Part shown: positions 1 to 50,851 of the stretch, piece after piece
Numbering within the stretch: the first letter of the stretch is position 1
Layout of the letters: every line of letters starts with the position of its first letter
DNA from: Pseudomonadota bacterium
GTDB lineage: Bacteria > Myxococcota_A > Polyangia > Polyangiales > JAKSBK01
Direction: 5' to 3'
Assembly (NCBI GenBank): GCA_022361155.1
Contig: JAKSBK010000307.1
Coordinates: forward strand, 1-50,851
Length of the DNA: 50,851 nucleotides
Program-made: the position numbers and the translations under genes
Notes under the pieces: generated by a model
The model's input: the letters and a program-made list of their open reading frames with translations, nothing else
Told to the model about the DNA's origin: nothing
Database searches by the model: none

Positions 1-27
1 ATGGATGAGTTGTTCTTCCGTGGGCCC
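1..27 (-). repeat. Single arm of the dispersed GGGCCC-GAAGAA inverted-repeat family
   Basis: Read on the minus strand this is GGGCCCACGGAAGAACAACT followed by CATCCAT, nearly identical to the arms at 4307-4333, 4435-4461 and 48534-48560. The window starts exactly here, so whether an element body lies to the left cannot be seen. Confidence 0.75.
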
Positions 28-338
28 TAAGGAGGCTCCGCAACGCGAGCCGCGTTACACTGTCCCTCGATGCCAGTGTCCTGGATCCCTGGTTTCGTAC
101 ACAAGTCTGCGAGCGATTGGCGTCGCTCGCGCCGGCGAATCGACGCCGGCTGCGATTCCATTCGATGCAGTGCGGCGCTATTTCAAGGAGATAGTCAACA
201 GGACGGTCGCTGGCTCGAGCGGCGTCAAGGGCCGATGAATCATGTGCGAAATCTGGGATGCAGGACACTAGCTTTGGTTGGACCGCCGCCGCTGTGCTTC
301 ACTTGCGCGCGCCGAACGGCACGCTTGCAGGCGCGCGC
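1..338. other. Intergenic lead-in without a gene
   Basis: No coding region can be supported here. The first 27 bases are one arm of the dispersed inverted-repeat family, followed by TAAGGAGG, which would be a good ribosome-binding sequence but has no convincing reading frame behind it. Short open frames exist but have no recognisable protein. The stretch ends at the nnr start. Confidence 0.6.
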
Positions 339-1877
339 ATGATCGGCCTGTGGACCCGGGATGAGGTGCGCGCCCTGGACCGGGATGCCGTGGACCGACT
401 CGGCGTTCCAAGCCTGGCTCTGATGGAGAACGCCGGCTTGGGAGCCACGCTCGCGCTGCTCGAGCACTTCTCTCGTTCGCTCGCGCGGATCGTGATCGTG
501 GGCGGAACCGGTCAGAACGGAGGCGACGCGTGGGTGGTGGCCCGGCAGCTACGCGTCCGAGGTCATCGTCCGCGGTGCGTGTTGCTGGGGGAGGCATCGA
601 CGGTACGCGGCGACGCACGGGTCAACCTGGACGCGCTCGCCAATCTGGGGATTCCGCTGACGGAGGTCGGTTCCGGCTCGGGGCTTTCAGCACTGGGCGA
701 CGCTCTGGCGGATGCGACGTTGGTGGTCGAAGGGCTGTTCGGCACGGGCCTCGATCGACCCGTGACCGGGCACTTCGCTGAAGCGATCGAGCGTATCAAC
801 TCCTGTCGGGCCGCGCGGATGGCCCTGGACCTTCCGAGCGGGGTCGACGCGGACACGGGGCGCGTGCTCGGCAGGGCCGTGCGAGCGCAGTTGACAACAA
901 CGTTTGCAGCCCACAAGCGAGGCCTGCACCAATACCCTGGAGCCGAGCTGGCCGGCAAGATCGTCCGCATCCCTATCGGTGTGCCGGCTTCCGATGAAGT
1001 GTTGGCCCGGATTGTGGAGCCTGCGGACGTGGGCGCCTGGCTGGCAAGGCGTGAACCCGATGTCCATAAGGGCAGCGCGGGTCATGTCCTGGTCGTGGCT
1101 GGATCGCCGGGCCGCACCGGTGCGGCGATGCTTGCGGGCATGGGTGCTCTGCGCTCAGGGGCGGGCCTGGTGACGCTTGCCTGTCGGCCTGCTGCGCGGC
1201 GCTCCCTGGACGGCAAGGTGGTCGAGCTCATGACCATCGAGCTTTCCGACTCACTCGAGGTAGCTGTACCGGTCGCTCTGCGCGAGGCGTCGGACAAGAG
1301 CGCCGTGGTGGTTGGACCGGGCCTTGGCCTGGAAAAGGAGGCGCGTTCGCTCGTGTTTGCGCTTGCCGAGCAGGCGCCCGTGCCGACCGTGCTCGACGCC
1401 GACGCCTTGACCCTGCTGAGCGGCGAGCTGCCGGTTCTGAAGCGTGCGCCGGCGCCTCGGGTTCTCACACCGCACCCCGGAGAGGCTGCTCGGCTGCTGG
1501 GCGTCACGAGCGGCCAGATCCAAGCCGATCGCTATGCAGCCGCTGTCCGGATCGCAACGGAGTCGGGGGCTGTCGTGATCCTGAAAGGCGCGGGCACGGT
1601 GGTGGCGGATCCCGGCGGACGGCTGCGTGTCTGTCGCCGGGGCACGCCCGCCCTTGCCACTGCGGGAAGCGGTGACGTGCTGTCCGGGGTAGTGGCAACC
1701 CTATTGGCCGGCTTGCCAGCCTTGGAGGCCGCCTCCGCGGCAGCGGTGCTGCACGCGCGGGCTGCCGAGCTTGCGGCGGTTTCCGACCGAGGCATGTTGG
1801 CCAGGGAAGTCGCTCAAGCGTTGCCGCGGGCCCTGGAGAAGGTGCGGGGCCCCGCCGACCCTGCTCGCTTATGTTAG
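339..1877 (+). CDS. nnr: Bifunctional NAD(P)H-hydrate epimerase / ADP-dependent NAD(P)HX dehydratase
   Basis: Repairs hydrated NADH and NADPH in the cytoplasm: the N-terminal epimerase half interconverts R- and S-NAD(P)HX and the C-terminal half dehydrates the S form. The 512-residue length fits the fused YjeF family. The N-terminal half shows LALMENAG and the GGTGQNGGDAWV loop. The C-terminal ribokinase-like half shows HKGSAGHVLVVAGS, the LTPHPGEAARLL motif and AGSGDVLSG near the end. I chose the ATG at 339 because the family normally begins a few residues before an ALDR-type helix; an in-frame ATG at 258 would add 27 residues with no family match. The gene stands alone and its nearest downstream neighbour is the kinase, 368 bases away. 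Function is well supported by motifs; regulation is not visible. Confidence 0.93.
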   Translation: MIGLWTRDEVRALDRDAVDRLGVPSLALMENAGLGATLALLEHFSRSLARIVIVGGTGQNGGDAWVVARQLRVRGHRPRCVLLGEASTVRGDARVNLDALANLGIPLTEVGSGSGLSALGDALADATLVVEGLFGTGLDRPVTGHFAEAIERINSCRAARMALDLPSGVDADTGRVLGRAVRAQLTTTFAAHKRGLHQYPGAELAGKIVRIPIGVPASDEVLARIVEPADVGAWLARREPDVHKGSAGHVLVVAGSPGRTGAAMLAGMGALRSGAGLVTLACRPAARRSLDGKVVELMTIELSDSLEVAVPVALREASDKSAVVVGPGLGLEKEARSLVFALAEQAPVPTVLDADALTLLSGELPVLKRAPAPRVLTPHPGEAARLLGVTSGQIQADRYAAAVRIATESGAVVILKGAGTVVADPGGRLRVCRRGTPALATAGSGDVLSGVVATLLAGLPALEAASAAAVLHARAAELAAVSDRGMLAREVAQALPRALEKVRGPADPARLC

Positions 1878-2245
1878 AACGACGTTGCACGAGGCCGAAT
1901 GAGGTTAGACCAGTTTCTCTGATTGGGTGTACAATTGACTGGCGTAGGGCTGGTGTGAGAGAGTATGCTACACATACAACACGCAACATGGAGCCTGGCG
2001 AGCCAGATCGCAGCGCTGTGTGCGGAGTTGAACGATCCGCGGCTGGGGGGCGGCCCATGTCGGGTTGTGGTTCGTGGGGACAGGGATGGCTATACTGATC
2101 TACCGGTGCACGGTGCTCGACAAGGGTCCGGGTATGGCCTGCACGCGAGCTGCGAGGGCGTACAGGTGATGCTCGCAGCGCGTTGGTGTCGCATGGCGCT
2201 TGGGAGCACGCGTTCGGGGCGACTGAGAGGTGGAGGGCAGGGACC
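1878..2245. other. Intergenic region before the kinase
   Basis: This 368-base stretch contains no recognisable gene. Short open frames cross it on both strands but lack family resemblance. A TTGACT at about 1934 and a TATGCT about 23 bases downstream are too far apart to call a sigma-70 promoter. The Shine-Dalgarno-like GGAGGG for the kinase lies at its right end. Confidence 0.5.
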
Positions 2246-4306
2246 ATGAGTGGGACCAGAGCTGCAGCATCGGGCGGCGATCCGCTGACCGGTCGGGTCA
2301 TCGCCGCAAAGTACGAGCTGGGTGAAGTGCTCGGCACGGGATCGATGGGCAAGGTCTATCGTGCGACCCACACAGGTTTGGGGCGCACCGTGGCCGTCAA
2401 GATACTGCACGGCTCGTACCAGAACGAAGCTCGGATGGTGGCTCGTTTTCACCGCGAAGCACAGGCGGCGAGCCTGATTCATCATCCGAACGTTGTAGAG
2501 ATAATCGACTTCGGCCAGGAGCAAGACGGCACCCTCTATATCGTCATGGAGTTCTTGGAGGGCACGAATCTCCGTCTCTTGATCGAGGAACAGGGGTTGA
2601 CGCAAAGCCGGGCCACCTACCTCATGGCGCAGATTCTGTCGGCGGTCGCGGCTGCGCACGCCAAGGGGATCGTCCACCGCGATCTGAAGCCTGAGAACGT
2701 CGTCGTGGTCTCCAAAGAGGGCGACGACGGCCAGCAACTCGAAGTCGTGAAGATCCTCGACTTCGGCATCGCCAAGATCAAGTCCCGCGGCGCGGCCGGG
2801 GGCGTGATGGCCCAGACCGTGGAGATGGCCACCGGCACACCGGAGTTCATGTCACCGGAGCAGTGCAGCGGCAAACCGCTCGACGAACGCAGCGACGTGT
2901 ACTCCTGCGGCTGCCTGCTGTACGTGCTGCTCACCGGGAGAGTGCCGTTTACCTCGGAGAGCGCTGTCGGGACCGTGCTCAAGCAGGTCAACGAGGCGCC
3001 GATCCCGCCCTCGCAGTGCAACCCCAAACTGTCCTCGCATTTTGATGCCATCGTGTTAAGGGCGCTGGAGAAGAAGCCCGACGATCGCTATCAAGAGATA
3101 CGTCAGATGCGCGGGGACCTGCTGCAGCTGGCCGACCGTCTCCAGCTGGGTCCCATTCCTCACAGCGGTCCCTTACCCACGCTTCGGTCTTCGGACACCG
3201 AAGGCGACGCGTCGGGTGTGGTGAGCTCCGAGAGGGATACACGTCCAGATGGCCGAAAGAAGGGGGGTTCGCGGCCCTTGGACGTGCCCAGTGCCAAGAG
3301 CCGATCCGGCAGCCGGATCATGCTACTCGCCGGCGCGATGTTCTTGTCGGCCGCCGGGGTGGGCATTTACGGCTTGGTCAAGAAGACGCGCTCCGCAGCT
3401 CTGGTCGCCCCCGGCGAAGTCGTCGCCGTAGCGTCCACTCCCGCTGCCATGAACGAAGTACCCGAAAGGTTCCCCCCTCCGGTCGAGCGCGAGATTGCAG
3501 TCGAACAGCGCCCCATCGCTCCGCCGGACGACGTCGTTCCGCCGGATGGCATCGCTCCCCCGATCTCCCCCAACGAGCTCGAGGATATGGTTGCGATACC
3601 CCCGGCGCCACTGCGCACGAAAGGCGAGGAGGCTCCTGCCTTCCGGCCGGCTCCCAAGGCCAAACCGCCGAAGCGGGGTTGGACACCAAAACGCCCAGCA
3701 ATCAAGAAGCAGAAGAAGAAGCGATCGGCTCGAACCGCGTCGCGCCGCCCAACCGCGAAGGCCAAGAAGGTGGAAGCGTCCCCGGCCGTTGCGACGCAAA
3801 GACAAGACACGCGGAAAACGTCACCGCAAGCCCTGGTAGCGGTCCCAGCGCCGCCACCCTCAGCGGCGCCGTCCGGAGCGACTCCGCAGCCTCCGCCAGC
3901 CGGTCAAGCCATGCCGCCTGCCGCGGCACCATCGCAGCCTCCCCCGGCGCCTCGCCCGGCAGCTCCTCCGGTCCTTGATGCAACGACGCAAATAGCTCGG
4001 TGGCAAGTCCAAGGGCCCTTGCCCTCGTCGGTGCTCCGGCGGGCGGTCCAGCGGCTTGAGGGCGATATCGATCGCTGCTACACTTCGGCGGCCCGGCGGG
4101 TCGGGAAGGATGGCTTTGGTGAGGTGCGGGTTGCGTTTCGGATAACCACGACCGGGCGCGCTTCCGCGGTCGAGACTTCCGGCGGTGGCTTGCCGGGTCT
4201 GGATCGCTGCGTGCGGGGAGTGATCGCTCGCGTGGTGTCGCGGCGCAAGCCGGATCTGGGAGAAGCCAGGGCAGCCTTCGTGGTTCAGTTCCGCAAGCCA
4301 CGCTAA
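2246..4306 (+). CDS. Membrane-anchored Ser/Thr protein kinase with AgmX/PglI-type C-terminal domain
   Basis: A eukaryotic-type (PknB-like) kinase of 686 residues. The kinase domain spans about residues 23-300, with the glycine loop GTGSMG (30-35), catalytic lysine VAVK (K52), HRDLKPEN (catalytic D146), DFG (D172) and a GTPEFMSPEQ activation segment, so it should be active. A transmembrane helix follows near residues 355-378, then a linker very rich in Pro, Ala, Lys and Arg. The last about 95 residues (from RWQVQGPL, with paired Cys in DIDRCYTSA and LDRCVRG) resemble the AgmX/PglI C-terminal domain of myxobacterial envelope proteins. I infer a cytoplasmic kinase coupled to a periplasmic sensor or partner-binding tail. 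The start at 2246 is favoured by GGAGGG about 10 bases upstream. The TAA stop is immediately followed by the repeat arm at 4307. Confidence 0.9.
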   Translation: MSGTRAAASGGDPLTGRVIAAKYELGEVLGTGSMGKVYRATHTGLGRTVAVKILHGSYQNEARMVARFHREAQAASLIHHPNVVEIIDFGQEQDGTLYIVMEFLEGTNLRLLIEEQGLTQSRATYLMAQILSAVAAAHAKGIVHRDLKPENVVVVSKEGDDGQQLEVVKILDFGIAKIKSRGAAGGVMAQTVEMATGTPEFMSPEQCSGKPLDERSDVYSCGCLLYVLLTGRVPFTSESAVGTVLKQVNEAPIPPSQCNPKLSSHFDAIVLRALEKKPDDRYQEIRQMRGDLLQLADRLQLGPIPHSGPLPTLRSSDTEGDASGVVSSERDTRPDGRKKGGSRPLDVPSAKSRSGSRIMLLAGAMFLSAAGVGIYGLVKKTRSAALVAPGEVVAVASTPAAMNEVPERFPPPVEREIAVEQRPIAPPDDVVPPDGIAPPISPNELEDMVAIPPAPLRTKGEEAPAFRPAPKAKPPKRGWTPKRPAIKKQKKKRSARTASRRPTAKAKKVEASPAVATQRQDTRKTSPQALVAVPAPPPSAAPSGATPQPPPAGQAMPPAAAPSQPPPAPRPAAPPVLDATTQIARWQVQGPLPSSVLRRAVQRLEGDIDRCYTSAARRVGKDGFGEVRVAFRITTTGRASAVETSGGGLPGLDRCVRGVIARVVSRRKPDLGEARAAFVVQFRKPR

Positions 4307-4470
4307 GGGCCCACGGAAGAATAGCTCGTCTGTATCGCCGAGGGCCGGGCGCCGTTGGCAAGGCGCAACGACGAGGGGTATTGGGGATATTTCGAGGAGG
4401 CGCAACCTAGCCAGCGGTGGTCGGAACCGGTGAGATGGATGAGTTATTCTTCTGCGGGCCCTAAGGGCCC
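4307..4470 (+). repeat. Full copy of a dispersed inverted-repeat element (MITE-like)
   Basis: The left arm (4307-4333) and right arm (4435-4461) are imperfect inverted copies: GGGCCCACGGAAGAATAGCT versus, on the minus strand, GGGCCCGCAGAAGAATAACT. Between them lies a body, of which 4314-4415 aligns to 38227-38329 with about 8 mismatches in about 100 bases by eye. The right end repeats GGGCCCTAAGGGCCC. No transposase is present. It could be a non-autonomous mobile element or an extended intergenic palindromic repeat. Confidence 0.7.
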
Positions 4471-4648
4471 ACTCGACAACAACTCGGTGTCGGCGCTGTT
4501 TTCGAGGGCTTTTCTTGATCGACGTGAGCCGCGAGCGCGTCGCCCTGCACGGCCGCGGCCGATCGAGTTATGCTTGGCTGGGCCCAAGGGCGGTCGGAGC
4601 CGGCGAAACGGGAAAGCCATTCTTGAACGGGCCCTAAGGAGAGCAAGC
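4307..4648. other. Intergenic region holding the repeat element and the leader of the exported-protein operon
   Basis: About half of this stretch is the repeat element. The remainder (4471-4648) has no gene that I can support. It ends with GGGCCCTAAGGAG (4629-4641), which supplies the ribosome-binding site for the gene at 4649 and echoes the outer edge of the repeat arms (compare GGGCCCTAAGGAGG at 22-35). Confidence 0.5.
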
Positions 4649-5734
4649 ATGCAACTTCCACCTTCCGCCCGCATTCTGGTGATTGCGAGCGCTTTCGGCA
4701 CACTTGCCTGCCTGGGTCCCCGCGCCTCGGACGACGTCGTCGATAGCCCCGAGTGGCTACCGTTCGATGTGCCTGTTCCCGAGTGCACGTCCAATCCACG
4801 TTTGATGCAACAAATCGACAAGTTCGATGGTATCGACTCGCTCTACATTCCCAGACAGAAGGCCTACGCGGGAGGCCAGGAGGTCATGTTTTGGGATTTC
4901 GGCGTGGCGCCCCGTTTTGCCGTACCGGTGTGGCTTTTTAGGCGCTGCGGATTGGACGGCAAGCCTCTGATGGGCGATGAAGGGCAGCTGCCGCTGCGCG
5001 AGCCGATCGACAATCAAAACCCGGCAGCTCCTGTGTTCATGACGCACCCCAACCTGATCGATGTGGTTCCGGGCGACTCGTCGTACAGCCCGTTCTGGTC
5101 GATGTCGGCTGTGTGCATTAACGAAGCCGACTACGAATTCCGTGGCCGACCTATCCTGGCGAGTTTCCAGGCCATCAGTCATGCGGTGCAGGTTGGCATG
5201 GCTGCCGAGCCGATGGACATGGGGATGTGGGCAAACTGCCCGGTTGTATCGCCGCTTGCCCGGCTCGATGTGGGCTTGGGCGCGCCCCCGGTGCCGCCCC
5301 ACGGGGGATTCTACAAAGGCCACAAGGTCTATTACTACCACCTCGGGCGCATGGATCCGGATCCGTGCAACCCGATGGGGCCGCCTTCGGGTGTGTACAA
5401 GCTCGACACCGCAGGGCTCGTTGCGACTGGGCTCGTGTACATGTTCGAACGTGAGACAGGCGGGCCGTCGTGTCCGCGTGTGTTTCAGTTTCCCCGGCGA
5501 TTGCCGCCGCAGATGGGAGGTTGCAAGGTGCCGGAGTACAGTCCGCTCTGGCGTGAGGTGCGCGTGACCTTGATTGACTCAGCGCAGTGTTTCATGTCAG
5601 AAGCAGAGATGTTCAATAGGGCACCAGGCGGTGAGCTCGTTTACACGCAGCGAGGCAGCGCAGCGATAGTTAGGCACGAAGTCACCGACAACTACGTGAA
5701 TAACGCGATCCAATGGGAAGCGGGACTGGAGTGA
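4649..5734 (+). CDS. Predicted exported lipoprotein, possibly DUF7482-like
   Basis: A 361-residue protein whose N-terminus (MQLPPSARILVIASAFGTLAC) looks like a signal peptide ending at a Cys21. The lipobox GTLAC is not ideal, so plain secretion is also possible. The mature part is not an enzyme I can name. It contains two stretches of the form PGDSSYSPFW and PEYSPLW followed by hydrophobic strands, plus GGFYKGHKVYYY; I recall a similar pattern in the uncharacterised DUF7482 family, but this is unverified. Cysteines are few and there is no heme motif. The ATG at 4649 has AAGGAGAG five bases upstream. Its stop overlaps the next gene's GTG start, so it leads the operon with two cytochrome-like proteins and an outer-membrane barrel. 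Confidence 0.75.
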   Translation: MQLPPSARILVIASAFGTLACLGPRASDDVVDSPEWLPFDVPVPECTSNPRLMQQIDKFDGIDSLYIPRQKAYAGGQEVMFWDFGVAPRFAVPVWLFRRCGLDGKPLMGDEGQLPLREPIDNQNPAAPVFMTHPNLIDVVPGDSSYSPFWSMSAVCINEADYEFRGRPILASFQAISHAVQVGMAAEPMDMGMWANCPVVSPLARLDVGLGAPPVPPHGGFYKGHKVYYYHLGRMDPDPCNPMGPPSGVYKLDTAGLVATGLVYMFERETGGPSCPRVFQFPRRLPPQMGGCKVPEYSPLWREVRVTLIDSAQCFMSEAEMFNRAPGGELVYTQRGSAAIVRHEVTDNYVNNAIQWEAGLE

Positions 5735-6201
5735 GAACGACCGCGTGGTTGGCATGCCTCTGCTGCGTGGTGTCCGGTGGGTGTCTGGCGGAACACCTCG
5801 CCGAGCCCGAAGTGGGAGCTGTCAGCCCATATCGATGCAGTCCAATCGGTGACAGCGATCCCGACCGGGATGTGTCGTTCTCGAATCAGATCCTCCCGCT
5901 CTTTCTGCGGCCGCCGCCAGCGCCGGGGTGCGGCTGTCATCTGCCGACTTCCCCTAACCCGGTAGGGCTCATGTCGACCGGATTGGATCTGTCAACGTTC
6001 AGTACGCTGATGGCGGGCGGGACAGGCGCGGCGATTCCGATCGTGGCTCCCGGAAAGCCCTGCGAGAGCCTGCTCGTGCAGAAGGTCGGTGAATCGCCAC
6101 CGTTCGGAACCAGAATGCCTCGCACGGGCCCCCCCTTTCTCTCGGATAGCGAAATCCAGCTCATCAAGGACTGGATCGCTGAGGGAGCCCTTGAGAACTG
6201 A
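5731..6201 (+). CDS. Exported cytochrome-c-like lipoprotein with atypical CXCH motif
   Basis: A 156-residue protein starting at GTG 5731, which overlaps the previous stop as GTGA. The N-terminus is a hydrophobic signal ending in VVSGGC, a probable but non-ideal lipobox. The mature protein resembles the short cytochrome-like domains common in Planctomycetes and Myxococcota: a Cys-His motif (GCGCHLPTS), an APGKPCESLL stretch, MPRTGPPFLSDSEI and an ending LIKDWIAEGA. The Cys-His site is CGCH, not the canonical CXXCH, so covalent heme c attachment is doubtful. The gene overlaps the next one by 11 bases. I infer a role in the same envelope complex as its neighbours. Confidence 0.75.
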   Translation: MRTTAWLACLCCVVSGGCLAEHLAEPEVGAVSPYRCSPIGDSDPDRDVSFSNQILPLFLRPPPAPGCGCHLPTSPNPVGLMSTGLDLSTFSTLMAGGTGAAIPIVAPGKPCESLLVQKVGESPPFGTRMPRTGPPFLSDSEIQLIKDWIAEGALEN

Positions 6202-6736
6202 TCGACCGGCGCCTCTCCTGACCCGACGCCTTGCAAGTGTCGCGTTGGCCGCGACACTTGCCGCCGGCTGTGGCGGAATGCAGCGCACGGGAGGCGTCGA
6301 CTCGAGGATCGACCTGGAGAAACTGCCATCCGAGGTCCGGACGGCGTACCACGTTTTCGCTTCCCACTGCAGCCGCTGTCACACTATCGCGCGTCCACTG
6401 AACGCTTACGTTCGGCGAGTCGAGCACTGGAACAGGTACGTCCATCGCATGATGCGTCAACCCGGTAGTGGCATCAACCCGCGCGAAGCCAAGGTGATCC
6501 TCACGTTCCTGCACTACTACACCCTGGAGATCAAGGGGCTGAAACCCCTTCAGGATGAGCCGCAGGCGTCTTCGGAGCCGACGGGGGCGGACCTCATCGC
6601 CCCGAACCCGGGGGTCCGGCCGGTGCCTGCCGCCGCGCAGCCGTCCGAGCAAGCCCCTTCCGAGCAGCACGCACCGAACCCGCGGCAACAAGCTCAACCG
6701 CCTCACCAACCCCTCGATCCATCCCAGCAGCCCTAG
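6191..6736 (+). CDS. Exported lipoprotein with one canonical heme c motif
   Basis: A 181-residue protein read from TTG 6191, in frame and 11 bases inside the previous gene, with GAGGGAG just upstream. The next in-frame ATG upstream (6089) lies deep in the previous gene and would bury the signal peptide. The N-terminus gives TRRLASVALAATLAAGC, a likely lipoprotein signal. The mature part carries HCSRCHT, a canonical CXXCH, in a small helical domain of about 90 residues (RRVEHWNRYVHRMMRQPGSG is typical of small c-type domains). The C-terminal third is Pro-, Gln- and Ala-rich and probably disordered. It likely carries a single heme in the periplasm or at the outer membrane, acting with the barrel protein encoded 12 bases downstream. 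Confidence 0.78.
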   Translation: MRTDRPAPLLTRRLASVALAATLAAGCGGMQRTGGVDSRIDLEKLPSEVRTAYHVFASHCSRCHTIARPLNAYVRRVEHWNRYVHRMMRQPGSGINPREAKVILTFLHYYTLEIKGLKPLQDEPQASSEPTGADLIAPNPGVRPVPAAAQPSEQAPSEQHAPNPRQQAQPPHQPLDPSQQP

Positions 6737-6748
6737 AGGAAGGCTAGC

Positions 6749-7939
6749 ATGTCACCAGGCCAACGAGACCGTATCAAGCCGCTTCTGCTGATCGGCGCGG
6801 GCTTGGCCACCGCGTTCGTCGCCGGGAGCCTGCAACCACCCGGAGCAAGCAGCCAGGACCGTAACCTCGCCGGCTCGGCCCAGGGGAGTTACGTGTTTGT
6901 TCCCACCAACTCGAATGCTCGTAAACAGACTTTCGACGGTTTCATCACGGAGGTGACGATCAAATTGGCCGTGGACTTCACGGAGCGTGTGTCAGCGCAG
7001 GTCAAGCTCTGCTACGGGTGTCACGGTGTCGAATTCGACATGGCGTTCATGGATTTTTGGGCGGCCGACGAGATCAACTTTCGTGTGGGCCGTTTCAACC
7101 CTGCCTTTGGTGATTTCCCCCTGCGCCACGACCCAGCGAACCATCGCACGATCAATAAGCCCCTGCCGTACGACATGGGGCGGATGCTGCGCTTGCGTGA
7201 GTACAACATGAGCGTGATGCCCTCGCCGTATGTCGACAACGGAGTCGAGGTCAATGGAACGCACTGGTTTGGTGAGTCGCTGCAGGTGGACTATGCCATG
7301 TACGTTGTCAGCGGCTTCAAAGGGAGCAGGGACGGTTCCGGACTCGACTATATCCAGTCGCGTTCGGGTTCGTTCTACTACGTCGACAACAACTCGAGGC
7401 CAGCCCTTGGTGGGCGCCTCGCGCTGACGTTGGATCTTGGATCCGCCGCCACGGTTACACTGGGCGGCTCGGCCATGCATGGAACCTACGATCCGGACAA
7501 TCGTCTCGGATACACACTTGCCGGAGCGGATTTCTACGCGCGGCTGGGCAAAGTCGATCTTCGAGCGGAGTACCTGCGCAGGCGCACCGAGGTCCGAGTT
7601 GGTACCGATCCGTTCAACCGTTTCGCCTATCTTCCGGTCAAGAAGAACGGGGGGGACTTCTGGTCGAGCTACTTCCTCAAGGATGGGTTTTATGCCCAGG
7701 CCAACATGGAGGTGACTCCCCGACTGGAGCTCGTGGCTCGTTTCGACGGAATCCGGCGCCTTGGCAACGTGCTTGCCACCAGCCCGCTGCGCAAGGACTC
7801 GCTGGTGTTGCGCTACACGCCCGCGGTGAACGTGGTCTTCGACCACACGCTCCGACTGAAGCTGCAGGGAGAGTTCTACGATTTCAGCGATTTCAAGGAC
7901 GAAATCGCTGTCAGTGCAGCACTGGTGTCCGTGTTCTAG
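6749..7939 (+). CDS. Outer-membrane beta-barrel (porin-like) carrying a CXXCH motif
   Basis: A 396-residue protein starting at ATG 6749, preceded by AGAGGAAGG. A signal peptide (LLLIGAGLATAFVAGS) is followed by alternating hydrophobic strands and aromatic girdle residues, and the protein ends in Phe (LVSVF), the usual mark of barrel proteins handled by BamA. RVGRFNPAFG near residue 115 resembles phosphate-selective-porin-like barrels. Unusually, CYGCHG, a canonical heme c attachment site, lies near residue 90 between two predicted strands. It closes the operon of exported cytochrome-like proteins. I infer a heme-bearing or heme-contacting barrel; a simple porin with a fortuitous motif is the alternative. 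Confidence 0.75.
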   Translation: MSPGQRDRIKPLLLIGAGLATAFVAGSLQPPGASSQDRNLAGSAQGSYVFVPTNSNARKQTFDGFITEVTIKLAVDFTERVSAQVKLCYGCHGVEFDMAFMDFWAADEINFRVGRFNPAFGDFPLRHDPANHRTINKPLPYDMGRMLRLREYNMSVMPSPYVDNGVEVNGTHWFGESLQVDYAMYVVSGFKGSRDGSGLDYIQSRSGSFYYVDNNSRPALGGRLALTLDLGSAATVTLGGSAMHGTYDPDNRLGYTLAGADFYARLGKVDLRAEYLRRRTEVRVGTDPFNRFAYLPVKKNGGDFWSSYFLKDGFYAQANMEVTPRLELVARFDGIRRLGNVLATSPLRKDSLVLRYTPAVNVVFDHTLRLKLQGEFYDFSDFKDEIAVSAALVSVF

Positions 7940-7955
7940 TACTAGAACTGGACTA

Positions 7956-8876
7956 GTGCACCCTACGTTCGGCCATCTGCTCGGGGAACCGATTCCCGCG
8001 TACTTCGTCATGCTCGTGGCGGGGTTCGCAGCGGCAGTGTTCCTGGCTGTGCGCTGCGCTCGAAGGCTGGATATCGATCAGGATCTGTTGATCGATCTCG
8101 CCCTTATTTGCCTTGTGGCTGGGGTCGCTGGCGCGCGTATCTTGCACGTCCTGGCGGACGGCTATTTCTGGGACTACGTCCACTTGTGCACGGACCCCAC
8201 CCAGGTGGTTTGGCGCACGGTCGCCACGCAGCTGGAGTGCGACCAGCTGGGCGGGCGATGGAACGGGGGCGCGCACACATGCCATCCTCCGGGCCGCGAC
8301 TGTTTCGCTTGGGCGAAGTTCTGGAACGGTGGACTGACCTACTATGGCGGGCTGGCCGGGGCTGTAGCGGCCGGCTCGTGGTTCGTTGTTCGAGAGGGGC
8401 TGCCGCTGTGGCGCGTCGTGGATCTTGCCGGCCTGGTTACGCCGCTTGGTATCTTCTTTGGCAGGCTGGGCTGCTTCTTTGCGGGCTGCTGTTTTGGCGT
8501 GACCACGGACTCGGCCATTGGCCTGTCCTTTCCACCAGGGTCTGCCGCGAGCCGCAAGCAGTTCGAATTGCAGCTCCTCGAGAGTAAGGCGCTTGCGTCG
8601 CTGCCGGTACATCCCAGCCAGCTCTACGAGGCTTTGGGCAGCCTGCTGATCGCCATCTACCTGGGCCTGTGGGGTCATCCCAGGAAGCGTTTTGACGGAG
8701 AGGTGTTTTGCCTGTCGGTCGGGCTCTACGCCGCACTCCGCTTTGCGCTGGAGTTTCTGCGCGCCGACGATCGCGGATCGATTGCGGGATGGTCCACGTC
8801 GCAGCTGGTCAGTGTTGGCTTGCTTCTGTGCGTGCTGCCGCTGTGGCACCGGTTGTCTCGACGAGCACCAACCTGA
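7956..8876 (+). CDS. lgt: Prolipoprotein diacylglyceryl transferase
   Basis: Transfers diacylglycerol from phosphatidylglycerol to the lipobox cysteine of prolipoproteins at the inner membrane. The 306-residue protein has the expected multiple membrane segments and the family core: GGLTYYGGLAGA, FFGRLGCFFAGCCFG (usually RIGCFLNGCCYG), VHPSQLYEA and ALRFALEFLR. A Cys-containing insert (about residues 70-115, with LCTDPTQ and THTCHPPGRDC-type residues) separates the second segment from the core and is longer than in E. coli Lgt. The start is GTG 7956, 16 bases after the barrel gene, so it may belong to the preceding operon. The genes around it encode many of its likely substrates. Confidence 0.92.
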   Translation: MHPTFGHLLGEPIPAYFVMLVAGFAAAVFLAVRCARRLDIDQDLLIDLALICLVAGVAGARILHVLADGYFWDYVHLCTDPTQVVWRTVATQLECDQLGGRWNGGAHTCHPPGRDCFAWAKFWNGGLTYYGGLAGAVAAGSWFVVREGLPLWRVVDLAGLVTPLGIFFGRLGCFFAGCCFGVTTDSAIGLSFPPGSAASRKQFELQLLESKALASLPVHPSQLYEALGSLLIAIYLGLWGHPRKRFDGEVFCLSVGLYAALRFALEFLRADDRGSIAGWSTSQLVSVGLLLCVLPLWHRLSRRAPT

Positions 8877-8911
8877 AAAAGCTACGTGTGGTAGAGGGCT
8901 CCGGGTAGCGT

Positions 8912-8925
8912 GCCGCGAGCGCGGC
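8912..8925 (+). terminator. Possible short hairpin after lgt
   Basis: GCCGC and GCGGC form a 5-bp stem with a four-base loop, 35 bases after the lgt stop, followed by TGTTAG and no T-tract. Weak support only. Confidence 0.25.
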
Positions 8926-8951
8926 TGTTAGTGTCCGGGAGCACGCTAGAC

Positions 8952-8971
8952 CAGGAACCAGGAACCAGGGA
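8952..8971 (+). repeat. Short tandem repeat upstream of folD
   Basis: CCAGGAACCAGGAACCAGGG consists of nearly three 7-base CCAGGAA units ending 11 bases before the folD ATG. It is purine-rich and may serve as, or interfere with, the ribosome-binding site. Confidence 0.6.
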
Positions 8972-8981
8972 TCGGGCGAAA

Positions 8982-9839
8982 ATGCCTGGGCAGCTTATCG
9001 ATGGCAAGTCTGTTGCTGCGGCGGTTCGCGAGCAGGTCCGTGGACGGGCCGATGCTTTTGCGGCACGCCACGGACGCCCCCCTGGGCTCGAAGTCGTGCT
9101 GGTGGGTGACGACGCCGCTTCGCAGGTGTACGTCCGAAACAAGGAGCGCGCGAGCGGCAAGGTCGGGATTCGAAGCAACGTTCACCACCTCCCCGCGGAC
9201 ACCACGGCCGGGCGGCTCGGCGAGCTGCTTACCCGTTTGGATGCCGATCCGCTGGTGGACGGCATCCTGCTTCAGATGCCGCTGCCAGGGCAGCTCGATC
9301 CCGATGCCATGCTCAGCCAGATTCGCGCTGGGAAGGACGTAGACGGGCTGACGAACGAAAGCGTGGCTCGACTGGTGTGCGACCAGCCTGGTTTGAGACC
9401 CTGTACGCCGCTCGGGTGCATGCGGCTGCTGGCGGAGGCAGGCTGTGATCCACAGGGGAAGCACGCCGTTATCGTGGGTCGTAGCAAGCTCGTGGGCAAA
9501 CCGTTGGCGCACTTGCTGCTGCAGCGCAACGCAACGGTCACGGTTGCGCATTCCCGAACCAAGTCGCTCGCTGACGTGGTGCAACAGGGCGACATCGTGG
9601 TAGCCGCTGCCGGTCGAGCGGGACTGGTGCGGGGTGCCTGGATCAAGCCGGGGGCCGTCGTGATCGACGTGGGAATTAACAGAGACGCGGAAGGCCGACT
9701 CCGAGGAGACGTGGATTTCGAGGCTGCAAGGGAGCGAGCCAGCTGGATCACGCCGGTTCCAGGTGGGGTCGGACCCATGACCATTGCGATGCTGCTCAGC
9801 AACACCGTGGACGCTGCCAACGCCCGCCTCGGCCACTAG
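8982..9839 (+). CDS. folD: Bifunctional methylenetetrahydrofolate dehydrogenase / methenyltetrahydrofolate cyclohydrolase
   Basis: Interconverts 5,10-methylene-, 5,10-methenyl- and 10-formyl-tetrahydrofolate in the cytoplasm, supplying one-carbon units for purines and formyl-Met. The 285-residue length is normal. Visible signatures are SQVYVRNKERA with the catalytic Lys, DGILLQMPLPGQLD with the conserved Gln, the GKDVDGLT Asp, PCTPLGCMRLL, the NADP loop VIVGRSKLVGKP and the terminal PVPGGVGPMT. The ATG at 8982 gives the usual N-terminus (GQLIDGKSVA). It stands between lgt and the copper-protein operon with no obvious partner. Confidence 0.95.
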   Translation: MPGQLIDGKSVAAAVREQVRGRADAFAARHGRPPGLEVVLVGDDAASQVYVRNKERASGKVGIRSNVHHLPADTTAGRLGELLTRLDADPLVDGILLQMPLPGQLDPDAMLSQIRAGKDVDGLTNESVARLVCDQPGLRPCTPLGCMRLLAEAGCDPQGKHAVIVGRSKLVGKPLAHLLLQRNATVTVAHSRTKSLADVVQQGDIVVAAAGRAGLVRGAWIKPGAVVIDVGINRDAEGRLRGDVDFEAARERASWITPVPGGVGPMTIAMLLSNTVDAANARLGH

Positions 9840-10046
9840 AGGTACAACGACCAGAGCGCTGAACGGGTTGGTACCAGGCGGCTTGAAATCGGCTTGCCGG
9901 CCGGCTAGGTTGGGCTTCCATCGTGGCAGAGGGAGGCCAGTACCGGTTGCAGCACGTGCCAGGCAACGGAACGCGCAGGAGCTGGGGCAAGCGAGCGCCC
10001 GAGCGGTGCATGTTGGTCAACGGACGATAATCAGGAGGAGCGGCTA

Positions 10047-11879
10047 ATGCGTGAGATAGGGAACACCCCTCTGGTGGTTGAGACCAAGGCCTTGTTGTTT
10101 GCGTTGTTGTTTGTGTTGTTGATCGGCTGCGCCGGTGATGCGGGTCCTGCCGGCGAGCCGGGGGCGCCGGGTGAAGCGGGTCCTGCGGGTCCTGCGGGCG
10201 ATCCGGGGCCGGCACCGAGCGAGGCACAGATAGCAGGTGTGATCGACAACGTCCTCGGCGGCTGTCGCGGCCTCACGCTAAGCGCCCAGGAGTGGGATGA
10301 GGTCTTCGAGATCGGACAATTCATCGCTTCTGGCGAGGAACGCGAGGTGTGTTCCCTCCATCGGACGGGGCCAGAGGATCTGTTCATGAGCGAGTCCGAG
10401 GTGATCATGAACAAGGGCTCGCACCATGGCTTGCTGTTTCTCACCGGCTACACGGAGGTGCCCGCCAAGGACCTGAAGGGGGAGCCGGTCGAGCTGGGCA
10501 AGGTCGTCCCCTGCGAGGATGCGCCGAATTCCCGATTCGACGTGACCTCGGTGCTCTCGGGCAGCCAAGGTACGGGCAACCTCACGGCCGACGGGCAAAT
10601 CCCCGAAGGCGTGGCCTTGAGGATCCCAGCGAACTCCCTCGTGGTCATGAACTACCATCTGCTGAACGCAACGGACGAGGACCTGAGCGCCTGCATGAAG
10701 ATCGGGCTCAAGGGCATTCCCAGGGCCGAAGTTCAGCAGGAGGCTGGGGTGCTGTTCTTCTATAATCCCTTCATTAGCGTTCCGGCACAAGGGATGGCTC
10801 GGGCCCGGATGGCATGTCCCATGACGCAGGACATTCAGCTTGGGAGCGCGGTCTCGCACATGCACGCCCGGGGCGTGGGCTACAGCGCCCGTTGGCTCGA
10901 TGCGAGCCCCTACGACCCCAGCAGCTCGACGATTCAGATGCTCTACGAGACCACGGAGTGGGAGGCGCCGGAGCCGAGGGTGTTCGAAACGCCGCTGGAG
11001 CTGAAGACGGGACAGTGGATAGACTACGAGTGTCAGTACGAAAACCCAGAGCAACGTGACGTTGCGCAGGGGCTCGATACGAGCGATGAGATGTGCATGT
11101 TCATCGGCTTGTACTGGCCCAAAAACGATGCGCTCTCGAATTGCGCCATGGAACGGGACGAGGGCATCGTCAATGCGGGCTACAACATCGGAGACGGGGC
11201 GCTGTCGGGAGCCGGTTTCCTGGAGTGCCTGTGGAACGGTCCGCTCGACTTCGAAACCTGTGGCTCCAAGCGCTGCAGGTCGCCCGAGGACCGCTACGCG
11301 ACCCAAGCCTGTTTCACCCAGAGCTGCGAGGCCGTCGGGCAGTTCAGCCGAGCCTATTTGGATTGCGCCGGCGACAACCTGGACACCTGCCAACGGCAGT
11401 GCACTGCGGCCGCCAGCGAGTACCAGACCTTGTGTGCGATCACGGCAGTGGCGGAGGGCGGCTGCGCCGAGAAGTTCGGCAGCGATGGCTCCGACGGTAC
11501 CTGCGCCACCTCAGCTGAAAGCTTGCACGAGGCTGAAGCACGCTGCCGGCAGGCTACCCGCCAACAGGCCCTCGACCAGGTCTGTCGCGGATTGCCGCAG
11601 GCGGCCGGGGGCTGTGCCGAGGTCTGCGATGTGCCGGATGCGATGGCTTGCAGCGCTTGCCTGGGCAGCGTGGATTTCGTCCAGACCAACACAAGCTGCC
11701 GCAACGTGCGCAGCCTGCGCTGCCTCGGGGAGCAGGTGCAGGCCGTGGCCGAGAGCTGCGTCAAGGAGTGCTTCGCCGAGTGCCTGCCGCAGGCCATCGG
11801 CACCTGCACCATCGATTGCCTCAGCTCGGGGCCTTGCGGGACCGAAACCAGCGGATTGCTTGGAGCCACCTGCAAGTGA
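10047..11879 (+). CDS. Lipoprotein with collagen-like linker, copper type II monooxygenase-like core and Cys-rich tail
   Basis: A 610-residue protein. A lipoprotein signal (ALLFVLLIGC) is followed by a collagen-like Gly-X-Y stretch (about residues 30-56). The core matches the peptidylglycine/dopamine monooxygenase type: HH at 126-127, H204 in NYHLLN, HMH at 271/273 and a Met in SDEMC (M349). Both the order and the spacing of these ligands agree with the two copper sites CuH (His, His, His) and CuM (His, His, Met). From about residue 385 to the end comes an unrecognised tail with roughly thirty cysteines, probably disulphide-bonded. AGGAGGAG lies just before the ATG. The stop overlaps the next gene's GTG. 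It likely acts at the cell surface or in the periplasm as an ascorbate- or other-reductant-dependent hydroxylase; the substrate is unknown. Confidence 0.82.
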   Translation: MREIGNTPLVVETKALLFALLFVLLIGCAGDAGPAGEPGAPGEAGPAGPAGDPGPAPSEAQIAGVIDNVLGGCRGLTLSAQEWDEVFEIGQFIASGEEREVCSLHRTGPEDLFMSESEVIMNKGSHHGLLFLTGYTEVPAKDLKGEPVELGKVVPCEDAPNSRFDVTSVLSGSQGTGNLTADGQIPEGVALRIPANSLVVMNYHLLNATDEDLSACMKIGLKGIPRAEVQQEAGVLFFYNPFISVPAQGMARARMACPMTQDIQLGSAVSHMHARGVGYSARWLDASPYDPSSSTIQMLYETTEWEAPEPRVFETPLELKTGQWIDYECQYENPEQRDVAQGLDTSDEMCMFIGLYWPKNDALSNCAMERDEGIVNAGYNIGDGALSGAGFLECLWNGPLDFETCGSKRCRSPEDRYATQACFTQSCEAVGQFSRAYLDCAGDNLDTCQRQCTAAASEYQTLCAITAVAEGGCAEKFGSDGSDGTCATSAESLHEAEARCRQATRQQALDQVCRGLPQAAGGCAEVCDVPDAMACSACLGSVDFVQTNTSCRNVRSLRCLGEQVQAVAESCVKECFAECLPQAIGTCTIDCLSSGPCGTETSGLLGATCK

Positions 11880-12481
11880 GTCGGCCGGCGCCGGAGGCTG
11901 CGGCGCTGCTTGCCCTGGGACTGGGATTGCTGGTCGTGGCCGGCTGCGACTCGGAACAAGCTCAGGTTCCAGCCGACGCCGGCTCGGAGCCTGGATTGGA
12001 TGCCGGAGGGGGCGCGGGCGGGCGTGGCTCCGACGCTGCAAGCGACGCCCCGCCAGGCGAGCCCGGAAGCGACGCCGGCGCTTGTGGTGCAGGCCAGACA
12101 CGCTGCGGAAAGCGCTGCATCGATCCGATCACTCCGGACATCCAGTCGCTGCACAAGAGCATCTTCAAGACGAGCTGCGGGCTCAGTACCTCCTGCCACG
12201 CCGGCGGCTCGGCGAAAGAGGGGTTGAGGATGGCGACGGTGTCGGACGTATTCGACACCGCCGTTCGGCAGCCCTCTCGCCAGCGGCCGGCCGTCGCAAT
12301 CATCGAGCCCGGTGATCCTGGCAAGAGCTACCTGCTCAACAAACTGAGCGGAATGGACATCGCCGCCCGGGGCAGCACAGGCATCCCTGCCACCGCCATG
12401 CCGCCGCCTCCGAACGGCATGCTCTGCGAGCACAAGATTCGTATGATCGAGCAATGGATCGCGCAAGGCGCGAAACGCTGA
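11876..12481 (+). CDS. Exported lipoprotein with cytochrome-like Cys-His motif (CX5CH)
   Basis: A 201-residue protein from GTG 11876, coupled to the upstream copper protein as GTGA. The signal LGLGLLVVAGC is a good lipobox. A Gly/Ala/Asp-rich linker (about residues 25-75) leads to a compact domain: CGKRCIDP, IFKTSCGLSTSCHAGG, IIEPGDPGKSYLLNKL, TAMPPPPNGMLC and MIEQWIAQGA. This is the myxobacterial and planctomycete cytochrome-like pattern, but the Cys-His site is CGLSTSCH and not CXXCH, so heme c attachment is uncertain; the cysteines may be disulphide-bonded or bind metal. It likely partners the copper protein, perhaps as an electron donor; that role is inferred only from position. Confidence 0.78.
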   Translation: MSRPAPEAAALLALGLGLLVVAGCDSEQAQVPADAGSEPGLDAGGGAGGRGSDAASDAPPGEPGSDAGACGAGQTRCGKRCIDPITPDIQSLHKSIFKTSCGLSTSCHAGGSAKEGLRMATVSDVFDTAVRQPSRQRPAVAIIEPGDPGKSYLLNKLSGMDIAARGSTGIPATAMPPPPNGMLCEHKIRMIEQWIAQGAKR

Positions 12482-13134
12482 CCTCGTGTCTCGACTCCTG
12501 TCCGCGCCTCGGGCGAGCGGTGCTGCTTTGGCTGCTCGCGGGCTGCTCGGGCGGCGATGCCTCCACCGGCGCCGTGCCGCTGCCTGCAGGAGCAGACGCT
12601 GGCCGTGACGCCCTCGTGACGGACGCCGCGGCGCCGGATGCCCCCGGGGCCGATGGCGGAGCCGGACCCTTGCGGCAGCGCCGGATGCTCGTGAGTCATC
12701 GCCTCTGGCGTCCCGCAAGCTCGGCGGAGGATCCTTCCAGCCACAGGCCGAGCTCCATCGCGTGCGATCGCAGGTCCTACGGACGTGAGATCTTGGCGGG
12801 CGAAGAAGCCTTCTTCGTGAAGACCGACAAGTGCAACTACATGGCGGCGCGTCAATCCACGATCGTCGATATCCGCAAGGGCGATCGAATCAAGCTGCGG
12901 CTCTGGCACTTCCGCCTCACTGCACCGCCAGGCGCCCGGGTCCACAGCGCTCTGTGGATCGGGGATCACGTGGTGCTGGACAAGCACTTGCCGATCCCGC
13001 GCAAAAGCGGGTTGATCAGCAAGACCTGGATCGCCCCCCAGGATATCGCCGCGGGTGCGCAGGTCCTCTTTCACATTCACAATCATGGCGACAACGAATA
13101 CGACCTTGTCGAGCTCAGCACCGGCTCGCCGTAA
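12454..13134 (+). CDS. Lipoprotein of unknown function with HIHNH motif
   Basis: A 226-residue protein overlapping the previous gene by 28 bases. I use ATG 12454 because it gives a signal peptide of about 30 residues ending in LLWLLAGC, a strong lipobox, and no better in-frame start follows. The linker is rich in Ala, Asp and Gly. The C-terminal domain (about residues 100-226) looks like an all-beta fold: DKCNYMAARQ, KLRLWHFRLTAPPG, HSALWIGDHVVL and HIHNHGDNEYDLVELS. The three His in HIHNH are a plausible metal site. I cannot name a family. Its place as third gene after the copper monooxygenase-like protein suggests an accessory or metal-handling role. Confidence 0.72.
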   Translation: MDRARRETLTSCLDSCPRLGRAVLLWLLAGCSGGDASTGAVPLPAGADAGRDALVTDAAAPDAPGADGGAGPLRQRRMLVSHRLWRPASSAEDPSSHRPSSIACDRRSYGREILAGEEAFFVKTDKCNYMAARQSTIVDIRKGDRIKLRLWHFRLTAPPGARVHSALWIGDHVVLDKHLPIPRKSGLISKTWIAPQDIAAGAQVLFHIHNHGDNEYDLVELSTGSP

Positions 13135-13164
13135 CCGTTGACCGAGTTGTTCGCGGCGACGACG

Positions 13165-13184
13165 GCTCGGGCAGCGTTCCGAGC
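13165..13184. terminator. Possible bidirectional terminator hairpin
   Basis: GCTCGG and CCGAGC form a 6-bp stem with an 8-base loop in the gap between the converging lipoprotein and dppA genes. There is no clear T-tract, so the call rests on position and symmetry. Confidence 0.3.
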
Positions 13185-13211
13185 GGCTTTGCACAAGGCG
13201 CTGACTTGGAA

Positions 13212-14039
13212 CTACGCCGGAATCGTGCTCGCGCCCAGCAGCATCCAGGCTCGCAGGACGCTCAGCAGGGTGGCGGGATCCGGTGCCTGGTAGCGGAGCG
13301 TTCTTGCAGAAGCACGGACGGTTTTGGGAAGGAGCTCGCAGGCGTCGGCCATCGCGCTGGTGACACAATCGGTTTCCAGCAAGAGCGGCCCGTCGACAAC
13401 GAACGGTCGCAGTTCTCCGGCTCTGCGGCAGACCCGGGTGGCTGCCGCTCGAATCCGTGCCCGGGCGGTCTTCGGGTGCTGGGATTGCGCCGAATAGCGG
13501 GACAGCGCGCGCTTGACGGCTACCGTTTCGATTCCGTCGATCAGCTCGGCAGACTGAATACAGGTGGTTTCGTCGCCGGTGACGAGACCGACGGGCGTTT
13601 GGTGCTGGCCACAGACGAGCGCGTTGAGGCCCGCCTCGTTGAAAGGGCGACCGTTGATGCGGACGCTGGCTGCGACTCGACCGGCATAGGTGTGATCCAG
13701 GATGGCCAGGGCCGTGCCGGCGCCGGCGTGATAGCCGACGAACAAGGCAACGTCGAAGCCCGCGTCGACTCCAGCCACCATCGAGTGCGGTTTGAGCGAG
13801 CCGGACAAGATTTCGACGCGTTCGTCGAGCTCGTCGAGCAGCAGATTGCGCATGTCCCCGTGCGAGTCGTTGACAAGCACGTGGGCTGCGCCTGCGTCGA
13901 AAGCTCCGAGTGCGGCCGCGTTGGCTTCGGCGGTCATCCAGTGCCGTGCGAGCTCGAAGTCAGCGGCGCCACGCCGGCAATGATCGGCGTGCACGACTCC
14001 GGCCACGCCCTCCATGTCGATCGATATGTAGGTTCGCAT
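13212..14039 (-). CDS. dppA: D-aminopeptidase, DppA type (M55 family)
   Basis: A zinc peptidase of 275 residues that removes N-terminal D-amino acids from small peptides, in Bacillus linked to use of cell-wall D-Ala peptides. The N-terminus reads MRTYISIDMEGVAGV, giving the zinc ligands D8 and E10. The other expected ligands are visible in NDSHGDMRN (His), GYHAGAG (His) and RPFNEAGLNA (Glu). No signal peptide is seen, so it is cytoplasmic. It is oriented against the lipoprotein operon and divergent from parC. Unlike in Bacillus, no dipeptide transporter genes accompany it here. Confidence 0.88.
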   Translation of the reverse strand: MRTYISIDMEGVAGVVHADHCRRGAADFELARHWMTAEANAAALGAFDAGAAHVLVNDSHGDMRNLLLDELDERVEILSGSLKPHSMVAGVDAGFDVALFVGYHAGAGTALAILDHTYAGRVAASVRINGRPFNEAGLNALVCGQHQTPVGLVTGDETTCIQSAELIDGIETVAVKRALSRYSAQSQHPKTARARIRAAATRVCRRAGELRPFVVDGPLLLETDCVTSAMADACELLPKTVRASARTLRYQAPDPATLLSVLRAWMLLGASTIPA

Positions 14040-14237
14040 GGTGTTTCGGTGCTAGCCCGTTTTGGGATCCTGCGCCAGCCCGGGCCGGTCGTGACTCGCC
14101 GCCGCCCTGGTGCAGCCCTCCAGCGTGCCGACCCTCGCGGCTGGCTTCTCGGGCATGTGCATGTTTCTTGCGTTCGAGCGGTCTGCGCTGCTACATGCTT
14201 GTTCAGTGGATGCGGCTCTCACGCCTTAGGAGATGAC

Positions 14238-16607
14238 GTGGCACGGCGAAGACAGAATCAGCTCAAGCTGTTCGAGGGAGGTGCGGGTGCGGCGGGACCA
14301 CCGGTGATCGACGACGCGCCTCTGGTGCAGGAGGCGCGACGCCGTTACCTGCATTACGCGCTCAGCGTCATCACCTCGCGCGCACTGCCCGACGTGCGGG
14401 ACGGGCTCAAGCCTGTCCAGCGCCGCATTCTCTTCACGATGTACAGGGAACTGCGGCTGCGGCACGACGCCAAGCCGCGCAAGTGCGCGGCCATAGTGGG
14501 GGACGTCATGGGTAAGTACCATCCGCATGGAGACACGGCGCTCTACGACGCCCTGGTGCGGCTTGCCCAGCCCTTTGTGATGCGCGCGCCGCTGGTCGAA
14601 GGCCACGGCAATTTCGGGTCGCCGGACGGAGACGCCGCCGCAGCCATGCGCTACACCGAGGCGCGATTGCAGGCGCTCGCTGATGAGCTGCTTCGCGAGC
14701 TCGGACAGCAAACGGTCGCGTACCGGCCCAGCTACGACGCAATGCGCTTCGAGCCTGTGGTCTTGCCGGCACGCTTTCCGAACCTGCTGGTCAATGGCTC
14801 CCAGGGCATCGCCGTGGGCATGGCCACCTCGATTCCGCCTCACAACCTCGGCGAGGTCGTCAAAGCCTGCGTGGCGCTGATCGACGACCCAGAGCTCAGC
14901 CTGCGCCAGCTGCTCCGGTCCATTCGCGGGCCGGATTTCCCAACCGGGGGAGAGCTCCTCGGCACCAAAGGGGAGCTCGCAGCGATCTACGCCTGCGGCC
15001 AGGGCACGCTGAAGCTGCGCGCGACCTGGCGTGGGGTGGAGTCGCGTCGCGGGGGCTCCATCGTGATCGATACCATTCCCTATGGAGTGGAACGCGGCAC
15101 GATCGTCAAGCGGGTCGCCGACGTGATAGTGGCGCGCAAGCTACCGGGCGCGGTGGATGTCCGCGACGAGAGCACCGAGGAGTGCCGCATCGTGATCGAG
15201 CTCAAGAAGGACGCCGACCCGCAGCTGGTCATGGCCTACCTCTACAAGCACACCCCGCTCGCGAGCAACGTGCAGGTCAACCTCACCTGTCTCGTCCCCA
15301 CAGCCAATCCCGACATCGCGGCACCGTCGCGGGTCGATCTGCTCACGCTGCTGCGCCATTTCCTCGCGTTTCGCATGGAGGTCGTCACGAAGCGGCTCCA
15401 GTACGAGCTCGACGAATTGCTCAAGCGCATCCATGTTCTCGAGGGCCTGGAAATCGTCTTCGACGCGCTCGATGAAGCTATTCGCATCATCCGCCGCGCG
15501 GAAGGCAGGCAGGACGCCGCCGGCAGGTTGATGAAGCGCTTCGATCTGGATCAGGCGCAGGTGGATGCGATCCTGGAGCTACGTTTGTACAGGCTGGCAC
15601 AACTCGAGATCTTGATGATCCGCAAAGAGCTCAAGGACAAGCGCAAGGATGCCGCCCGCATTGCGCAGCTGCTCGAGAGTCCCGCCGCGCGCTGGAAGCT
15701 GATCCGAGCCGAGCTGTTGGAGCTGGCCGACACGTATCGCGATCCGCGGCGCACCCGGGTTCGTGCAGAGGTTGACGAACCCGAATACGACGCGGAAGCG
15801 TACATCGTGCAGGAGGATGCCGTCGCGCTGTTGACACAACAGGGCTGGATCAAGCGCCAGCGCGAGGTCAAGGATCTCAAGGCGACCCGGATGCGTGATG
15901 GCGACAGCCTGTTGGATGTGGCAGCTGGCTCCACCAAAGCCTGTGTCGCCCTGTTTTCGAATCAGGGCAGCTGCTACGTATGTCGCGTCATCGACATTCC
16001 CGCGACCAGCGGTTACGGCGTCCCGGTGCAGAAGCTGTTCAAGTTGGGGGACGGTGAGCGAATCGTCGCGATGCTCGGTCTCGACTCGCGCGTTCTGGAT
16101 GTGCCAGAGGCTTCGGAGGAAGCGACCGAGCCGGAGGCACCCTTTGCTTTGGCGGTGACACGACGGGGGTTGACGTTGCGCTTTTCCTTGCGCGGTCATC
16201 GCGACCCCAGCACTCGCAGCGGCCGCAAGTTCATGCGAGTCGGCAAGAACGATGAAGTGCTCTACGTCGGGGTCTGCGATCCGGGCGATCCGGTTGCGTG
16301 CGTTACGCAGCAGGGCAGGGCGGTGATCTGCGACTCGGATGAGATCGCGCTGCTGTCGGGTCCGGGTAAGGGGGTGATTCTGATCCGCCTGCAGGAAAAC
16401 GACGCGGTGATCGGGGCCAGAGTGTTGGGGCAAGAGGACGCTGCCTTGGTTGCGCTGCGTGAGGGCGGCAAGGCCTACAAGATAACGACGCGGCGCTATC
16501 AGACCGCCGCGCGCGCCGGCAAGGGATACGTGCTGTTCAAGCGCGGTAGCTTTGTGGCAGTGCAAGCACCGGAGCTCGTCGTGCCACAACTGGAGGAACC
16601 GGCGTGA
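14238..16607 (+). CDS. parC: DNA topoisomerase IV subunit A
   Basis: Breakage-reunion subunit of the type IIA topoisomerase that decatenates daughter chromosomes. The 789 residues begin at GTG 14238, with TTAGGAGATGAC just upstream. The open frame continues far to the left without resemblance to the family. Signatures are [32 protein letters not shown], the catalytic Tyr in [26 protein letters not shown] and PTGGEL. The C-terminal half is a beta-propeller with repeated blades ([36 protein letters not shown]). I see no QRRGGKG GyrA box, which favours ParC over GyrA. It is translationally coupled to parE (GTGA). Confidence 0.92.
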
Positions 16608-18523
16608 CCGCACCGGCCGCGTACACAGCAAAAGACATCGAAGTGCTCGAGGGGTTGGAGCCGGTGCGCAAGCGTCCGGCCATGTACATCGGCGGGGTCG
16701 ATGCGCGGGGCTACCATCAGCTGCTGTGGGAACTCTTGGACAATGCGGTGGATGAGGCCATCAACGGGCATGCGAAGAAGATCGAGGTGCAGCTGCATCC
16801 GGATCACAAGGGCGCAACGGTCGGCGACGACGGGCGCGGCATTCCCATCGACAAGCACCCCAAGTTCAAGAAGCCAGCGCTCGAGCTGATCCTCTGCACG
16901 CTTCACGCGGGTGGCAAGTTTCGGAATGCGAGCTATCAAGTGGCCGGTGGACTGCACGGAGTGGGATCGTCGGTCGTCAACGCGCTTTCGCAAGGGATGG
17001 ACGTAAACGTTCGCCGCCAGGGTCACGAATACCGGCAGAGCTTCTCTCGGGGCGCGCCGACCTCGAAGCTGAAGAAGCTTGCGGCGACGAAGCAGCGCGG
17101 CACGAGGATCGACTTCCGACCGGATCCGGAAATCTTCGGCAAGAAGATGGCCTTCGACGTTGCAAGGGTGCGCGACCGGCTCGAGGCCAAGGCCTATTTG
17201 CACAAAGGACTGAAGCTAGTCTTCGTCGATGGAGCCACGAACAAGCGCGAGCAGTTTTTTCACCCCGGCGGCATCGTGGATTTCTTGGGCAAGCTTGTGG
17301 CGGAGCGCGGCAAGGCCGCCATCCATCCCGCTGCGTTCACCCTGGAACGCAACGGGGACACCCGCATTGAATTGGCGCTGCAGTGGACGGAAGCGACAGA
17401 CGACGTTGTGAGGTCGTACGCCAACGGCATTCCGACGCCTTCGGGGGGGACGCACGAGAACGGCCTCAAGCAGGGTATCGGCAAGGCCATCCGCAACTAC
17501 ATGTTGACCCACAAGCTGTCTCCCAAAGGCGTCAGTGTCACGGCCGAGGACATTCGGGAGGGGCTGGTGGTCATCCTGAGCGTATATGTGCACGAACCGC
17601 AGTTTCAGGGTCAGACCAAGGACCGCTTGAACAACCCTGAAGTGTCGTCGCAGGTCGAGGGCACACTACGAACGGCGCTCGAGCAGTGGCTTCACGACAA
17701 CAGCAGCCTGGCGGAGGCCATCGTGGCCCGCATCATCGCGGCGGCCCGGGCGCGCGAAGCCAGTCGAGCCGCCAGCCAGCAGGTGCAGCGCAAGACGGCC
17801 GTCAGTCATCGACTGAACCTCCCGGGTAAACTTGCCGACTGCTCGAGCACCGATCCCAGCGTCAGCGAGCTCTTTCTGGTGGAGGGCGACAGCGCCGGTG
17901 GCAATGCGAAGCAGGGCCGGGATCGGACGACGCAAGCGATCCTGCCTCTGCGAGGCAAAGTGCTGAACGCCGAGCGGGCCAGCACTGCAGCCGTGCTTGG
18001 CAACCGCGAGCTTCAGGATGTGGTTTCTGTCTTGGGGTGTGGCGTCGGCAAGAGCTTCGACCTTACACGCCTCCGCTACGGTAGGATCTTTCTTTTGATG
18101 GATGCGGATTCCGATGGCTATCACATCTCGACGCTGCTCTTGACGTTCTTCTTCAGGCACCTGCCGGAGCTGATTCGGCGTGGTTACGTGTATCTCGCGC
18201 TGCCACCGCTCTATCGGATCGACGTGGGCAAGGAGACGCACTGGATCCTGGACGACGAGGAGAAGGATCGGCTGCTGTCACAGCTGGGCGAAGGCGCGAA
18301 GATCGATATCAGTCGCTTCAAGGGGCTTGGAGAGATGTCGGCGGCCGAGCTGAAACAGACGACGCTGGACCCGGGCCGGCGGCGCGCTCTTCGGGTCACC
18401 ATCGAAAGCGAGCTGGAGGCCGACCGGGCAGTCAACGCGCTCATGGGTCGCGATGCCTCGGAGCGTTACCGCTTTATCATGGAGCATGCGCCAGCCGTAC
18501 AGGCCGCGGAGCTCGACGTCTGA
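16604..18523 (+). CDS. parE: DNA topoisomerase IV subunit B
   Basis: ATPase subunit partnering ParC. The 639 residues start at GTG 16604 inside the parC stop. The GHKL ATPase shows [39 protein letters not shown] and the transducer [11 protein letters not shown]. The TOPRIM part has [17 protein letters not shown] and [19 protein letters not shown]; the metal-binding DxDxD is kept, although the usual sequence is DADVDGAH. The C-terminus has [13 protein letters not shown]. The length is typical of ParE and the short GyrB class. The direct partner parC upstream supports topoisomerase IV over gyrase. Confidence 0.92.
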
Positions 18524-18552
18524 CCCGGAAACTCCTGAAGCCTCTTGTGAGC

Positions 18553-18579
18553 CCGTGGCGGGCCAATCACCGGCCACGG
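18553..18579. terminator. Possible bidirectional terminator hairpin between parE and the vWA gene
   Basis: CCGTGGC and GCCACGG form a 7-bp perfect stem with a 13-base loop in the short gap between converging genes. No T-tract follows on either strand. Confidence 0.3.
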
Positions 18580-18607
18580 CAGCCGATCCGTGCCGCGAAC
18601 AGTCTCG

Positions 18608-20083
18608 CTACAACAGAATCACTCCACCGCAGGGGAACTCGACGTCGACAAGGGCACCACCTCGCTGCAGGGTGTCGCAAGCGGCGCCGTGAACTGTCAC
18701 GGTGCTCGGGGTCGTGAGGGTCCAGCCGTTCGGGTCGTTGCACAGCAGCGTCTGGCCGTTGAGTATCACGGTACCTTCGCAGGGATTCGGCGACACGACC
18801 TGGCCGTCGAGCTTGATCTCACAGGTGACCGCGCCTCCGATGATGGCACGCAGGGCCGCGTGCAAAGCGGCGTCGCGCAGCGGGTTGAAGTAATTGAGCG
18901 GCATCGGCGAGTCGGACGGTAGCCCGGAGCCGATGTTCGCAACACGCTTCAGGTGCTGGGTGCGCTGCTGGTCACCGGGACCTGCAAGCTCGATCACAAA
19001 GGTCTGAATGCCCAGCGAGTAGGCACGCTCGATCTCGGCCTCGACGCCGTCGAAATCGGGGTCCTGGACGTTGGCGCAGCCGGGTGGCATCTGCTCGGGC
19101 CGATGGCCGCACTTGCACGGAGCCCCCGGCAAGGGTAGTACCGGTAGCTGTCCCAGGGCCGGTGCCGTGTTGCAGGTGGGTGCCCGGCGCAGGCAGGGAT
19201 GTGGCTTGCCATCCGTGGCCAGCAAGAAGATCACGGGGTGCTTGAGGCTGTCGGGACCGATCGCGTGCCCCACGTGGCCAAGCTGGAGCATCTTGTCGAT
19301 GGAATCGGTGATGGCCTCTCGGGTCGGCGTGGAACCGCTCGGCTGGTGTCTGGTGTATTCGCTGTGAAGAGCGAAGTACTGGCCCGTGGCAGGCGGCATC
19401 CAGGTCAAGTCGGGGCAGTGGGGCGAGGACGAGTCGTCGGTGTAGATCTGCAGCGCGAACTCGATGTTATACTGAAACTCGTTGAAGAGACTGTGGTTGG
19501 TCGGATTGGGGTTCAACGCCAACGGGCCCACGAGCTCCTTGCGCAGGATGTCCCAGCGCGACCCCGAATTCTCGAGGTTCTCGTCGAGCGGATCCCTCAT
19601 GCTTCCGCTCTGGTCCACGATCGCGACGACGATCGGCGTGACCGGCTCTGCATTGACGGCGACCGCATGGCATTGGCCGGGTGGCCCAGCCGGTGCGTGG
19701 CTGCCCACCACGCCGCCATCGAAGCCCACGGCCTGCCCGGTGCCGGTTCCCACGTGTCCGGTACCCGTACCGGGCAGCGGTGCGGGGCAGCGGCCGTTGC
19801 TCAGGCACAGCTGCCCGTCAAGACACGATGCGCCCTGCTGGCAGTCCTTGGTGCACGTGCCATCGTGGCCGCAATACAGACCCGCAGCGCAGCGGGTCGC
19901 CGACATGCCTCCGCACTGCGTTCCGCAGTGGGGATCACCTGGCGCGCAGCCCGAACCGGGGGGCGTGATGTGGGGGCCCGGCACGACGCCAGAGGCGGCC
20001 GAACGCGACTTGTTGTTGGAGCAGCCCGCCAACGCCGCCAGCGAGCCGAGCACGATCAGCGTTCTGAGCAATCCAGCCCTCAT
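18608..20083 (-). CDS. von Willebrand factor A domain lipoprotein with Cys-rich N-terminal region
   Basis: A 491-residue exported protein. The start chosen is ATG 20083, giving MRAGLLRTLIVLGSLAALAGC, a strong lipoprotein signal, with GGAGG about 9 bases upstream; longer in-frame starts would bury it. Residues about 30-100 are Cys-rich (ARCAAGLYCGHDGTC, DCQQGASCLDGQLC), like the defensin-like knots of myxobacterial surface lipoproteins. The vWA domain (about 150-400) has the MIDAS motif DQSGSM, a Thr in STPTREAI and Asp in LLATDGKPHPC, so it probably binds a divalent metal and a protein partner. The C-terminus adds a small Cys-containing beta domain (CEIKLDGQVV, TLLCNDPNGW). The partner is unknown. 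Confidence 0.82.
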   Translation of the reverse strand: MRAGLLRTLIVLGSLAALAGCSNNKSRSAASGVVPGPHITPPGSGCAPGDPHCGTQCGGMSATRCAAGLYCGHDGTCTKDCQQGASCLDGQLCLSNGRCPAPLPGTGTGHVGTGTGQAVGFDGGVVGSHAPAGPPGQCHAVAVNAEPVTPIVVAIVDQSGSMRDPLDENLENSGSRWDILRKELVGPLALNPNPTNHSLFNEFQYNIEFALQIYTDDSSSPHCPDLTWMPPATGQYFALHSEYTRHQPSGSTPTREAITDSIDKMLQLGHVGHAIGPDSLKHPVIFLLATDGKPHPCLRRAPTCNTAPALGQLPVLPLPGAPCKCGHRPEQMPPGCANVQDPDFDGVEAEIERAYSLGIQTFVIELAGPGDQQRTQHLKRVANIGSGLPSDSPMPLNYFNPLRDAALHAALRAIIGGAVTCEIKLDGQVVSPNPCEGTVILNGQTLLCNDPNGWTLTTPSTVTVHGAACDTLQRGGALVDVEFPCGGVILL

Positions 20084-20206
20084 GGCCACAGCCTCCATGG
20101 ATATATCTAGTATCAATAGAAATATGGGCTGAAACTCGCGCAATCGCAAGCATTCGTACACGGCAGGAGGTCTTGGTGCCCTGAATTTGCACAGTTTTTT
20201 GCCTGG

Positions 20207-20236
20207 CTTGGGCCCATCAGACTTGGGCCCATCAGA
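20207..20236. repeat. 15-base tandem duplication in the gap between the vWA and icmF genes
   Basis: CTTGGGCCCATCAGA occurs twice head to tail. A second pair, TTCGGCGCCCTGG, lies at 20252-20264 and 20268-20280. The gap 20084-20352 otherwise shows no gene. Confidence 0.7.
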
Positions 20237-20352
20237 CACCGGTCTCCGCGCTTCGGCGCCCTGGTGGTTCGGCGCCCTGGAGCCGGGTCGACTGGCGAGG
20301 CCCTCGGTCTGGCTTGTCGGCTGGTCTCGGCGGGCGGCCGTAATGGCCCAGG

Positions 20353-23300
20353 CTACATGGCGCGCCGATAGCGACCGCCAATCTGGAAAAGCGCGTCGGA
20401 GATCTGGCCCAGGCTGGCGTGCTTGACCGTCTCCATCAGTTCGCCAAAGACGTTGTCGCCCGTGCGCCCAACGGACTTCAGGCGCTCAAGCGCCGGGCCG
20501 CTGGTGCTCCTGTGCCGCCCGTGAAAGGCCTTCAGGTTCTCGAGCTGAGCCTGTTTCTCCTCGTCGCTCGAGCGCATGATCTCCCGGGGGCGTGCAGGTG
20601 CGGTGCTCGTGCTCTTGGCCTCGAAGGTATTGACTCCGATCACCGGCAGCTCGCCGCTGTGCTTGAGCGACTCGTAGTAGAGGCTCTCCTCTTGGATCCT
20701 GCTGCGCTGGTACAGGGTCTCCATCGCACCGAGCACCCCCCCTCGGGCGGAAAGCCGTTCGAACTCGTCGAGCACGGCCTCCTCCACGGTATCGGTCAGC
20801 CGCTCGATCACGTACGAGCCCTGCAACGGGTTTTCGCATTTGCCGAGCCCTAGCTCACGCTGGATGATGAGCTGGATGGCGAGGGCGCGCCGCACCGATT
20901 CCTCGGTCGGCGTGGTCACGGCTTCGTCGTAGGCGTTCGTGTGCAGGCTGTTGCAGTGGTCTTGCAGCGCCATCAGCGCTTGCAGCGTGGTTCGAATGTC
21001 GTTGAAGGCCATCTCCTGGGCGTGCAGCGAACGACCCGAAGTCTGCACGTGGTACTTGAGCTTCTGGCTGCGCTCGGAGGCGGCGTAGCGGTCGCGCATC
21101 GCGATGGACCAGATGCGCCGTGCCACCCTGCCGATGACGTTGTACTCGGCGTCGAGCCCGTTGCTGAAGAAGAACGAGAAGTTGGGAGCGAAGCCATCGA
21201 CCGGCATTCCACGGGCCAGGTAGTACTCACAGTAGGTGAAGCCGTTGGCTAGGGTGAGCGCGAGCTGGGTGATCGGATTGGCTCCGGCTTCGGCGATGTG
21301 GTAGCCGGAGACCGAGACCGAGTAGAAGTTGCGGACTCCTTGCTCGACGAAGTGGGCCTGCATGTCGCCCATGAGCTTGAGCGCGAAATCGGTGGAGAAG
21401 ATGCAGGTGTTCTGCGCCTGATCTTCCTTGAGGATGTCGGCTTGCACGGTGCCACGTACTTGTTTGAGCACGTCGGCCTTGATGCGCCCGTAGGTCTCCC
21501 GGTCGACCACCTGATCCCCGCTTATGCCCAAAAGACCAAGGCCGAGACCGGTGTGCTGCTTCGGCAGCTCGCCCCGGTACGACGGCAAGCTCGCGCCCTG
21601 CGCGGCGCGGGAGCGGGCCTCTTCCAGCTTGCCCTGGCTGCGCAGGTGCCTTTCTACCTGCTGGTCGATGGCCGCGTTGAGAAAGAAGGCCAGCAGCATC
21701 GGTGCGGGACCGTTGATCGTCATGGACACGGAGGTCTTGGGGTCGCACAGATCAAAGCCGGAGTAGAGCCTCTTGGCGTCGTCGAGGGTACACACCGACA
21801 CGCCGGAGTTGCCAACCTTGCCGTAGATGTCCGGCCGCAGGTGGGGATCGCACCCGTATAAGGTCACGCTGTCGAAGGCGGTGGAAAGGCGCGCGGCGGA
21901 CTGGCCCCGGGCAAGGTAATGAAAGCGGCGGTTCGTGCGCTCGGGACCTCCCTCGCCGGCAAACATGCGGGCCGGTTCCTCGCCTTCGCGCTTGAAAGGG
22001 AAGACCCCCGCCGTGAAAGGGAAGCGTCCAGGCAGGTTCTCCATGCGCAGGAAGCGCACGAGCTCACCCCATTCGCGGGTCTGTGGAAGCGCTACCTTGG
22101 GCAGCTGGGAGTGCGACAGCGTTTCGACGTTGTTCGACACACGGAGGGTGCGCTTCCGTACCCTGTACGTCTGCTCGTCGGTCTGATAGCGCTCCAGCGT
22201 TTGCGGCCAGTCTTGCAGCTGCTCGAGGACGTCTTTATCGAGCCTGCGGCAGGCGGAGTCGTAGCGGCGACGCAGCAACGCGGTCGCCTCGGCATTCGTG
22301 CACGCGGTACCCTTGCTCCCGCCCGCGTCCCCGGTTCGGGGCGGCGCGCCCTTCGACTCTGGGCGCCGGAGCGTGCGCTGCGCCTGCAAGAGCTCCGCGT
22401 CCATGGGTGGCTCCGCGTCCATGGGTGGCTCCGCGTCCATGGGTGGCTCCGTGTCCAGGCGTTCAAGTGCCGAAATGGCGCGCTCCAGCCCGTACGCCTG
22501 CGAGGCGTGCTCCGCCTGTTCGCGAGTCCTTTTCCGGTAATCGCGCACGCTGGCCGCGATCTCCGCCAGGTAGCGCACCCGGTCGTCGGGAATCAGCTTC
22601 GGGGCCGGCCGCGACACGCTCTCGCTGCGCAGCGCGGGCGGGCGGAACCCGGTCCATCCTGCCTCGGCCAGACGCTGCCGGAGCGCGCTGTAGATCCGCT
22701 CCAAGCCGGCGTCGTTCCAGTGGCTCGCCACGCAGCCGAAGACCGGAATCGAGCCGTCCGGCGGCGACGGCTGCCCGTGGTTGCGCTTCCACTGTTTGCG
22801 AACGTCGCGCAGGGCGTCCTCGGCTCCCTGCCGGTCGCACTTGTTCACGACAACCATGTCGGCAAGCTCCAGCATGTCGATCTTCTCGAGTTGGGATGGA
22901 GCGCCGTATTCGGGGGTCATCACGTACAGGGACAGGTCCGCCTGATCGATGATCTCGGAATCGCTTTGGCCGATACCTGCGGTTTCCACCACGACCAGAT
23001 CGTAGCCGGAAGCCTGCAACACGAGCACGGCATCGCGGGCGGCGTCGGAGAGCGCAAGGTGTGCCTGGCGGGTGGCGAGCGAGCGCACGTACACGTGGCG
23101 CCCGTGGATCGCATTCATGCGCAACCGGTCGCCAAGCAATGCTCCGCCCGAGCGGCGACGACTGGGGTCGATGAGCACGATCGCGAGCTTCCGATCGGGC
23201 AGGTCGCGCCGGAAGCGCAGCACGAGCTCATCGAGCAGGCTCGATTTTCCAGCGCCGCCAGGCCCAGTGAGGCCAACCACGGGCGCAGGTCGAGCGCCGG

Positions 23301-23889
23301 CTCGGCGCTGCAGGCGTTCGCGCAGCTTGGCGAGCTCCTTGTTGGGTCCCCTTCGGGCCTCCAGCCAGCTGATCAGGCGACCAACGATCAGGGGCTCGGC
23401 TGCCGATGGCTCGGCGCCGGGTGCGGGGTCGGGTCGGGGGTTCGAGGCGCAGTCATCGAGGATCGACCGGATCATTCCCTTGAGGCCCATGGTGCGGCCG
23501 TCTTCCGGGCTGAATATGCGGGCGACGCCGTAAGCTTGAAGCTCCTCGATTTCACTCGGCAGGATGGTGCCACCGCCGCCGCCGTACACGCGAATGTGGC
23601 CGGCCTGCTGATCGCGCAGTCGATCTACGAGGTAGCGAAAGAACTCCATGTGGCCGCCCTGGTACGACGACACGGCCACGGCATGTGCGTCTTCCTCGAT
23701 CGCCGCCTCGACCACATCGTCCACGGAGCGATCGTGACCGAGATGGATAACCTCGGCGCCCGAGGACTGCAGCAGGCGGCGCATGATATTGATCGCGGCG
23801 TCGTGGCCGTCGAAAAGCGATGCCGCGGTCACGACCCTAACCGGTTCATGCGCGGCGTTAGCCGCTGCGACTGCCGAAAGCGAGGTCAT
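20353..23889 (-). CDS. icmF: Fused isobutyryl-CoA mutase (B12-dependent, with G-protein chaperone domain)
   Basis: Adenosylcobalamin enzyme interconverting isobutyryl-CoA and n-butyryl-CoA, with its own GTPase chaperone built in. At 1178 residues it is slightly longer than usual. Order: B12-binding domain (about 15-150, SLFDGHDAAINIM with the cobalt-ligating His29); MeaB-like GTPase (about 190-430, P-loop TGPGGAGKSS, ETAGIGQSDSEI, NKCDRQGAEDAL); linker; mutase barrel (from about 590, VCTLDDAKRLYSGFDLCDP, VSVSGYHIAEAGANP, ENPLQGSYVIE). ATG 23889 has GGAGG seven bases upstream; the frame extends beyond it without homology. The linker holds three perfect 18-base repeats. Related pivalyl- or 2-hydroxyisobutyryl-CoA mutases cannot be excluded, because the specificity residues were not aligned. 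It is divergent from rlmN. Confidence 0.9.
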   Translation of the reverse strand: MTSLSAVAAANAAHEPVRVVTAASLFDGHDAAINIMRRLLQSSGAEVIHLGHDRSVDDVVEAAIEEDAHAVAVSSYQGGHMEFFRYLVDRLRDQQAGHIRVYGGGGGTILPSEIEELQAYGVARIFSPEDGRTMGLKGMIRSILDDCASNPRPDPAPGAEPSAAEPLIVGRLISWLEARRGPNKELAKLRERLQRRAGARPAPVVGLTGPGGAGKSSLLDELVLRFRRDLPDRKLAIVLIDPSRRRSGGALLGDRLRMNAIHGRHVYVRSLATRQAHLALSDAARDAVLVLQASGYDLVVVETAGIGQSDSEIIDQADLSLYVMTPEYGAPSQLEKIDMLELADMVVVNKCDRQGAEDALRDVRKQWKRNHGQPSPPDGSIPVFGCVASHWNDAGLERIYSALRQRLAEAGWTGFRPPALRSESVSRPAPKLIPDDRVRYLAEIAASVRDYRKRTREQAEHASQAYGLERAISALERLDTEPPMDAEPPMDAEPPMDAELLQAQRTLRRPESKGAPPRTGDAGGSKGTACTNAEATALLRRRYDSACRRLDKDVLEQLQDWPQTLERYQTDEQTYRVRKRTLRVSNNVETLSHSQLPKVALPQTREWGELVRFLRMENLPGRFPFTAGVFPFKREGEEPARMFAGEGGPERTNRRFHYLARGQSAARLSTAFDSVTLYGCDPHLRPDIYGKVGNSGVSVCTLDDAKRLYSGFDLCDPKTSVSMTINGPAPMLLAFFLNAAIDQQVERHLRSQGKLEEARSRAAQGASLPSYRGELPKQHTGLGLGLLGISGDQVVDRETYGRIKADVLKQVRGTVQADILKEDQAQNTCIFSTDFALKLMGDMQAHFVEQGVRNFYSVSVSGYHIAEAGANPITQLALTLANGFTYCEYYLARGMPVDGFAPNFSFFFSNGLDAEYNVIGRVARRIWSIAMRDRYAASERSQKLKYHVQTSGRSLHAQEMAFNDIRTTLQALMALQDHCNSLHTNAYDEAVTTPTEESVRRALAIQLIIQRELGLGKCENPLQGSYVIERLTDTVEEAVLDEFERLSARGGVLGAMETLYQRSRIQEESLYYESLKHSGELPVIGVNTFEAKSTSTAPARPREIMRSSDEEKQAQLENLKAFHGRHRSTSGPALERLKSVGRTGDNVFGELMETVKHASLGQISDALFQIGGRYRRAM
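22393..22446. repeat. 18-base minisatellite inside icmF
   Basis: Three perfect copies of CTCCGCGTCCATGGGTGG plus a decayed fourth from 22447. In the protein they give repeated Met-Asp-Ala-Glu-Pro-Pro in the linker between the GTPase and mutase domains, near residue 490. The unit is a multiple of three, so copy-number changes keep the frame. Confidence 0.9.
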
Positions 23890-24026
23890 GGGCCAGCCTC
23901 CGAGGTCTTCGAAGCGTTGCTGAACATGCTGCCAGTTGACGTTAACTGGCGGCCAGGCGCTTTGCAAGGACGCGCTCGGCGCCGGGGCGTTTTGCCAGCG
24001 CCGACGTGGTAGCACAGGATATTGCC

Positions 24027-25223
24027 ATGCTCGTCGCATCCGCGTTGCCGGCGCCCGCTTCGTTGCTGGAGTACCTTCCCGAGGAGTGGGAGCGCCTCAT
24101 GCACGAGTGGGGTCAGCCTGCATACAGGGCCAAACAGATCTTTGGCTGGCTTCATCGAAAGGGCATCTTCGAGCCCGACCGTATGAGCAACTTGCCCCCG
24201 CCTGTGCGCGAGCGGCTTCGCGAGCAGGGGCTCAAGTCACCGCTATCGCTTGAGCGCGCGCATGCCGGTGAGGACGAAACGAGCAAGCTGCTGTTTCGGC
24301 TCGACGACGGGCAAGCGATCGAAAGCGTACTGATGCCCCACGCGGCTTCGGGCAGTCCGGGTGCAGTGACGCTGTGCGTGTCATCGCAGGTAGGTTGCGC
24401 CATGGGCTGCGTCTTCTGCGCTTCGGGTTTGTCTGGGCTCAAGCGGCAACTTGCAGCAGCCGAGATCCTCGGACAGGTGTTGTGTGCACCGGCGGCAGGG
24501 GCGTCAGGCGGGCGGCTCAGGCGTCGGGGTGCAGGGTCGGGCGGGATGGATCGGAATCGAAGCGGCGAAGTTGTCTTGCCCCGCCGCCCTAGAGGGCTCG
24601 TCTTCATGGGAATGGGAGAACCGCTGCACAACTACGGCAACCTGGCTCGCGCCCTGCTGCTGCTGACGCATCCCGAGGGGATGGCGTTTCCCTTTCGCGC
24701 CATGACCGTATCCACGAGTGGTTTGGCCCCGGAGATCAGGCGTCTCGGGCGCGATTTCGAGGGCAGGGTGCAGTTGGCTGTCTCCCTGCATGCAGCCGAC
24801 GATGAGACACGCTCTCGGCTGGTGCCGCTCAATCGCCGCTATCCGATCGAGGTGCTGGTGGAGGCCATGCGTTCTTACCCGGTGCCAAGGCGTGGTCACC
24901 TGACCGTGGAGTACACCCTCATCAAAGGGACCAACGCGTCGCTGTCGGATGCACGTCGCCTGGCCCGGCTGCTGCGCGGAATGCGGGTGCGGGTGAATCT
25001 AATACCCATGAACCCAGTCGAGGGCAGCCGCCTGCGTGCGCCTGATCAGGGCAGCATCGCACGCTTCCAGAACGAGCTGCGCAGTGCCGGTTTACGCGTT
25101 TTCGTGCGGCGCCGGCGAGGGGATCGCGTTGCTGCGGCGTGCGGCCAACTCGCCCTGCGCCCGGAGCTGCAGCGCCTCACCTCGCCAAGGGCCTTGCAGG
25201 CACAGCATCCGCTCGAGGGTTAG
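24027..25223 (+). CDS. rlmN: Dual-specificity rRNA/tRNA adenine-C2 methyltransferase (radical SAM)
   Basis: Methylates A2503 of 23S rRNA and A37 of some tRNAs. The 398-residue protein has the N-terminal helical domain (YRAKQIFGWLHRKGI), the radical-SAM CX3CX2C in CAMGCVFCASG, VFMGMGEPLHNYGNL, AVSLHAADDETRS, VEYTLIKGTN, VNLIPMNPVEGS and the catalytic C-terminal Cys in AAACGQLA. Between EILGQVL and GLVFMGMG lies a Gly/Arg-rich insert of about 35 residues that most RlmN proteins lack. ATG 24027 is preferred over an in-frame GTG at 24006; neither has a strong ribosome-binding site. The stop overlaps the next gene's GTG (TAGTG). Confidence 0.92.
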   Translation: MLVASALPAPASLLEYLPEEWERLMHEWGQPAYRAKQIFGWLHRKGIFEPDRMSNLPPPVRERLREQGLKSPLSLERAHAGEDETSKLLFRLDDGQAIESVLMPHAASGSPGAVTLCVSSQVGCAMGCVFCASGLSGLKRQLAAAEILGQVLCAPAAGASGGRLRRRGAGSGGMDRNRSGEVVLPRRPRGLVFMGMGEPLHNYGNLARALLLLTHPEGMAFPFRAMTVSTSGLAPEIRRLGRDFEGRVQLAVSLHAADDETRSRLVPLNRRYPIEVLVEAMRSYPVPRRGHLTVEYTLIKGTNASLSDARRLARLLRGMRVRVNLIPMNPVEGSRLRAPDQGSIARFQNELRSAGLRVFVRRRRGDRVAAACGQLALRPELQRLTSPRALQAQHPLEG

Positions 25224-27172
25224 TGTCCTTCTTGCCCAGCCCCAGACCTGCTTCCATCCTCGTCGCGGCCGCCGCGCTCGTGCTGTCGTCTCAGGCGGCG
25301 GCCTACGAAGGGGTTGGGCTGCCGGTAGCGGAAATCCAGCCCGGCCAGCTCAGGATCGACGGTCTGCTGCGAGACTGGGAGCGGAACGGGTTTGCCGAGT
25401 CGGGCAACGACCGCCGCGCCGGCTGGCTGCGCTATGCGCTGGGCTACGACGCCGGGGCGCTGTACGTCGGGCTGGAGGTCACCGACGATGTCTTTGTGCG
25501 AACGCGCCGACCCGGACCACGCGAGGATGCGGTGGTGATCACGCTCGCATTCCCCGGCGACCGAAAGGGCCATATCGCTTACGAGCTGTGGTTGTTCGCG
25601 GGCATCCCAGGGAGGCAGGCATCGCTGGCTTTCCTGGGACGGCCAGGTAGCCAACCGAAGCCGCTTGACGGTGTAAAGATCGTCGAGGCGGAGCGTTCAC
25701 ACGGATCGGGCTATACGCTCGAGGCCCAGATCCCGTGGCGTAGGATTCCCCGGTCAGCGACCTGGCAGCGCAGCAGGGCAGAGGTCAGGCTACACGACAT
25801 CGACGACCCCCGCGGGCCGGCCCGCTTGTCGTCGCGGGTCAGAGCCCGCAAACGACGCACGGAGCTGGGGCGCTTGCCTCGGCTCTTACCGAGCGGCGGC
25901 AGCGAGCAGCACCTCAAGGGGTTTTTGGAGAGCATCGGGAGGCCTGTTGCGCTGCCAAGATTCGACCTGCGGGGCGATGTGTTCGGCGATGGTCGAGCGG
26001 AGCGGGTGATCGTCGTAGATCGCTACCTGGTGGTCACGGGGGAGGGCTACAAGGACGGCGAGAGCTACGACTATGTGCAGCTGCCGATCGCAGTGGAGAG
26101 CGACGTGCGAACCGCTCGCCTTCGCGACCTGACCGGCGACGGGCGCAGCGAGCTCTTGCTGCGTTTCAGGCATCGGACCGATTTTGGCTCGCGCGAGGTT
26201 TGGCGGGGTATAGGCTTCACCGAGGCCGGCCCGCAAGCCCTTCTGAGCCTCGAGACCATGCGTCGCAGTGCGAGCAGCCGCGTCGAAGCGACGGTAGAGG
26301 TCCTTGGCAGCGGCAGGCGTCGTCCACCCATCGTGCGCGTGCGGGCAGGCCGCGCACAGGGTCCGGACCCGCGGCTGGTTCCCCTCGATCGCGTGAGCGA
26401 CGACGCACCCGTGCTGGTGGCCTGGGGTCTCGTGATTCAGCGGGACTACCAGTGGGACCGGACGCGCTTTAGCGTACGGCGCGAGATTGCGAACAACGTC
26501 GTCCAGGCGCCGGCGCGTCCGGCCGGGCCCGAGCAGCCGCCACGCCCCAAAGCGCCTGCGAGCGCGAGTGCTCCGGCAGCACAGTTGGACGCCGTTGTCG
26601 CGCTGTTCCGGCGCACGCGAGGCCTTGGACCCGAAGTGGCCCCGCGCTTCGCAATCCAGGCTAACGTGGCTGAGGATGCCCGCGCCGAGCAAGTGCAAGT
26701 GCTCGGCACGCTGCTCTTGGTGGCGGGGCCCGGTTTTCGTGGCGGTCGCAGTTACGTGTACATCGAGCTCCCAGTGGACCGGCCCGAGGATGTGCTCGCC
26801 GTGACGGCACGGGACGTGACGGGTGACGCTCGTGCAGACGTGCTGGTGCGAGTGCGCCAGCACCTTGGCGAACTGCAGCGCGATGTACTCGTCGGCTACC
26901 GCATCGATGGGCGGTCACCTGCGCGGTTCATGGCCCTGCCACTCCGCTATCGCCAGGGCATGCGATCGATCGAGAACCAGGTGCGCTTTCTAACGACCGG
27001 CCGAGGCTGCGAGATCCGGGTAACGCCGGGGCGGGCCCGCGGCTGGTCCGAGCAGAGCTTCGTCTATTCTCCAGACGGCAGCGATGGAGTCTTGCCCATC
27101 TTACTTCCATGGCGGGATGGGCCTGTGCGCTACCGCTTCGACAATGGAAGCCTCTTGAGAGCTGAGCGTTGA
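25223..27172 (+). CDS. Exported protein with CBM9-like N-terminal domain and two repeated modules
   Basis: A 649-residue protein starting at GTG 25223, sharing one base with the rlmN stop. A signal peptide (SILVAAAALVLSSQAAA) precedes a carbohydrate-binding-module-9-like domain (about residues 35-210: LRIDGLLRDW, YDAGALYVGLEVTDD, YTLEAQIPWR). Then come two related modules of about 150 residues, at about 245-400 and 490-640, each with a D-x-x-x-D-x-R-A-E-x-V start, a YDYVQLPI or YVYIELPV strand and a RDLTGDGRSELLLR or RDVTGDARADVLVR motif resembling FG-GAP calcium loops. A Pro/Ala linker separates them. No catalytic site is evident. It may bind polysaccharide or calcium outside the cell. Coupling to rlmN looks organisational, not functional. 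Confidence 0.75.
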   Translation: MSFLPSPRPASILVAAAALVLSSQAAAYEGVGLPVAEIQPGQLRIDGLLRDWERNGFAESGNDRRAGWLRYALGYDAGALYVGLEVTDDVFVRTRRPGPREDAVVITLAFPGDRKGHIAYELWLFAGIPGRQASLAFLGRPGSQPKPLDGVKIVEAERSHGSGYTLEAQIPWRRIPRSATWQRSRAEVRLHDIDDPRGPARLSSRVRARKRRTELGRLPRLLPSGGSEQHLKGFLESIGRPVALPRFDLRGDVFGDGRAERVIVVDRYLVVTGEGYKDGESYDYVQLPIAVESDVRTARLRDLTGDGRSELLLRFRHRTDFGSREVWRGIGFTEAGPQALLSLETMRRSASSRVEATVEVLGSGRRRPPIVRVRAGRAQGPDPRLVPLDRVSDDAPVLVAWGLVIQRDYQWDRTRFSVRREIANNVVQAPARPAGPEQPPRPKAPASASAPAAQLDAVVALFRRTRGLGPEVAPRFAIQANVAEDARAEQVQVLGTLLLVAGPGFRGGRSYVYIELPVDRPEDVLAVTARDVTGDARADVLVRVRQHLGELQRDVLVGYRIDGRSPARFMALPLRYRQGMRSIENQVRFLTTGRGCEIRVTPGRARGWSEQSFVYSPDGSDGVLPILLPWRDGPVRYRFDNGSLLRAER

Positions 27173-27174
27173 TC

Positions 27175-27188
27175 GCGGCTAGCCGCGC
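27175..27188 (+). terminator. Possible hairpin after the CBM9-like gene
   Basis: CGCGG and CCGCG flank a CTAG loop directly after the stop codon, inside the 12-base palindrome GCGGCTAGCCGC. It could be a terminator or an operator remnant of the relic antitoxin. No T-tract is present. Confidence 0.3.
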
Positions 27189-27215
27189 TATTCCTACCAT
27201 GGTACGAATGACGCC

Positions 27216-27287
27216 ATGAGCGGATCGGTGGCCAAGCTCTCCGTGAGCATACCGAAAGAGCTTGCCAAGGCAGTCAGCGCCATCTAG
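27216..27287 (+). pseudogene. Truncated ribbon-helix-helix antitoxin relic
   Basis: A 23-codon frame reads MSGSVAKLSVSIPKELAKAV and then stops at TAG. The opening is typical of ribbon-helix-helix antitoxins (KLSVSIPKEL beta strand and start of helix 1), but the rest of the fold and any toxin gene are missing. A perfect palindrome TACCATGGTA (27196-27205) lies just upstream and another inverted repeat, AGTGCCC-T-GGGCACT, spans 27286-27300. It is probably the remnant of a toxin-antitoxin module and not an active gene. Confidence 0.55.
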
Positions 27288-27298
27288 TGCCCTGGGCA

Positions 27299-28165
27299 CT
27301 ACGTACGGCGCTTTTTCGCGTGGCGGCCACGATGTCGGCTTGTGCGGTCCTGTTTGTCAACGGCTCTGAGCTTTCTCAGGTAGGGCTCCAGCACGATCTC
27401 GATCCGGCGGTTCCTGTGACGTCCTCGTTTGGTCTTGTTGGAGGCGACAGGATCGTATTGCGCGAAACCTGCAGCCACCAGGTTGGGGGCACGCATACCG
27501 GAATCTATCAGGACCTCGGTGACCGTGACCGCACGGGCCGTAGATAGCTCCCAGTTGCTCTTGAATTCTTCGTTGCGAATCGGGACCGTGTCGGTGTGGC
27601 CGCCGACCGTGAAGCGCCGAGTCTTGTCGCGTCGCAGCACGCGCGCGACCTGTCGCACGGCCTGTCGCCCGTCTTTGGAAAGCTCGTCGCTTCCAGATGG
27701 GAACAACACCGCGGCCGGCATCTTCACGACCATTCGGCCGCGCCGAAAAACAACCTCGAGCTTGCCGCTGTCGATCATACGCTGAAACTGGCGCGTTAGC
27801 GCCTTGAACTCCGCGAGCTGTTTCATCACCTCGTGGCGATCTTCGCGCAGCTCCGAAAGCTCGGTTTCCTGGTCCTTGAGCTTCAGCTCGCTTTCGCTCG
27901 CGCGCATCTCCGCGGCGTCGTGCGCGCTCTTTTCCTGCTCGAGCTGTGCATCGAGCCGGCTGAGCCGCTCTTGCACTTCGGTGTTCTGTCTGCGTGCGCT
28001 GACAAGCTCGGCTCGAATCCTGGTGTGCTCGCTCGTCGTCAGTGCTAGCTGAGACTTCAAGTCCGAGGCGTACAGGCCCAGGACAGCGGCGACCAGCACG
28101 GCCGTGGCCGCGATCACCGGGGTCAGCCAGGCCCTTCTGGATGCGGGACAAAAGGGATCGTTCAT
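27299..28165 (-). CDS. Membrane-anchored OmpA/MotB-like peptidoglycan-binding protein
   Basis: A 288-residue protein with a single N-terminal membrane helix (LTPVIAATAVLVAAVLGLY), a long coiled coil (about residues 35-125, rich in Glu, Leu and Arg) and a C-terminal OmpA domain (about 140-265: AAVLFPSGSDELS, GHTDTVPI, NWELSTARAVTV, NRRIEIVL). A very basic tail closes the protein. The fold binds peptidoglycan in the periplasm while anchored in the inner membrane. No MotA partner is adjacent, so a stator role is not supported; a structural or envelope-spacing role is likelier. AAGGTGAG precedes the ATG. It is divergent from the ASPIC-domain gene. Confidence 0.85.
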   Translation of the reverse strand: MNDPFCPASRRAWLTPVIAATAVLVAAVLGLYASDLKSQLALTTSEHTRIRAELVSARRQNTEVQERLSRLDAQLEQEKSAHDAAEMRASESELKLKDQETELSELREDRHEVMKQLAEFKALTRQFQRMIDSGKLEVVFRRGRMVVKMPAAVLFPSGSDELSKDGRQAVRQVARVLRRDKTRRFTVGGHTDTVPIRNEEFKSNWELSTARAVTVTEVLIDSGMRAPNLVAAGFAQYDPVASNKTKRGRHRNRRIEIVLEPYLRKLRAVDKQDRTSRHRGRHAKKRRT

Positions 28166-28367
28166 GGTCTCACCTTGCGCAGGCTCCGAAGGGCCGCTGC
28201 CGCGAGCAGTCGAAGCCTATCATGCGGGTCGGGTCCGCGCACCGCGTGCATGTCCTGCGCACGGCGGCTACGGCCTGTGCTTGCACCGCCGCCATAGACG
28301 GGCGCCAGGGCGAGCGTTTTGCCCATTGGGAGACGCCGTGCGATTATTCCGCCGGGTGCAGGCGCCT

Positions 28368-30362
28368 ATGAAGCGGACCCTTTCCCTTGCCGTAGTGTTT
28401 GCGTGCGTTTCGTGCGTCGACAATTCGGCGCTGTTCGAACCGTGCTCGCCAGGCGACGCTGTCCGGGGTGTGATGGGGATGCCGGATTCCTGCCCGCCGC
28501 CTACTGCGGGCGCGGGGGCGTACTTCGAGTACCTGGGGGACGTGTTCGAGGCACCGCCGGCGCCGGAACCCCTACCTTTCGAGGTGCTGGCGACCGACAT
28601 GGATTTGGACGGGGATCCCGATCTCCTGATCAACTGGCATCAACTGGTGCGCATGGAGCTATTCGAAAACGTCGACGGGCGCTTTGTGCTGACAAATCCG
28701 CGCGGCAACGATCGGACCGGTCTTTGGGACAGCGTGCACGTTTCGGAATTCTTCGCGCATGAAGGGGAGCTGCCCAAGACCATCAATGGCGACGTTTCGG
28801 GTCTGTATGTGTGGCACGACATCGATCGCGCCAGAGGGCACTGGCATCTGTACTTCGTTCCGCCTGCTGCTGGCGGCTCGGGTACGGGACTGCGCGGGTC
28901 GAGAATTCGCATCGAAATCACTGCGAACTCGCCGCTCACCGTGGCCTCAGGCCTCGAGGCACGGGAATACGTCCTGACGAAGCCGACCGAGCTACTGGTC
29001 GAGTTGGAACTTCCGGGCACGCGCGACGTCCGGCTGCGCACGCTGAAACCGGAGCCGCGCCTCGAGATCCGTGCCTCGGGCACGAGCCCTGGGGCGGCAA
29101 CCGCGGGCGGCACGAGAAGCCCGTTGCCGGTTTTTGTCGGTCCACAGCGAGTCGAGGTGGCGTCGGGACACGTAGTGCTCACCAAACCCGACCCACATGG
29201 CATGGCATGGGTCCAAATCGAGGGCTCCCCCGAGCCGGAGCTCTACCTGACTCGCGGGGCCATGCAGGGCACCAGCAACAAGTACGATCGTTTCTTCACC
29301 TACACCGGCACGCCGCACCTGTTCGAGTTGGGCTTCCCTTCGCCGGGAAGCATCGGGCGCGGCCGGCAGGTGGCTTGGGTCGACCTCGAAGCCGACGGCG
29401 GGTTGGAGCTCTACGTCAGCAACGAGTCGACGCCCAACGACCTGTGGAAGCTCGAGCCGAATCCCGCGGGACGGATGCGCTTCGTTCAAGCAGCGGGTGC
29501 TCTCGGGCTAGACGGCCATGGCGCTGAATCGTTCGCTTGGCTCGACCTCGACCGAGATGGCTTCGAGGACATGATCGCCATAGACAAGTGGAAGCAGAGC
29601 CAGCTGCAAGTCTATTGGAATCGCGCTGGCGAGCGCTTCGAGCGCGTACCCGGGACGGACCTGGGGTTGGAGTTCCCCATGCCGGACGTTCGAGTGGAAG
29701 GAAACTATATCGACTATTCGATGCACCTGGTTGACTTCGACAACAACGGCGAGCTCGATCTGCTCGTCAACGGCGCAGCCAGCGTGCTCTACATGCAAGA
29801 TTCCGGCAGCTTTCGCGACCTGACCCAAACCTGGGAGCTCGATCACATGTGGCATGCCCGCTTGGTGCCGCTGGACGCTAACGCAGATAGCTTCGTCGAC
29901 CTCCTGCACGTGGGCATCGAGTCCTTTCTGTTGCTGAACCAAGACGGCAAACGCTTCAAACGCGTGGATCAAGACTTCGCGATCGGTCGCTTCACGGGCG
30001 TGTGCGTTGCGGACTTCGACCAGAACGGTAGCCAGGACCTCGTCATGGCCGGTCCCGGGCAACGCTTGTTCGCGCGAAATCTGCGGCCCGCGCGCGGTGT
30101 GATGGTGTCCATCCGCTCGAGTGGCCGGACGCCTCCAGTGGGTGCCCTGGTGACAGCCCACTACGCCGACGGTCGCAAACACCGGCAGCGCTACGGCTCT
30201 GCCTACTCGACCCGCTACTCGCAGAGCTTGTTGCCGCTGCACTTCGGGGTGCCGGCTCATACAACCCTGTCGCATTTTGTCGTGCGTTGGCCGGGTGAGG
30301 TCCAGGATCAGCGGGTGGACGTGGCCCCGGGCACACGATCGCTGCTGCTGGAGCAACCCTGA
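28368..30362 (+). CDS. Exported FG-GAP/VCBS repeat protein with C-terminal ASPIC/UnbV domain (CRTAC-like)
   Basis: A 664-residue protein. ATG 28368 gives MKRTLSLAVVFACVSC, a short signal with a possible lipobox. Repeated calcium-loop strands follow (TDMDLDGDPDLLINW, WLDLDRDGFEDMI, VDFDNNGELDLLVNG, LDANADSFVDLLHVG, ADFDQNGSQDLVMAG), forming a predicted beta-propeller. The last about 85 residues (GALVTAHYADGRKHRQRYG, HFGVPAHTTLSHFVVRWPG) match the ASPIC/UnbV domain usually found in this architecture. It is probably an adhesive or matrix protein stabilised by calcium. The frame extends upstream to 28104 with no signal peptide there. It ends 14 bases from the converging peptidase gene. Confidence 0.85.
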   Translation: MKRTLSLAVVFACVSCVDNSALFEPCSPGDAVRGVMGMPDSCPPPTAGAGAYFEYLGDVFEAPPAPEPLPFEVLATDMDLDGDPDLLINWHQLVRMELFENVDGRFVLTNPRGNDRTGLWDSVHVSEFFAHEGELPKTINGDVSGLYVWHDIDRARGHWHLYFVPPAAGGSGTGLRGSRIRIEITANSPLTVASGLEAREYVLTKPTELLVELELPGTRDVRLRTLKPEPRLEIRASGTSPGAATAGGTRSPLPVFVGPQRVEVASGHVVLTKPDPHGMAWVQIEGSPEPELYLTRGAMQGTSNKYDRFFTYTGTPHLFELGFPSPGSIGRGRQVAWVDLEADGGLELYVSNESTPNDLWKLEPNPAGRMRFVQAAGALGLDGHGAESFAWLDLDRDGFEDMIAIDKWKQSQLQVYWNRAGERFERVPGTDLGLEFPMPDVRVEGNYIDYSMHLVDFDNNGELDLLVNGAASVLYMQDSGSFRDLTQTWELDHMWHARLVPLDANADSFVDLLHVGIESFLLLNQDGKRFKRVDQDFAIGRFTGVCVADFDQNGSQDLVMAGPGQRLFARNLRPARGVMVSIRSSGRTPPVGALVTAHYADGRKHRQRYGSAYSTRYSQSLLPLHFGVPAHTTLSHFVVRWPGEVQDQRVDVAPGTRSLLLEQP

Positions 30363-30376
30363 GCCGAGCGCTGTCT

Positions 30377-31990
30377 TCACTCGCTGCGGGCCTTGGCGTT
30401 TTGGCGGGAGGGGTGCGGGGCGCGCTCGAAGTAGGGCTTCATCAGCGCGGGCAGCGCCTCGGGTCCGCTTTCTACCAGGGCGCGCCGGCATTCCCGGTGT
30501 GGGATCCGTTTTGGGCCGGCCACGCTGCCGCGGTTGTTGTCAGAGTCCATGAGCAACCACGGTCTGTCGGGTCCGACGTCGTCCGGGTGAAACGGCTGGT
30601 TCAAGAGCACATGCCCGAGCTCATGTGCCAGGGTCCACGCGGTTCGCTGTTGACGTAAGCCGTTGCGGTCCAGCAGGACCACGTTGACGAGCGAGCTTTG
30701 ACTGGCCTCGATAAAGGCCTCGCCTTGCCGCGTGCCGTGACTGAAGCGGTTTACAATCAGCACGTCGATCGTGCTCGGATCATCGTCCGCGAGCAACTTG
30801 ATGAGCGTGCGCTCCTCGAGGGTGCCGCTTGCCGCGGTCATGTTGTTGAACTCGTCGAGCCCATCGCTCAGATCCACGGCTCCGATCGTCAGCGACTGGC
30901 GTGCGTCGGTCGTCAGGGCAACGCCCGCCATGGGCGCTATTGGAGCAAGTTGGTTTGACGCATGGCGCACCACGATGTCGGCCGTGGGCCCGGCTCCGAA
31001 TTCGGTGCGGGCATTGACGGTCACCCTGGGCCGGAAACCCATGAGGCGCAGGGCTCGTGCGATCTGCAGCGCGCTCTGGGTGGGTGTCGCCCCCGCCACC
31101 GAGGTGACAGCAGGCAGCGGACGGCCCGCCACAGTGAAACGAACGAGTCCTCCGCCTGCCGCCGGCAGGCCGTTGCCGTTGCTCACCGCAAGCAACGCCG
31201 GCGGCGGTGGGTCTACGACCTGGACATCGGCGAGTTCCGGCGCTCCGAACGTGACGAAGCACTGCAGCCAAATCTCGTTTGCGATCGCGATTTGTTCGCG
31301 TGCGATGTCAAGTCCCGTAGACTCGCTGCCGCCCACAACGGGTCTACCGTCGGCTCCCGCGCGCAAGATGCGAACCCGCAGCGGGACCATCCGCGCTGCC
31401 AGCGGACCGTGGTCGTGCCCTGGGCGGCCAACCCGAACCTCGTGAGACAGCGTGCGGGAGTGCGTGCGGTAGCTGAGCCGGATCCGGTCGCGCAATCCGA
31501 CCAGCAAGAGCTGGCGGTCCACGCCAGAGGCTTCCCTGTCTATTCGATCTGCGACCAGTCGCACGAATTTGGAGCGAAAGGCTGATCCGGGACGCGGGCG
31601 CCTGAGTACGAGCATCAGCTCATCCCGAACGCGACCGTTCGAATCGATGCTCTGCAGCTTGGCCTCGGCTCGAAGGCCCCTCGCCGCAGGATCGAGGACC
31701 TGCATGCGCAGGTTGTCGGCATCCGGGCTGTGGCTGTCGTAGGCGAAATCCCGCGCCAGCGTGGGAGCGTTGGCCACTTGGTGCGAGATGCCCACGGCGC
31801 CTCGGGCGGGGTCGATAGGCTGGTTGCGTGCGTTCAAAATGCTGAGCACCGCGCCCTTGACGTCGATGCGGCGACCCGAGCTGGGCTGAGCAACGGCCCT
31901 AGACGCGCCAACGATCAGCAACGACGCAGCCAACGCAAGGGTGGTTGTTCGCCGGAGGAGATCGTAGCGCCGAACGCAGAGGCTACTCAT
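30377..31990 (-). CDS. Exported HELGH-type zinc metallopeptidase-like protein
   Basis: A 537-residue protein with a signal peptide (LALAASLLIVGASRAVAQ) and a zinc-peptidase site HELGH near residues 456-460 (TAWTLAHELGHVLLN), followed by a His eight residues later (PFHPDD). The third ligand does not fit the metzincin spacing HExxHxxGxxH. The N-terminal about 430 residues are a large region without a clear family; parts such as VSNGNGLPAAGGGLVRF suggest beta structure. ATG 31990 lies four bases after the gmk stop, so it probably ends that operon. No strong ribosome-binding site is visible, which suggests translational coupling. A secreted protease is the best reading; the substrate is unknown. 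Confidence 0.75.
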   Translation of the reverse strand: MSSLCVRRYDLLRRTTTLALAASLLIVGASRAVAQPSSGRRIDVKGAVLSILNARNQPIDPARGAVGISHQVANAPTLARDFAYDSHSPDADNLRMQVLDPAARGLRAEAKLQSIDSNGRVRDELMLVLRRPRPGSAFRSKFVRLVADRIDREASGVDRQLLLVGLRDRIRLSYRTHSRTLSHEVRVGRPGHDHGPLAARMVPLRVRILRAGADGRPVVGGSESTGLDIAREQIAIANEIWLQCFVTFGAPELADVQVVDPPPPALLAVSNGNGLPAAGGGLVRFTVAGRPLPAVTSVAGATPTQSALQIARALRLMGFRPRVTVNARTEFGAGPTADIVVRHASNQLAPIAPMAGVALTTDARQSLTIGAVDLSDGLDEFNNMTAASGTLEERTLIKLLADDDPSTIDVLIVNRFSHGTRQGEAFIEASQSSLVNVVLLDRNGLRQQRTAWTLAHELGHVLLNQPFHPDDVGPDRPWLLMDSDNNRGSVAGPKRIPHRECRRALVESGPEALPALMKPYFERAPHPSRQNAKARSE

Positions 31991-31994
31991 CCGT

Positions 31995-32609
31995 CTAGGA
32001 TGCGGTCTGCAGCAGGCGTTCGGCACGCGCCGCCATTCGCCAACGACGCGCCTGCTCGGCCGTGACGATGCTTCGCAAGGTCTGTTTGGCTGCTTCCAGG
32101 TCGTCGTTGACCACGAGATAGTCGAACAGACCGTAGTACTCGACCTCACGGGCTGCATTGCGGAAGCGCCTCTCGATCGTGGCGGCGTCGTCCGACGCCC
32201 GGTCGCGCAGCCGCCGCTTCAACTCGGGCATCGAAGGCGGCAGCACAAACACGCTCACCGCATCGGGTCGCGCGGCCCGGATCTGTCTGGCCCCTTGGTA
32301 GTCGATGTCAAAGACGATGCCGCGTTTGCCTGCCCCGCTGCAGCGCGCGATCTCCGCGAGGCTGGTGCCATACAGGTAGCCGTGCACCTGCGCCCACTCT
32401 GCGAACTCGTTGCCGTCGATCATTCTCTGGAATTCCCCCGGGTCCACGAAACGGTAGTCTTGGCCATCCACCTCGTGGCTGCGGGGCTTTCGTGTCGTGT
32501 AGGAGACGGAAAAGCCAAGCTCGGGGAAATGGTCGAGCAGGTTCCTGGTCAGCGTGGTCTTGCCCGCGCCCGACGGCGAGGAGATGATGAGCAGCAGTAG
32601 ATCGTTCAT
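31995..32609 (-). CDS. gmk: Guanylate kinase
   Basis: Phosphorylates GMP to GDP with ATP in the cytoplasm. The 204-residue protein shows the P-loop SSPSGAGKTTL, the GMP-binding SVSYTTRKPRSHEVDGQDYRF in part, GNEFAEWAQVHGYLYGT, FDIDYQGARQI and the lid arginines in RLRDRASDD. It follows yicC in the common yicC-gmk order, with a 21-base gap. Confidence 0.95.
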   Translation of the reverse strand: MNDLLLLIISSPSGAGKTTLTRNLLDHFPELGFSVSYTTRKPRSHEVDGQDYRFVDPGEFQRMIDGNEFAEWAQVHGYLYGTSLAEIARCSGAGKRGIVFDIDYQGARQIRAARPDAVSVFVLPPSMPELKRRLRDRASDDAATIERRFRNAAREVEYYGLFDYLVVNDDLEAAKQTLRSIVTAEQARRWRMAARAERLLQTAS

Positions 32610-32630
32610 GAAGCGCCGAATTGTACGGGA

Positions 32631-33506
32631 TCAAAGAACGTTCTGCACCTGCTCGCGCATGCGTTCCAGGGCTTGCTTGAGCTCCACGACCTGTCCCCTG
32701 GCTTGTGCGCTGGCTAGCTTGGCGCCGGCCGTGTTGATCTCGCGCACCATCTCCTGAAGCAGGAATTCCAGACGCTTGCCTACAGGTGTGTCCCCGGGTC
32801 CAAGCAGCGCACGAAACTGCTTGCAGTGACTGGCAAAGCGAGCCAATTCCTCGGTCACGTCGCTGCGGTCGGCAAAGAGCACGATTTCGTGTTCCAGGCG
32901 GGCGGGATCCAACGCGACGTCAGTTCCCTGAAGGAGGCGAGCCACTCGTGCTCGCAGGGCCTGCAGGTAGTCGTCGCTGCGACCGGCCGCCAGGCTCTCG
33001 ATCGCGCGCAGACACGCAAGCGCTTGTAGCGCAAGGCGTTCAAGCTCCGCGGCCAGGTGGCCGCCTTCCCTGATTCGCATCGCCACCAATTCACCGCATG
33101 CCCGCTCGGTTGCAAGGCTCAGCGCCTGCCTGACCGACTCGGGATCACCAACGGTGCGGACAACGAACAACCCGGGCACCGCAGCGAGCAGCGAGAGCGG
33201 CACCGGCTCATCCGGGCTCAGCTCGTCTCGTAGCTCGCAAAGCGCGCCGAAGGCAGCACGTGCGTGCTCGCGCTGCAATGCCGGCCGCCCGACTTTCGGG
33301 CCCTGGAGGGAGGCGTTGAGCTCGATGCGGCCGCGAACCAGGTGGCGGCGGACCACTTCGTCCGCCGTACCGGCGAAGGCTCCGAGCTCATCCCCCACGT
33401 GTACGCGCACGTCCAGAAAGCGGTGGTTGACAGCCCTGGCCTCGACAACCAGCATGCCCTGCTCCGACGCAGCGCAGCCGCTGCCAAATCCCGTCATGCT
33501 CAGCAT
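32631..33506 (-). CDS. yicC: YicC/YloC family endoribonuclease
   Basis: A 291-residue cytoplasmic protein of the YicC family, members of which cut RNA and influence small-RNA turnover. Landmarks are the N-terminal SMTGFGSG, VEARAVNHRFLDVRVHV, VRGRIELNASL, RLLQGTDVALDPARLEHE, FADRSDVTEELARFASH, GKRLEFLLQEMVREINTAGAK and the C-terminal VELKQALERMREQVQN. I use the ATG at 33506 (MLSMTGFG). An in-frame ATG at 33497 and a TTG at 33521 are alternatives, and no ribosome-binding site is convincing. It is adjacent to gmk as in many bacteria. Confidence 0.92.
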   Translation of the reverse strand: MLSMTGFGSGCAASEQGMLVVEARAVNHRFLDVRVHVGDELGAFAGTADEVVRRHLVRGRIELNASLQGPKVGRPALQREHARAAFGALCELRDELSPDEPVPLSLLAAVPGLFVVRTVGDPESVRQALSLATERACGELVAMRIREGGHLAAELERLALQALACLRAIESLAAGRSDDYLQALRARVARLLQGTDVALDPARLEHEIVLFADRSDVTEELARFASHCKQFRALLGPGDTPVGKRLEFLLQEMVREINTAGAKLASAQARGQVVELKQALERMREQVQNVL

Positions 33507-33590
33507 CGTTGTCGCCGGCAACGGGCCCGAGTCCGCCTGTCACGAGGCAACTCGTCGCTTCCACGGGGCAACAGCTCGGGTTTCGCGGTC

Positions 33591-34103
33591 CTACTGTAGC
33601 CGTTTCCTCTTCTTGATTTGCTGCATGACACGCGCGTACTCCACCTCGAAGCTGGCCGTACCCTCCTCGAGGTTCTTGATTTTCGAACGCACCTCACGAT
33701 CGAGATCGGTTTCTACATCCATGTGCTTGCTGAGTATCGTCTTGATCGTGGTACGCAGCTCCGGGTCGGTTCCATAGATCTCGGCGACGTTCGCGCTATG
33801 GAACAGGATGTTCAGAATCTGCTCCAGCAGGTAGGGCAGGATCTCTTCGTGACCGGGGGCGCCGCGTTCCTTGGCCACTTGGTTCTTGACCTTGCCCAGG
33901 TGACCGTAACCGAGACCCCGTACTTCCATGCGGTTCTTGGCCTCCTCGACGATCTGGCGGTCGAGACGCAAATACTCCTTCAATACAGCCTCCACATCGA
34001 GCACGGCTTCGCCCTCGTCGTCTACTTCGATCTGGCCCGCCTCGGCTAGGCTGTGAATTGTTTCCTGCGCTATTGGCTCGACTTTGCCACGGTACAGACG
34101 CAT
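33591..34103 (-). CDS. DUF507 family protein, apparently two tandem DUF507 units
   Basis: A 170-residue, highly charged, helical protein. The first half (MRLYRGKVEPIAQETI, VLKEYLRLDRQIVEEAKNRM) and the second half (TIKTILSKHMDVETDLDREV, RSKIKNLEEGTASFEVEY) each follow the DUF507 pattern, where a single unit is about 90 residues. Function is unknown in the family. No signal or membrane segment is present. It sits in the minus-strand group upstream of yicC-gmk. Confidence 0.82.
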   Translation of the reverse strand: MRLYRGKVEPIAQETIHSLAEAGQIEVDDEGEAVLDVEAVLKEYLRLDRQIVEEAKNRMEVRGLGYGHLGKVKNQVAKERGAPGHEEILPYLLEQILNILFHSANVAEIYGTDPELRTTIKTILSKHMDVETDLDREVRSKIKNLEEGTASFEVEYARVMQQIKKRKRLQ

Positions 34104-34208
34104 CAGCTACGTTCCTTGGTCTCGAGCGAGTTCCTGAGAGCTGCGCTGGGCCGTTGTACTAGTGCCTGCGAGAGCTGCGAGCAAGTCACGAGGCCTAACG
34201 GGAAGGAG

Positions 34209-34850
34209 CTAAGGCGCCGTCGAGCCCAGACGCTTGCGCATGCGTTTTACCAAGGTGTCCCAACCGTCTTTGCGAATGATCCGATTGAACTGGCTGCGGT
34301 AGTTGCGCACCAGGCTCACGCCATCGGTGGTGATGTCGAACACTCTCCAGGCGCCGGCCTTTGTTGCTAGTGAGTACTCGATCTCCAGGGCGGGAGCCCG
34401 CGGGTTCGTTTTGGAACGCGCCACGGTACGCACCACCACGCCATCGCTCCCGCGGGCCTCTCCCGTGTAGCTCACGCGATAGTCCAGGGTATCCTCCAGG
34501 CTCTTCTGGTAGCTGCGCTCTACGAGCCGCCGCAGCAGCGCGACAAATCCCTTGCGGCGTGCCGAGCTCAATCCTTCCCAATGATCGGCCAATGCGCGCC
34601 GCGAAAGGCCCTCGAAGTCCAACAGCTCCCGCAACTCCCGGTTGAGGCGTTTCGTTCGTGTTTCCCGAGCGGCTGCGCTCTTGCCCGTTTCCCGCAGCAG
34701 CTTCTGCAAGCTCGCGTGACGGGTCTTTACGAACTCGGTGGCGCCCGCCTGCTGTGCGGATGCGGGATCGAGCAGCAGCTGCGACAGGAGCAGCAGCGCG
34801 GCGACGACGCTGTGAGCCAGTACCACTTGCCGTTGGTTGAACCTGACCAC
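34209..34850 (-). CDS. MlaC/Ttg2D-like periplasmic phospholipid-binding protein
   Basis: A 213-residue protein starting at GTG 34850, placed by GAGGAGG six bases upstream. A signal peptide (HSVVAALLLLSQLLLDPASA) precedes the family core: LRELLDFEGLSRRALADHW, FVALLRRLVERSYQKSLE, VVVRTVARSK, WRVFDITTDGVSLVRNYRSQF. In the Mla pathway MlaC ferries phospholipids across the periplasm, but here the usual MlaA, MlaD, MlaE and MlaF genes are absent from the neighbourhood. They may lie elsewhere; position alone does not prove the function. Confidence 0.85.
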   Translation of the reverse strand: MVRFNQRQVVLAHSVVAALLLLSQLLLDPASAQQAGATEFVKTRHASLQKLLRETGKSAAARETRTKRLNRELRELLDFEGLSRRALADHWEGLSSARRKGFVALLRRLVERSYQKSLEDTLDYRVSYTGEARGSDGVVVRTVARSKTNPRAPALEIEYSLATKAGAWRVFDITTDGVSLVRNYRSQFNRIIRKDGWDTLVKRMRKRLGSTAP

Positions 34851-34961
34851 GAGGCCTCCTCGGCTCTTGGACGGGACAGGTGCCGGCCTATTCAGGGTGG
34901 TTCGGCTCGAAATCGGTGACCGATGCGCGCCCAGGCTCGGCACGGGGGCTTGATTGGGGTA

Positions 34962-35729
34962 CTAGCCGCTGGTCAGACGACGGATTTCTTCGCGGATGAT
35001 GGTTTCGGCCAGGTCCGGAACCACCTCCCATACGACCTGCTCGACCACTTCGCGCGAAAGCGCAAGCACCGCCTGGATCTGGTGTGCGGTCAGATCCAGT
35101 GCCTTCAGCCGCTCCGCCAGGTTTGCGCTGGCGGCCGAGGCAGCCTCGGCGGCGCTCGGTGGCGCCGGCTTGCGAATCGAAGGTGTCGGAGGAGGCGTGG
35201 CGGCCGCTGCGGGTGGCGGGGGAGCCGGGCGCGCGCCCGGAGTTGGCGGGGGGCCTGGCGGGCCAGGCGCGTACGCCAAGGTTGCCGTGCGAGCTCGCAC
35301 CGCTGTGGACGGTGGAGGCTTGGGCGCCGCAGCTGCCGCCGGCGTTGCTGCAACGGCGTCGGTGCTCCCCGCGGCTGCCAGCTGGCGAACCCGATCGATC
35401 ACCGATTGGGTATCGAAGGGCTTGACGATGTGCCCATCCACGGCGCACTCCTTGCCCTTGGACTGGTCAAAGGGGCGCTTTTGGCTTGCCATCACCACGA
35501 CGGGCGTAGTGCCAAGCTCCGCCTTGATGGCCCGCGAAACTTCATAGCCGTCCATTCCATCCATGGTAGCGTCCGCGAGCACGATGTCGGGCTGCAGCTC
35601 GCGCGCCTTGGTAAGTGCACCGGCGCCGTTTTCAACGGTGACAACGCGATCGCCCTCGCCCGCGAATGTCATCTCGAGCACACGACGCATCGTGGCGCTG
35701 TCGTCTGCCACCAAAATCGTGACCGGCAC
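34962..35729 (-). CDS. Response regulator with Pro/Ala-rich linker and conserved C-terminal helix
   Basis: A 255-residue protein. The receiver domain (residues 1-120) has the acidic pair in LVADDSATMRR, the phosphorylated Asp in DIVLADATMDGMDGYE, VVMASQKR and the Lys in HIVKPFDT. A very Pro/Ala-rich linker (about 125-200) follows, then a C-terminal helix (LSREVVEQVVWEVVPDLAE) ending in TIIREEIRRLTSG. This tail is reminiscent of myxobacterial motility and polarity regulators, but I cannot place it firmly. There is no DNA-binding domain, so output is probably by protein contact. GTG 35729 has GAGGAGG upstream. It leads the minus-strand group and is divergent from trmB. Confidence 0.85.
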   Translation of the reverse strand: MPVTILVADDSATMRRVLEMTFAGEGDRVVTVENGAGALTKARELQPDIVLADATMDGMDGYEVSRAIKAELGTTPVVVMASQKRPFDQSKGKECAVDGHIVKPFDTQSVIDRVRQLAAAGSTDAVAATPAAAAAPKPPPSTAVRARTATLAYAPGPPGPPPTPGARPAPPPPAAAATPPPTPSIRKPAPPSAAEAASAASANLAERLKALDLTAHQIQAVLALSREVVEQVVWEVVPDLAETIIREEIRRLTSG

Positions 35730-35840
35730 TGAGGCCTCCTCAAGTGAAGAGAAACAGCCGAATGTTCAGGGTCCGGATACGTAAGCTACACGCCAAGGTC
35801 AAGAAAATCCAGGGATTGGCGCTGATCCTGGAGCGATTCG

Positions 35841-36506
35841 ATGTTCGGCGCGGAGTTGACTGGGCTGGCGTGCGGGATTACCAGCCCGCACGTGTCCGAA
35901 GCTGGCCAGCGGCGCCCCAATTACGTTGCGCTCGCCCCGCAGGCGCCTTTGGGAGCGATCTGCGCTCCGGACTTGCTTGGCGGTGTGAGGGAGCTCGAGC
36001 TCGAGCTTGGCTTCGGGCGTGGAGGCTTCCTGCTGGAGCGTGCGCGCGCGTGCCGAAGCAGGGGTCTGATCGGAATCGAGCTCAAAGCCAAGTGGGTCTG
36101 CGTGGCAGCCTGCCGCTTGCGGGAGCAGCGTCTGCACAATGTGCGCGTTTTCCACGGGGACGCGAGGGAGCTGTTGCCGCGCTTCGAACCGGATGCGTGC
36201 ATCCGGCGCGCATTCGTTCACTTTCCCGACCCGTGGTGGAAGAAGCGGCACCTGAAGCGACGTCTGCTCGGCGACACCCTGGTTCAAGAGCTGGCCAGGC
36301 TGCTGGAGCCCGCGGGCGAGCTCTTCGTGCAGACCGACGTACAAGAACGCGCCGTCGAGCTCGCGGCACGGCTGCGGGTGCATCCTGGGTTTTGCCTGCA
36401 ACAGCAGCCTCCTGACGTCAACCCGTACGGAGCGCGCTCGAACCGGGAGCGACGTGCCGAGCAGGATGGGTTGCCGATCTACCGTGTGCTCGCGCGCCGA
36501 ACCTAG
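35841..36506 (+). CDS. trmB: tRNA (guanine-N7)-methyltransferase
   Basis: Forms m7G46 in the variable loop of tRNAs using S-adenosylmethionine. The 221-residue protein shows the SAM loop LELGFGRGGFLLERA, IGIELKAKWV, the signature FVHFPDPWWKKRHLKRR and the C-terminal NPYGARSNRERRAEQDGLP, where family members have a conserved T-x-x-E-like end. GGAG lies nine bases before the ATG. It is a single gene facing the amidase. Confidence 0.93.
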   Translation: MFGAELTGLACGITSPHVSEAGQRRPNYVALAPQAPLGAICAPDLLGGVRELELELGFGRGGFLLERARACRSRGLIGIELKAKWVCVAACRLREQRLHNVRVFHGDARELLPRFEPDACIRRAFVHFPDPWWKKRHLKRRLLGDTLVQELARLLEPAGELFVQTDVQERAVELAARLRVHPGFCLQQQPPDVNPYGARSNRERRAEQDGLPIYRVLARRT

Positions 36507-36799
36507 CCGTTCCTGTCCAGAATCGCGCCAGGGCGGCTTACGTCCTCGAAAAAAGTCCTCTCCCTGGCATCGATTCTGGAAAGGAGCTGAGGTGTCGGCC
36601 AGACATGGATGAGCTAGTGCCCGTCCCGAAACTCCGGACCGAGCATGGCGCAGCGCCGCGGGGTCGGATGGCGTGTTGGCGAACCGAGGAAATGCAGCGC
36701 ATGCGGTTGGAATCGAGCAGGGTCGAGCGTGAGCCGGCGCGGCAGACGGCTTCGCGCCGCAAGCCAGGCGACGGGAGCGAGTTTTGGACCGGACACGAA
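36507..36799. other. Convergent gap between trmB and the amidase gene
   Basis: This stretch holds no gene that I can support. Open frames on both strands (for example from 36605 forward and 36796 reverse) show no family features. A short ATGGATGAG at 36604 resembles the end of the repeat arms, but the similarity stops after nine bases. Confidence 0.5.
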
Positions 36800-38209
36800 C
36801 TAGCTGATCGGCCAGTCGGGGTGCCATGGGCGCTCGCGCTCGAAAGCGCGCGCGGCTTGCAACACCACGTCGTCGCGGCGAAACGGTCCCACGATCTGCA
36901 TGCCAATGGGCAGGCCCGACCCGGTCATGCCTGCTCGCACGCTCGCGCCTGGGTTCCAGGTCAGGCTGAAGGGAATCGTGAACAGGCCGGCGGCGTTTGG
37001 ATCGCGGGCCCAGCTGTCGAGCTCGCCCGGGAAAGGACCGCCTGCGGCGGGAGCCTCGTAGGGGGTGGTGGGGGTTAGGAGCAGGTCCACATCCGCAAAG
37101 GTCCGGGCGCACCACGCGAGCACCGCAGCCCGGCGCTCCTGGATTTCGCCCCACCGTGTTGGGCCCATTTCCCGAGCCTGGCGCAGAGCCTGCTGCAGAT
37201 AGCGGGCGAGCAGGGGTCGCGCCGCAGGCAGCTGCCGGCGCAATTTGGCGGCCAGCTCCCAGGCGACCAGGCTCATCCAGGCATCCCCCGCGGGTGGCGG
37301 CCCCCCGGTGATGGTGCGGATTTCGTGGCCAAGGCTCTCGTACACGCGCGCGCTTGCCTCTACCGCGGCGCCGATTTCGGCCTGCACCTGCGCGTGCCCG
37401 AGGTCGAGGGAAAGTCCGATCGTCAGCTTCGGCAACGCGCAGTTGCGGGTGCGCTCCAGAAAGGAATAGCCGCTCTGCGGTAGCGACGACGGGTCCTCGG
37501 GGGCAGGACCGGTCAGCAAGTCGACAAGCAGGGCAGCGTCTTGCACCGTCTTGGTCAACGGGCCGCAGACGAGCACCTGACTCGCGTCCCAGATCCGGGG
37601 CGAGGCCACGGGAACGCGACCGCGTGAAGGCTTGAGACCGAAAGCGCCGGACCAGGCGGCCGGGATTCGAATCGAACCGCCAGCGTCGCTCGCCGTGACC
37701 AGCGGCAGCATGCCGGACACCAGGGCGGCGGCAGAGCCCCCGCTCGAGCCGCCGGGTGTTCGCTCCGGGTTCCAGGGACTGCGGGTGACTCCGTGCAACA
37801 GGTTCTTCGTGAGCGCGCTGGTGCCGAACTCGGGCACGTTCGTCTTACCGACGACAATCGCTCCGGCAGCGCGCAGCCGCGCCACATGGATCTCGTCTCG
37901 TTGTGCTACCGCGTTGCCGAACAGCCTGGATCCGTGCGAGGTGACCAAGCCTGTCGCGTCCTCGAGATCCTTGACCCCGCAGGGAATCCCCTCGAGCGGG
38001 CGCGCGCGCCCGCTCGTGAGGCGCGTGTCTGCCCGGCGCGCCTCGCTTAGAAGCGCATCCGGGTCTCGCATGGCGACGAGCGCGTTGACCTCGGCGTTCT
38101 TGGTCTCGATGCAGCCGAGCACCGCTTGCATGAGCTCGACGGCGGAGAGCTTGCGCCGGCTGAGCTGCTCGCAGAGCTCGATCAGGCTCCAGCGTGCAAT
38201 GTCGTGCAT
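36800..38209 (-). CDS. Amidase signature family hydrolase
   Basis: A 469-residue amidase of the Ser-cisSer-Lys family. The catalytic Lys is in IPCGVKDLED, the cis-Ser in PGGSSGGSAAALVSG and the nucleophile Ser in SDAGGSIRIPAAWSG; PSRGRVPVASP and FTIPFSLTWNPGASV complete the pattern. It could be a GatA-like or a general amide hydrolase. The lack of gatB and gatC beside it and its C-terminal region favour a general amidase. ATG 38209 is used; the frame runs upstream into the repeat at 38220. There is no signal peptide. Confidence 0.85.
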   Translation of the reverse strand: MHDIARWSLIELCEQLSRRKLSAVELMQAVLGCIETKNAEVNALVAMRDPDALLSEARRADTRLTSGRARPLEGIPCGVKDLEDATGLVTSHGSRLFGNAVAQRDEIHVARLRAAGAIVVGKTNVPEFGTSALTKNLLHGVTRSPWNPERTPGGSSGGSAAALVSGMLPLVTASDAGGSIRIPAAWSGAFGLKPSRGRVPVASPRIWDASQVLVCGPLTKTVQDAALLVDLLTGPAPEDPSSLPQSGYSFLERTRNCALPKLTIGLSLDLGHAQVQAEIGAAVEASARVYESLGHEIRTITGGPPPAGDAWMSLVAWELAAKLRRQLPAARPLLARYLQQALRQAREMGPTRWGEIQERRAAVLAWCARTFADVDLLLTPTTPYEAPAAGGPFPGELDSWARDPNAAGLFTIPFSLTWNPGASVRAGMTGSGLPIGMQIVGPFRRDDVVLQAARAFERERPWHPDWPIS

Positions 38210-38219
38210 GCAAGCCTTG

Positions 38220-38330
38220 GGGTCCGCGGAAGAATAACTCGCCTGTATCGCCGGGGGCCGGGCGCCGCTGGCAAGGCGCAACGACGAGGAATATTGGGGA
38301 TATTTCGAGGAGGCGCAACATAGCCGGCAG
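38220..38330 (+). repeat. Second copy of the dispersed element, left arm plus body
   Basis: Positions 38227-38329 align to 4314-4415 with about 8 differences in about 100 bases. The left arm is GGGTCCGCGGAAGAATAACT. The right arm found at 4435 is missing; the TonB receptor stop codon begins at 38345, so the copy may be truncated. It sits between the receptor gene and the amidase. Confidence 0.75.
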
Positions 38331-38342
38331 CGCCCCGAACCC

Positions 38343-41150
38343 TTACCACTCGCCCTTGACTCCGATGATGGGGATGATGGGCAAGCCGCCCTGCACGTCG
38401 CTGTCGCTGAAATCGTAGTTGTAGACGATGCCTTGAGGGTTCTTGCGGTTGTAGGCGTTGATCACGCTCAGGTATGCCGAGAGTCGCCAGACGTCGTAGA
38501 CCCAGGTCTTGTCGACGCGCAGGTCCATTTGATGGAAGCTTGGCGCTCGGGCCGAGTTGAGCGCTCCGGGAACCGCCACGTATTCGTCGCGCTCGTGGAC
38601 GTACACACCATAAGCGACCGGCGTGTACGGATTGCCGGAGACGATACGCCAGCGCAGGCCGAGCTCCCAGTTGCGGGGCAATCGGTAGGACGCGACCAGT
38701 GCGAAGATGTGGGTCTGATCGAAATCGAACGGCCGGTAGTCGTTCGAGCCGGCGTCCAGTCGTTCGGCTCGCATCAGCGTGTAGGAGAGCCAGCCGCGGA
38801 AGTTGTTGGCAAACTTGTGCTCGATGAACGTCTCCGCACCGTACACGCGGCCGGTGCGGTTGTTGTCGAAGTAGAGCGGTACGAGCTGCTCGTTGCTGGC
38901 CCGGACGGCGTCTGTGGGACCCACCAGCCGGTAGAGGGACTTGTAGAACAACGTGAAGTCTGCGCGCAGGTACTCCACGGGCCGTGCTTCGACGCCCACC
39001 GAATACTGAGCTCCCGCCTGCAGTCTGAGGTCGGGATTGCCGAACTCGGGTGAGTACTCCCAGGGTTGAGGCTCTTGGTGCACGACCGCTACCCCGGCTT
39101 TGAGCGCAAACCGATCCCAATCGTAGCGAACCAAAAGACGCGGATCGAAGCTGAACTCGCTGGCCGCCTCGAAGTAATCGAGCCGCAGACCAGGGACGAG
39201 TCGAAAGCGGCCCACCTGCAGCTCGGCCTCGATAAACGGAGCCAGGCTGAAGCCGATATCGTTGTCTTCGCTTGCGGTCCTGGATGTTCGAGGATCGAAG
39301 TCCTGCGGTCCCGAGCCTTCGCTCGGCGGGCTCGGGGCAAGCACGAAGACGTCGGTCACGCTCGCGATCGCGTCCAAGCCCAGATTGACGCGCACGGCGG
39401 GGCTCAAGGTGAAGGCAGCGGTGTTGCGCACCTGAAGCGTGGTGGGACGAATATCGAGCTTGAAGATGCCAAGCCCTTGGACGTCGATGACATCCTTGCC
39501 CAGCGCGACGCGCAGATGATTCGAGAACGTCCGATCCGGCGTGTAGCGGTACTCCAGCATGGCTCGGTTGAAACGAGTCGCGAAGGACGCGCCATTGCTC
39601 TGTGCGAGGGGTACGACATCCGCGGCGTCCGCGAACAACAACTCGAGCCTGTCGTCCGATCCGAGGAACAAGAAGCGCAGGTCGTGCGCCGGTGCCGGGC
39701 GATACACCGCCAGCACCTGGTAGTCGTAGTAGCGGGGCGCGGTGATCAGTCCGATGGGGGCATCGTCCGGAATCGCCGCGTTCAGCACGAAGTCGATGTA
39801 GCTGCGGCGTGCGCCCAGCGCGATGGCGGCCTTGTCGCCCAGAGGCATTTCGAGGAACAGCGCGGTGTCGAGCAAACTGATGTCCAGGGATCCGTGCACC
39901 CCGTCGGGCTCGAGGCGCTTGAGCCGTGCGTCGAAGATACCGCCGAGTGCGCGCCCGTACTGCACTCCGAAGTTGCCGGGATAGAAGTCGATGCTCTCGA
40001 GCATGCTGGCGGGCAGCACGCTCTTGAGCCCGCCGAAGTGGTACACGAGCGGCAGCTCGATGCCCTCCACGAAGATACGCGTGTCTTCAGGAGCCGATCC
40101 CCGAACGATGATCTCGCCGGTCCCGTCGAACGCTCGCGCGACCCCCGGAAGGTTTTCGACCACGAGCACAGGGTCGCCCAGGGTGCCCGGTACGCGGAGA
40201 ATCTCCTCGCGCGACAGGCTACGACGATTGACCTCCTTGCGAGCGCGCGGGGCTTCCACGAGCACCTCGAAAGGGTTGTAGGAGCCGCGCTCCACGTAGT
40301 AGCGCACATCCACGCGCTCGCCCGCGCTCACGCGTTCCTCGGTGTCGAGGGCGTAGTAGCCTTGGGCGTCGAGGCGGAGTTTCCAGATGCCAGGGGCTAG
40401 GTCGCGGAATCTGAAACGGCCGCTTGCGTCCGTAGTGGCTTCGTAGGCTTCGGGCGGCCGGCTTCCCTTTCGCGTGACGCTGACCAGGACACCCACGAGC
40501 TTGCTGCGCGTTCCGCGTTCGAGCAGCTCGCCCGCGAAGTTGACCACCGGAGCCCTCGGGGGTGGGGGCTCGGGCGAGCGCGCGGGGGCAGCCGTGGCGG
40601 AGCCGCTGGCCGCCGGCGGGGCGGCCAGGGGCGGAAGGGCGAAGTTGAACGAGTACTCGATCCGAACCGGTACGGGCACTCCGTTCTCGCGCGCGGGCTC
40701 GAAGTGCAATCGGCCGGCTGCCTCGCGTGCCGCCTGCTCGAAGCCGTAGTCGCTGTCCTTGGGCAGGGCCACGCCTTGTTCGGTCGCGGCCAAGCTCTGC
40801 GATACGCCGACCACGCTGGCGCTGCCCGAGGCGTCGATCTCGAGCTCGAGCACCACCCGGCCCTGAACACGCTCCGCCAGCGCCCTCTCGGGATAGACCG
40901 CATCGGCGGCGCGTTTCAGCACCGGAGGCTCGAGCAGCGGCTGCTGGGCGGACTGTTCCGCCGCCGCAGTGCCCGTTTCCGGCTGCGCAGCTTGTCCGGT
41001 CTGTCCGCGCGCAGTCTGTCCATGCGCAGCCGGTAGCGCGAGCGCCAGGGCGGCTGCCACGACAAGCGAGCCCGTTGCGCTTCGCTTCGTCGTGGCTCGC
41101 CAACTCGTTCGGCCTGCTGCCGCAGTGGAGCCCGTGTGCAGCCCCATCAT
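38343..41150 (-). CDS. TonB-dependent outer-membrane receptor with N-terminal TonB-C-like domain
   Basis: A 935-residue outer-membrane transporter. After a signal peptide (LVVAAALALALPAAHGQ) comes a TonB C-terminal-like domain (about residues 75-172: PPVLKRAADAVYPERAL, GRVVLELEIDASGSA), a Pro-rich linker, a carboxypeptidase-regulatory-like beta domain (about 205-285: GVLVSVTRKGS, FRFRDLAPG), the plug (about 305-415: LVVENLPGVARAFDGTGEI, IVRGSAPEDTRIFVEGIELP) and a barrel ending in aromatic Trp (GVKGEW). ATG 41150 overlaps the upstream lipoprotein stop as ATGA. It is the last gene of exbB-exbD-tonB-lipoprotein-receptor, so its substrate is imported by that dedicated system; the substrate is unknown. 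Confidence 0.9.
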   Translation of the reverse strand: MMGLHTGSTAAAGRTSWRATTKRSATGSLVVAAALALALPAAHGQTARGQTGQAAQPETGTAAAEQSAQQPLLEPPVLKRAADAVYPERALAERVQGRVVLELEIDASGSASVVGVSQSLAATEQGVALPKDSDYGFEQAAREAAGRLHFEPARENGVPVPVRIEYSFNFALPPLAAPPAASGSATAAPARSPEPPPPRAPVVNFAGELLERGTRSKLVGVLVSVTRKGSRPPEAYEATTDASGRFRFRDLAPGIWKLRLDAQGYYALDTEERVSAGERVDVRYYVERGSYNPFEVLVEAPRARKEVNRRSLSREEILRVPGTLGDPVLVVENLPGVARAFDGTGEIIVRGSAPEDTRIFVEGIELPLVYHFGGLKSVLPASMLESIDFYPGNFGVQYGRALGGIFDARLKRLEPDGVHGSLDISLLDTALFLEMPLGDKAAIALGARRSYIDFVLNAAIPDDAPIGLITAPRYYDYQVLAVYRPAPAHDLRFLFLGSDDRLELLFADAADVVPLAQSNGASFATRFNRAMLEYRYTPDRTFSNHLRVALGKDVIDVQGLGIFKLDIRPTTLQVRNTAAFTLSPAVRVNLGLDAIASVTDVFVLAPSPPSEGSGPQDFDPRTSRTASEDNDIGFSLAPFIEAELQVGRFRLVPGLRLDYFEAASEFSFDPRLLVRYDWDRFALKAGVAVVHQEPQPWEYSPEFGNPDLRLQAGAQYSVGVEARPVEYLRADFTLFYKSLYRLVGPTDAVRASNEQLVPLYFDNNRTGRVYGAETFIEHKFANNFRGWLSYTLMRAERLDAGSNDYRPFDFDQTHIFALVASYRLPRNWELGLRWRIVSGNPYTPVAYGVYVHERDEYVAVPGALNSARAPSFHQMDLRVDKTWVYDVWRLSAYLSVINAYNRKNPQGIVYNYDFSDSDVQGGLPIIPIIGVKGEW

Positions 41151-42175
41151 GGCGCGATCAACCTGACCCTGCGCTCCTGCCAGTCCACGCCACCTCGCCC
41201 GTCGCGCAGCACGACCCACAGCCGGGCTGTATCGCGCGGGTAGTCCGCCGTCATGGGCGCGATCCAGGAGTTGGAACGCAGGTTGTCCAGGCTCGTTTCG
41301 CCTTCCCGAAACGAAGTCCGCGTTTGGTCGTACTCGCCCCCCTCCGTGAACCAGGTGGCTGTGAGGTCCTCGCGTTGCGGGTCACCGTTGTCGCCGATGT
41401 AGGTCTCGACGCTCTCGGGTGCGAGCTCGAACTCGAGCCGGTGCTCGGCGCCGCGTTCGAGCTCCACGGCGGGCTCACCGGTGAGCGGCATGAGCCGCCC
41501 GCCTTGGTCGACCTGGAGCTGCATCAACCTCGGGTTCTGGTTGGGAGCGCTGTCGCGGCTGAAGAGCAGAGCAAGGTCGCGGATGGCTCGGACCCGCTCG
41601 GTGGCGCTTTCGACCTCCAGTCGAATACGGACGTTTAGCGCGCGGCCCGAACAGTCGGGAATGGGCAGGTTCTGCGAGCTCCCGCCCAGCGACGCCTGCA
41701 GCCCTGACCGCAGCAGTACGCATATCCATTGCAGCTGACCTTCCGCCAGACCGTAGGCGAACTGCGCGCTCGGCTCGTTGCCGAGCACAAGCGGCGGCAG
41801 GGCGGCCTGATCGAGCCCCAGTGCGTCCCGCAAGGCGTCGAGCTCGGCGGAACCGATCGGGCAGTCGCTGTCGCTGCCGGCAGGAGTCGCAAGCGGGCAC
41901 CAGCTCCAGCGGTAGGACGCTTGGTCGTCGCTGACCAACGCGGTCAGGGTGCTAACTGCGACGCTCGCTTGTCCGGGCCGCTGCGTGACCTCGGGAGCAG
42001 CAGTCCCTGGGTCCGCAGACCGAGCTGGCAGCAGCTCCGGCGGGTCGGCCCGCAGCCCCAAGACGCGCAGGCCTTGCACCTCGTTGTAGGGCGCAAAATC
42101 CGGCTCGCAGCCGGCACACCACACGCCCAAGCAGATGGCCGCAACCGCCCCTAAATGTCGTGCTCCCGTGCGCAT
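41147..42175 (-). CDS. Predicted lipoprotein of the TonB locus
   Basis: A 342-residue protein with signal AAICLGVWCAGC, a likely lipobox with a non-ideal -3 residue. The mature part begins EPDFAPYNEVQGLRVLGLRADPPEL, a start seen in myxobacterial lipoproteins of unknown function, and continues as a mainly beta protein (RIRLEVESATERVRAI, HRLEFELAPES, ARLWVVLRDGRGGVDW). I recognise no catalytic site. Translational coupling to the receptor (ATGA) and position after tonB suggest a surface substrate-binding or receptor-associated partner. AGGTGA precedes the ATG. Confidence 0.75.
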   Translation of the reverse strand: MRTGARHLGAVAAICLGVWCAGCEPDFAPYNEVQGLRVLGLRADPPELLPARSADPGTAAPEVTQRPGQASVAVSTLTALVSDDQASYRWSWCPLATPAGSDSDCPIGSAELDALRDALGLDQAALPPLVLGNEPSAQFAYGLAEGQLQWICVLLRSGLQASLGGSSQNLPIPDCSGRALNVRIRLEVESATERVRAIRDLALLFSRDSAPNQNPRLMQLQVDQGGRLMPLTGEPAVELERGAEHRLEFELAPESVETYIGDNGDPQREDLTATWFTEGGEYDQTRTSFREGETSLDNLRSNSWIAPMTADYPRDTARLWVVLRDGRGGVDWQERRVRLIAP

Positions 42176-42204
42176 GGTTCACCTGGTGTCGTGGGTCCCT
42201 GGCC

Positions 42205-43110
42205 CTAGCCCTTGTCGTTGAGTCGATACTTCACAGGGTACGCCAGCGTATAGACGAAAGGCTTTCCGTTCTTGCGTGCCGGTGTGTAGCGCTGGCGGTA
42301 GGCGGCTTCAACCGCGTTGGCGTTGAACTCGGCGTGCGGTGATGCCTTTACGATCTTGACGGCGACGACCCTACCTCGCCTGTCGATGCGCACCTCGAGC
42401 ACCACCTGCCCTTCGATGTTCTGGGCGCGCAGCAGCTCGGGGTACTCGGGTTTGACGCGACCGATCCAGCGTGGAAGCTCGATGCTGTCCCCCTTTTGCG
42501 CCACATAGCTGGCCCGGCGGTTCGTAGCTGCTGCGCGCGGTGCAGGTGGCGGTACCGCTCTCGCCAGCTTCGGATCGCTGGCCGTGCCTGCGGTCTGGCC
42601 GAGCAGGGTGTTGCCAACCGCGAACCCCGGTCCCTTGCCTGCCTGCACGGTGGACTCGAAGCGCAGCCCGACGATGCGCCGGGGAGGTGAGGGCGCCGGC
42701 GGGGTCGGCTGTGGTGGTGGCCTGGGTCGCTCGCGCACCAGGGGCTTGGGTTTGGGGCGGCGCTTCGGCTTGGGTGTTGGCTGCTCCGGTTTTGGCTTTG
42801 GTTTCGGCTTCGGCTCAGGGGGAGGAGGGGGAGGGGGTTTTTGTTCTACTATCGCGACCTTGATGCGCTCTTCGCGCAGCTGCTTGGCGCCGTCGTCCAG
42901 CAGGCGGTTGACGCCTGCGATCGCGAGCGCGACCGCGACGTGGACACCGAGCGCAACGGCCAGCAGGACGGCTACGCCCGCGGAGCGCATGCGGCTTTTC
43001 CGCTTTCCGGACAGCAGCGGATCGGGACCCCGATCAGCGGGGCTGAGGGCGCGCCCGGTTCGTTTGCGGCGTGCCTTACGCATTTCGAGACGATGCCGAT
43101 GGGTTGACAT
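42205..43110 (-). CDS. tonB: TonB energy transducer
   Basis: A 301-residue inner-membrane protein linking ExbB/ExbD energy to the receptor. It has a basic N-terminus, one membrane helix (VAVLLAVALGVHVAVALAI), a long Pro/Lys region (PPPPPPPEPKPKPKPKP and related) that spans the periplasm, and the TonB C-terminal domain (RVKPEYPELLRAQNIEGQ, VVLEVRIDRRGRVVAVKIV, RYTPARKNGKPFVYTLAYPV). ATG 43110 is chosen; a GTG 27 bases upstream is possible. It lies between exbD and the lipoprotein gene. Confidence 0.92.
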   Translation of the reverse strand: MSTHRHRLEMRKARRKRTGRALSPADRGPDPLLSGKRKSRMRSAGVAVLLAVALGVHVAVALAIAGVNRLLDDGAKQLREERIKVAIVEQKPPPPPPPEPKPKPKPKPEQPTPKPKRRPKPKPLVRERPRPPPQPTPPAPSPPRRIVGLRFESTVQAGKGPGFAVGNTLLGQTAGTASDPKLARAVPPPAPRAAATNRRASYVAQKGDSIELPRWIGRVKPEYPELLRAQNIEGQVVLEVRIDRRGRVVAVKIVKASPHAEFNANAVEAAYRQRYTPARKNGKPFVYTLAYPVKYRLNDKG

Positions 43111-43157
43111 GGGTTGCTGTCCTGCAGCGGTGACCACGTGCTTGGGACCGCAGGCGA

Positions 43158-43589
43158 TTACGGCTGCTGGACAGTGGGGCCTTTCGCCTTGCGCTGGATG
43201 TCCAGGGCGAAGCTCGCCACACCGTTGCTCTTGACGACGTCGATGGCCGACATGACGTGCTGGTAGGCAACGCGTTTGTCAGCGGCGATCACCGCCTGCA
43301 GCTTGGGGTCGGCGGCCTTGAGGCGCCGTACCTCGTCCGCCAGCGTGCGCCCATCTACCTGGCGACCGTCGATGAGCAGCTGCCCGTCGGCCTCGATCAC
43401 GATGTTGAGGGTCGACGCGACGGCGCTGCCGGCGCTCGCCGCCTTGGGTAGCTCGACCACGATCGAGGCACGCACAATCTGCACGGCAGTGACCATCAAT
43501 ACCACGAGCAGTACCAGCACAACGTCCACGAAGGGCGTCACGTTGATGTCGGCCATGAAGCGGCCTCGGGAACCCAGGGGGCCGGCCAT
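43158..43589 (-). CDS. exbD: ExbD-type proton-channel subunit
   Basis: A 143-residue protein with one N-terminal membrane helix containing the proton-carrying Asp (NVTPFVDVVLVLLVVLMVTA) and a periplasmic domain (LNIVIEADGQLLIDGRQV, AVIAADKRVAYQHVMSAID). With ExbB it turns the proton gradient into motion of TonB. It starts one base after the exbB stop, which implies translational coupling. Confidence 0.92.
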   Translation of the reverse strand: MAGPLGSRGRFMADINVTPFVDVVLVLLVVLMVTAVQIVRASIVVELPKAASAGSAVASTLNIVIEADGQLLIDGRQVDGRTLADEVRRLKAADPKLQAVIAADKRVAYQHVMSAIDVVKSNGVASFALDIQRKAKGPTVQQP

Positions 43590-43590
43590 G

Positions 43591-44265
43591 TCAGCGCTCC
43601 ACGGACAGGGATTGCCGCCCGTTTGCGTGTTCCGCCTTGAGGTGAGAAAGCAGGGTGCGGGCCAGCAGCTGGCTCGAGGCCAGGCGTGACTGAACCTGTC
43701 CCCCGAACCAGTTGTAGGCGATCACGGCGGGAATGGCGACGAACAACCCCACTCCCGTAGCCACCAGCGCTTCCGAGATGGCCCCCATGAGCCCGGGGCC
43801 GGCCGAGGTGAGGTCGTACTGAAGCTGGGAGAAGGCCTGGATGATGCCCAGGACCGTCCCGAAGAGCCCGATGAAGGGCGCGTTGCTGCCGACGGTGGCC
43901 AGAAACCCGAGCCGCGCCTGGTAGCGTTCCGTTTCCGTGGCGGTGGCACCCTCCACGAGGTCCTGGACCGAATCGGCTCCCATGTGGTGCTCGCGCAGGC
44001 CGAACAGCACGGTGTTGGTTTCCAGGCTGTCGTAGCCCTGAAGAAAGCGCGACGCCGCCGCCATATCGCCCTGCGACAGCAGCTGGCTGAGCCGAGCACG
44101 CAGCGCGTCGGCATCCACCGCATGACTACGGTAGAACCAAGCCCGCTCCAGCATGACGGCTACGGAGAGAAGCGAGAGGGCAAACAGCAGCCAAAGCACC
44201 CATTCCGCTTCGAATATCGGCAGCTCCATCAGCCTGCCGACAAGTCCTGTATCGCTCGAGGTCAT
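43591..44265 (-). CDS. exbB: ExbB/TolQ-type proton-channel subunit
   Basis: A 224-residue inner-membrane protein with three membrane segments: one near the N-terminus (WVLWLLFALSLLSVAVML) and two in the C-terminal half (APFIGLFGTVLGIIQAF and ALVATGVGLFVAIPAVIAYN), which carry the conserved channel residues. The cytoplasmic loop between them is acidic and helical. It is the first gene of the TonB locus, and its regulatory region is the 477-base gap to its right, shared with the divergent argA. Confidence 0.92.
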   Translation of the reverse strand: MTSSDTGLVGRLMELPIFEAEWVLWLLFALSLLSVAVMLERAWFYRSHAVDADALRARLSQLLSQGDMAAASRFLQGYDSLETNTVLFGLREHHMGADSVQDLVEGATATETERYQARLGFLATVGSNAPFIGLFGTVLGIIQAFSQLQYDLTSAGPGLMGAISEALVATGVGLFVAIPAVIAYNWFGGQVQSRLASSQLLARTLLSHLKAEHANGRQSLSVER

Positions 44266-44742
44266 GGATCACGCTCCTCCTTTTTTCCCTTTCCTTACTG
44301 GTTCTTCCCGGTTGGGTCGCCTGCGTGCAAGTGAGCGGCCTGTACATCGAGGATACGATTTATCTGGGGAGGGCGCAGTTTAGGGGCATTGGGTTCATAT
44401 TCGATGCCCGAAATCATTTGCGATACCATGTGCCCGGTATTCCTGCTCGTCGTGCCATGCCAGCTACGCCCGGTCCTCTGCGGTCCGCACGGGTTATCGC
44501 TACCGTCGTTCGAGTTGACGCGCCGTGCCGGGGAGGCCACAGAGTCGCGTCCGGGGCTGTGCGGCCCTGTGTCGAGTGGGCATCGGAGAGCGTTACGTGA
44601 ACGACCTGGCCAAGCACTTCCTTCCGGCTGTTCGGGATCCCGTCTTTGGCTCTGCCCCGACCGCTCCCGGAGCCTCCGGGCTCGTGGAACGGGAAGGGGA
44701 CCGCCGGTCGCGCGTAACTTTGCTCAATGCGGAGCACATGGG
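44266..44742. other. Divergent intergenic region between exbB and the arginine operon, with a decayed repeat copy
   Basis: No gene can be supported in this 477-base stretch. On the minus strand, about 44410-44480 resembles the middle of the 4307/38220 element (for example CCGGGCG, GCTGGCA and ACGACGAG in the same order), so it is probably an old, degenerate copy. The remaining 260 bases before the argA start show a short open frame (from 44525) without family resemblance. Promoters for both divergent genes must lie here but are not evident by eye. Confidence 0.5.
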
Positions 44743-46080
44743 GTGAACGCGGAGGCGCGGACCCGGCACGTCATCGCGCGCCTGCTCACGAACCTGGGCA
44801 GCCGCAAGGAGGTCGAACAGTATCTGAAGACCTACGCCGGCGCGGAGGCACAGAAGTTCGCGGTCATCAAGGTGGGAGGGCGGATCCTGGATGAGCAACT
44901 GGATGCCCTGACCTCTTCCTTGAGCTTCCTGTACGAGGTTGGGCTGTATCCGGTCGTCGTGCACGGGGCCGGAGCACAGCTCAATCGAGCGCTGGAGGAG
45001 GCGGGCATCGCCAGCGAGCGGATCGACGGGCTGCGCGTCACGACTCCTGAAGTCCTCGATGTGGCGCGGCGGGTATTCCAGCTCGAAAACAACCGTATCG
45101 TCATGGCGCTCGAACGCATGGGCACTCGCGCGCGTCCGCTTACGTCCGGGGTCTTTCAAGCGCGCACCTCTCCCGATCGGCGCCTCGGGCTGGTCGGCGA
45201 GGTCCAGGGCGTGGCGCTCGCGCCGCTGAAATGGTGTATCGAGGCCGGTCAGCTGCCCATCATCGCTCCGCTCGGTGAGTCGGCACAGGGGCAGATCCTC
45301 AACCTCAATGCCGATGTAGCGGCGCGGGAGCTGGCTTGGGCGCTCGAGCCACACAAGATCGTGTTTCTTACGGACACGGGCGGGTTGTTGGATGATAAGA
45401 AACGCATCTTGGGCGCCGTCAATTTCGCGGAAGACTACGACGAATTGATGGCTCAGGAGTGGGTGAAGGCGGGCATGCGGCTCAAGCTGCAGCAGATCAA
45501 GGAACTGCTCGACAAGCTGCCGCTCATGTCCTCCGTGTCGATCACTTCCCCACAACACCTCGCTCGCGAGTTGTTCACGCATACCGGGGCGGGCACCCTG
45601 CTGCGGATCGGAGAACGGGTGCGCCGCTTCGACGGTCTCTCGGGGGTCGACTGTGTACGACTGCGCGTTCTGCTCGAAGCGTGCTTCGATGCTGAGCTTG
45701 CTCCGGACTACTTCGAGACCCGGCGTTGCTGCCGCGTCTATCTTGCCGACAGCTACCACGGCTCGGCCATAGTGACTCGGCAGGGCGGAATCCCATACCT
45801 CGACAAGTTCGCTGTGACCGACGAGGCTCAAGGTCGAGGCGTGGGCGGCAGCATCTGGCAGCGCATGCGACGAGACAACACCAAGCTCTTCTGGCGCGCC
45901 CGTGCCGGAAACCCCACCAACGCCTGGTATTTCGCACGCGCCGACGGCATGTACCGCAGTGCCGAATGGGTGATTTTTTGGTACGGGCTCGAGGGTTTTG
46001 ACGAGATGAAACGTTGCGCCCAACAGGCATTGGCTGTGCCGCCCACGATCCGGCGAGGCAGCCGAGGGGGACGAGCGTGA
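44743..46080 (+). CDS. argA: Bifunctional N-acetylglutamate synthase / N-acetylglutamate kinase
   Basis: Catalyses the first two steps of arginine biosynthesis. The 445-residue protein has an amino-acid-kinase domain (about 1-290: FAVIKVGGRILDEQ, YPVVVHGAGAQLN, PIIAPLGESAQGQILNLNAD, IVFLTDTGGLLDD) and a GNAT acetyltransferase domain (about 300-430: YLDKFAVTDEAQGRGVGG, IWQRMRRDNTKLFWRA), the arrangement known from Xanthomonas-type bifunctional enzymes. GTG 44743 gives the usual N-terminus; the frame runs further upstream without resemblance. It is coupled to argC by a GTGA overlap. Feedback by arginine is expected for the family but is not shown by the sequence. Confidence 0.9.
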   Translation: MNAEARTRHVIARLLTNLGSRKEVEQYLKTYAGAEAQKFAVIKVGGRILDEQLDALTSSLSFLYEVGLYPVVVHGAGAQLNRALEEAGIASERIDGLRVTTPEVLDVARRVFQLENNRIVMALERMGTRARPLTSGVFQARTSPDRRLGLVGEVQGVALAPLKWCIEAGQLPIIAPLGESAQGQILNLNADVAARELAWALEPHKIVFLTDTGGLLDDKKRILGAVNFAEDYDELMAQEWVKAGMRLKLQQIKELLDKLPLMSSVSITSPQHLARELFTHTGAGTLLRIGERVRRFDGLSGVDCVRLRVLLEACFDAELAPDYFETRRCCRVYLADSYHGSAIVTRQGGIPYLDKFAVTDEAQGRGVGGSIWQRMRRDNTKLFWRARAGNPTNAWYFARADGMYRSAEWVIFWYGLEGFDEMKRCAQQALAVPPTIRRGSRGGRA

Positions 46081-47045
46081 AGCGCGTCGGCTTGGTCGGT
46101 GGACGGGGCTACGTCGGTCGGGAGCTGCTTGGATTGCTGCGCGCGCACCCGTCGTTGCGGTTGGCCTACGCCTCATCACGGGAGCTTGAGGGGCGTCCTG
46201 TCTTCGATACCGAGCCAGCACTGTGCTTCGAGGCGCTTTCACCCTCTGACGTCCAAAGCCGCGATGTCGATGCCGTGGTCTTGGCACTACCCAACGGCCG
46301 AAGCGCTGACTGGATCGCAGCGCTCGAGAGCCGGGACTCCGGCTGCGTTATTGTCGATCTGTCGAGCGACCAGCGTTTCGCAGCAGGGAGGCACGCGGGG
46401 TTCGTCTACGGGCTGCCCGAGCGCTGCCGGGACAAGCTGCGTGGAGCTTGGCGCATCGCCAACCCGGGCTGCTACGCTACGGGGATCCAGCTCGCCGCCG
46501 ATCCGTTCTTGGAGGTGCTTGATGGACCCTTGCAGGTGTTTGGTGTTTCCGGCTTTAGCGGCGCTGGCACCAGCCCCTCGCCAAGGAACGATCCCGAGCT
46601 GCTGCGTGACAACCTTCTCGCCTACCATCTGGTGGGGCATACGCACGAGCGAGAGGCAGCCGAGCAGCTTGGCCACGAGGTACACTTCACGCCCCACGTT
46701 GCTTCGTGGTTTCGCGGCATCCACCTGACGCTGGCCTTTCGCTTGAAGCGGCCCATGGCGCTCGAGGTCCTGAGACAGCGGCTCGAGCGACGCTACGAGA
46801 ACGAACCTCTCGTGCGCGTCCAGCAGCAAGTGCCTCGCGTGCGGGAGATCGTGGGCGAACACCACGTTGCCGTGGGCGGCCTCGCGGCCGATGAGCGCAG
46901 AGCCGTCGTCGTAGCGATCATCGATAATCTGCTCAAGGGCGCTGCAACCCAGGCGTTGCAGAACCTCAACCTGGCCCTTGGATTACCGGAGCACCAGGGC
47001 TTGGCGCTGCCCGGTACCCTGTGCCGGAAGCTTGATCCAGAGTAG
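46077..47045 (+). CDS. argC: N-acetyl-gamma-glutamyl-phosphate reductase
   Basis: NADPH-dependent third step of arginine biosynthesis. The 322-residue protein starts at GTG 46077 within the argA stop, with GAGGGGGA upstream. It shows the Rossmann loop VGGRGYVGRELL, LALPNGRSADW, VDLSSDQRF, the catalytic Cys in RIANPGCYATGIQL and the His region in TPHVASWFRGIHLT. Together with the upstream fusion it makes a compact operon for steps one to three; later arg genes are not nearby. Confidence 0.94.
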   Translation: MKRVGLVGGRGYVGRELLGLLRAHPSLRLAYASSRELEGRPVFDTEPALCFEALSPSDVQSRDVDAVVLALPNGRSADWIAALESRDSGCVIVDLSSDQRFAAGRHAGFVYGLPERCRDKLRGAWRIANPGCYATGIQLAADPFLEVLDGPLQVFGVSGFSGAGTSPSPRNDPELLRDNLLAYHLVGHTHEREAAEQLGHEVHFTPHVASWFRGIHLTLAFRLKRPMALEVLRQRLERRYENEPLVRVQQQVPRVREIVGEHHVAVGGLAADERRAVVVAIIDNLLKGAATQALQNLNLALGLPEHQGLALPGTLCRKLDPE

Positions 47046-47135
47046 GGCTTGACGATACCGGTGCTCCAGAGTTACGCATCGGTTTTGCGGGTCGCTGGCA
47101 TGGAGTCCGTGCGACGGAAAAGCGAGGAGGCTTCC

Positions 47136-48533
47136 ATGAAGGTGCCGGTAGCGTGCCAGACGCACGCTTCGAGGCTTGCCACGCGCTCGAGCTCGGTTGC
47201 GTGGTCGAGTCTGGTAATGGCGTTGTGGCTAGCGCAGGTGGGCGACGCACGTGCCAAGGATCCCGAGCTTTCGTTCGAGCGCTACCGGCTCGACAACGGG
47301 CTCGAGGTCATCCTGCACCGGGACAACAGCGTGCCGATCGTCGCGGTCGACGTGTGGTACCATGTTGGCTCGGGCGATGAAGTGGCAGGCAAGAGCGGCT
47401 TTGCTCACCTCTTCGAGCACATGTTGTTCCAGGGTTCGCAGCACGTGGGGGAGGATCGCCATTTCGAGGTGCTCAAGACCGTAGGGGCGAGCGGCGTCAA
47501 CGGCAGCACCAACACCGACCGCACGAACTACTTCGAGGTCGTGCCGTCGCACCAGCTCGAGACGGCTCTTTGGCTCGAGAGCGATCGCATGGGCTACCTG
47601 CTTCCCATACTCAACCGCAAGAGCCTCGACAACCAGATCGATGTGGTGCGCAACGAGAAACGACAGCGCATCGACAACGTGCCCTACGGGTCGAGCTACA
47701 TGGAGCTCTACGCCGCGCTCTATCCAGAAGGCCACCCGTACCACCATTCGGTGATCGGCAAGCACGAGGATCTCGCGAGCGCGACCGTGGCCGATGTGGT
47801 GGGTTTCTACGAGACGTGGTACGCGCCGGCCAACGCGACGCTGGTAATCGCGGGGGACTTCGAGACCACCGCCGTCAGGCTCGCAGTCCAGAAGTGGTTT
47901 GGCAGCTTTCCTCTAACCTCCAAGCCCGCCCATCGCAGCGCGGCGGTCCCAGAGGTAACGCGGACGCGCAAGCAGGTCCCCGACGCGTTCGCCAAGCTGC
48001 GCCAGATCACGTACGCCTGGCACACCCCCGCGGCCTACCGGGAGGGCGATGCCGAATTCGACATACTGGCCGACGTGCTGGCGAGTCGCACCGGACGGCT
48101 TGAGAAGATCCTGGTGCAAGACAGGCAGTTGGCCCAGCGGGTCAGCGCCCGTCAGACCTCGCAACAGCTAGGGTCGTACTTTCAGGTTTCCGCTCTGGTC
48201 AAATCCGGCGCCGATCTCGGTCTCGTCGAGCGCATCATGAAAGAAGAAATCGGCAAGGTAGTCGCCCAACCGGTCAGCCAGCGCGAGTTCGACCGCGCGG
48301 TGGTGGGCTACGAAGCGCGTTTCGTATGGCGGCTCGAATCGCTTATCGCCCGGGCCGAGACGCTTCACGGCTACAACCACTACCTCGGCGATCCCGGGTC
48401 GATCACGCGAGACCTCGACCGCTTCCGCAAGTCTTCGCCGTCGAAGGTCCAATCGTTTGCCGCCAAGCATCTGACCAAGGACAAACGGATCGAGATCCTC
48501 ACGCTGCCCACCGCCGCTGCAAGCACGAGCTAA
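47136..48533 (+). CDS. M16 family zinc peptidase, catalytic subunit
   Basis: A 465-residue peptidase. ATG 47136 has GAGGAGG about 8 bases upstream and opens a signal peptide (SSLVMALWLAQVGDARA). The zinc site is the inverted HLFEH near residue 91, with the third ligand Glu in VVRNEKRQR; NGLEVILHRDNSVPIV and the YGSSYMELYAALYPEGHPYHH region complete the active half. It likely acts in the periplasm on peptides or unfolded proteins, with the next gene as its partner. The TAA stop directly abuts the repeat arm at 48534. Confidence 0.9.
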   Translation: MKVPVACQTHASRLATRSSSVAWSSLVMALWLAQVGDARAKDPELSFERYRLDNGLEVILHRDNSVPIVAVDVWYHVGSGDEVAGKSGFAHLFEHMLFQGSQHVGEDRHFEVLKTVGASGVNGSTNTDRTNYFEVVPSHQLETALWLESDRMGYLLPILNRKSLDNQIDVVRNEKRQRIDNVPYGSSYMELYAALYPEGHPYHHSVIGKHEDLASATVADVVGFYETWYAPANATLVIAGDFETTAVRLAVQKWFGSFPLTSKPAHRSAAVPEVTRTRKQVPDAFAKLRQITYAWHTPAAYREGDAEFDILADVLASRTGRLEKILVQDRQLAQRVSARQTSQQLGSYFQVSALVKSGADLGLVERIMKEEIGKVVAQPVSQREFDRAVVGYEARFVWRLESLIARAETLHGYNHYLGDPGSITRDLDRFRKSSPSKVQSFAAKHLTKDKRIEILTLPTAAASTS

Positions 48534-48560
48534 GGGCCCGCGGAAGAACAACTCATCCAT
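48534..48560 (+). repeat. Single arm of the dispersed inverted-repeat family
   Basis: GGGCCCGCGGAAGAACAACT followed by CATCCAT matches the arms at 1, 4307 and 4435. It directly follows the M16 stop codon, as the 4307 arm follows the kinase stop. An 11-base tandem TTACTTTGTGG repeat comes next (48561-48582). Confidence 0.75.
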
Positions 48561-48597
48561 TTACTTTGTGGTTACTTTGTGGCGGAGCCTAACCATC

Positions 48598-50304
48598 ATG
48601 AAAGCCAGCACCAGCAACCCATCGGCGGTCTCCGCCGCTTTCAGCCCATCGGTGCGGGCGGCCGCTTTCAGCCTATCGGCGCCGGTCCCCGCCGCCTTGT
48701 CCGCCTTGCTGTTGACCCTGGCAGGATGTGCGGGGGCCGCGCCGCCTCCGGCCAGCAGCGCGGCTCGAGCGGGCTCGGCCTCTGCCGTGCAAGCCGCTGC
48801 GGCCCCCACCGTTCCGGCTGCCCCCAAGCAGCAAGCCTTTCCCCAGGAGGCGTTTCGGCGTAGCCAGCCGGCAGCCGCCGTTCCGCGCCCTTTCCAGCTT
48901 CCGGCGGTGCAGAACTTCCAGTTGAAGAACGGCATCGAGGTGTATCTGGTCGAAAAGCACGACCTGCCCATCATATCGGGCAGCCTGTCGTTCGACGCCG
49001 GCGAGATCAACGACCCGAGCAACAAGATAGGACTGGCGAGTGTGTGCATGGACATGATGTCCGAGGGCACGAAGAAGCTCGACCGGATGGCGTTCAACGA
49101 GGCCTTGGCCGACATCGCCTCGGACGTGAGCAGCCACGCGCGCAGCGACACGCAGGAGGTCTCCTTTCGCACCCTCAGCAAACACCTCGATAGAACTTTC
49201 GAGCTGTTCGCAGATACGGTGCGCAATCCCGGGATGCGCAAGGTAGACTTCGACCGCGTCGTCCGGCAGCGGCTCGAGCGTTTGAAGCAGGAGAAGGGCT
49301 CGGCCACCTCGGTGGCGAGACGACTTGCCGATCACGTCCTGTACGGTGCTCGGCACCCCCTGGGTCGCATCGTCACCGACAAGACGCTGAAACGACTGCG
49401 CGTGGGCGACTGCAAGCGCTATCACCGCAGCACCGTCAGACCCAGGGGCGCCACGTTGTTCGTGGTGGGCGATATGACCCAGGGCCAGGTGCGGGCCAAG
49501 TTCGACACGGGGCTCGCAGGCTGGAATGGCAAGCCCAAGGGGCGTGCGAGCGCACGGACCCCGAAGTCGCGGGGCAGCAAGCTCTACTTCGTCAACGTGG
49601 CCGGATCGGCTCAGTCCGCGATTCGGATCATGCACTTCGGCCCCACACGCAACGCCCGCGACTACTTTGCTAACAGCATGATGTCGTCGGTGCTGGGCGG
49701 CGGCTTCAGCGGGCGCGTCAACATGAACCTGCGCGAAGACAAGGGCTACTCGTATGGAGCGTTCGGAACGTTCCAGTACAAGCGCAACCACGGCACGTTC
49801 GTTGCCGGCTCGTCGGTGCGCAGTGACGCGACCTACCAGTCCGTGATCGAGCTCATGGACGAGATCAAGGGCCTTCAGTCAGCCGGCAAGCCCATCACGC
49901 AGGCCGAGCTGACCCGGGAGCAGAACGGCGCCATCCTCGGCTTGCCGGCTCGCTTTGCCACGGCGCCGCAGGCCCTGTGGATGTACCGCGAGCTCGTGTA
50001 CTTCGGCCTGCCGCTCGACTACTGGAACAACTACGTGGGCCATGTGCGCGAGGTGACGTTGGAGCAGGCGGCGGCGTCGGCAAGTGCCCACCTCAGGCCC
50101 GAGGCGGCCTTGGTGCTCGTGGTGGGCGACGCGAAGGCCCCCATGATCCAGCGCAACCAGGACGGCAAGGATGTGCCGCTGCTCGATGCTGCGGGCAAGC
50201 CGGTTACGCTGCTGGCCTCGCTCAAGGAGCTTGCCCGCAGCGTCCCCATCGGTGCCGGCAAGGTCACAACGCTTGATGCGGATGGCAGAATCCTGGCGAA
50301 GTAG
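48598..50304 (+). CDS. M16 family protein lacking the zinc site, probable partner subunit
   Basis: A 568-residue lipoprotein. ATG 48598 (upstream GGCGGAG) gives a signal ending LLLTLAGC, a strong lipobox; an in-frame GTG 30 bases upstream is possible. The family fold is clear (QNFQLKNGIEVYLVEKHDLP, GLASVCMDMMSEGTKKLD, LREDKGYSYGAFGTF), but at the zinc site all three residues of HxxEH are replaced (Ser, Met, Asp), while the Arg and Tyr of the substrate-binding region remain. This is the usual inactive half of an M16 heterodimer, here with the active half upstream. The N-terminal about 100 residues are Ala/Pro-rich. Confidence 0.88.
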   Translation: MKASTSNPSAVSAAFSPSVRAAAFSLSAPVPAALSALLLTLAGCAGAAPPPASSAARAGSASAVQAAAAPTVPAAPKQQAFPQEAFRRSQPAAAVPRPFQLPAVQNFQLKNGIEVYLVEKHDLPIISGSLSFDAGEINDPSNKIGLASVCMDMMSEGTKKLDRMAFNEALADIASDVSSHARSDTQEVSFRTLSKHLDRTFELFADTVRNPGMRKVDFDRVVRQRLERLKQEKGSATSVARRLADHVLYGARHPLGRIVTDKTLKRLRVGDCKRYHRSTVRPRGATLFVVGDMTQGQVRAKFDTGLAGWNGKPKGRASARTPKSRGSKLYFVNVAGSAQSAIRIMHFGPTRNARDYFANSMMSSVLGGGFSGRVNMNLREDKGYSYGAFGTFQYKRNHGTFVAGSSVRSDATYQSVIELMDEIKGLQSAGKPITQAELTREQNGAILGLPARFATAPQALWMYRELVYFGLPLDYWNNYVGHVREVTLEQAAASASAHLRPEAALVLVVGDAKAPMIQRNQDGKDVPLLDAAGKPVTLLASLKELARSVPIGAGKVTTLDADGRILAK

Positions 50305-50320
50305 GCCGGGCGCGCTTGAC

Positions 50321-50357
50321 GTGCGGCGCTGTTGCGCCGCACGCTCGCGTTGCGAGC
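50321..50357. terminator. Two consecutive hairpins between the M16 gene and the toxin gene
   Basis: GTGCGGCGC and GCGCCGCAC form a perfect 9-bp stem with a TGTT loop (50321-50342); GCTCGC and GCGAGC form a second stem with a GTT loop (50343-50357). They lie between two converging genes and could stop transcription from both sides, although T-tracts are lacking. Confidence 0.5.
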
Positions 50358-50381
50358 ACTCGACCTGCAACGAAGTTCAGG

Positions 50382-50642
50382 CTAGCGATAAACGTCTTGC
50401 CGGTGACCGATCTTGAGGACGATGACGAGGACTCGCTCTTCGATGATGTTGTAGATGATTCGGTAGCGGCCGACGCGAATGCGCAGCACGTCATCGTAGC
50501 CCGAGAGCTTCCGGCTGCCCTGTGGTCGCGGGTCTGACTCGAGTTGTTTGAGCGCTGCAGCGATGCGCCGCAGGTCATCGCGGGGTAGCTTACGAAGCGC
50601 CTTTTCGGCCGAGCGCGAGAGCTCGACGCTATAGCAGCCCAT
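50382..50642 (-). CDS. RelE/ParE-family toxin
   Basis: An 86-residue basic protein of the type II toxin superfamily. It shows AEKALRKLPRDDLRRI, a central KLSGYDDVLRIRVGRYRIIY and the C-terminal VLVIVLKIGHRQDVYR, where RelE-type members place the residues for ribosome-dependent mRNA cleavage. ATG 50642 lies 14 bases inside the upstream antitoxin gene, so the pair is translationally coupled. Whether it cuts mRNA (RelE) or poisons gyrase (ParE) cannot be told from the sequence; the YRIIY...GHRQDVYR end favours RelE. Confidence 0.85.
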   Translation of the reverse strand: MGCYSVELSRSAEKALRKLPRDDLRRIAAALKQLESDPRPQGSRKLSGYDDVLRIRVGRYRIIYNIIEERVLVIVLKIGHRQDVYR

Positions 50643-50851
50643 CCAGCTTGAGCTCGCGCAGGATATCTTCGAGTGGTCGGGTGGTCTCGGCTCGCAGCGC
50701 CTTGAGATCCTCGATATCTTCCAACTCTTCGAGTCGGTCGAGCAGTGCGTCTTCGACAAAACGGCCGAGTTTCACGCCGTGGCCCTCGCAATAGCGATCG
50801 ACAGCGCGTTTCACGCGCCTGTCAACGCGTGTGGCGAGCTGAACCTGTCTA
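50629..50851 (-). CDS. Antitoxin, ribbon-helix-helix type, 5' end cut by the window
   Basis: The frame stays open to the window end; the visible part gives at least 73 residues, starting RQVQLATRVDRRVKRAVDRY. The N-terminal VQLATRVDRRV strand followed by two helices (RAVDRYCEGHG, LGRFVEDALLDRLEEL) is a CopG-type DNA-binding fold. The C-terminal part (EDIEDLKALRAET, LEDILRELKLDGLL) is acidic and probably wraps the toxin. A GTG at 50814 could start a shorter form but would lose the DNA-binding strand, so the true start probably lies outside the window. It overlaps the toxin gene by 14 bases. Confidence 0.8.
   Translation of the reverse strand, partial: RQVQLATRVDRRVKRAVDRYCEGHGVKLGRFVEDALLDRLEELEDIEDLKALRAETTRPLEDILRELKLDGLL

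Follow-up and report, generated by a model that had tools for sequence, protein, structure and literature searches.

The window, i.e. the whole 50,851-nucleotide stretch of DNA analysed here, carries a conserved operon encoding a DUF7482-like lipoprotein, a PSCyt1-like lipoprotein, a monoheme cytochrome lipoprotein and, as its last gene, a predicted outer-membrane barrel protein, with overlaps among the genes up to the barrel. The features considered below are as follows:

2183-4306, forward strand: Ser/Thr protein kinase with an AgmX/PglI-type tail (PF00069, E 9e-52; NF033768, E 3.4e-5)
4649-5734, forward strand: DUF7482-like lipoprotein (PF24298, E 0.0025), with a probable ATG at 4649 inside the open reading frame 4355-5734
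5713-6201, forward strand: PSCyt1-like lipoprotein (PF07635, E 0.039; TIGR03806, E 5.5e-4) with a conserved RMP (Met) region
6191-6736, forward strand: monoheme class I-like cytochrome c lipoprotein with lipobox LAAGC, CSRCH at 6368-6382 and the Met region RM..QPGSGI
6749-7939, forward strand: putative heme-porin gene, an open reading frame of 396 aa with a signal peptide, a predicted 16-stranded OprO/P-like barrel and a C-terminal Phe
7010-7024, forward strand: CYGCH, predicted heme c motif (C88, C91, H92), at the beta3-beta4 hairpin (L2) in both structural models and invariant in 69/69 members
7124-7144, forward strand: RHDPANH, in the long beta5-beta6 loop (L3), with H132 (7142-7144) as candidate distal heme ligand
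7169-7186, forward strand: Y141-D-M143-G-R-M146, in L3, with M143 (7175-7177) as alternative candidate distal ligand

The barrel gene opens with an ATG downstream of a GAGGAAGG-like ribosome site, and its product has a signal-peptide-like N terminus. An earlier note on this DNA had proposed an outer-membrane barrel on the basis of the C-terminal Phe and the porin-like stretch RVGRFNPAFG; both features were confirmed in the open reading frame, the latter at residues 112-121. CYGCHG corresponds to residues 88-93 (7010-7027), no cysteine other than C88 and C91 occurs anywhere in the protein, and a CXXCH arises in 1 of 10,000 shuffles of its own residues. The window protein had no Pfam match at E up to 1, and so none to PF07396 or PF11854; its best NCBIfam match, a porin, was insignificant, and a PDB sequence search returned nothing meaningful. 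Among its relatives, 15 of 20 matched Porin_O_P (PF07396) at E up to 1 (best E 1.4e-4). By these profile matches, the barrel protein is distantly related to PF07396 and does not count as one of its members.

AlphaFold models of the window barrel (pLDDT 68.4, pTM 0.70) and of a 52% identical relative (pLDDT 63.9, pTM 0.68) each comprise 16 strands; both are of moderate confidence, based on 6 sequences and heme-free, with much of L3 below pLDDT 50. A Foldseek search with the window model identified OprP (2o4v) as the best PDB match (E 1.7e-11), the model of the relative matched 16-stranded porins in the PDB, with OprP 2o4v ranking eighth, and a viral fold search gave mainly porin-type matches, none with heme noted. 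In both models the CXXCH lies at the beta3-beta4 hairpin (L2), after three predicted barrel strands and outside any N-terminal domain, which agrees with its original description as lying between two early strands, and RHDPANH falls in a beta5-beta6 loop (L3) of roughly 50 residues. All the long loops are among those leading from odd to even strands, and the connections from even to odd strands are short turns, the pattern of porins whose loops are extracellular and whose turns are periplasmic. The models suggest that CXXCH, H132 and M143 lie on the extracellular or constriction side. As to whether the site faces the periplasm or the pore, the placement of the motif in L2 is common to both models, whereas the facing side and the ligand distance are what we infer, because the loops are low in confidence. 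Aligned by profile with heme-less O/P porins (E 1.4e-11), the family matches from just after the motif onward, and by our reading the CXXCH appears to occupy the position of their L2 loop.

Profile searches for the barrel family were confined to the host phylum. Among 318 class genomes, whole-genome searches identified about 52 with strong relatives, mostly full-length, and 3 more with fragments only; a sample of the phylum added relatives in 14 genomes outside the class. Scanning a genome collection with the barrel returned 5 loci; those relatives that are named carry the labels Myxococcota, Kofleriaceae, Deltaproteobacteria and, once, Proteobacteria. A second barrel copy, 56% identical, was found in the window's own genome (G000:C236), and a search of plasmid records gave none. 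We fetched 70 distinct strong members, the motif region being covered in 69. Aligning homologues had been put forward as the check on the motif, and it upheld the claim: both cysteines and the histidine (C88, C91, H92) are kept in all 69 covering members, which rules out a chance motif. Equally invariant are K86, R126, D128, H132, Y141 and M143, and H127 is present in 66 of the 69. The mature protein has no Cys beyond the CXXCH pair in 48 of 49 members checked.

CXXCH was absent from the open frames of all 23 weak-scoring, distant porins from the host phylum. These heme-less relatives likewise lack H132 and M143 in the profile alignment (0/23), the absence of H132 being slightly alignment-dependent, as one of them (L027) has a His at that column when aligned differently; 14 of the 23 retain H127. 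H127 was disfavoured as distal ligand, since 3 members lack it and heme-less porins often have it. A tree built from the columns after the motif, with the motif region left out, placed all heme-motif members in one clade (support 0.93) apart from the heme-less porins, and the sole motif-less sequence inside this clade is a truncated remnant (L024). On the simplest reading, CXXCH, H132 and M143 would have been gained once.

Closer inspection of the neighbouring genes supported the remark that the lipoprotein at 6191 also has a CXXCH, in that CSRCH stands behind its lipobox; its Pfam and NCBIfam cytochrome matches are weak, SorB-type among them. We counted the neighbours of the barrel gene in 35 distinct loci whose flanks were long enough: the monoheme cytochrome gene lies beside it in 28 loci, the PSCyt1-like gene does so in 30, and one or both of these cytochrome-type genes adjoin it in all 35. 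The DUF7482-like gene is a conserved upstream neighbour in many loci. Among relatives, a Ser/Thr kinase gene is often found directly upstream of the operon, and we tentatively link the kinase at 2183-4306 to it. The DUF7482-like, PSCyt1-like and cytochrome genes lie downstream of the barrel in one locus (L125), and partner genes also follow it in L003/L136 (DUF7482-like and PSCyt1-like in L003), indicating that the gene set was kept and its order changed.

The PSCyt1-like lipoprotein of the window has CGCH (CxCH) at 5929-5940. CxCH replaces CxxCH in 8 of 16 aligned relatives (L003, L030, L031, L033, L034, L040 and L049 are included among the CxCH relatives), with the rest of the PSCyt1-like domain kept. 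If heme is attached there, this would be an unusual motif.

We also compared the barrel family with known systems. The earlier note was mistaken in stating that the heme of known conduits is housed in separate proteins, as both Cyc2, a functional monoheme fused cytochrome-porin acting as an iron oxidase (PMC8406198), and Cyc572 of Leptospirillum, an outer-membrane cytochrome c with a predicted 16-stranded porin-like barrel (PMC10654088), are single polypeptides. Cyc572, compared by description only, resembles the barrel family as a porin-like outer-membrane cytochrome, and differs in being described as part of a Cyc572-Cyc579 system (PMC10654088). With the OprO/OprP phosphate-selective porins (PF07396) the family shares fold, strand order and a similarity in Pfam and profile comparisons that is weak but consistent; these porins have no heme motif, whereas in the barrel family a CXXCH replaces the L2 loop and L3 has the new H132 and M143. 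MtrCAB, PioAB and PCC systems likewise combine a barrel and c-type cytochromes in one gene cluster, but there a 26-stranded barrel is threaded by a separate multiheme cytochrome, in contrast to 16 strands, an own heme motif and single-motif partners here. Identity with an MtrB/PioB conduit was rejected, as neither the barrel protein nor the window's genome yielded a PF11854 match.

One alternative is that the family is a divergent branch of the Cyc2 iron oxidases, with which it shares its part list: one polypeptide that combines an outer-membrane barrel, predicted as 16-stranded and OprO/P-like, with a single CXXCH (PMC8406198). The definition of Cyc2 includes AXPXFAR[Q/K][T/Y] just upstream of CXXCH (PMC8406198), but none of the barrel-family sequences examined has P.FAR[QK][TY] upstream of the motif or PXL shortly downstream of it. 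Moreover, Cyc2 has an N-terminal cytochrome domain on the periplasmic side, whereas here the CXXCH comes after three predicted barrel strands, in L2, with candidate ligands in L3; unlike Cyc2, the family has a set of co-encoded cytochrome-type lipoproteins, and its closest relatives in our searches are heme-less porins from the host phylum. We thus rejected Cyc2 membership, which we regard as highly improbable. Failing the Cyc2 motif tests and forming one clade apart from heme-less porins, the family looks like an independent, differently built heme-porin, probably a fused cytochrome-porin of independent origin. What is new relative to Cyc2 and Cyc572 is the predicted location of the motif in the L2/L3 loops instead of an N-terminal domain, together with an apparently separate origin, and our literature search found no paper on such a heme-motif porin in Myxococcota.

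The two other alternatives concern what the motif does. CXXC pairs are able to bind Zn or form disulfides, and the CXXCH might be a metal site or redox disulfide instead of a heme site; the invariance of the full motif including its His, its co-occurrence with H132 and M143 and the cytochrome-type neighbours in 35/35 loci make this distinctly unlikely. A heme porin could also act at the cell surface in sensing, gating or detoxification (of O2, NO, peroxide or sulfide), possibly together with the Ser/Thr kinase encoded upstream, a proposal favoured by the frequent position of such a gene just upstream and by the inability of one heme alone to span a membrane. Ser/Thr kinases are, however, abundant in the genomes of such bacteria anyway, and the co-encoded cytochrome-type lipoproteins with conserved Met regions suggest an electron-transfer chain, so that we consider this proposal unlikely.

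We find it reasonably probable that the barrel is an OprO/OprP-derived heme-porin, with heme c at L2 and a ligand from L3, that serves outer-membrane electron transfer with its lipoprotein partners. Conservation, candidate distal ligands that covary with the motif, the predicted structures and the operon setting together lend good support to the initial proposal of a built-in heme c motif, and heme is very probably attached to the barrel protein at the CXXCH; electron transfer as the function of the system is fairly likely. According to this heme-porin model, an ordinary OprO/OprP-type porin ancestor would have acquired covalent heme c once, held by the CXXCH of L2 (beta3-beta4) and ligated on its other face by the invariant H132, or else M143, of L3. 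L3 of 16-stranded porins folds into the pore. The heme would be located in the channel's extracellular vestibule or constriction, where it could encounter, inside the pore, a small soluble electron donor or acceptor (Fe(II), some other metal ion or a small organic redox compound), and electrons would pass to or from the monoheme cytochrome and PSCyt1-like lipoproteins at the periplasmic mouth of the barrel. We give even chances to the full combination of a pore that forms the heme pocket (L2 attachment, L3 distal ligand), a single-origin family separate from Cyc2 and a small outer-membrane conduit with single-motif cytochrome lipoproteins. Ligand identity, partner docking, direction and substrate are all points that we infer: electron uptake into the respiratory chain seems somewhat more likely than export, and Fe(II) as substrate is a guess. 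The distance from a single heme on the extracellular side to a partner in the periplasm may be too great for fast tunnelling, unless the heme is brought deep into the pore by L3 or the lipoproteins are exposed at the surface.

To our knowledge, few ways exist for single-heme proteins to move electrons across the outer membrane, Cyc2 being the main one, and we know of no association of this myxobacteria-group class with surface electron exchange. If true, the heme-porin model would add a second heme-porin, of a different build and present in about one sixth of the class genomes searched (about 52/318), indicate unrecognised surface electron exchange in this group, exemplify how an ordinary porin turns into a cytochrome, and provide a marker gene missed by iron-oxidation screens keyed to Cyc2.

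In the window's genome, three cytochrome c assembly-type proteins score above the family cut-off and a COX1 oxidase is also encoded; RuBisCO was not found in it, giving no sign of autotrophy by that route. A genome-wide CXXCHG DNA pattern was uninformative (28 matches versus 24 for the reversed control). An instance of natural loss was identified in G011 (10.33 Mb, single contig), where the upstream genes are kept, the barrel gene is reduced to its C-terminal part and no match to the monoheme cytochrome gene was obtained. The operon is intact in G029, of the same genus. Retention of only a barrel remnant suggests that the putative heme-porin system is dispensable in G011. A deletion-like junction lies at about 9612-10474 of the G011 locus (L048), and its PSCyt1-like gene is cut short. 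Further along the window, a copper type II monooxygenase-like protein that contains a collagen-like stretch is encoded at 10047-11879, followed by another PSCyt1-like gene at 11648-12481.

Follow-up and report, generated by a model that had tools for sequence, protein, structure and literature searches.

The window (the whole 50,851-nucleotide stretch analyzed here) is one entire contig of a 5.4-Mb assembly that comprises 608 contigs, and by sequence the close relatives of its source genome are Myxococcota. Three consecutive forward-strand genes form the subject of this work: gene 1, which encodes a 610-residue lipoprotein related to peptidylglycine and dopamine beta-monooxygenases (PHM/DBM-like), gene 2, a cytochrome-like lipoprotein, and gene 3, a third lipoprotein. 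Their features are collected in Table 1. In agreement with the initial annotation, the gene 1 product carries a lipoprotein anchor and a collagen-like Gly-X-Y linker, and its six candidate copper ligands, the last one within SDEMC, are found at the residues that had been claimed. A short helix-forming stretch lies between the Gly-X-Y run and the core.

Table 1. Features of the three-gene locus, in window coordinates.
Feature	Position	Strand	Details and basis
PHM/DBM-like lipoprotein gene (gene 1)	10047..11879	+	610 aa, ATG start
Shine-Dalgarno-like AGGAGG	10033..10038	+	8 bases 5' of the ATG of the 610-aa ORF
Signal peptide and lipobox LIGC, lipid Cys28	10047..10130	+	Sequence; Cys28 column is C in 24/24 members with the column filled
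Collagen-like Gly-X-Y run, 9 triplets, residues 30-56	10134..10214	+	PF01391 19.6 bits, below cut-off 27.2
Double jelly-roll two-copper core, about residues 81-383	10287..11195	+	Predicted model, Foldseek/VIA-align
CuH ligands H126, H127 (predicted)	10422..10427	+	Profile-to-PDB and family alignment
CuH ligand H204 (predicted)	10656..10658	+	Profile-to-PDB and family alignment
CuM ligands H271, H273 (HMH; predicted)	10857..10865	+	Profile-to-PDB and family alignment
CuM ligand M349 (DEMC; predicted)	11091..11093	+	Profile-to-PDB and family alignment
Helical cysteine-rich tail, residues 384-610	11196..11876	+	Sequence, loci comparison, models
Putative c-type cytochrome-like (PSCyt1-like) lipoprotein, lipobox VAGC (gene 2)	11876..12481	+	GTG start overlaps gene 1 stop (GTGA)
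C-X5-CH haem-like motif CGLSTSCH	12176..12199	+	C-X4/5-CH at the same place in 22/22 other homologues
Third lipoprotein (gene 3), start codon uncertain, overlaps gene 2	12454..13134	+	Conserved ...H..L.AP...IP...FHxxNHGxNxY... near the end

Elsewhere in the window, positions 4355-7939, upstream of gene 1, hold a possible second redox cluster. Its members are a PSCyt1-like lipoprotein (5713-6201), a small CxxCH protein (6089-6736) and two proteins with weak matches, one to DUF7482 (459 aa) and one to a porin (396 aa). On the reverse strand, positions 13212-14039 encode a protein beginning MRTYISIDMEGVAGVVHADH, which we take to resemble a DppA-type M55 D-aminopeptidase.

The initial annotation had read gene 1 as copper type II monooxygenase-like and had proposed a profile search and a structural overlay on PHM; both gave results in favor of this reading, as did the conservation of ligands and core cysteine pairs. 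The Pfam profile Cu2_monoox_C (PF03712) matched the 610-aa protein at 31.4 bits, above its cut-off of 23, and because of this the ligand motif is not a chance occurrence. Gene 1 is the sole PF03712 match of its genome. Among the 282 Myxococcota genomes sampled, PF03712 was found in 152, often several times per genome, and the window protein itself found matches in 39 of the 56 genomes counted. Scanning genome contigs with the single protein returned no relative; scanning them with an alignment (A2) returned 27 related loci, all from Myxococcota or uncultured delta-type bins, including Polyangium, Minicystis and Byssovorax. One relative (L039, 5758-8788) carries three PHM-like genes in tandem.

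We then worked with a profile (A4) of 26 members, made of the window protein and 25 of these 27 loci: L047 and L049 were omitted, near copies standing in for L049, and L057 was kept though its N terminus is cut. PF03712 was matched at E <= 0.1 in all 26 members. PF01082, which describes the N-terminal CuH half, gave no Pfam match in the 610-aa protein and was weakly matched in 2 of the 26. A search of the PDB with the 610-aa sequence alone gave nothing useful; the A4 profile found rat PHM (E about 4e-6) and human DBH (4.5e-5), and its alignments with PHM/DBH chains placed ligand on ligand, that is, SHH on VHH, the H204 region on VHY, HMH on HTH and DEMC on DEMC.

An AlphaFold2 model derived from A4 had a mean pLDDT of 78, with core blocks mostly above 90. 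When it was compared with known structures by Foldseek and VIA-align, the top match was human DBH (4zel; Z 24.8, rmsd 3.7, 306 residues aligned), followed by PHM (6ala; VIA-align Z 23.3, 271 residues aligned). The fold match to PHM/DBH begins at residue 71-81 and covers both halves. All PHM/DBH rows had Foldseek E values of 1e-9 or below (best 2e-14) and Z scores of 17.5 to 24.8, and the best rows outside this family stayed below Z 8. The latter included PNGase F, which belongs to the same Pfam clan as PHM according to PMC8812541.

The ligands are strictly conserved. Indeed, H126 and H127 are kept in all 25 rows that extend to them, L057 being truncated at that point, and H204, H271, H273 and M349 in 26/26. 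The cysteine pairs C257/C366 and C329/C350 are likewise kept in 26/26 members and C102/C156 in 24/25, the exception (L055) lacking both residues together. According to PMC4846438, the ligands have their counterparts in DBH H262/H263/H333 and H412/H414/M487, and the three pairs correspond by order to DBH C232-C283, C390-C503 and C466-C488. Overall, the predicted fold and the ligands support the assignment of residues ~81-383 to a PHM/DBM-type two-copper core, and taken together they would bring the ligands close in space.

With a PHM-like core fold and PHM-like ligands, the protein could be a true peptidylglycine alpha-hydroxylating monooxygenase producing amidated peptides, a role that we regard as highly improbable in view of its substrate-binding positions and domain content. 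In PHM, R240, N316 and Y318 are, we assume, the residues that hold the carboxylate of the peptide substrate. At the same places, with HTH and DEMC as reference motifs, the 610-aa protein has V269, M351 and I353, and the family has mostly Q, M and I. In addition, the Pfam scan of the 610-aa protein detected no lyase domain. Judged by its sequence, this is not a peptidylglycine hydroxylase, and since the carboxylate-holding residues differ, its substrate is probably not a glycine-extended peptide.

The initial annotation further described an unrecognized tail with about thirty cysteines. This number was roughly correct: the 610-aa protein has 35 cysteines in total, 26 of them in residues 375-610 and 27 after C350. 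The tail is unrecognized in the sense that it matches no known family or fold, as there was no Pfam match, no PDB sequence match at E <= 1, a best Foldseek E value of 6.5 and VIA-align Z scores of at most 2.6 on only 10 chains. It is, however, not unique, since a homologous shorter tail is present throughout the subfamily. In all 27 related loci the core is followed by an extension, and C350 by 7, 11, 13 or 15 cysteines. A 64-row tree has a branch (97/95) with all 29 tailed rows on one side, the window protein lying inside this group on a long branch. The tail is the mark of one clade of Myxococcota lipoproteins. A profile of the tail gave 22 matches in 19 of the 183 genomes of the order. A tail without a copper core was looked for in 13 of these matches, and all 13 had the core in frame; the profile starts inside the end of the core, which favors matches that include it.

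Once the lipid cysteine is excluded, the number of cysteines in the mature protein is even in 26/26 members (12, 16, 18, 20 or 34). For L059 the parity was corrected by hand, the lipobox VAAC at residue 15 giving 20 cysteines and an early LAAC within the signal peptide giving 21. Cysteines have thus been gained two at a time in the family, a pattern indicative of disulphides, and because of the even counts we read the tail as disulphide-knit rather than as a metal trap. The tail was modelled as helical both in the full-length protein and alone; as the tail-alone model is of modest confidence (pLDDT 70), we claim no new fold for it. These counts also bear on the idea that the protein is a non-catalytic copper-binding lipoprotein built on the PHM fold, serving in capture, storage, sensing or delivery with the cysteine-rich tail helping to bind metal. 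Such a role would suit its envelope location, its many cysteines and histidines and the wide sequence variation among family members, but we consider it improbable, given that every member covering both sites has all the catalytic ligands, the CuM methionine among them, and that even cysteine numbers favor disulphides over thiol metal sites.

The Gly-X-Y spacer was absent from the 27 related loci, two of which are truncated or have no obvious start, and its PF01391 score lies below the curated collagen threshold (19.6 versus 27.2 bits). A collagen-like adhesin was considered and rejected: the NCBIfam Lcl and Scl models match the Gly-X-Y run alone, far under their cut-offs. Lipoprotein starts with Gly-X-Y recur on other proteins of the order, where several matches are limited to the signal peptide and the Gly-X-Y run (for example G018:C410, G046:C127 and G033:C74). 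Because these matches cover nothing more, the spacer looks like a shared cassette rather than a family mark. The architecture, which had been called unusual, is so in its collagen-like linker and in the length of its 26-cysteine tail; its core, in contrast, is abundant in Myxococcota, and a tail as such characterizes a whole clade. Tail and linker are less mysterious than first thought, and the interest of the locus lies more in its cytochrome and third genes.

Gene 2 matched PSCyt1 (PF07635) at 12.3 bits, under the cut-off of 22, and the C-terminal 175 aa of its product had no Pfam match at E <= 0.1. Its C-X5-CH motif differs from the usual haem motif; on the strength of this CXnCH motif we regard the product as a putative c-type cytochrome. 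Homologues of gene 2 were found in 95 of 144 genomes. As a regular neighbor of PHM-like genes this cytochrome gene was rejected, since only 1 of the 19 other loci, read over about 1.5 kb on each side, had such a neighbor. Cytochrome-like domains also occur within PHM-like proteins: six of these (L026, L027, L028, L131, L143 and L144) have weak N-terminal cytochrome c-like matches, which score below the Pfam cut-offs, and the fusion-type proteins encoded at L123, L124 and L133, in which C-X4-CH occurs, align in part with gene 2. Around the 27 tailed loci, no conserved neighbors were found beyond near-identical Polyangium copies and single cases in other stretches (L077, L079). With no conserved partner among these loci, the operon is particular to this genome's copy.

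Gene 3 had no Pfam or NCBIfam match above cut-off. Its homologues amounted to 29 matches in 28 of 144 genomes; those in G181, G337, G349, G142, G405 and G055 were excluded as weak (E 3e-5 to 8e-4), and we read the surroundings of 22 matches besides the window's own. A PHM-like gene adjoins the homologue in 21 of these 22 loci, although 14 of the gene 3 loci come from one genus (g5), out of eight genera in total, and are thus not independent. The one exception (L135) is on a contig that starts 424 bases before the gene, with no PHM-like gene after it. Many of the neighboring PHM-like assignments rest on the A4 profile or on BLAST against other such genes, Pfam having missed 6 of the 9 that were scanned. 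All ligand histidines are present in these neighbors where the A4 profile covers them, and the neighbors are spread over several branches of the PHM-like tree. In one genus (L123, L124, L125, L133, L137 and L140), a recurring cluster has two tandem cytochrome/PHM-like fusions followed by a gene 3 homologue and then by a PHM-like gene with GEMC or QEMC.

In animals, enzymes related to the gene 1 product make noradrenaline and amidated peptide hormones. Because gene 1 has the cytochrome-like gene and the small gene 3 as neighbors, its product may draw electrons from the cytochrome rather than from ascorbate. We thus lean, with some reserve, towards an envelope PHM/DBM-type copper hydroxylase fed by a co-translated c-type cytochrome and assisted by an accessory third lipoprotein. 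The gene 1 product would be exported and lipidated at Cys28, and the short Gly-X-Y spacer would hold it off the membrane. H126, H127 and H204 would bind one copper, CuH, the electron-transfer site, and H271, H273 and M349 another, CuM, the oxygen site. CuM would activate O2, one oxygen atom of which would be inserted into a C-H bond of what we infer to be a small extracellular or periplasmic substrate. The cytochrome lipoprotein would supply two electrons per turnover, one at a time, to CuH, in place of ascorbate alone, and the third lipoprotein would be a dedicated accessory in copper loading, docking or substrate handling. The helical tail, knit by disulphides, may serve as a rigid stabilizing or oligomerizing domain, placed like the dimerization domain of DBH. 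In this scheme the fold, the conservation of the ligands, the cysteine parity, the overlap of the genes and the recurrent neighborhood are computational findings, and copper occupancy, catalysis, the electron donor, the parts played by the tail and the third protein and the class of substrate are inferences.

Ascorbate remains the chief rival electron donor. A PHM-type hydroxylase driven by a small reductant such as ascorbate, whose turnover involves neither the cytochrome nor the third lipoprotein, would be in line with the animal relatives, which use ascorbate according to PMC4846438, as well as with the lack of a conserved cytochrome neighbor in most tailed relatives and the rarity with which stand-alone cytochrome homologues adjoin PHM-like genes (1/19). 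On the other hand, the GTGA overlap of genes 1 and 2, the cytochrome domains inside related PHM-like proteins and the adjacency of the third gene to PHM-like genes in 21/22 loci speak against it, and we find this alternative rather unlikely.

Extending the cytochrome-fed hydroxylase beyond this locus, we tentatively hypothesize that envelope copper hydroxylases of the PHM type form a large class in Myxococcota, receiving their electrons from dedicated c-type cytochromes, which are either fused to them or encoded in their operon, and working with a conserved "NHG" lipoprotein as partner. If this were true, it would represent a respiratory-chain-coupled version, directed at external substrates, of a chemistry so far described as ascorbate-driven and eukaryotic. 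Should the cytochrome be the donor, the locus would offer a bacterial system, perhaps easier to express, for studying how electrons reach CuM, and many undescribed C-H hydroxylases would become open to testing. The 2016 DBH structure paper places this copper hydroxylase class in eukaryotes (PMC4846438), and according to a paper of 2022 PHM is widespread among eukaryotes (PMC8812541); here, the core was found in 152 of 282 Myxococcota genomes, together with several related proteins that have a cytochrome c-like domain and with a recurrent partner gene. The open-access literature searched, subscription papers being outside its scope, described no bacterial PHM/DBM lipoprotein.

Compared with known systems, the 610-aa protein shares with rat PHM (PDB 1phm, 1sdw and 6ala) the double jelly-roll two-copper core, the HH/H/HxH/M ligands and the core cysteine pairs. 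Unlike PHM, it lacks the carboxylate-binding residues and has a lipoprotein anchor, a Gly-X-Y spacer, a tail with predicted disulphides and an adjoining cytochrome gene. Human DBH (4zel) is its closest structural match, with corresponding cysteine pairs, and DBH has a further disulphide-bearing helical part after the core, where disulphides are predicted for the tail of the 610-aa protein. However, the tail (model pLDDT 70) matches no PDB chain in sequence or fold, DBH included, and in contrast to DBH, TBM and MOXD1 the Pfam scan of the 610-aa protein showed no DOMON domain, only about 80 residues preceding the core. The Myxococcota proteins with putative cytochrome fusions (L026, L027, L028, L131, L143 and L144) have a similar core and an N-terminal cytochrome-like domain with CXnCH, and some of them adjoin gene 3 homologues, as is the case here; they differ in having no cysteine-rich tail, and the putative cytochrome next to gene 1 is a separate lipoprotein. 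Finally, the tailed lipoproteins of Polyangium, Minicystis, Byssovorax and Kofleriaceae MAGs (L040-L066) differ from the window protein in the absence of a collagen-like spacer and in having 7 to 15 cysteines after C350 instead of 27, but they belong to the same clade and share a homologous tail.
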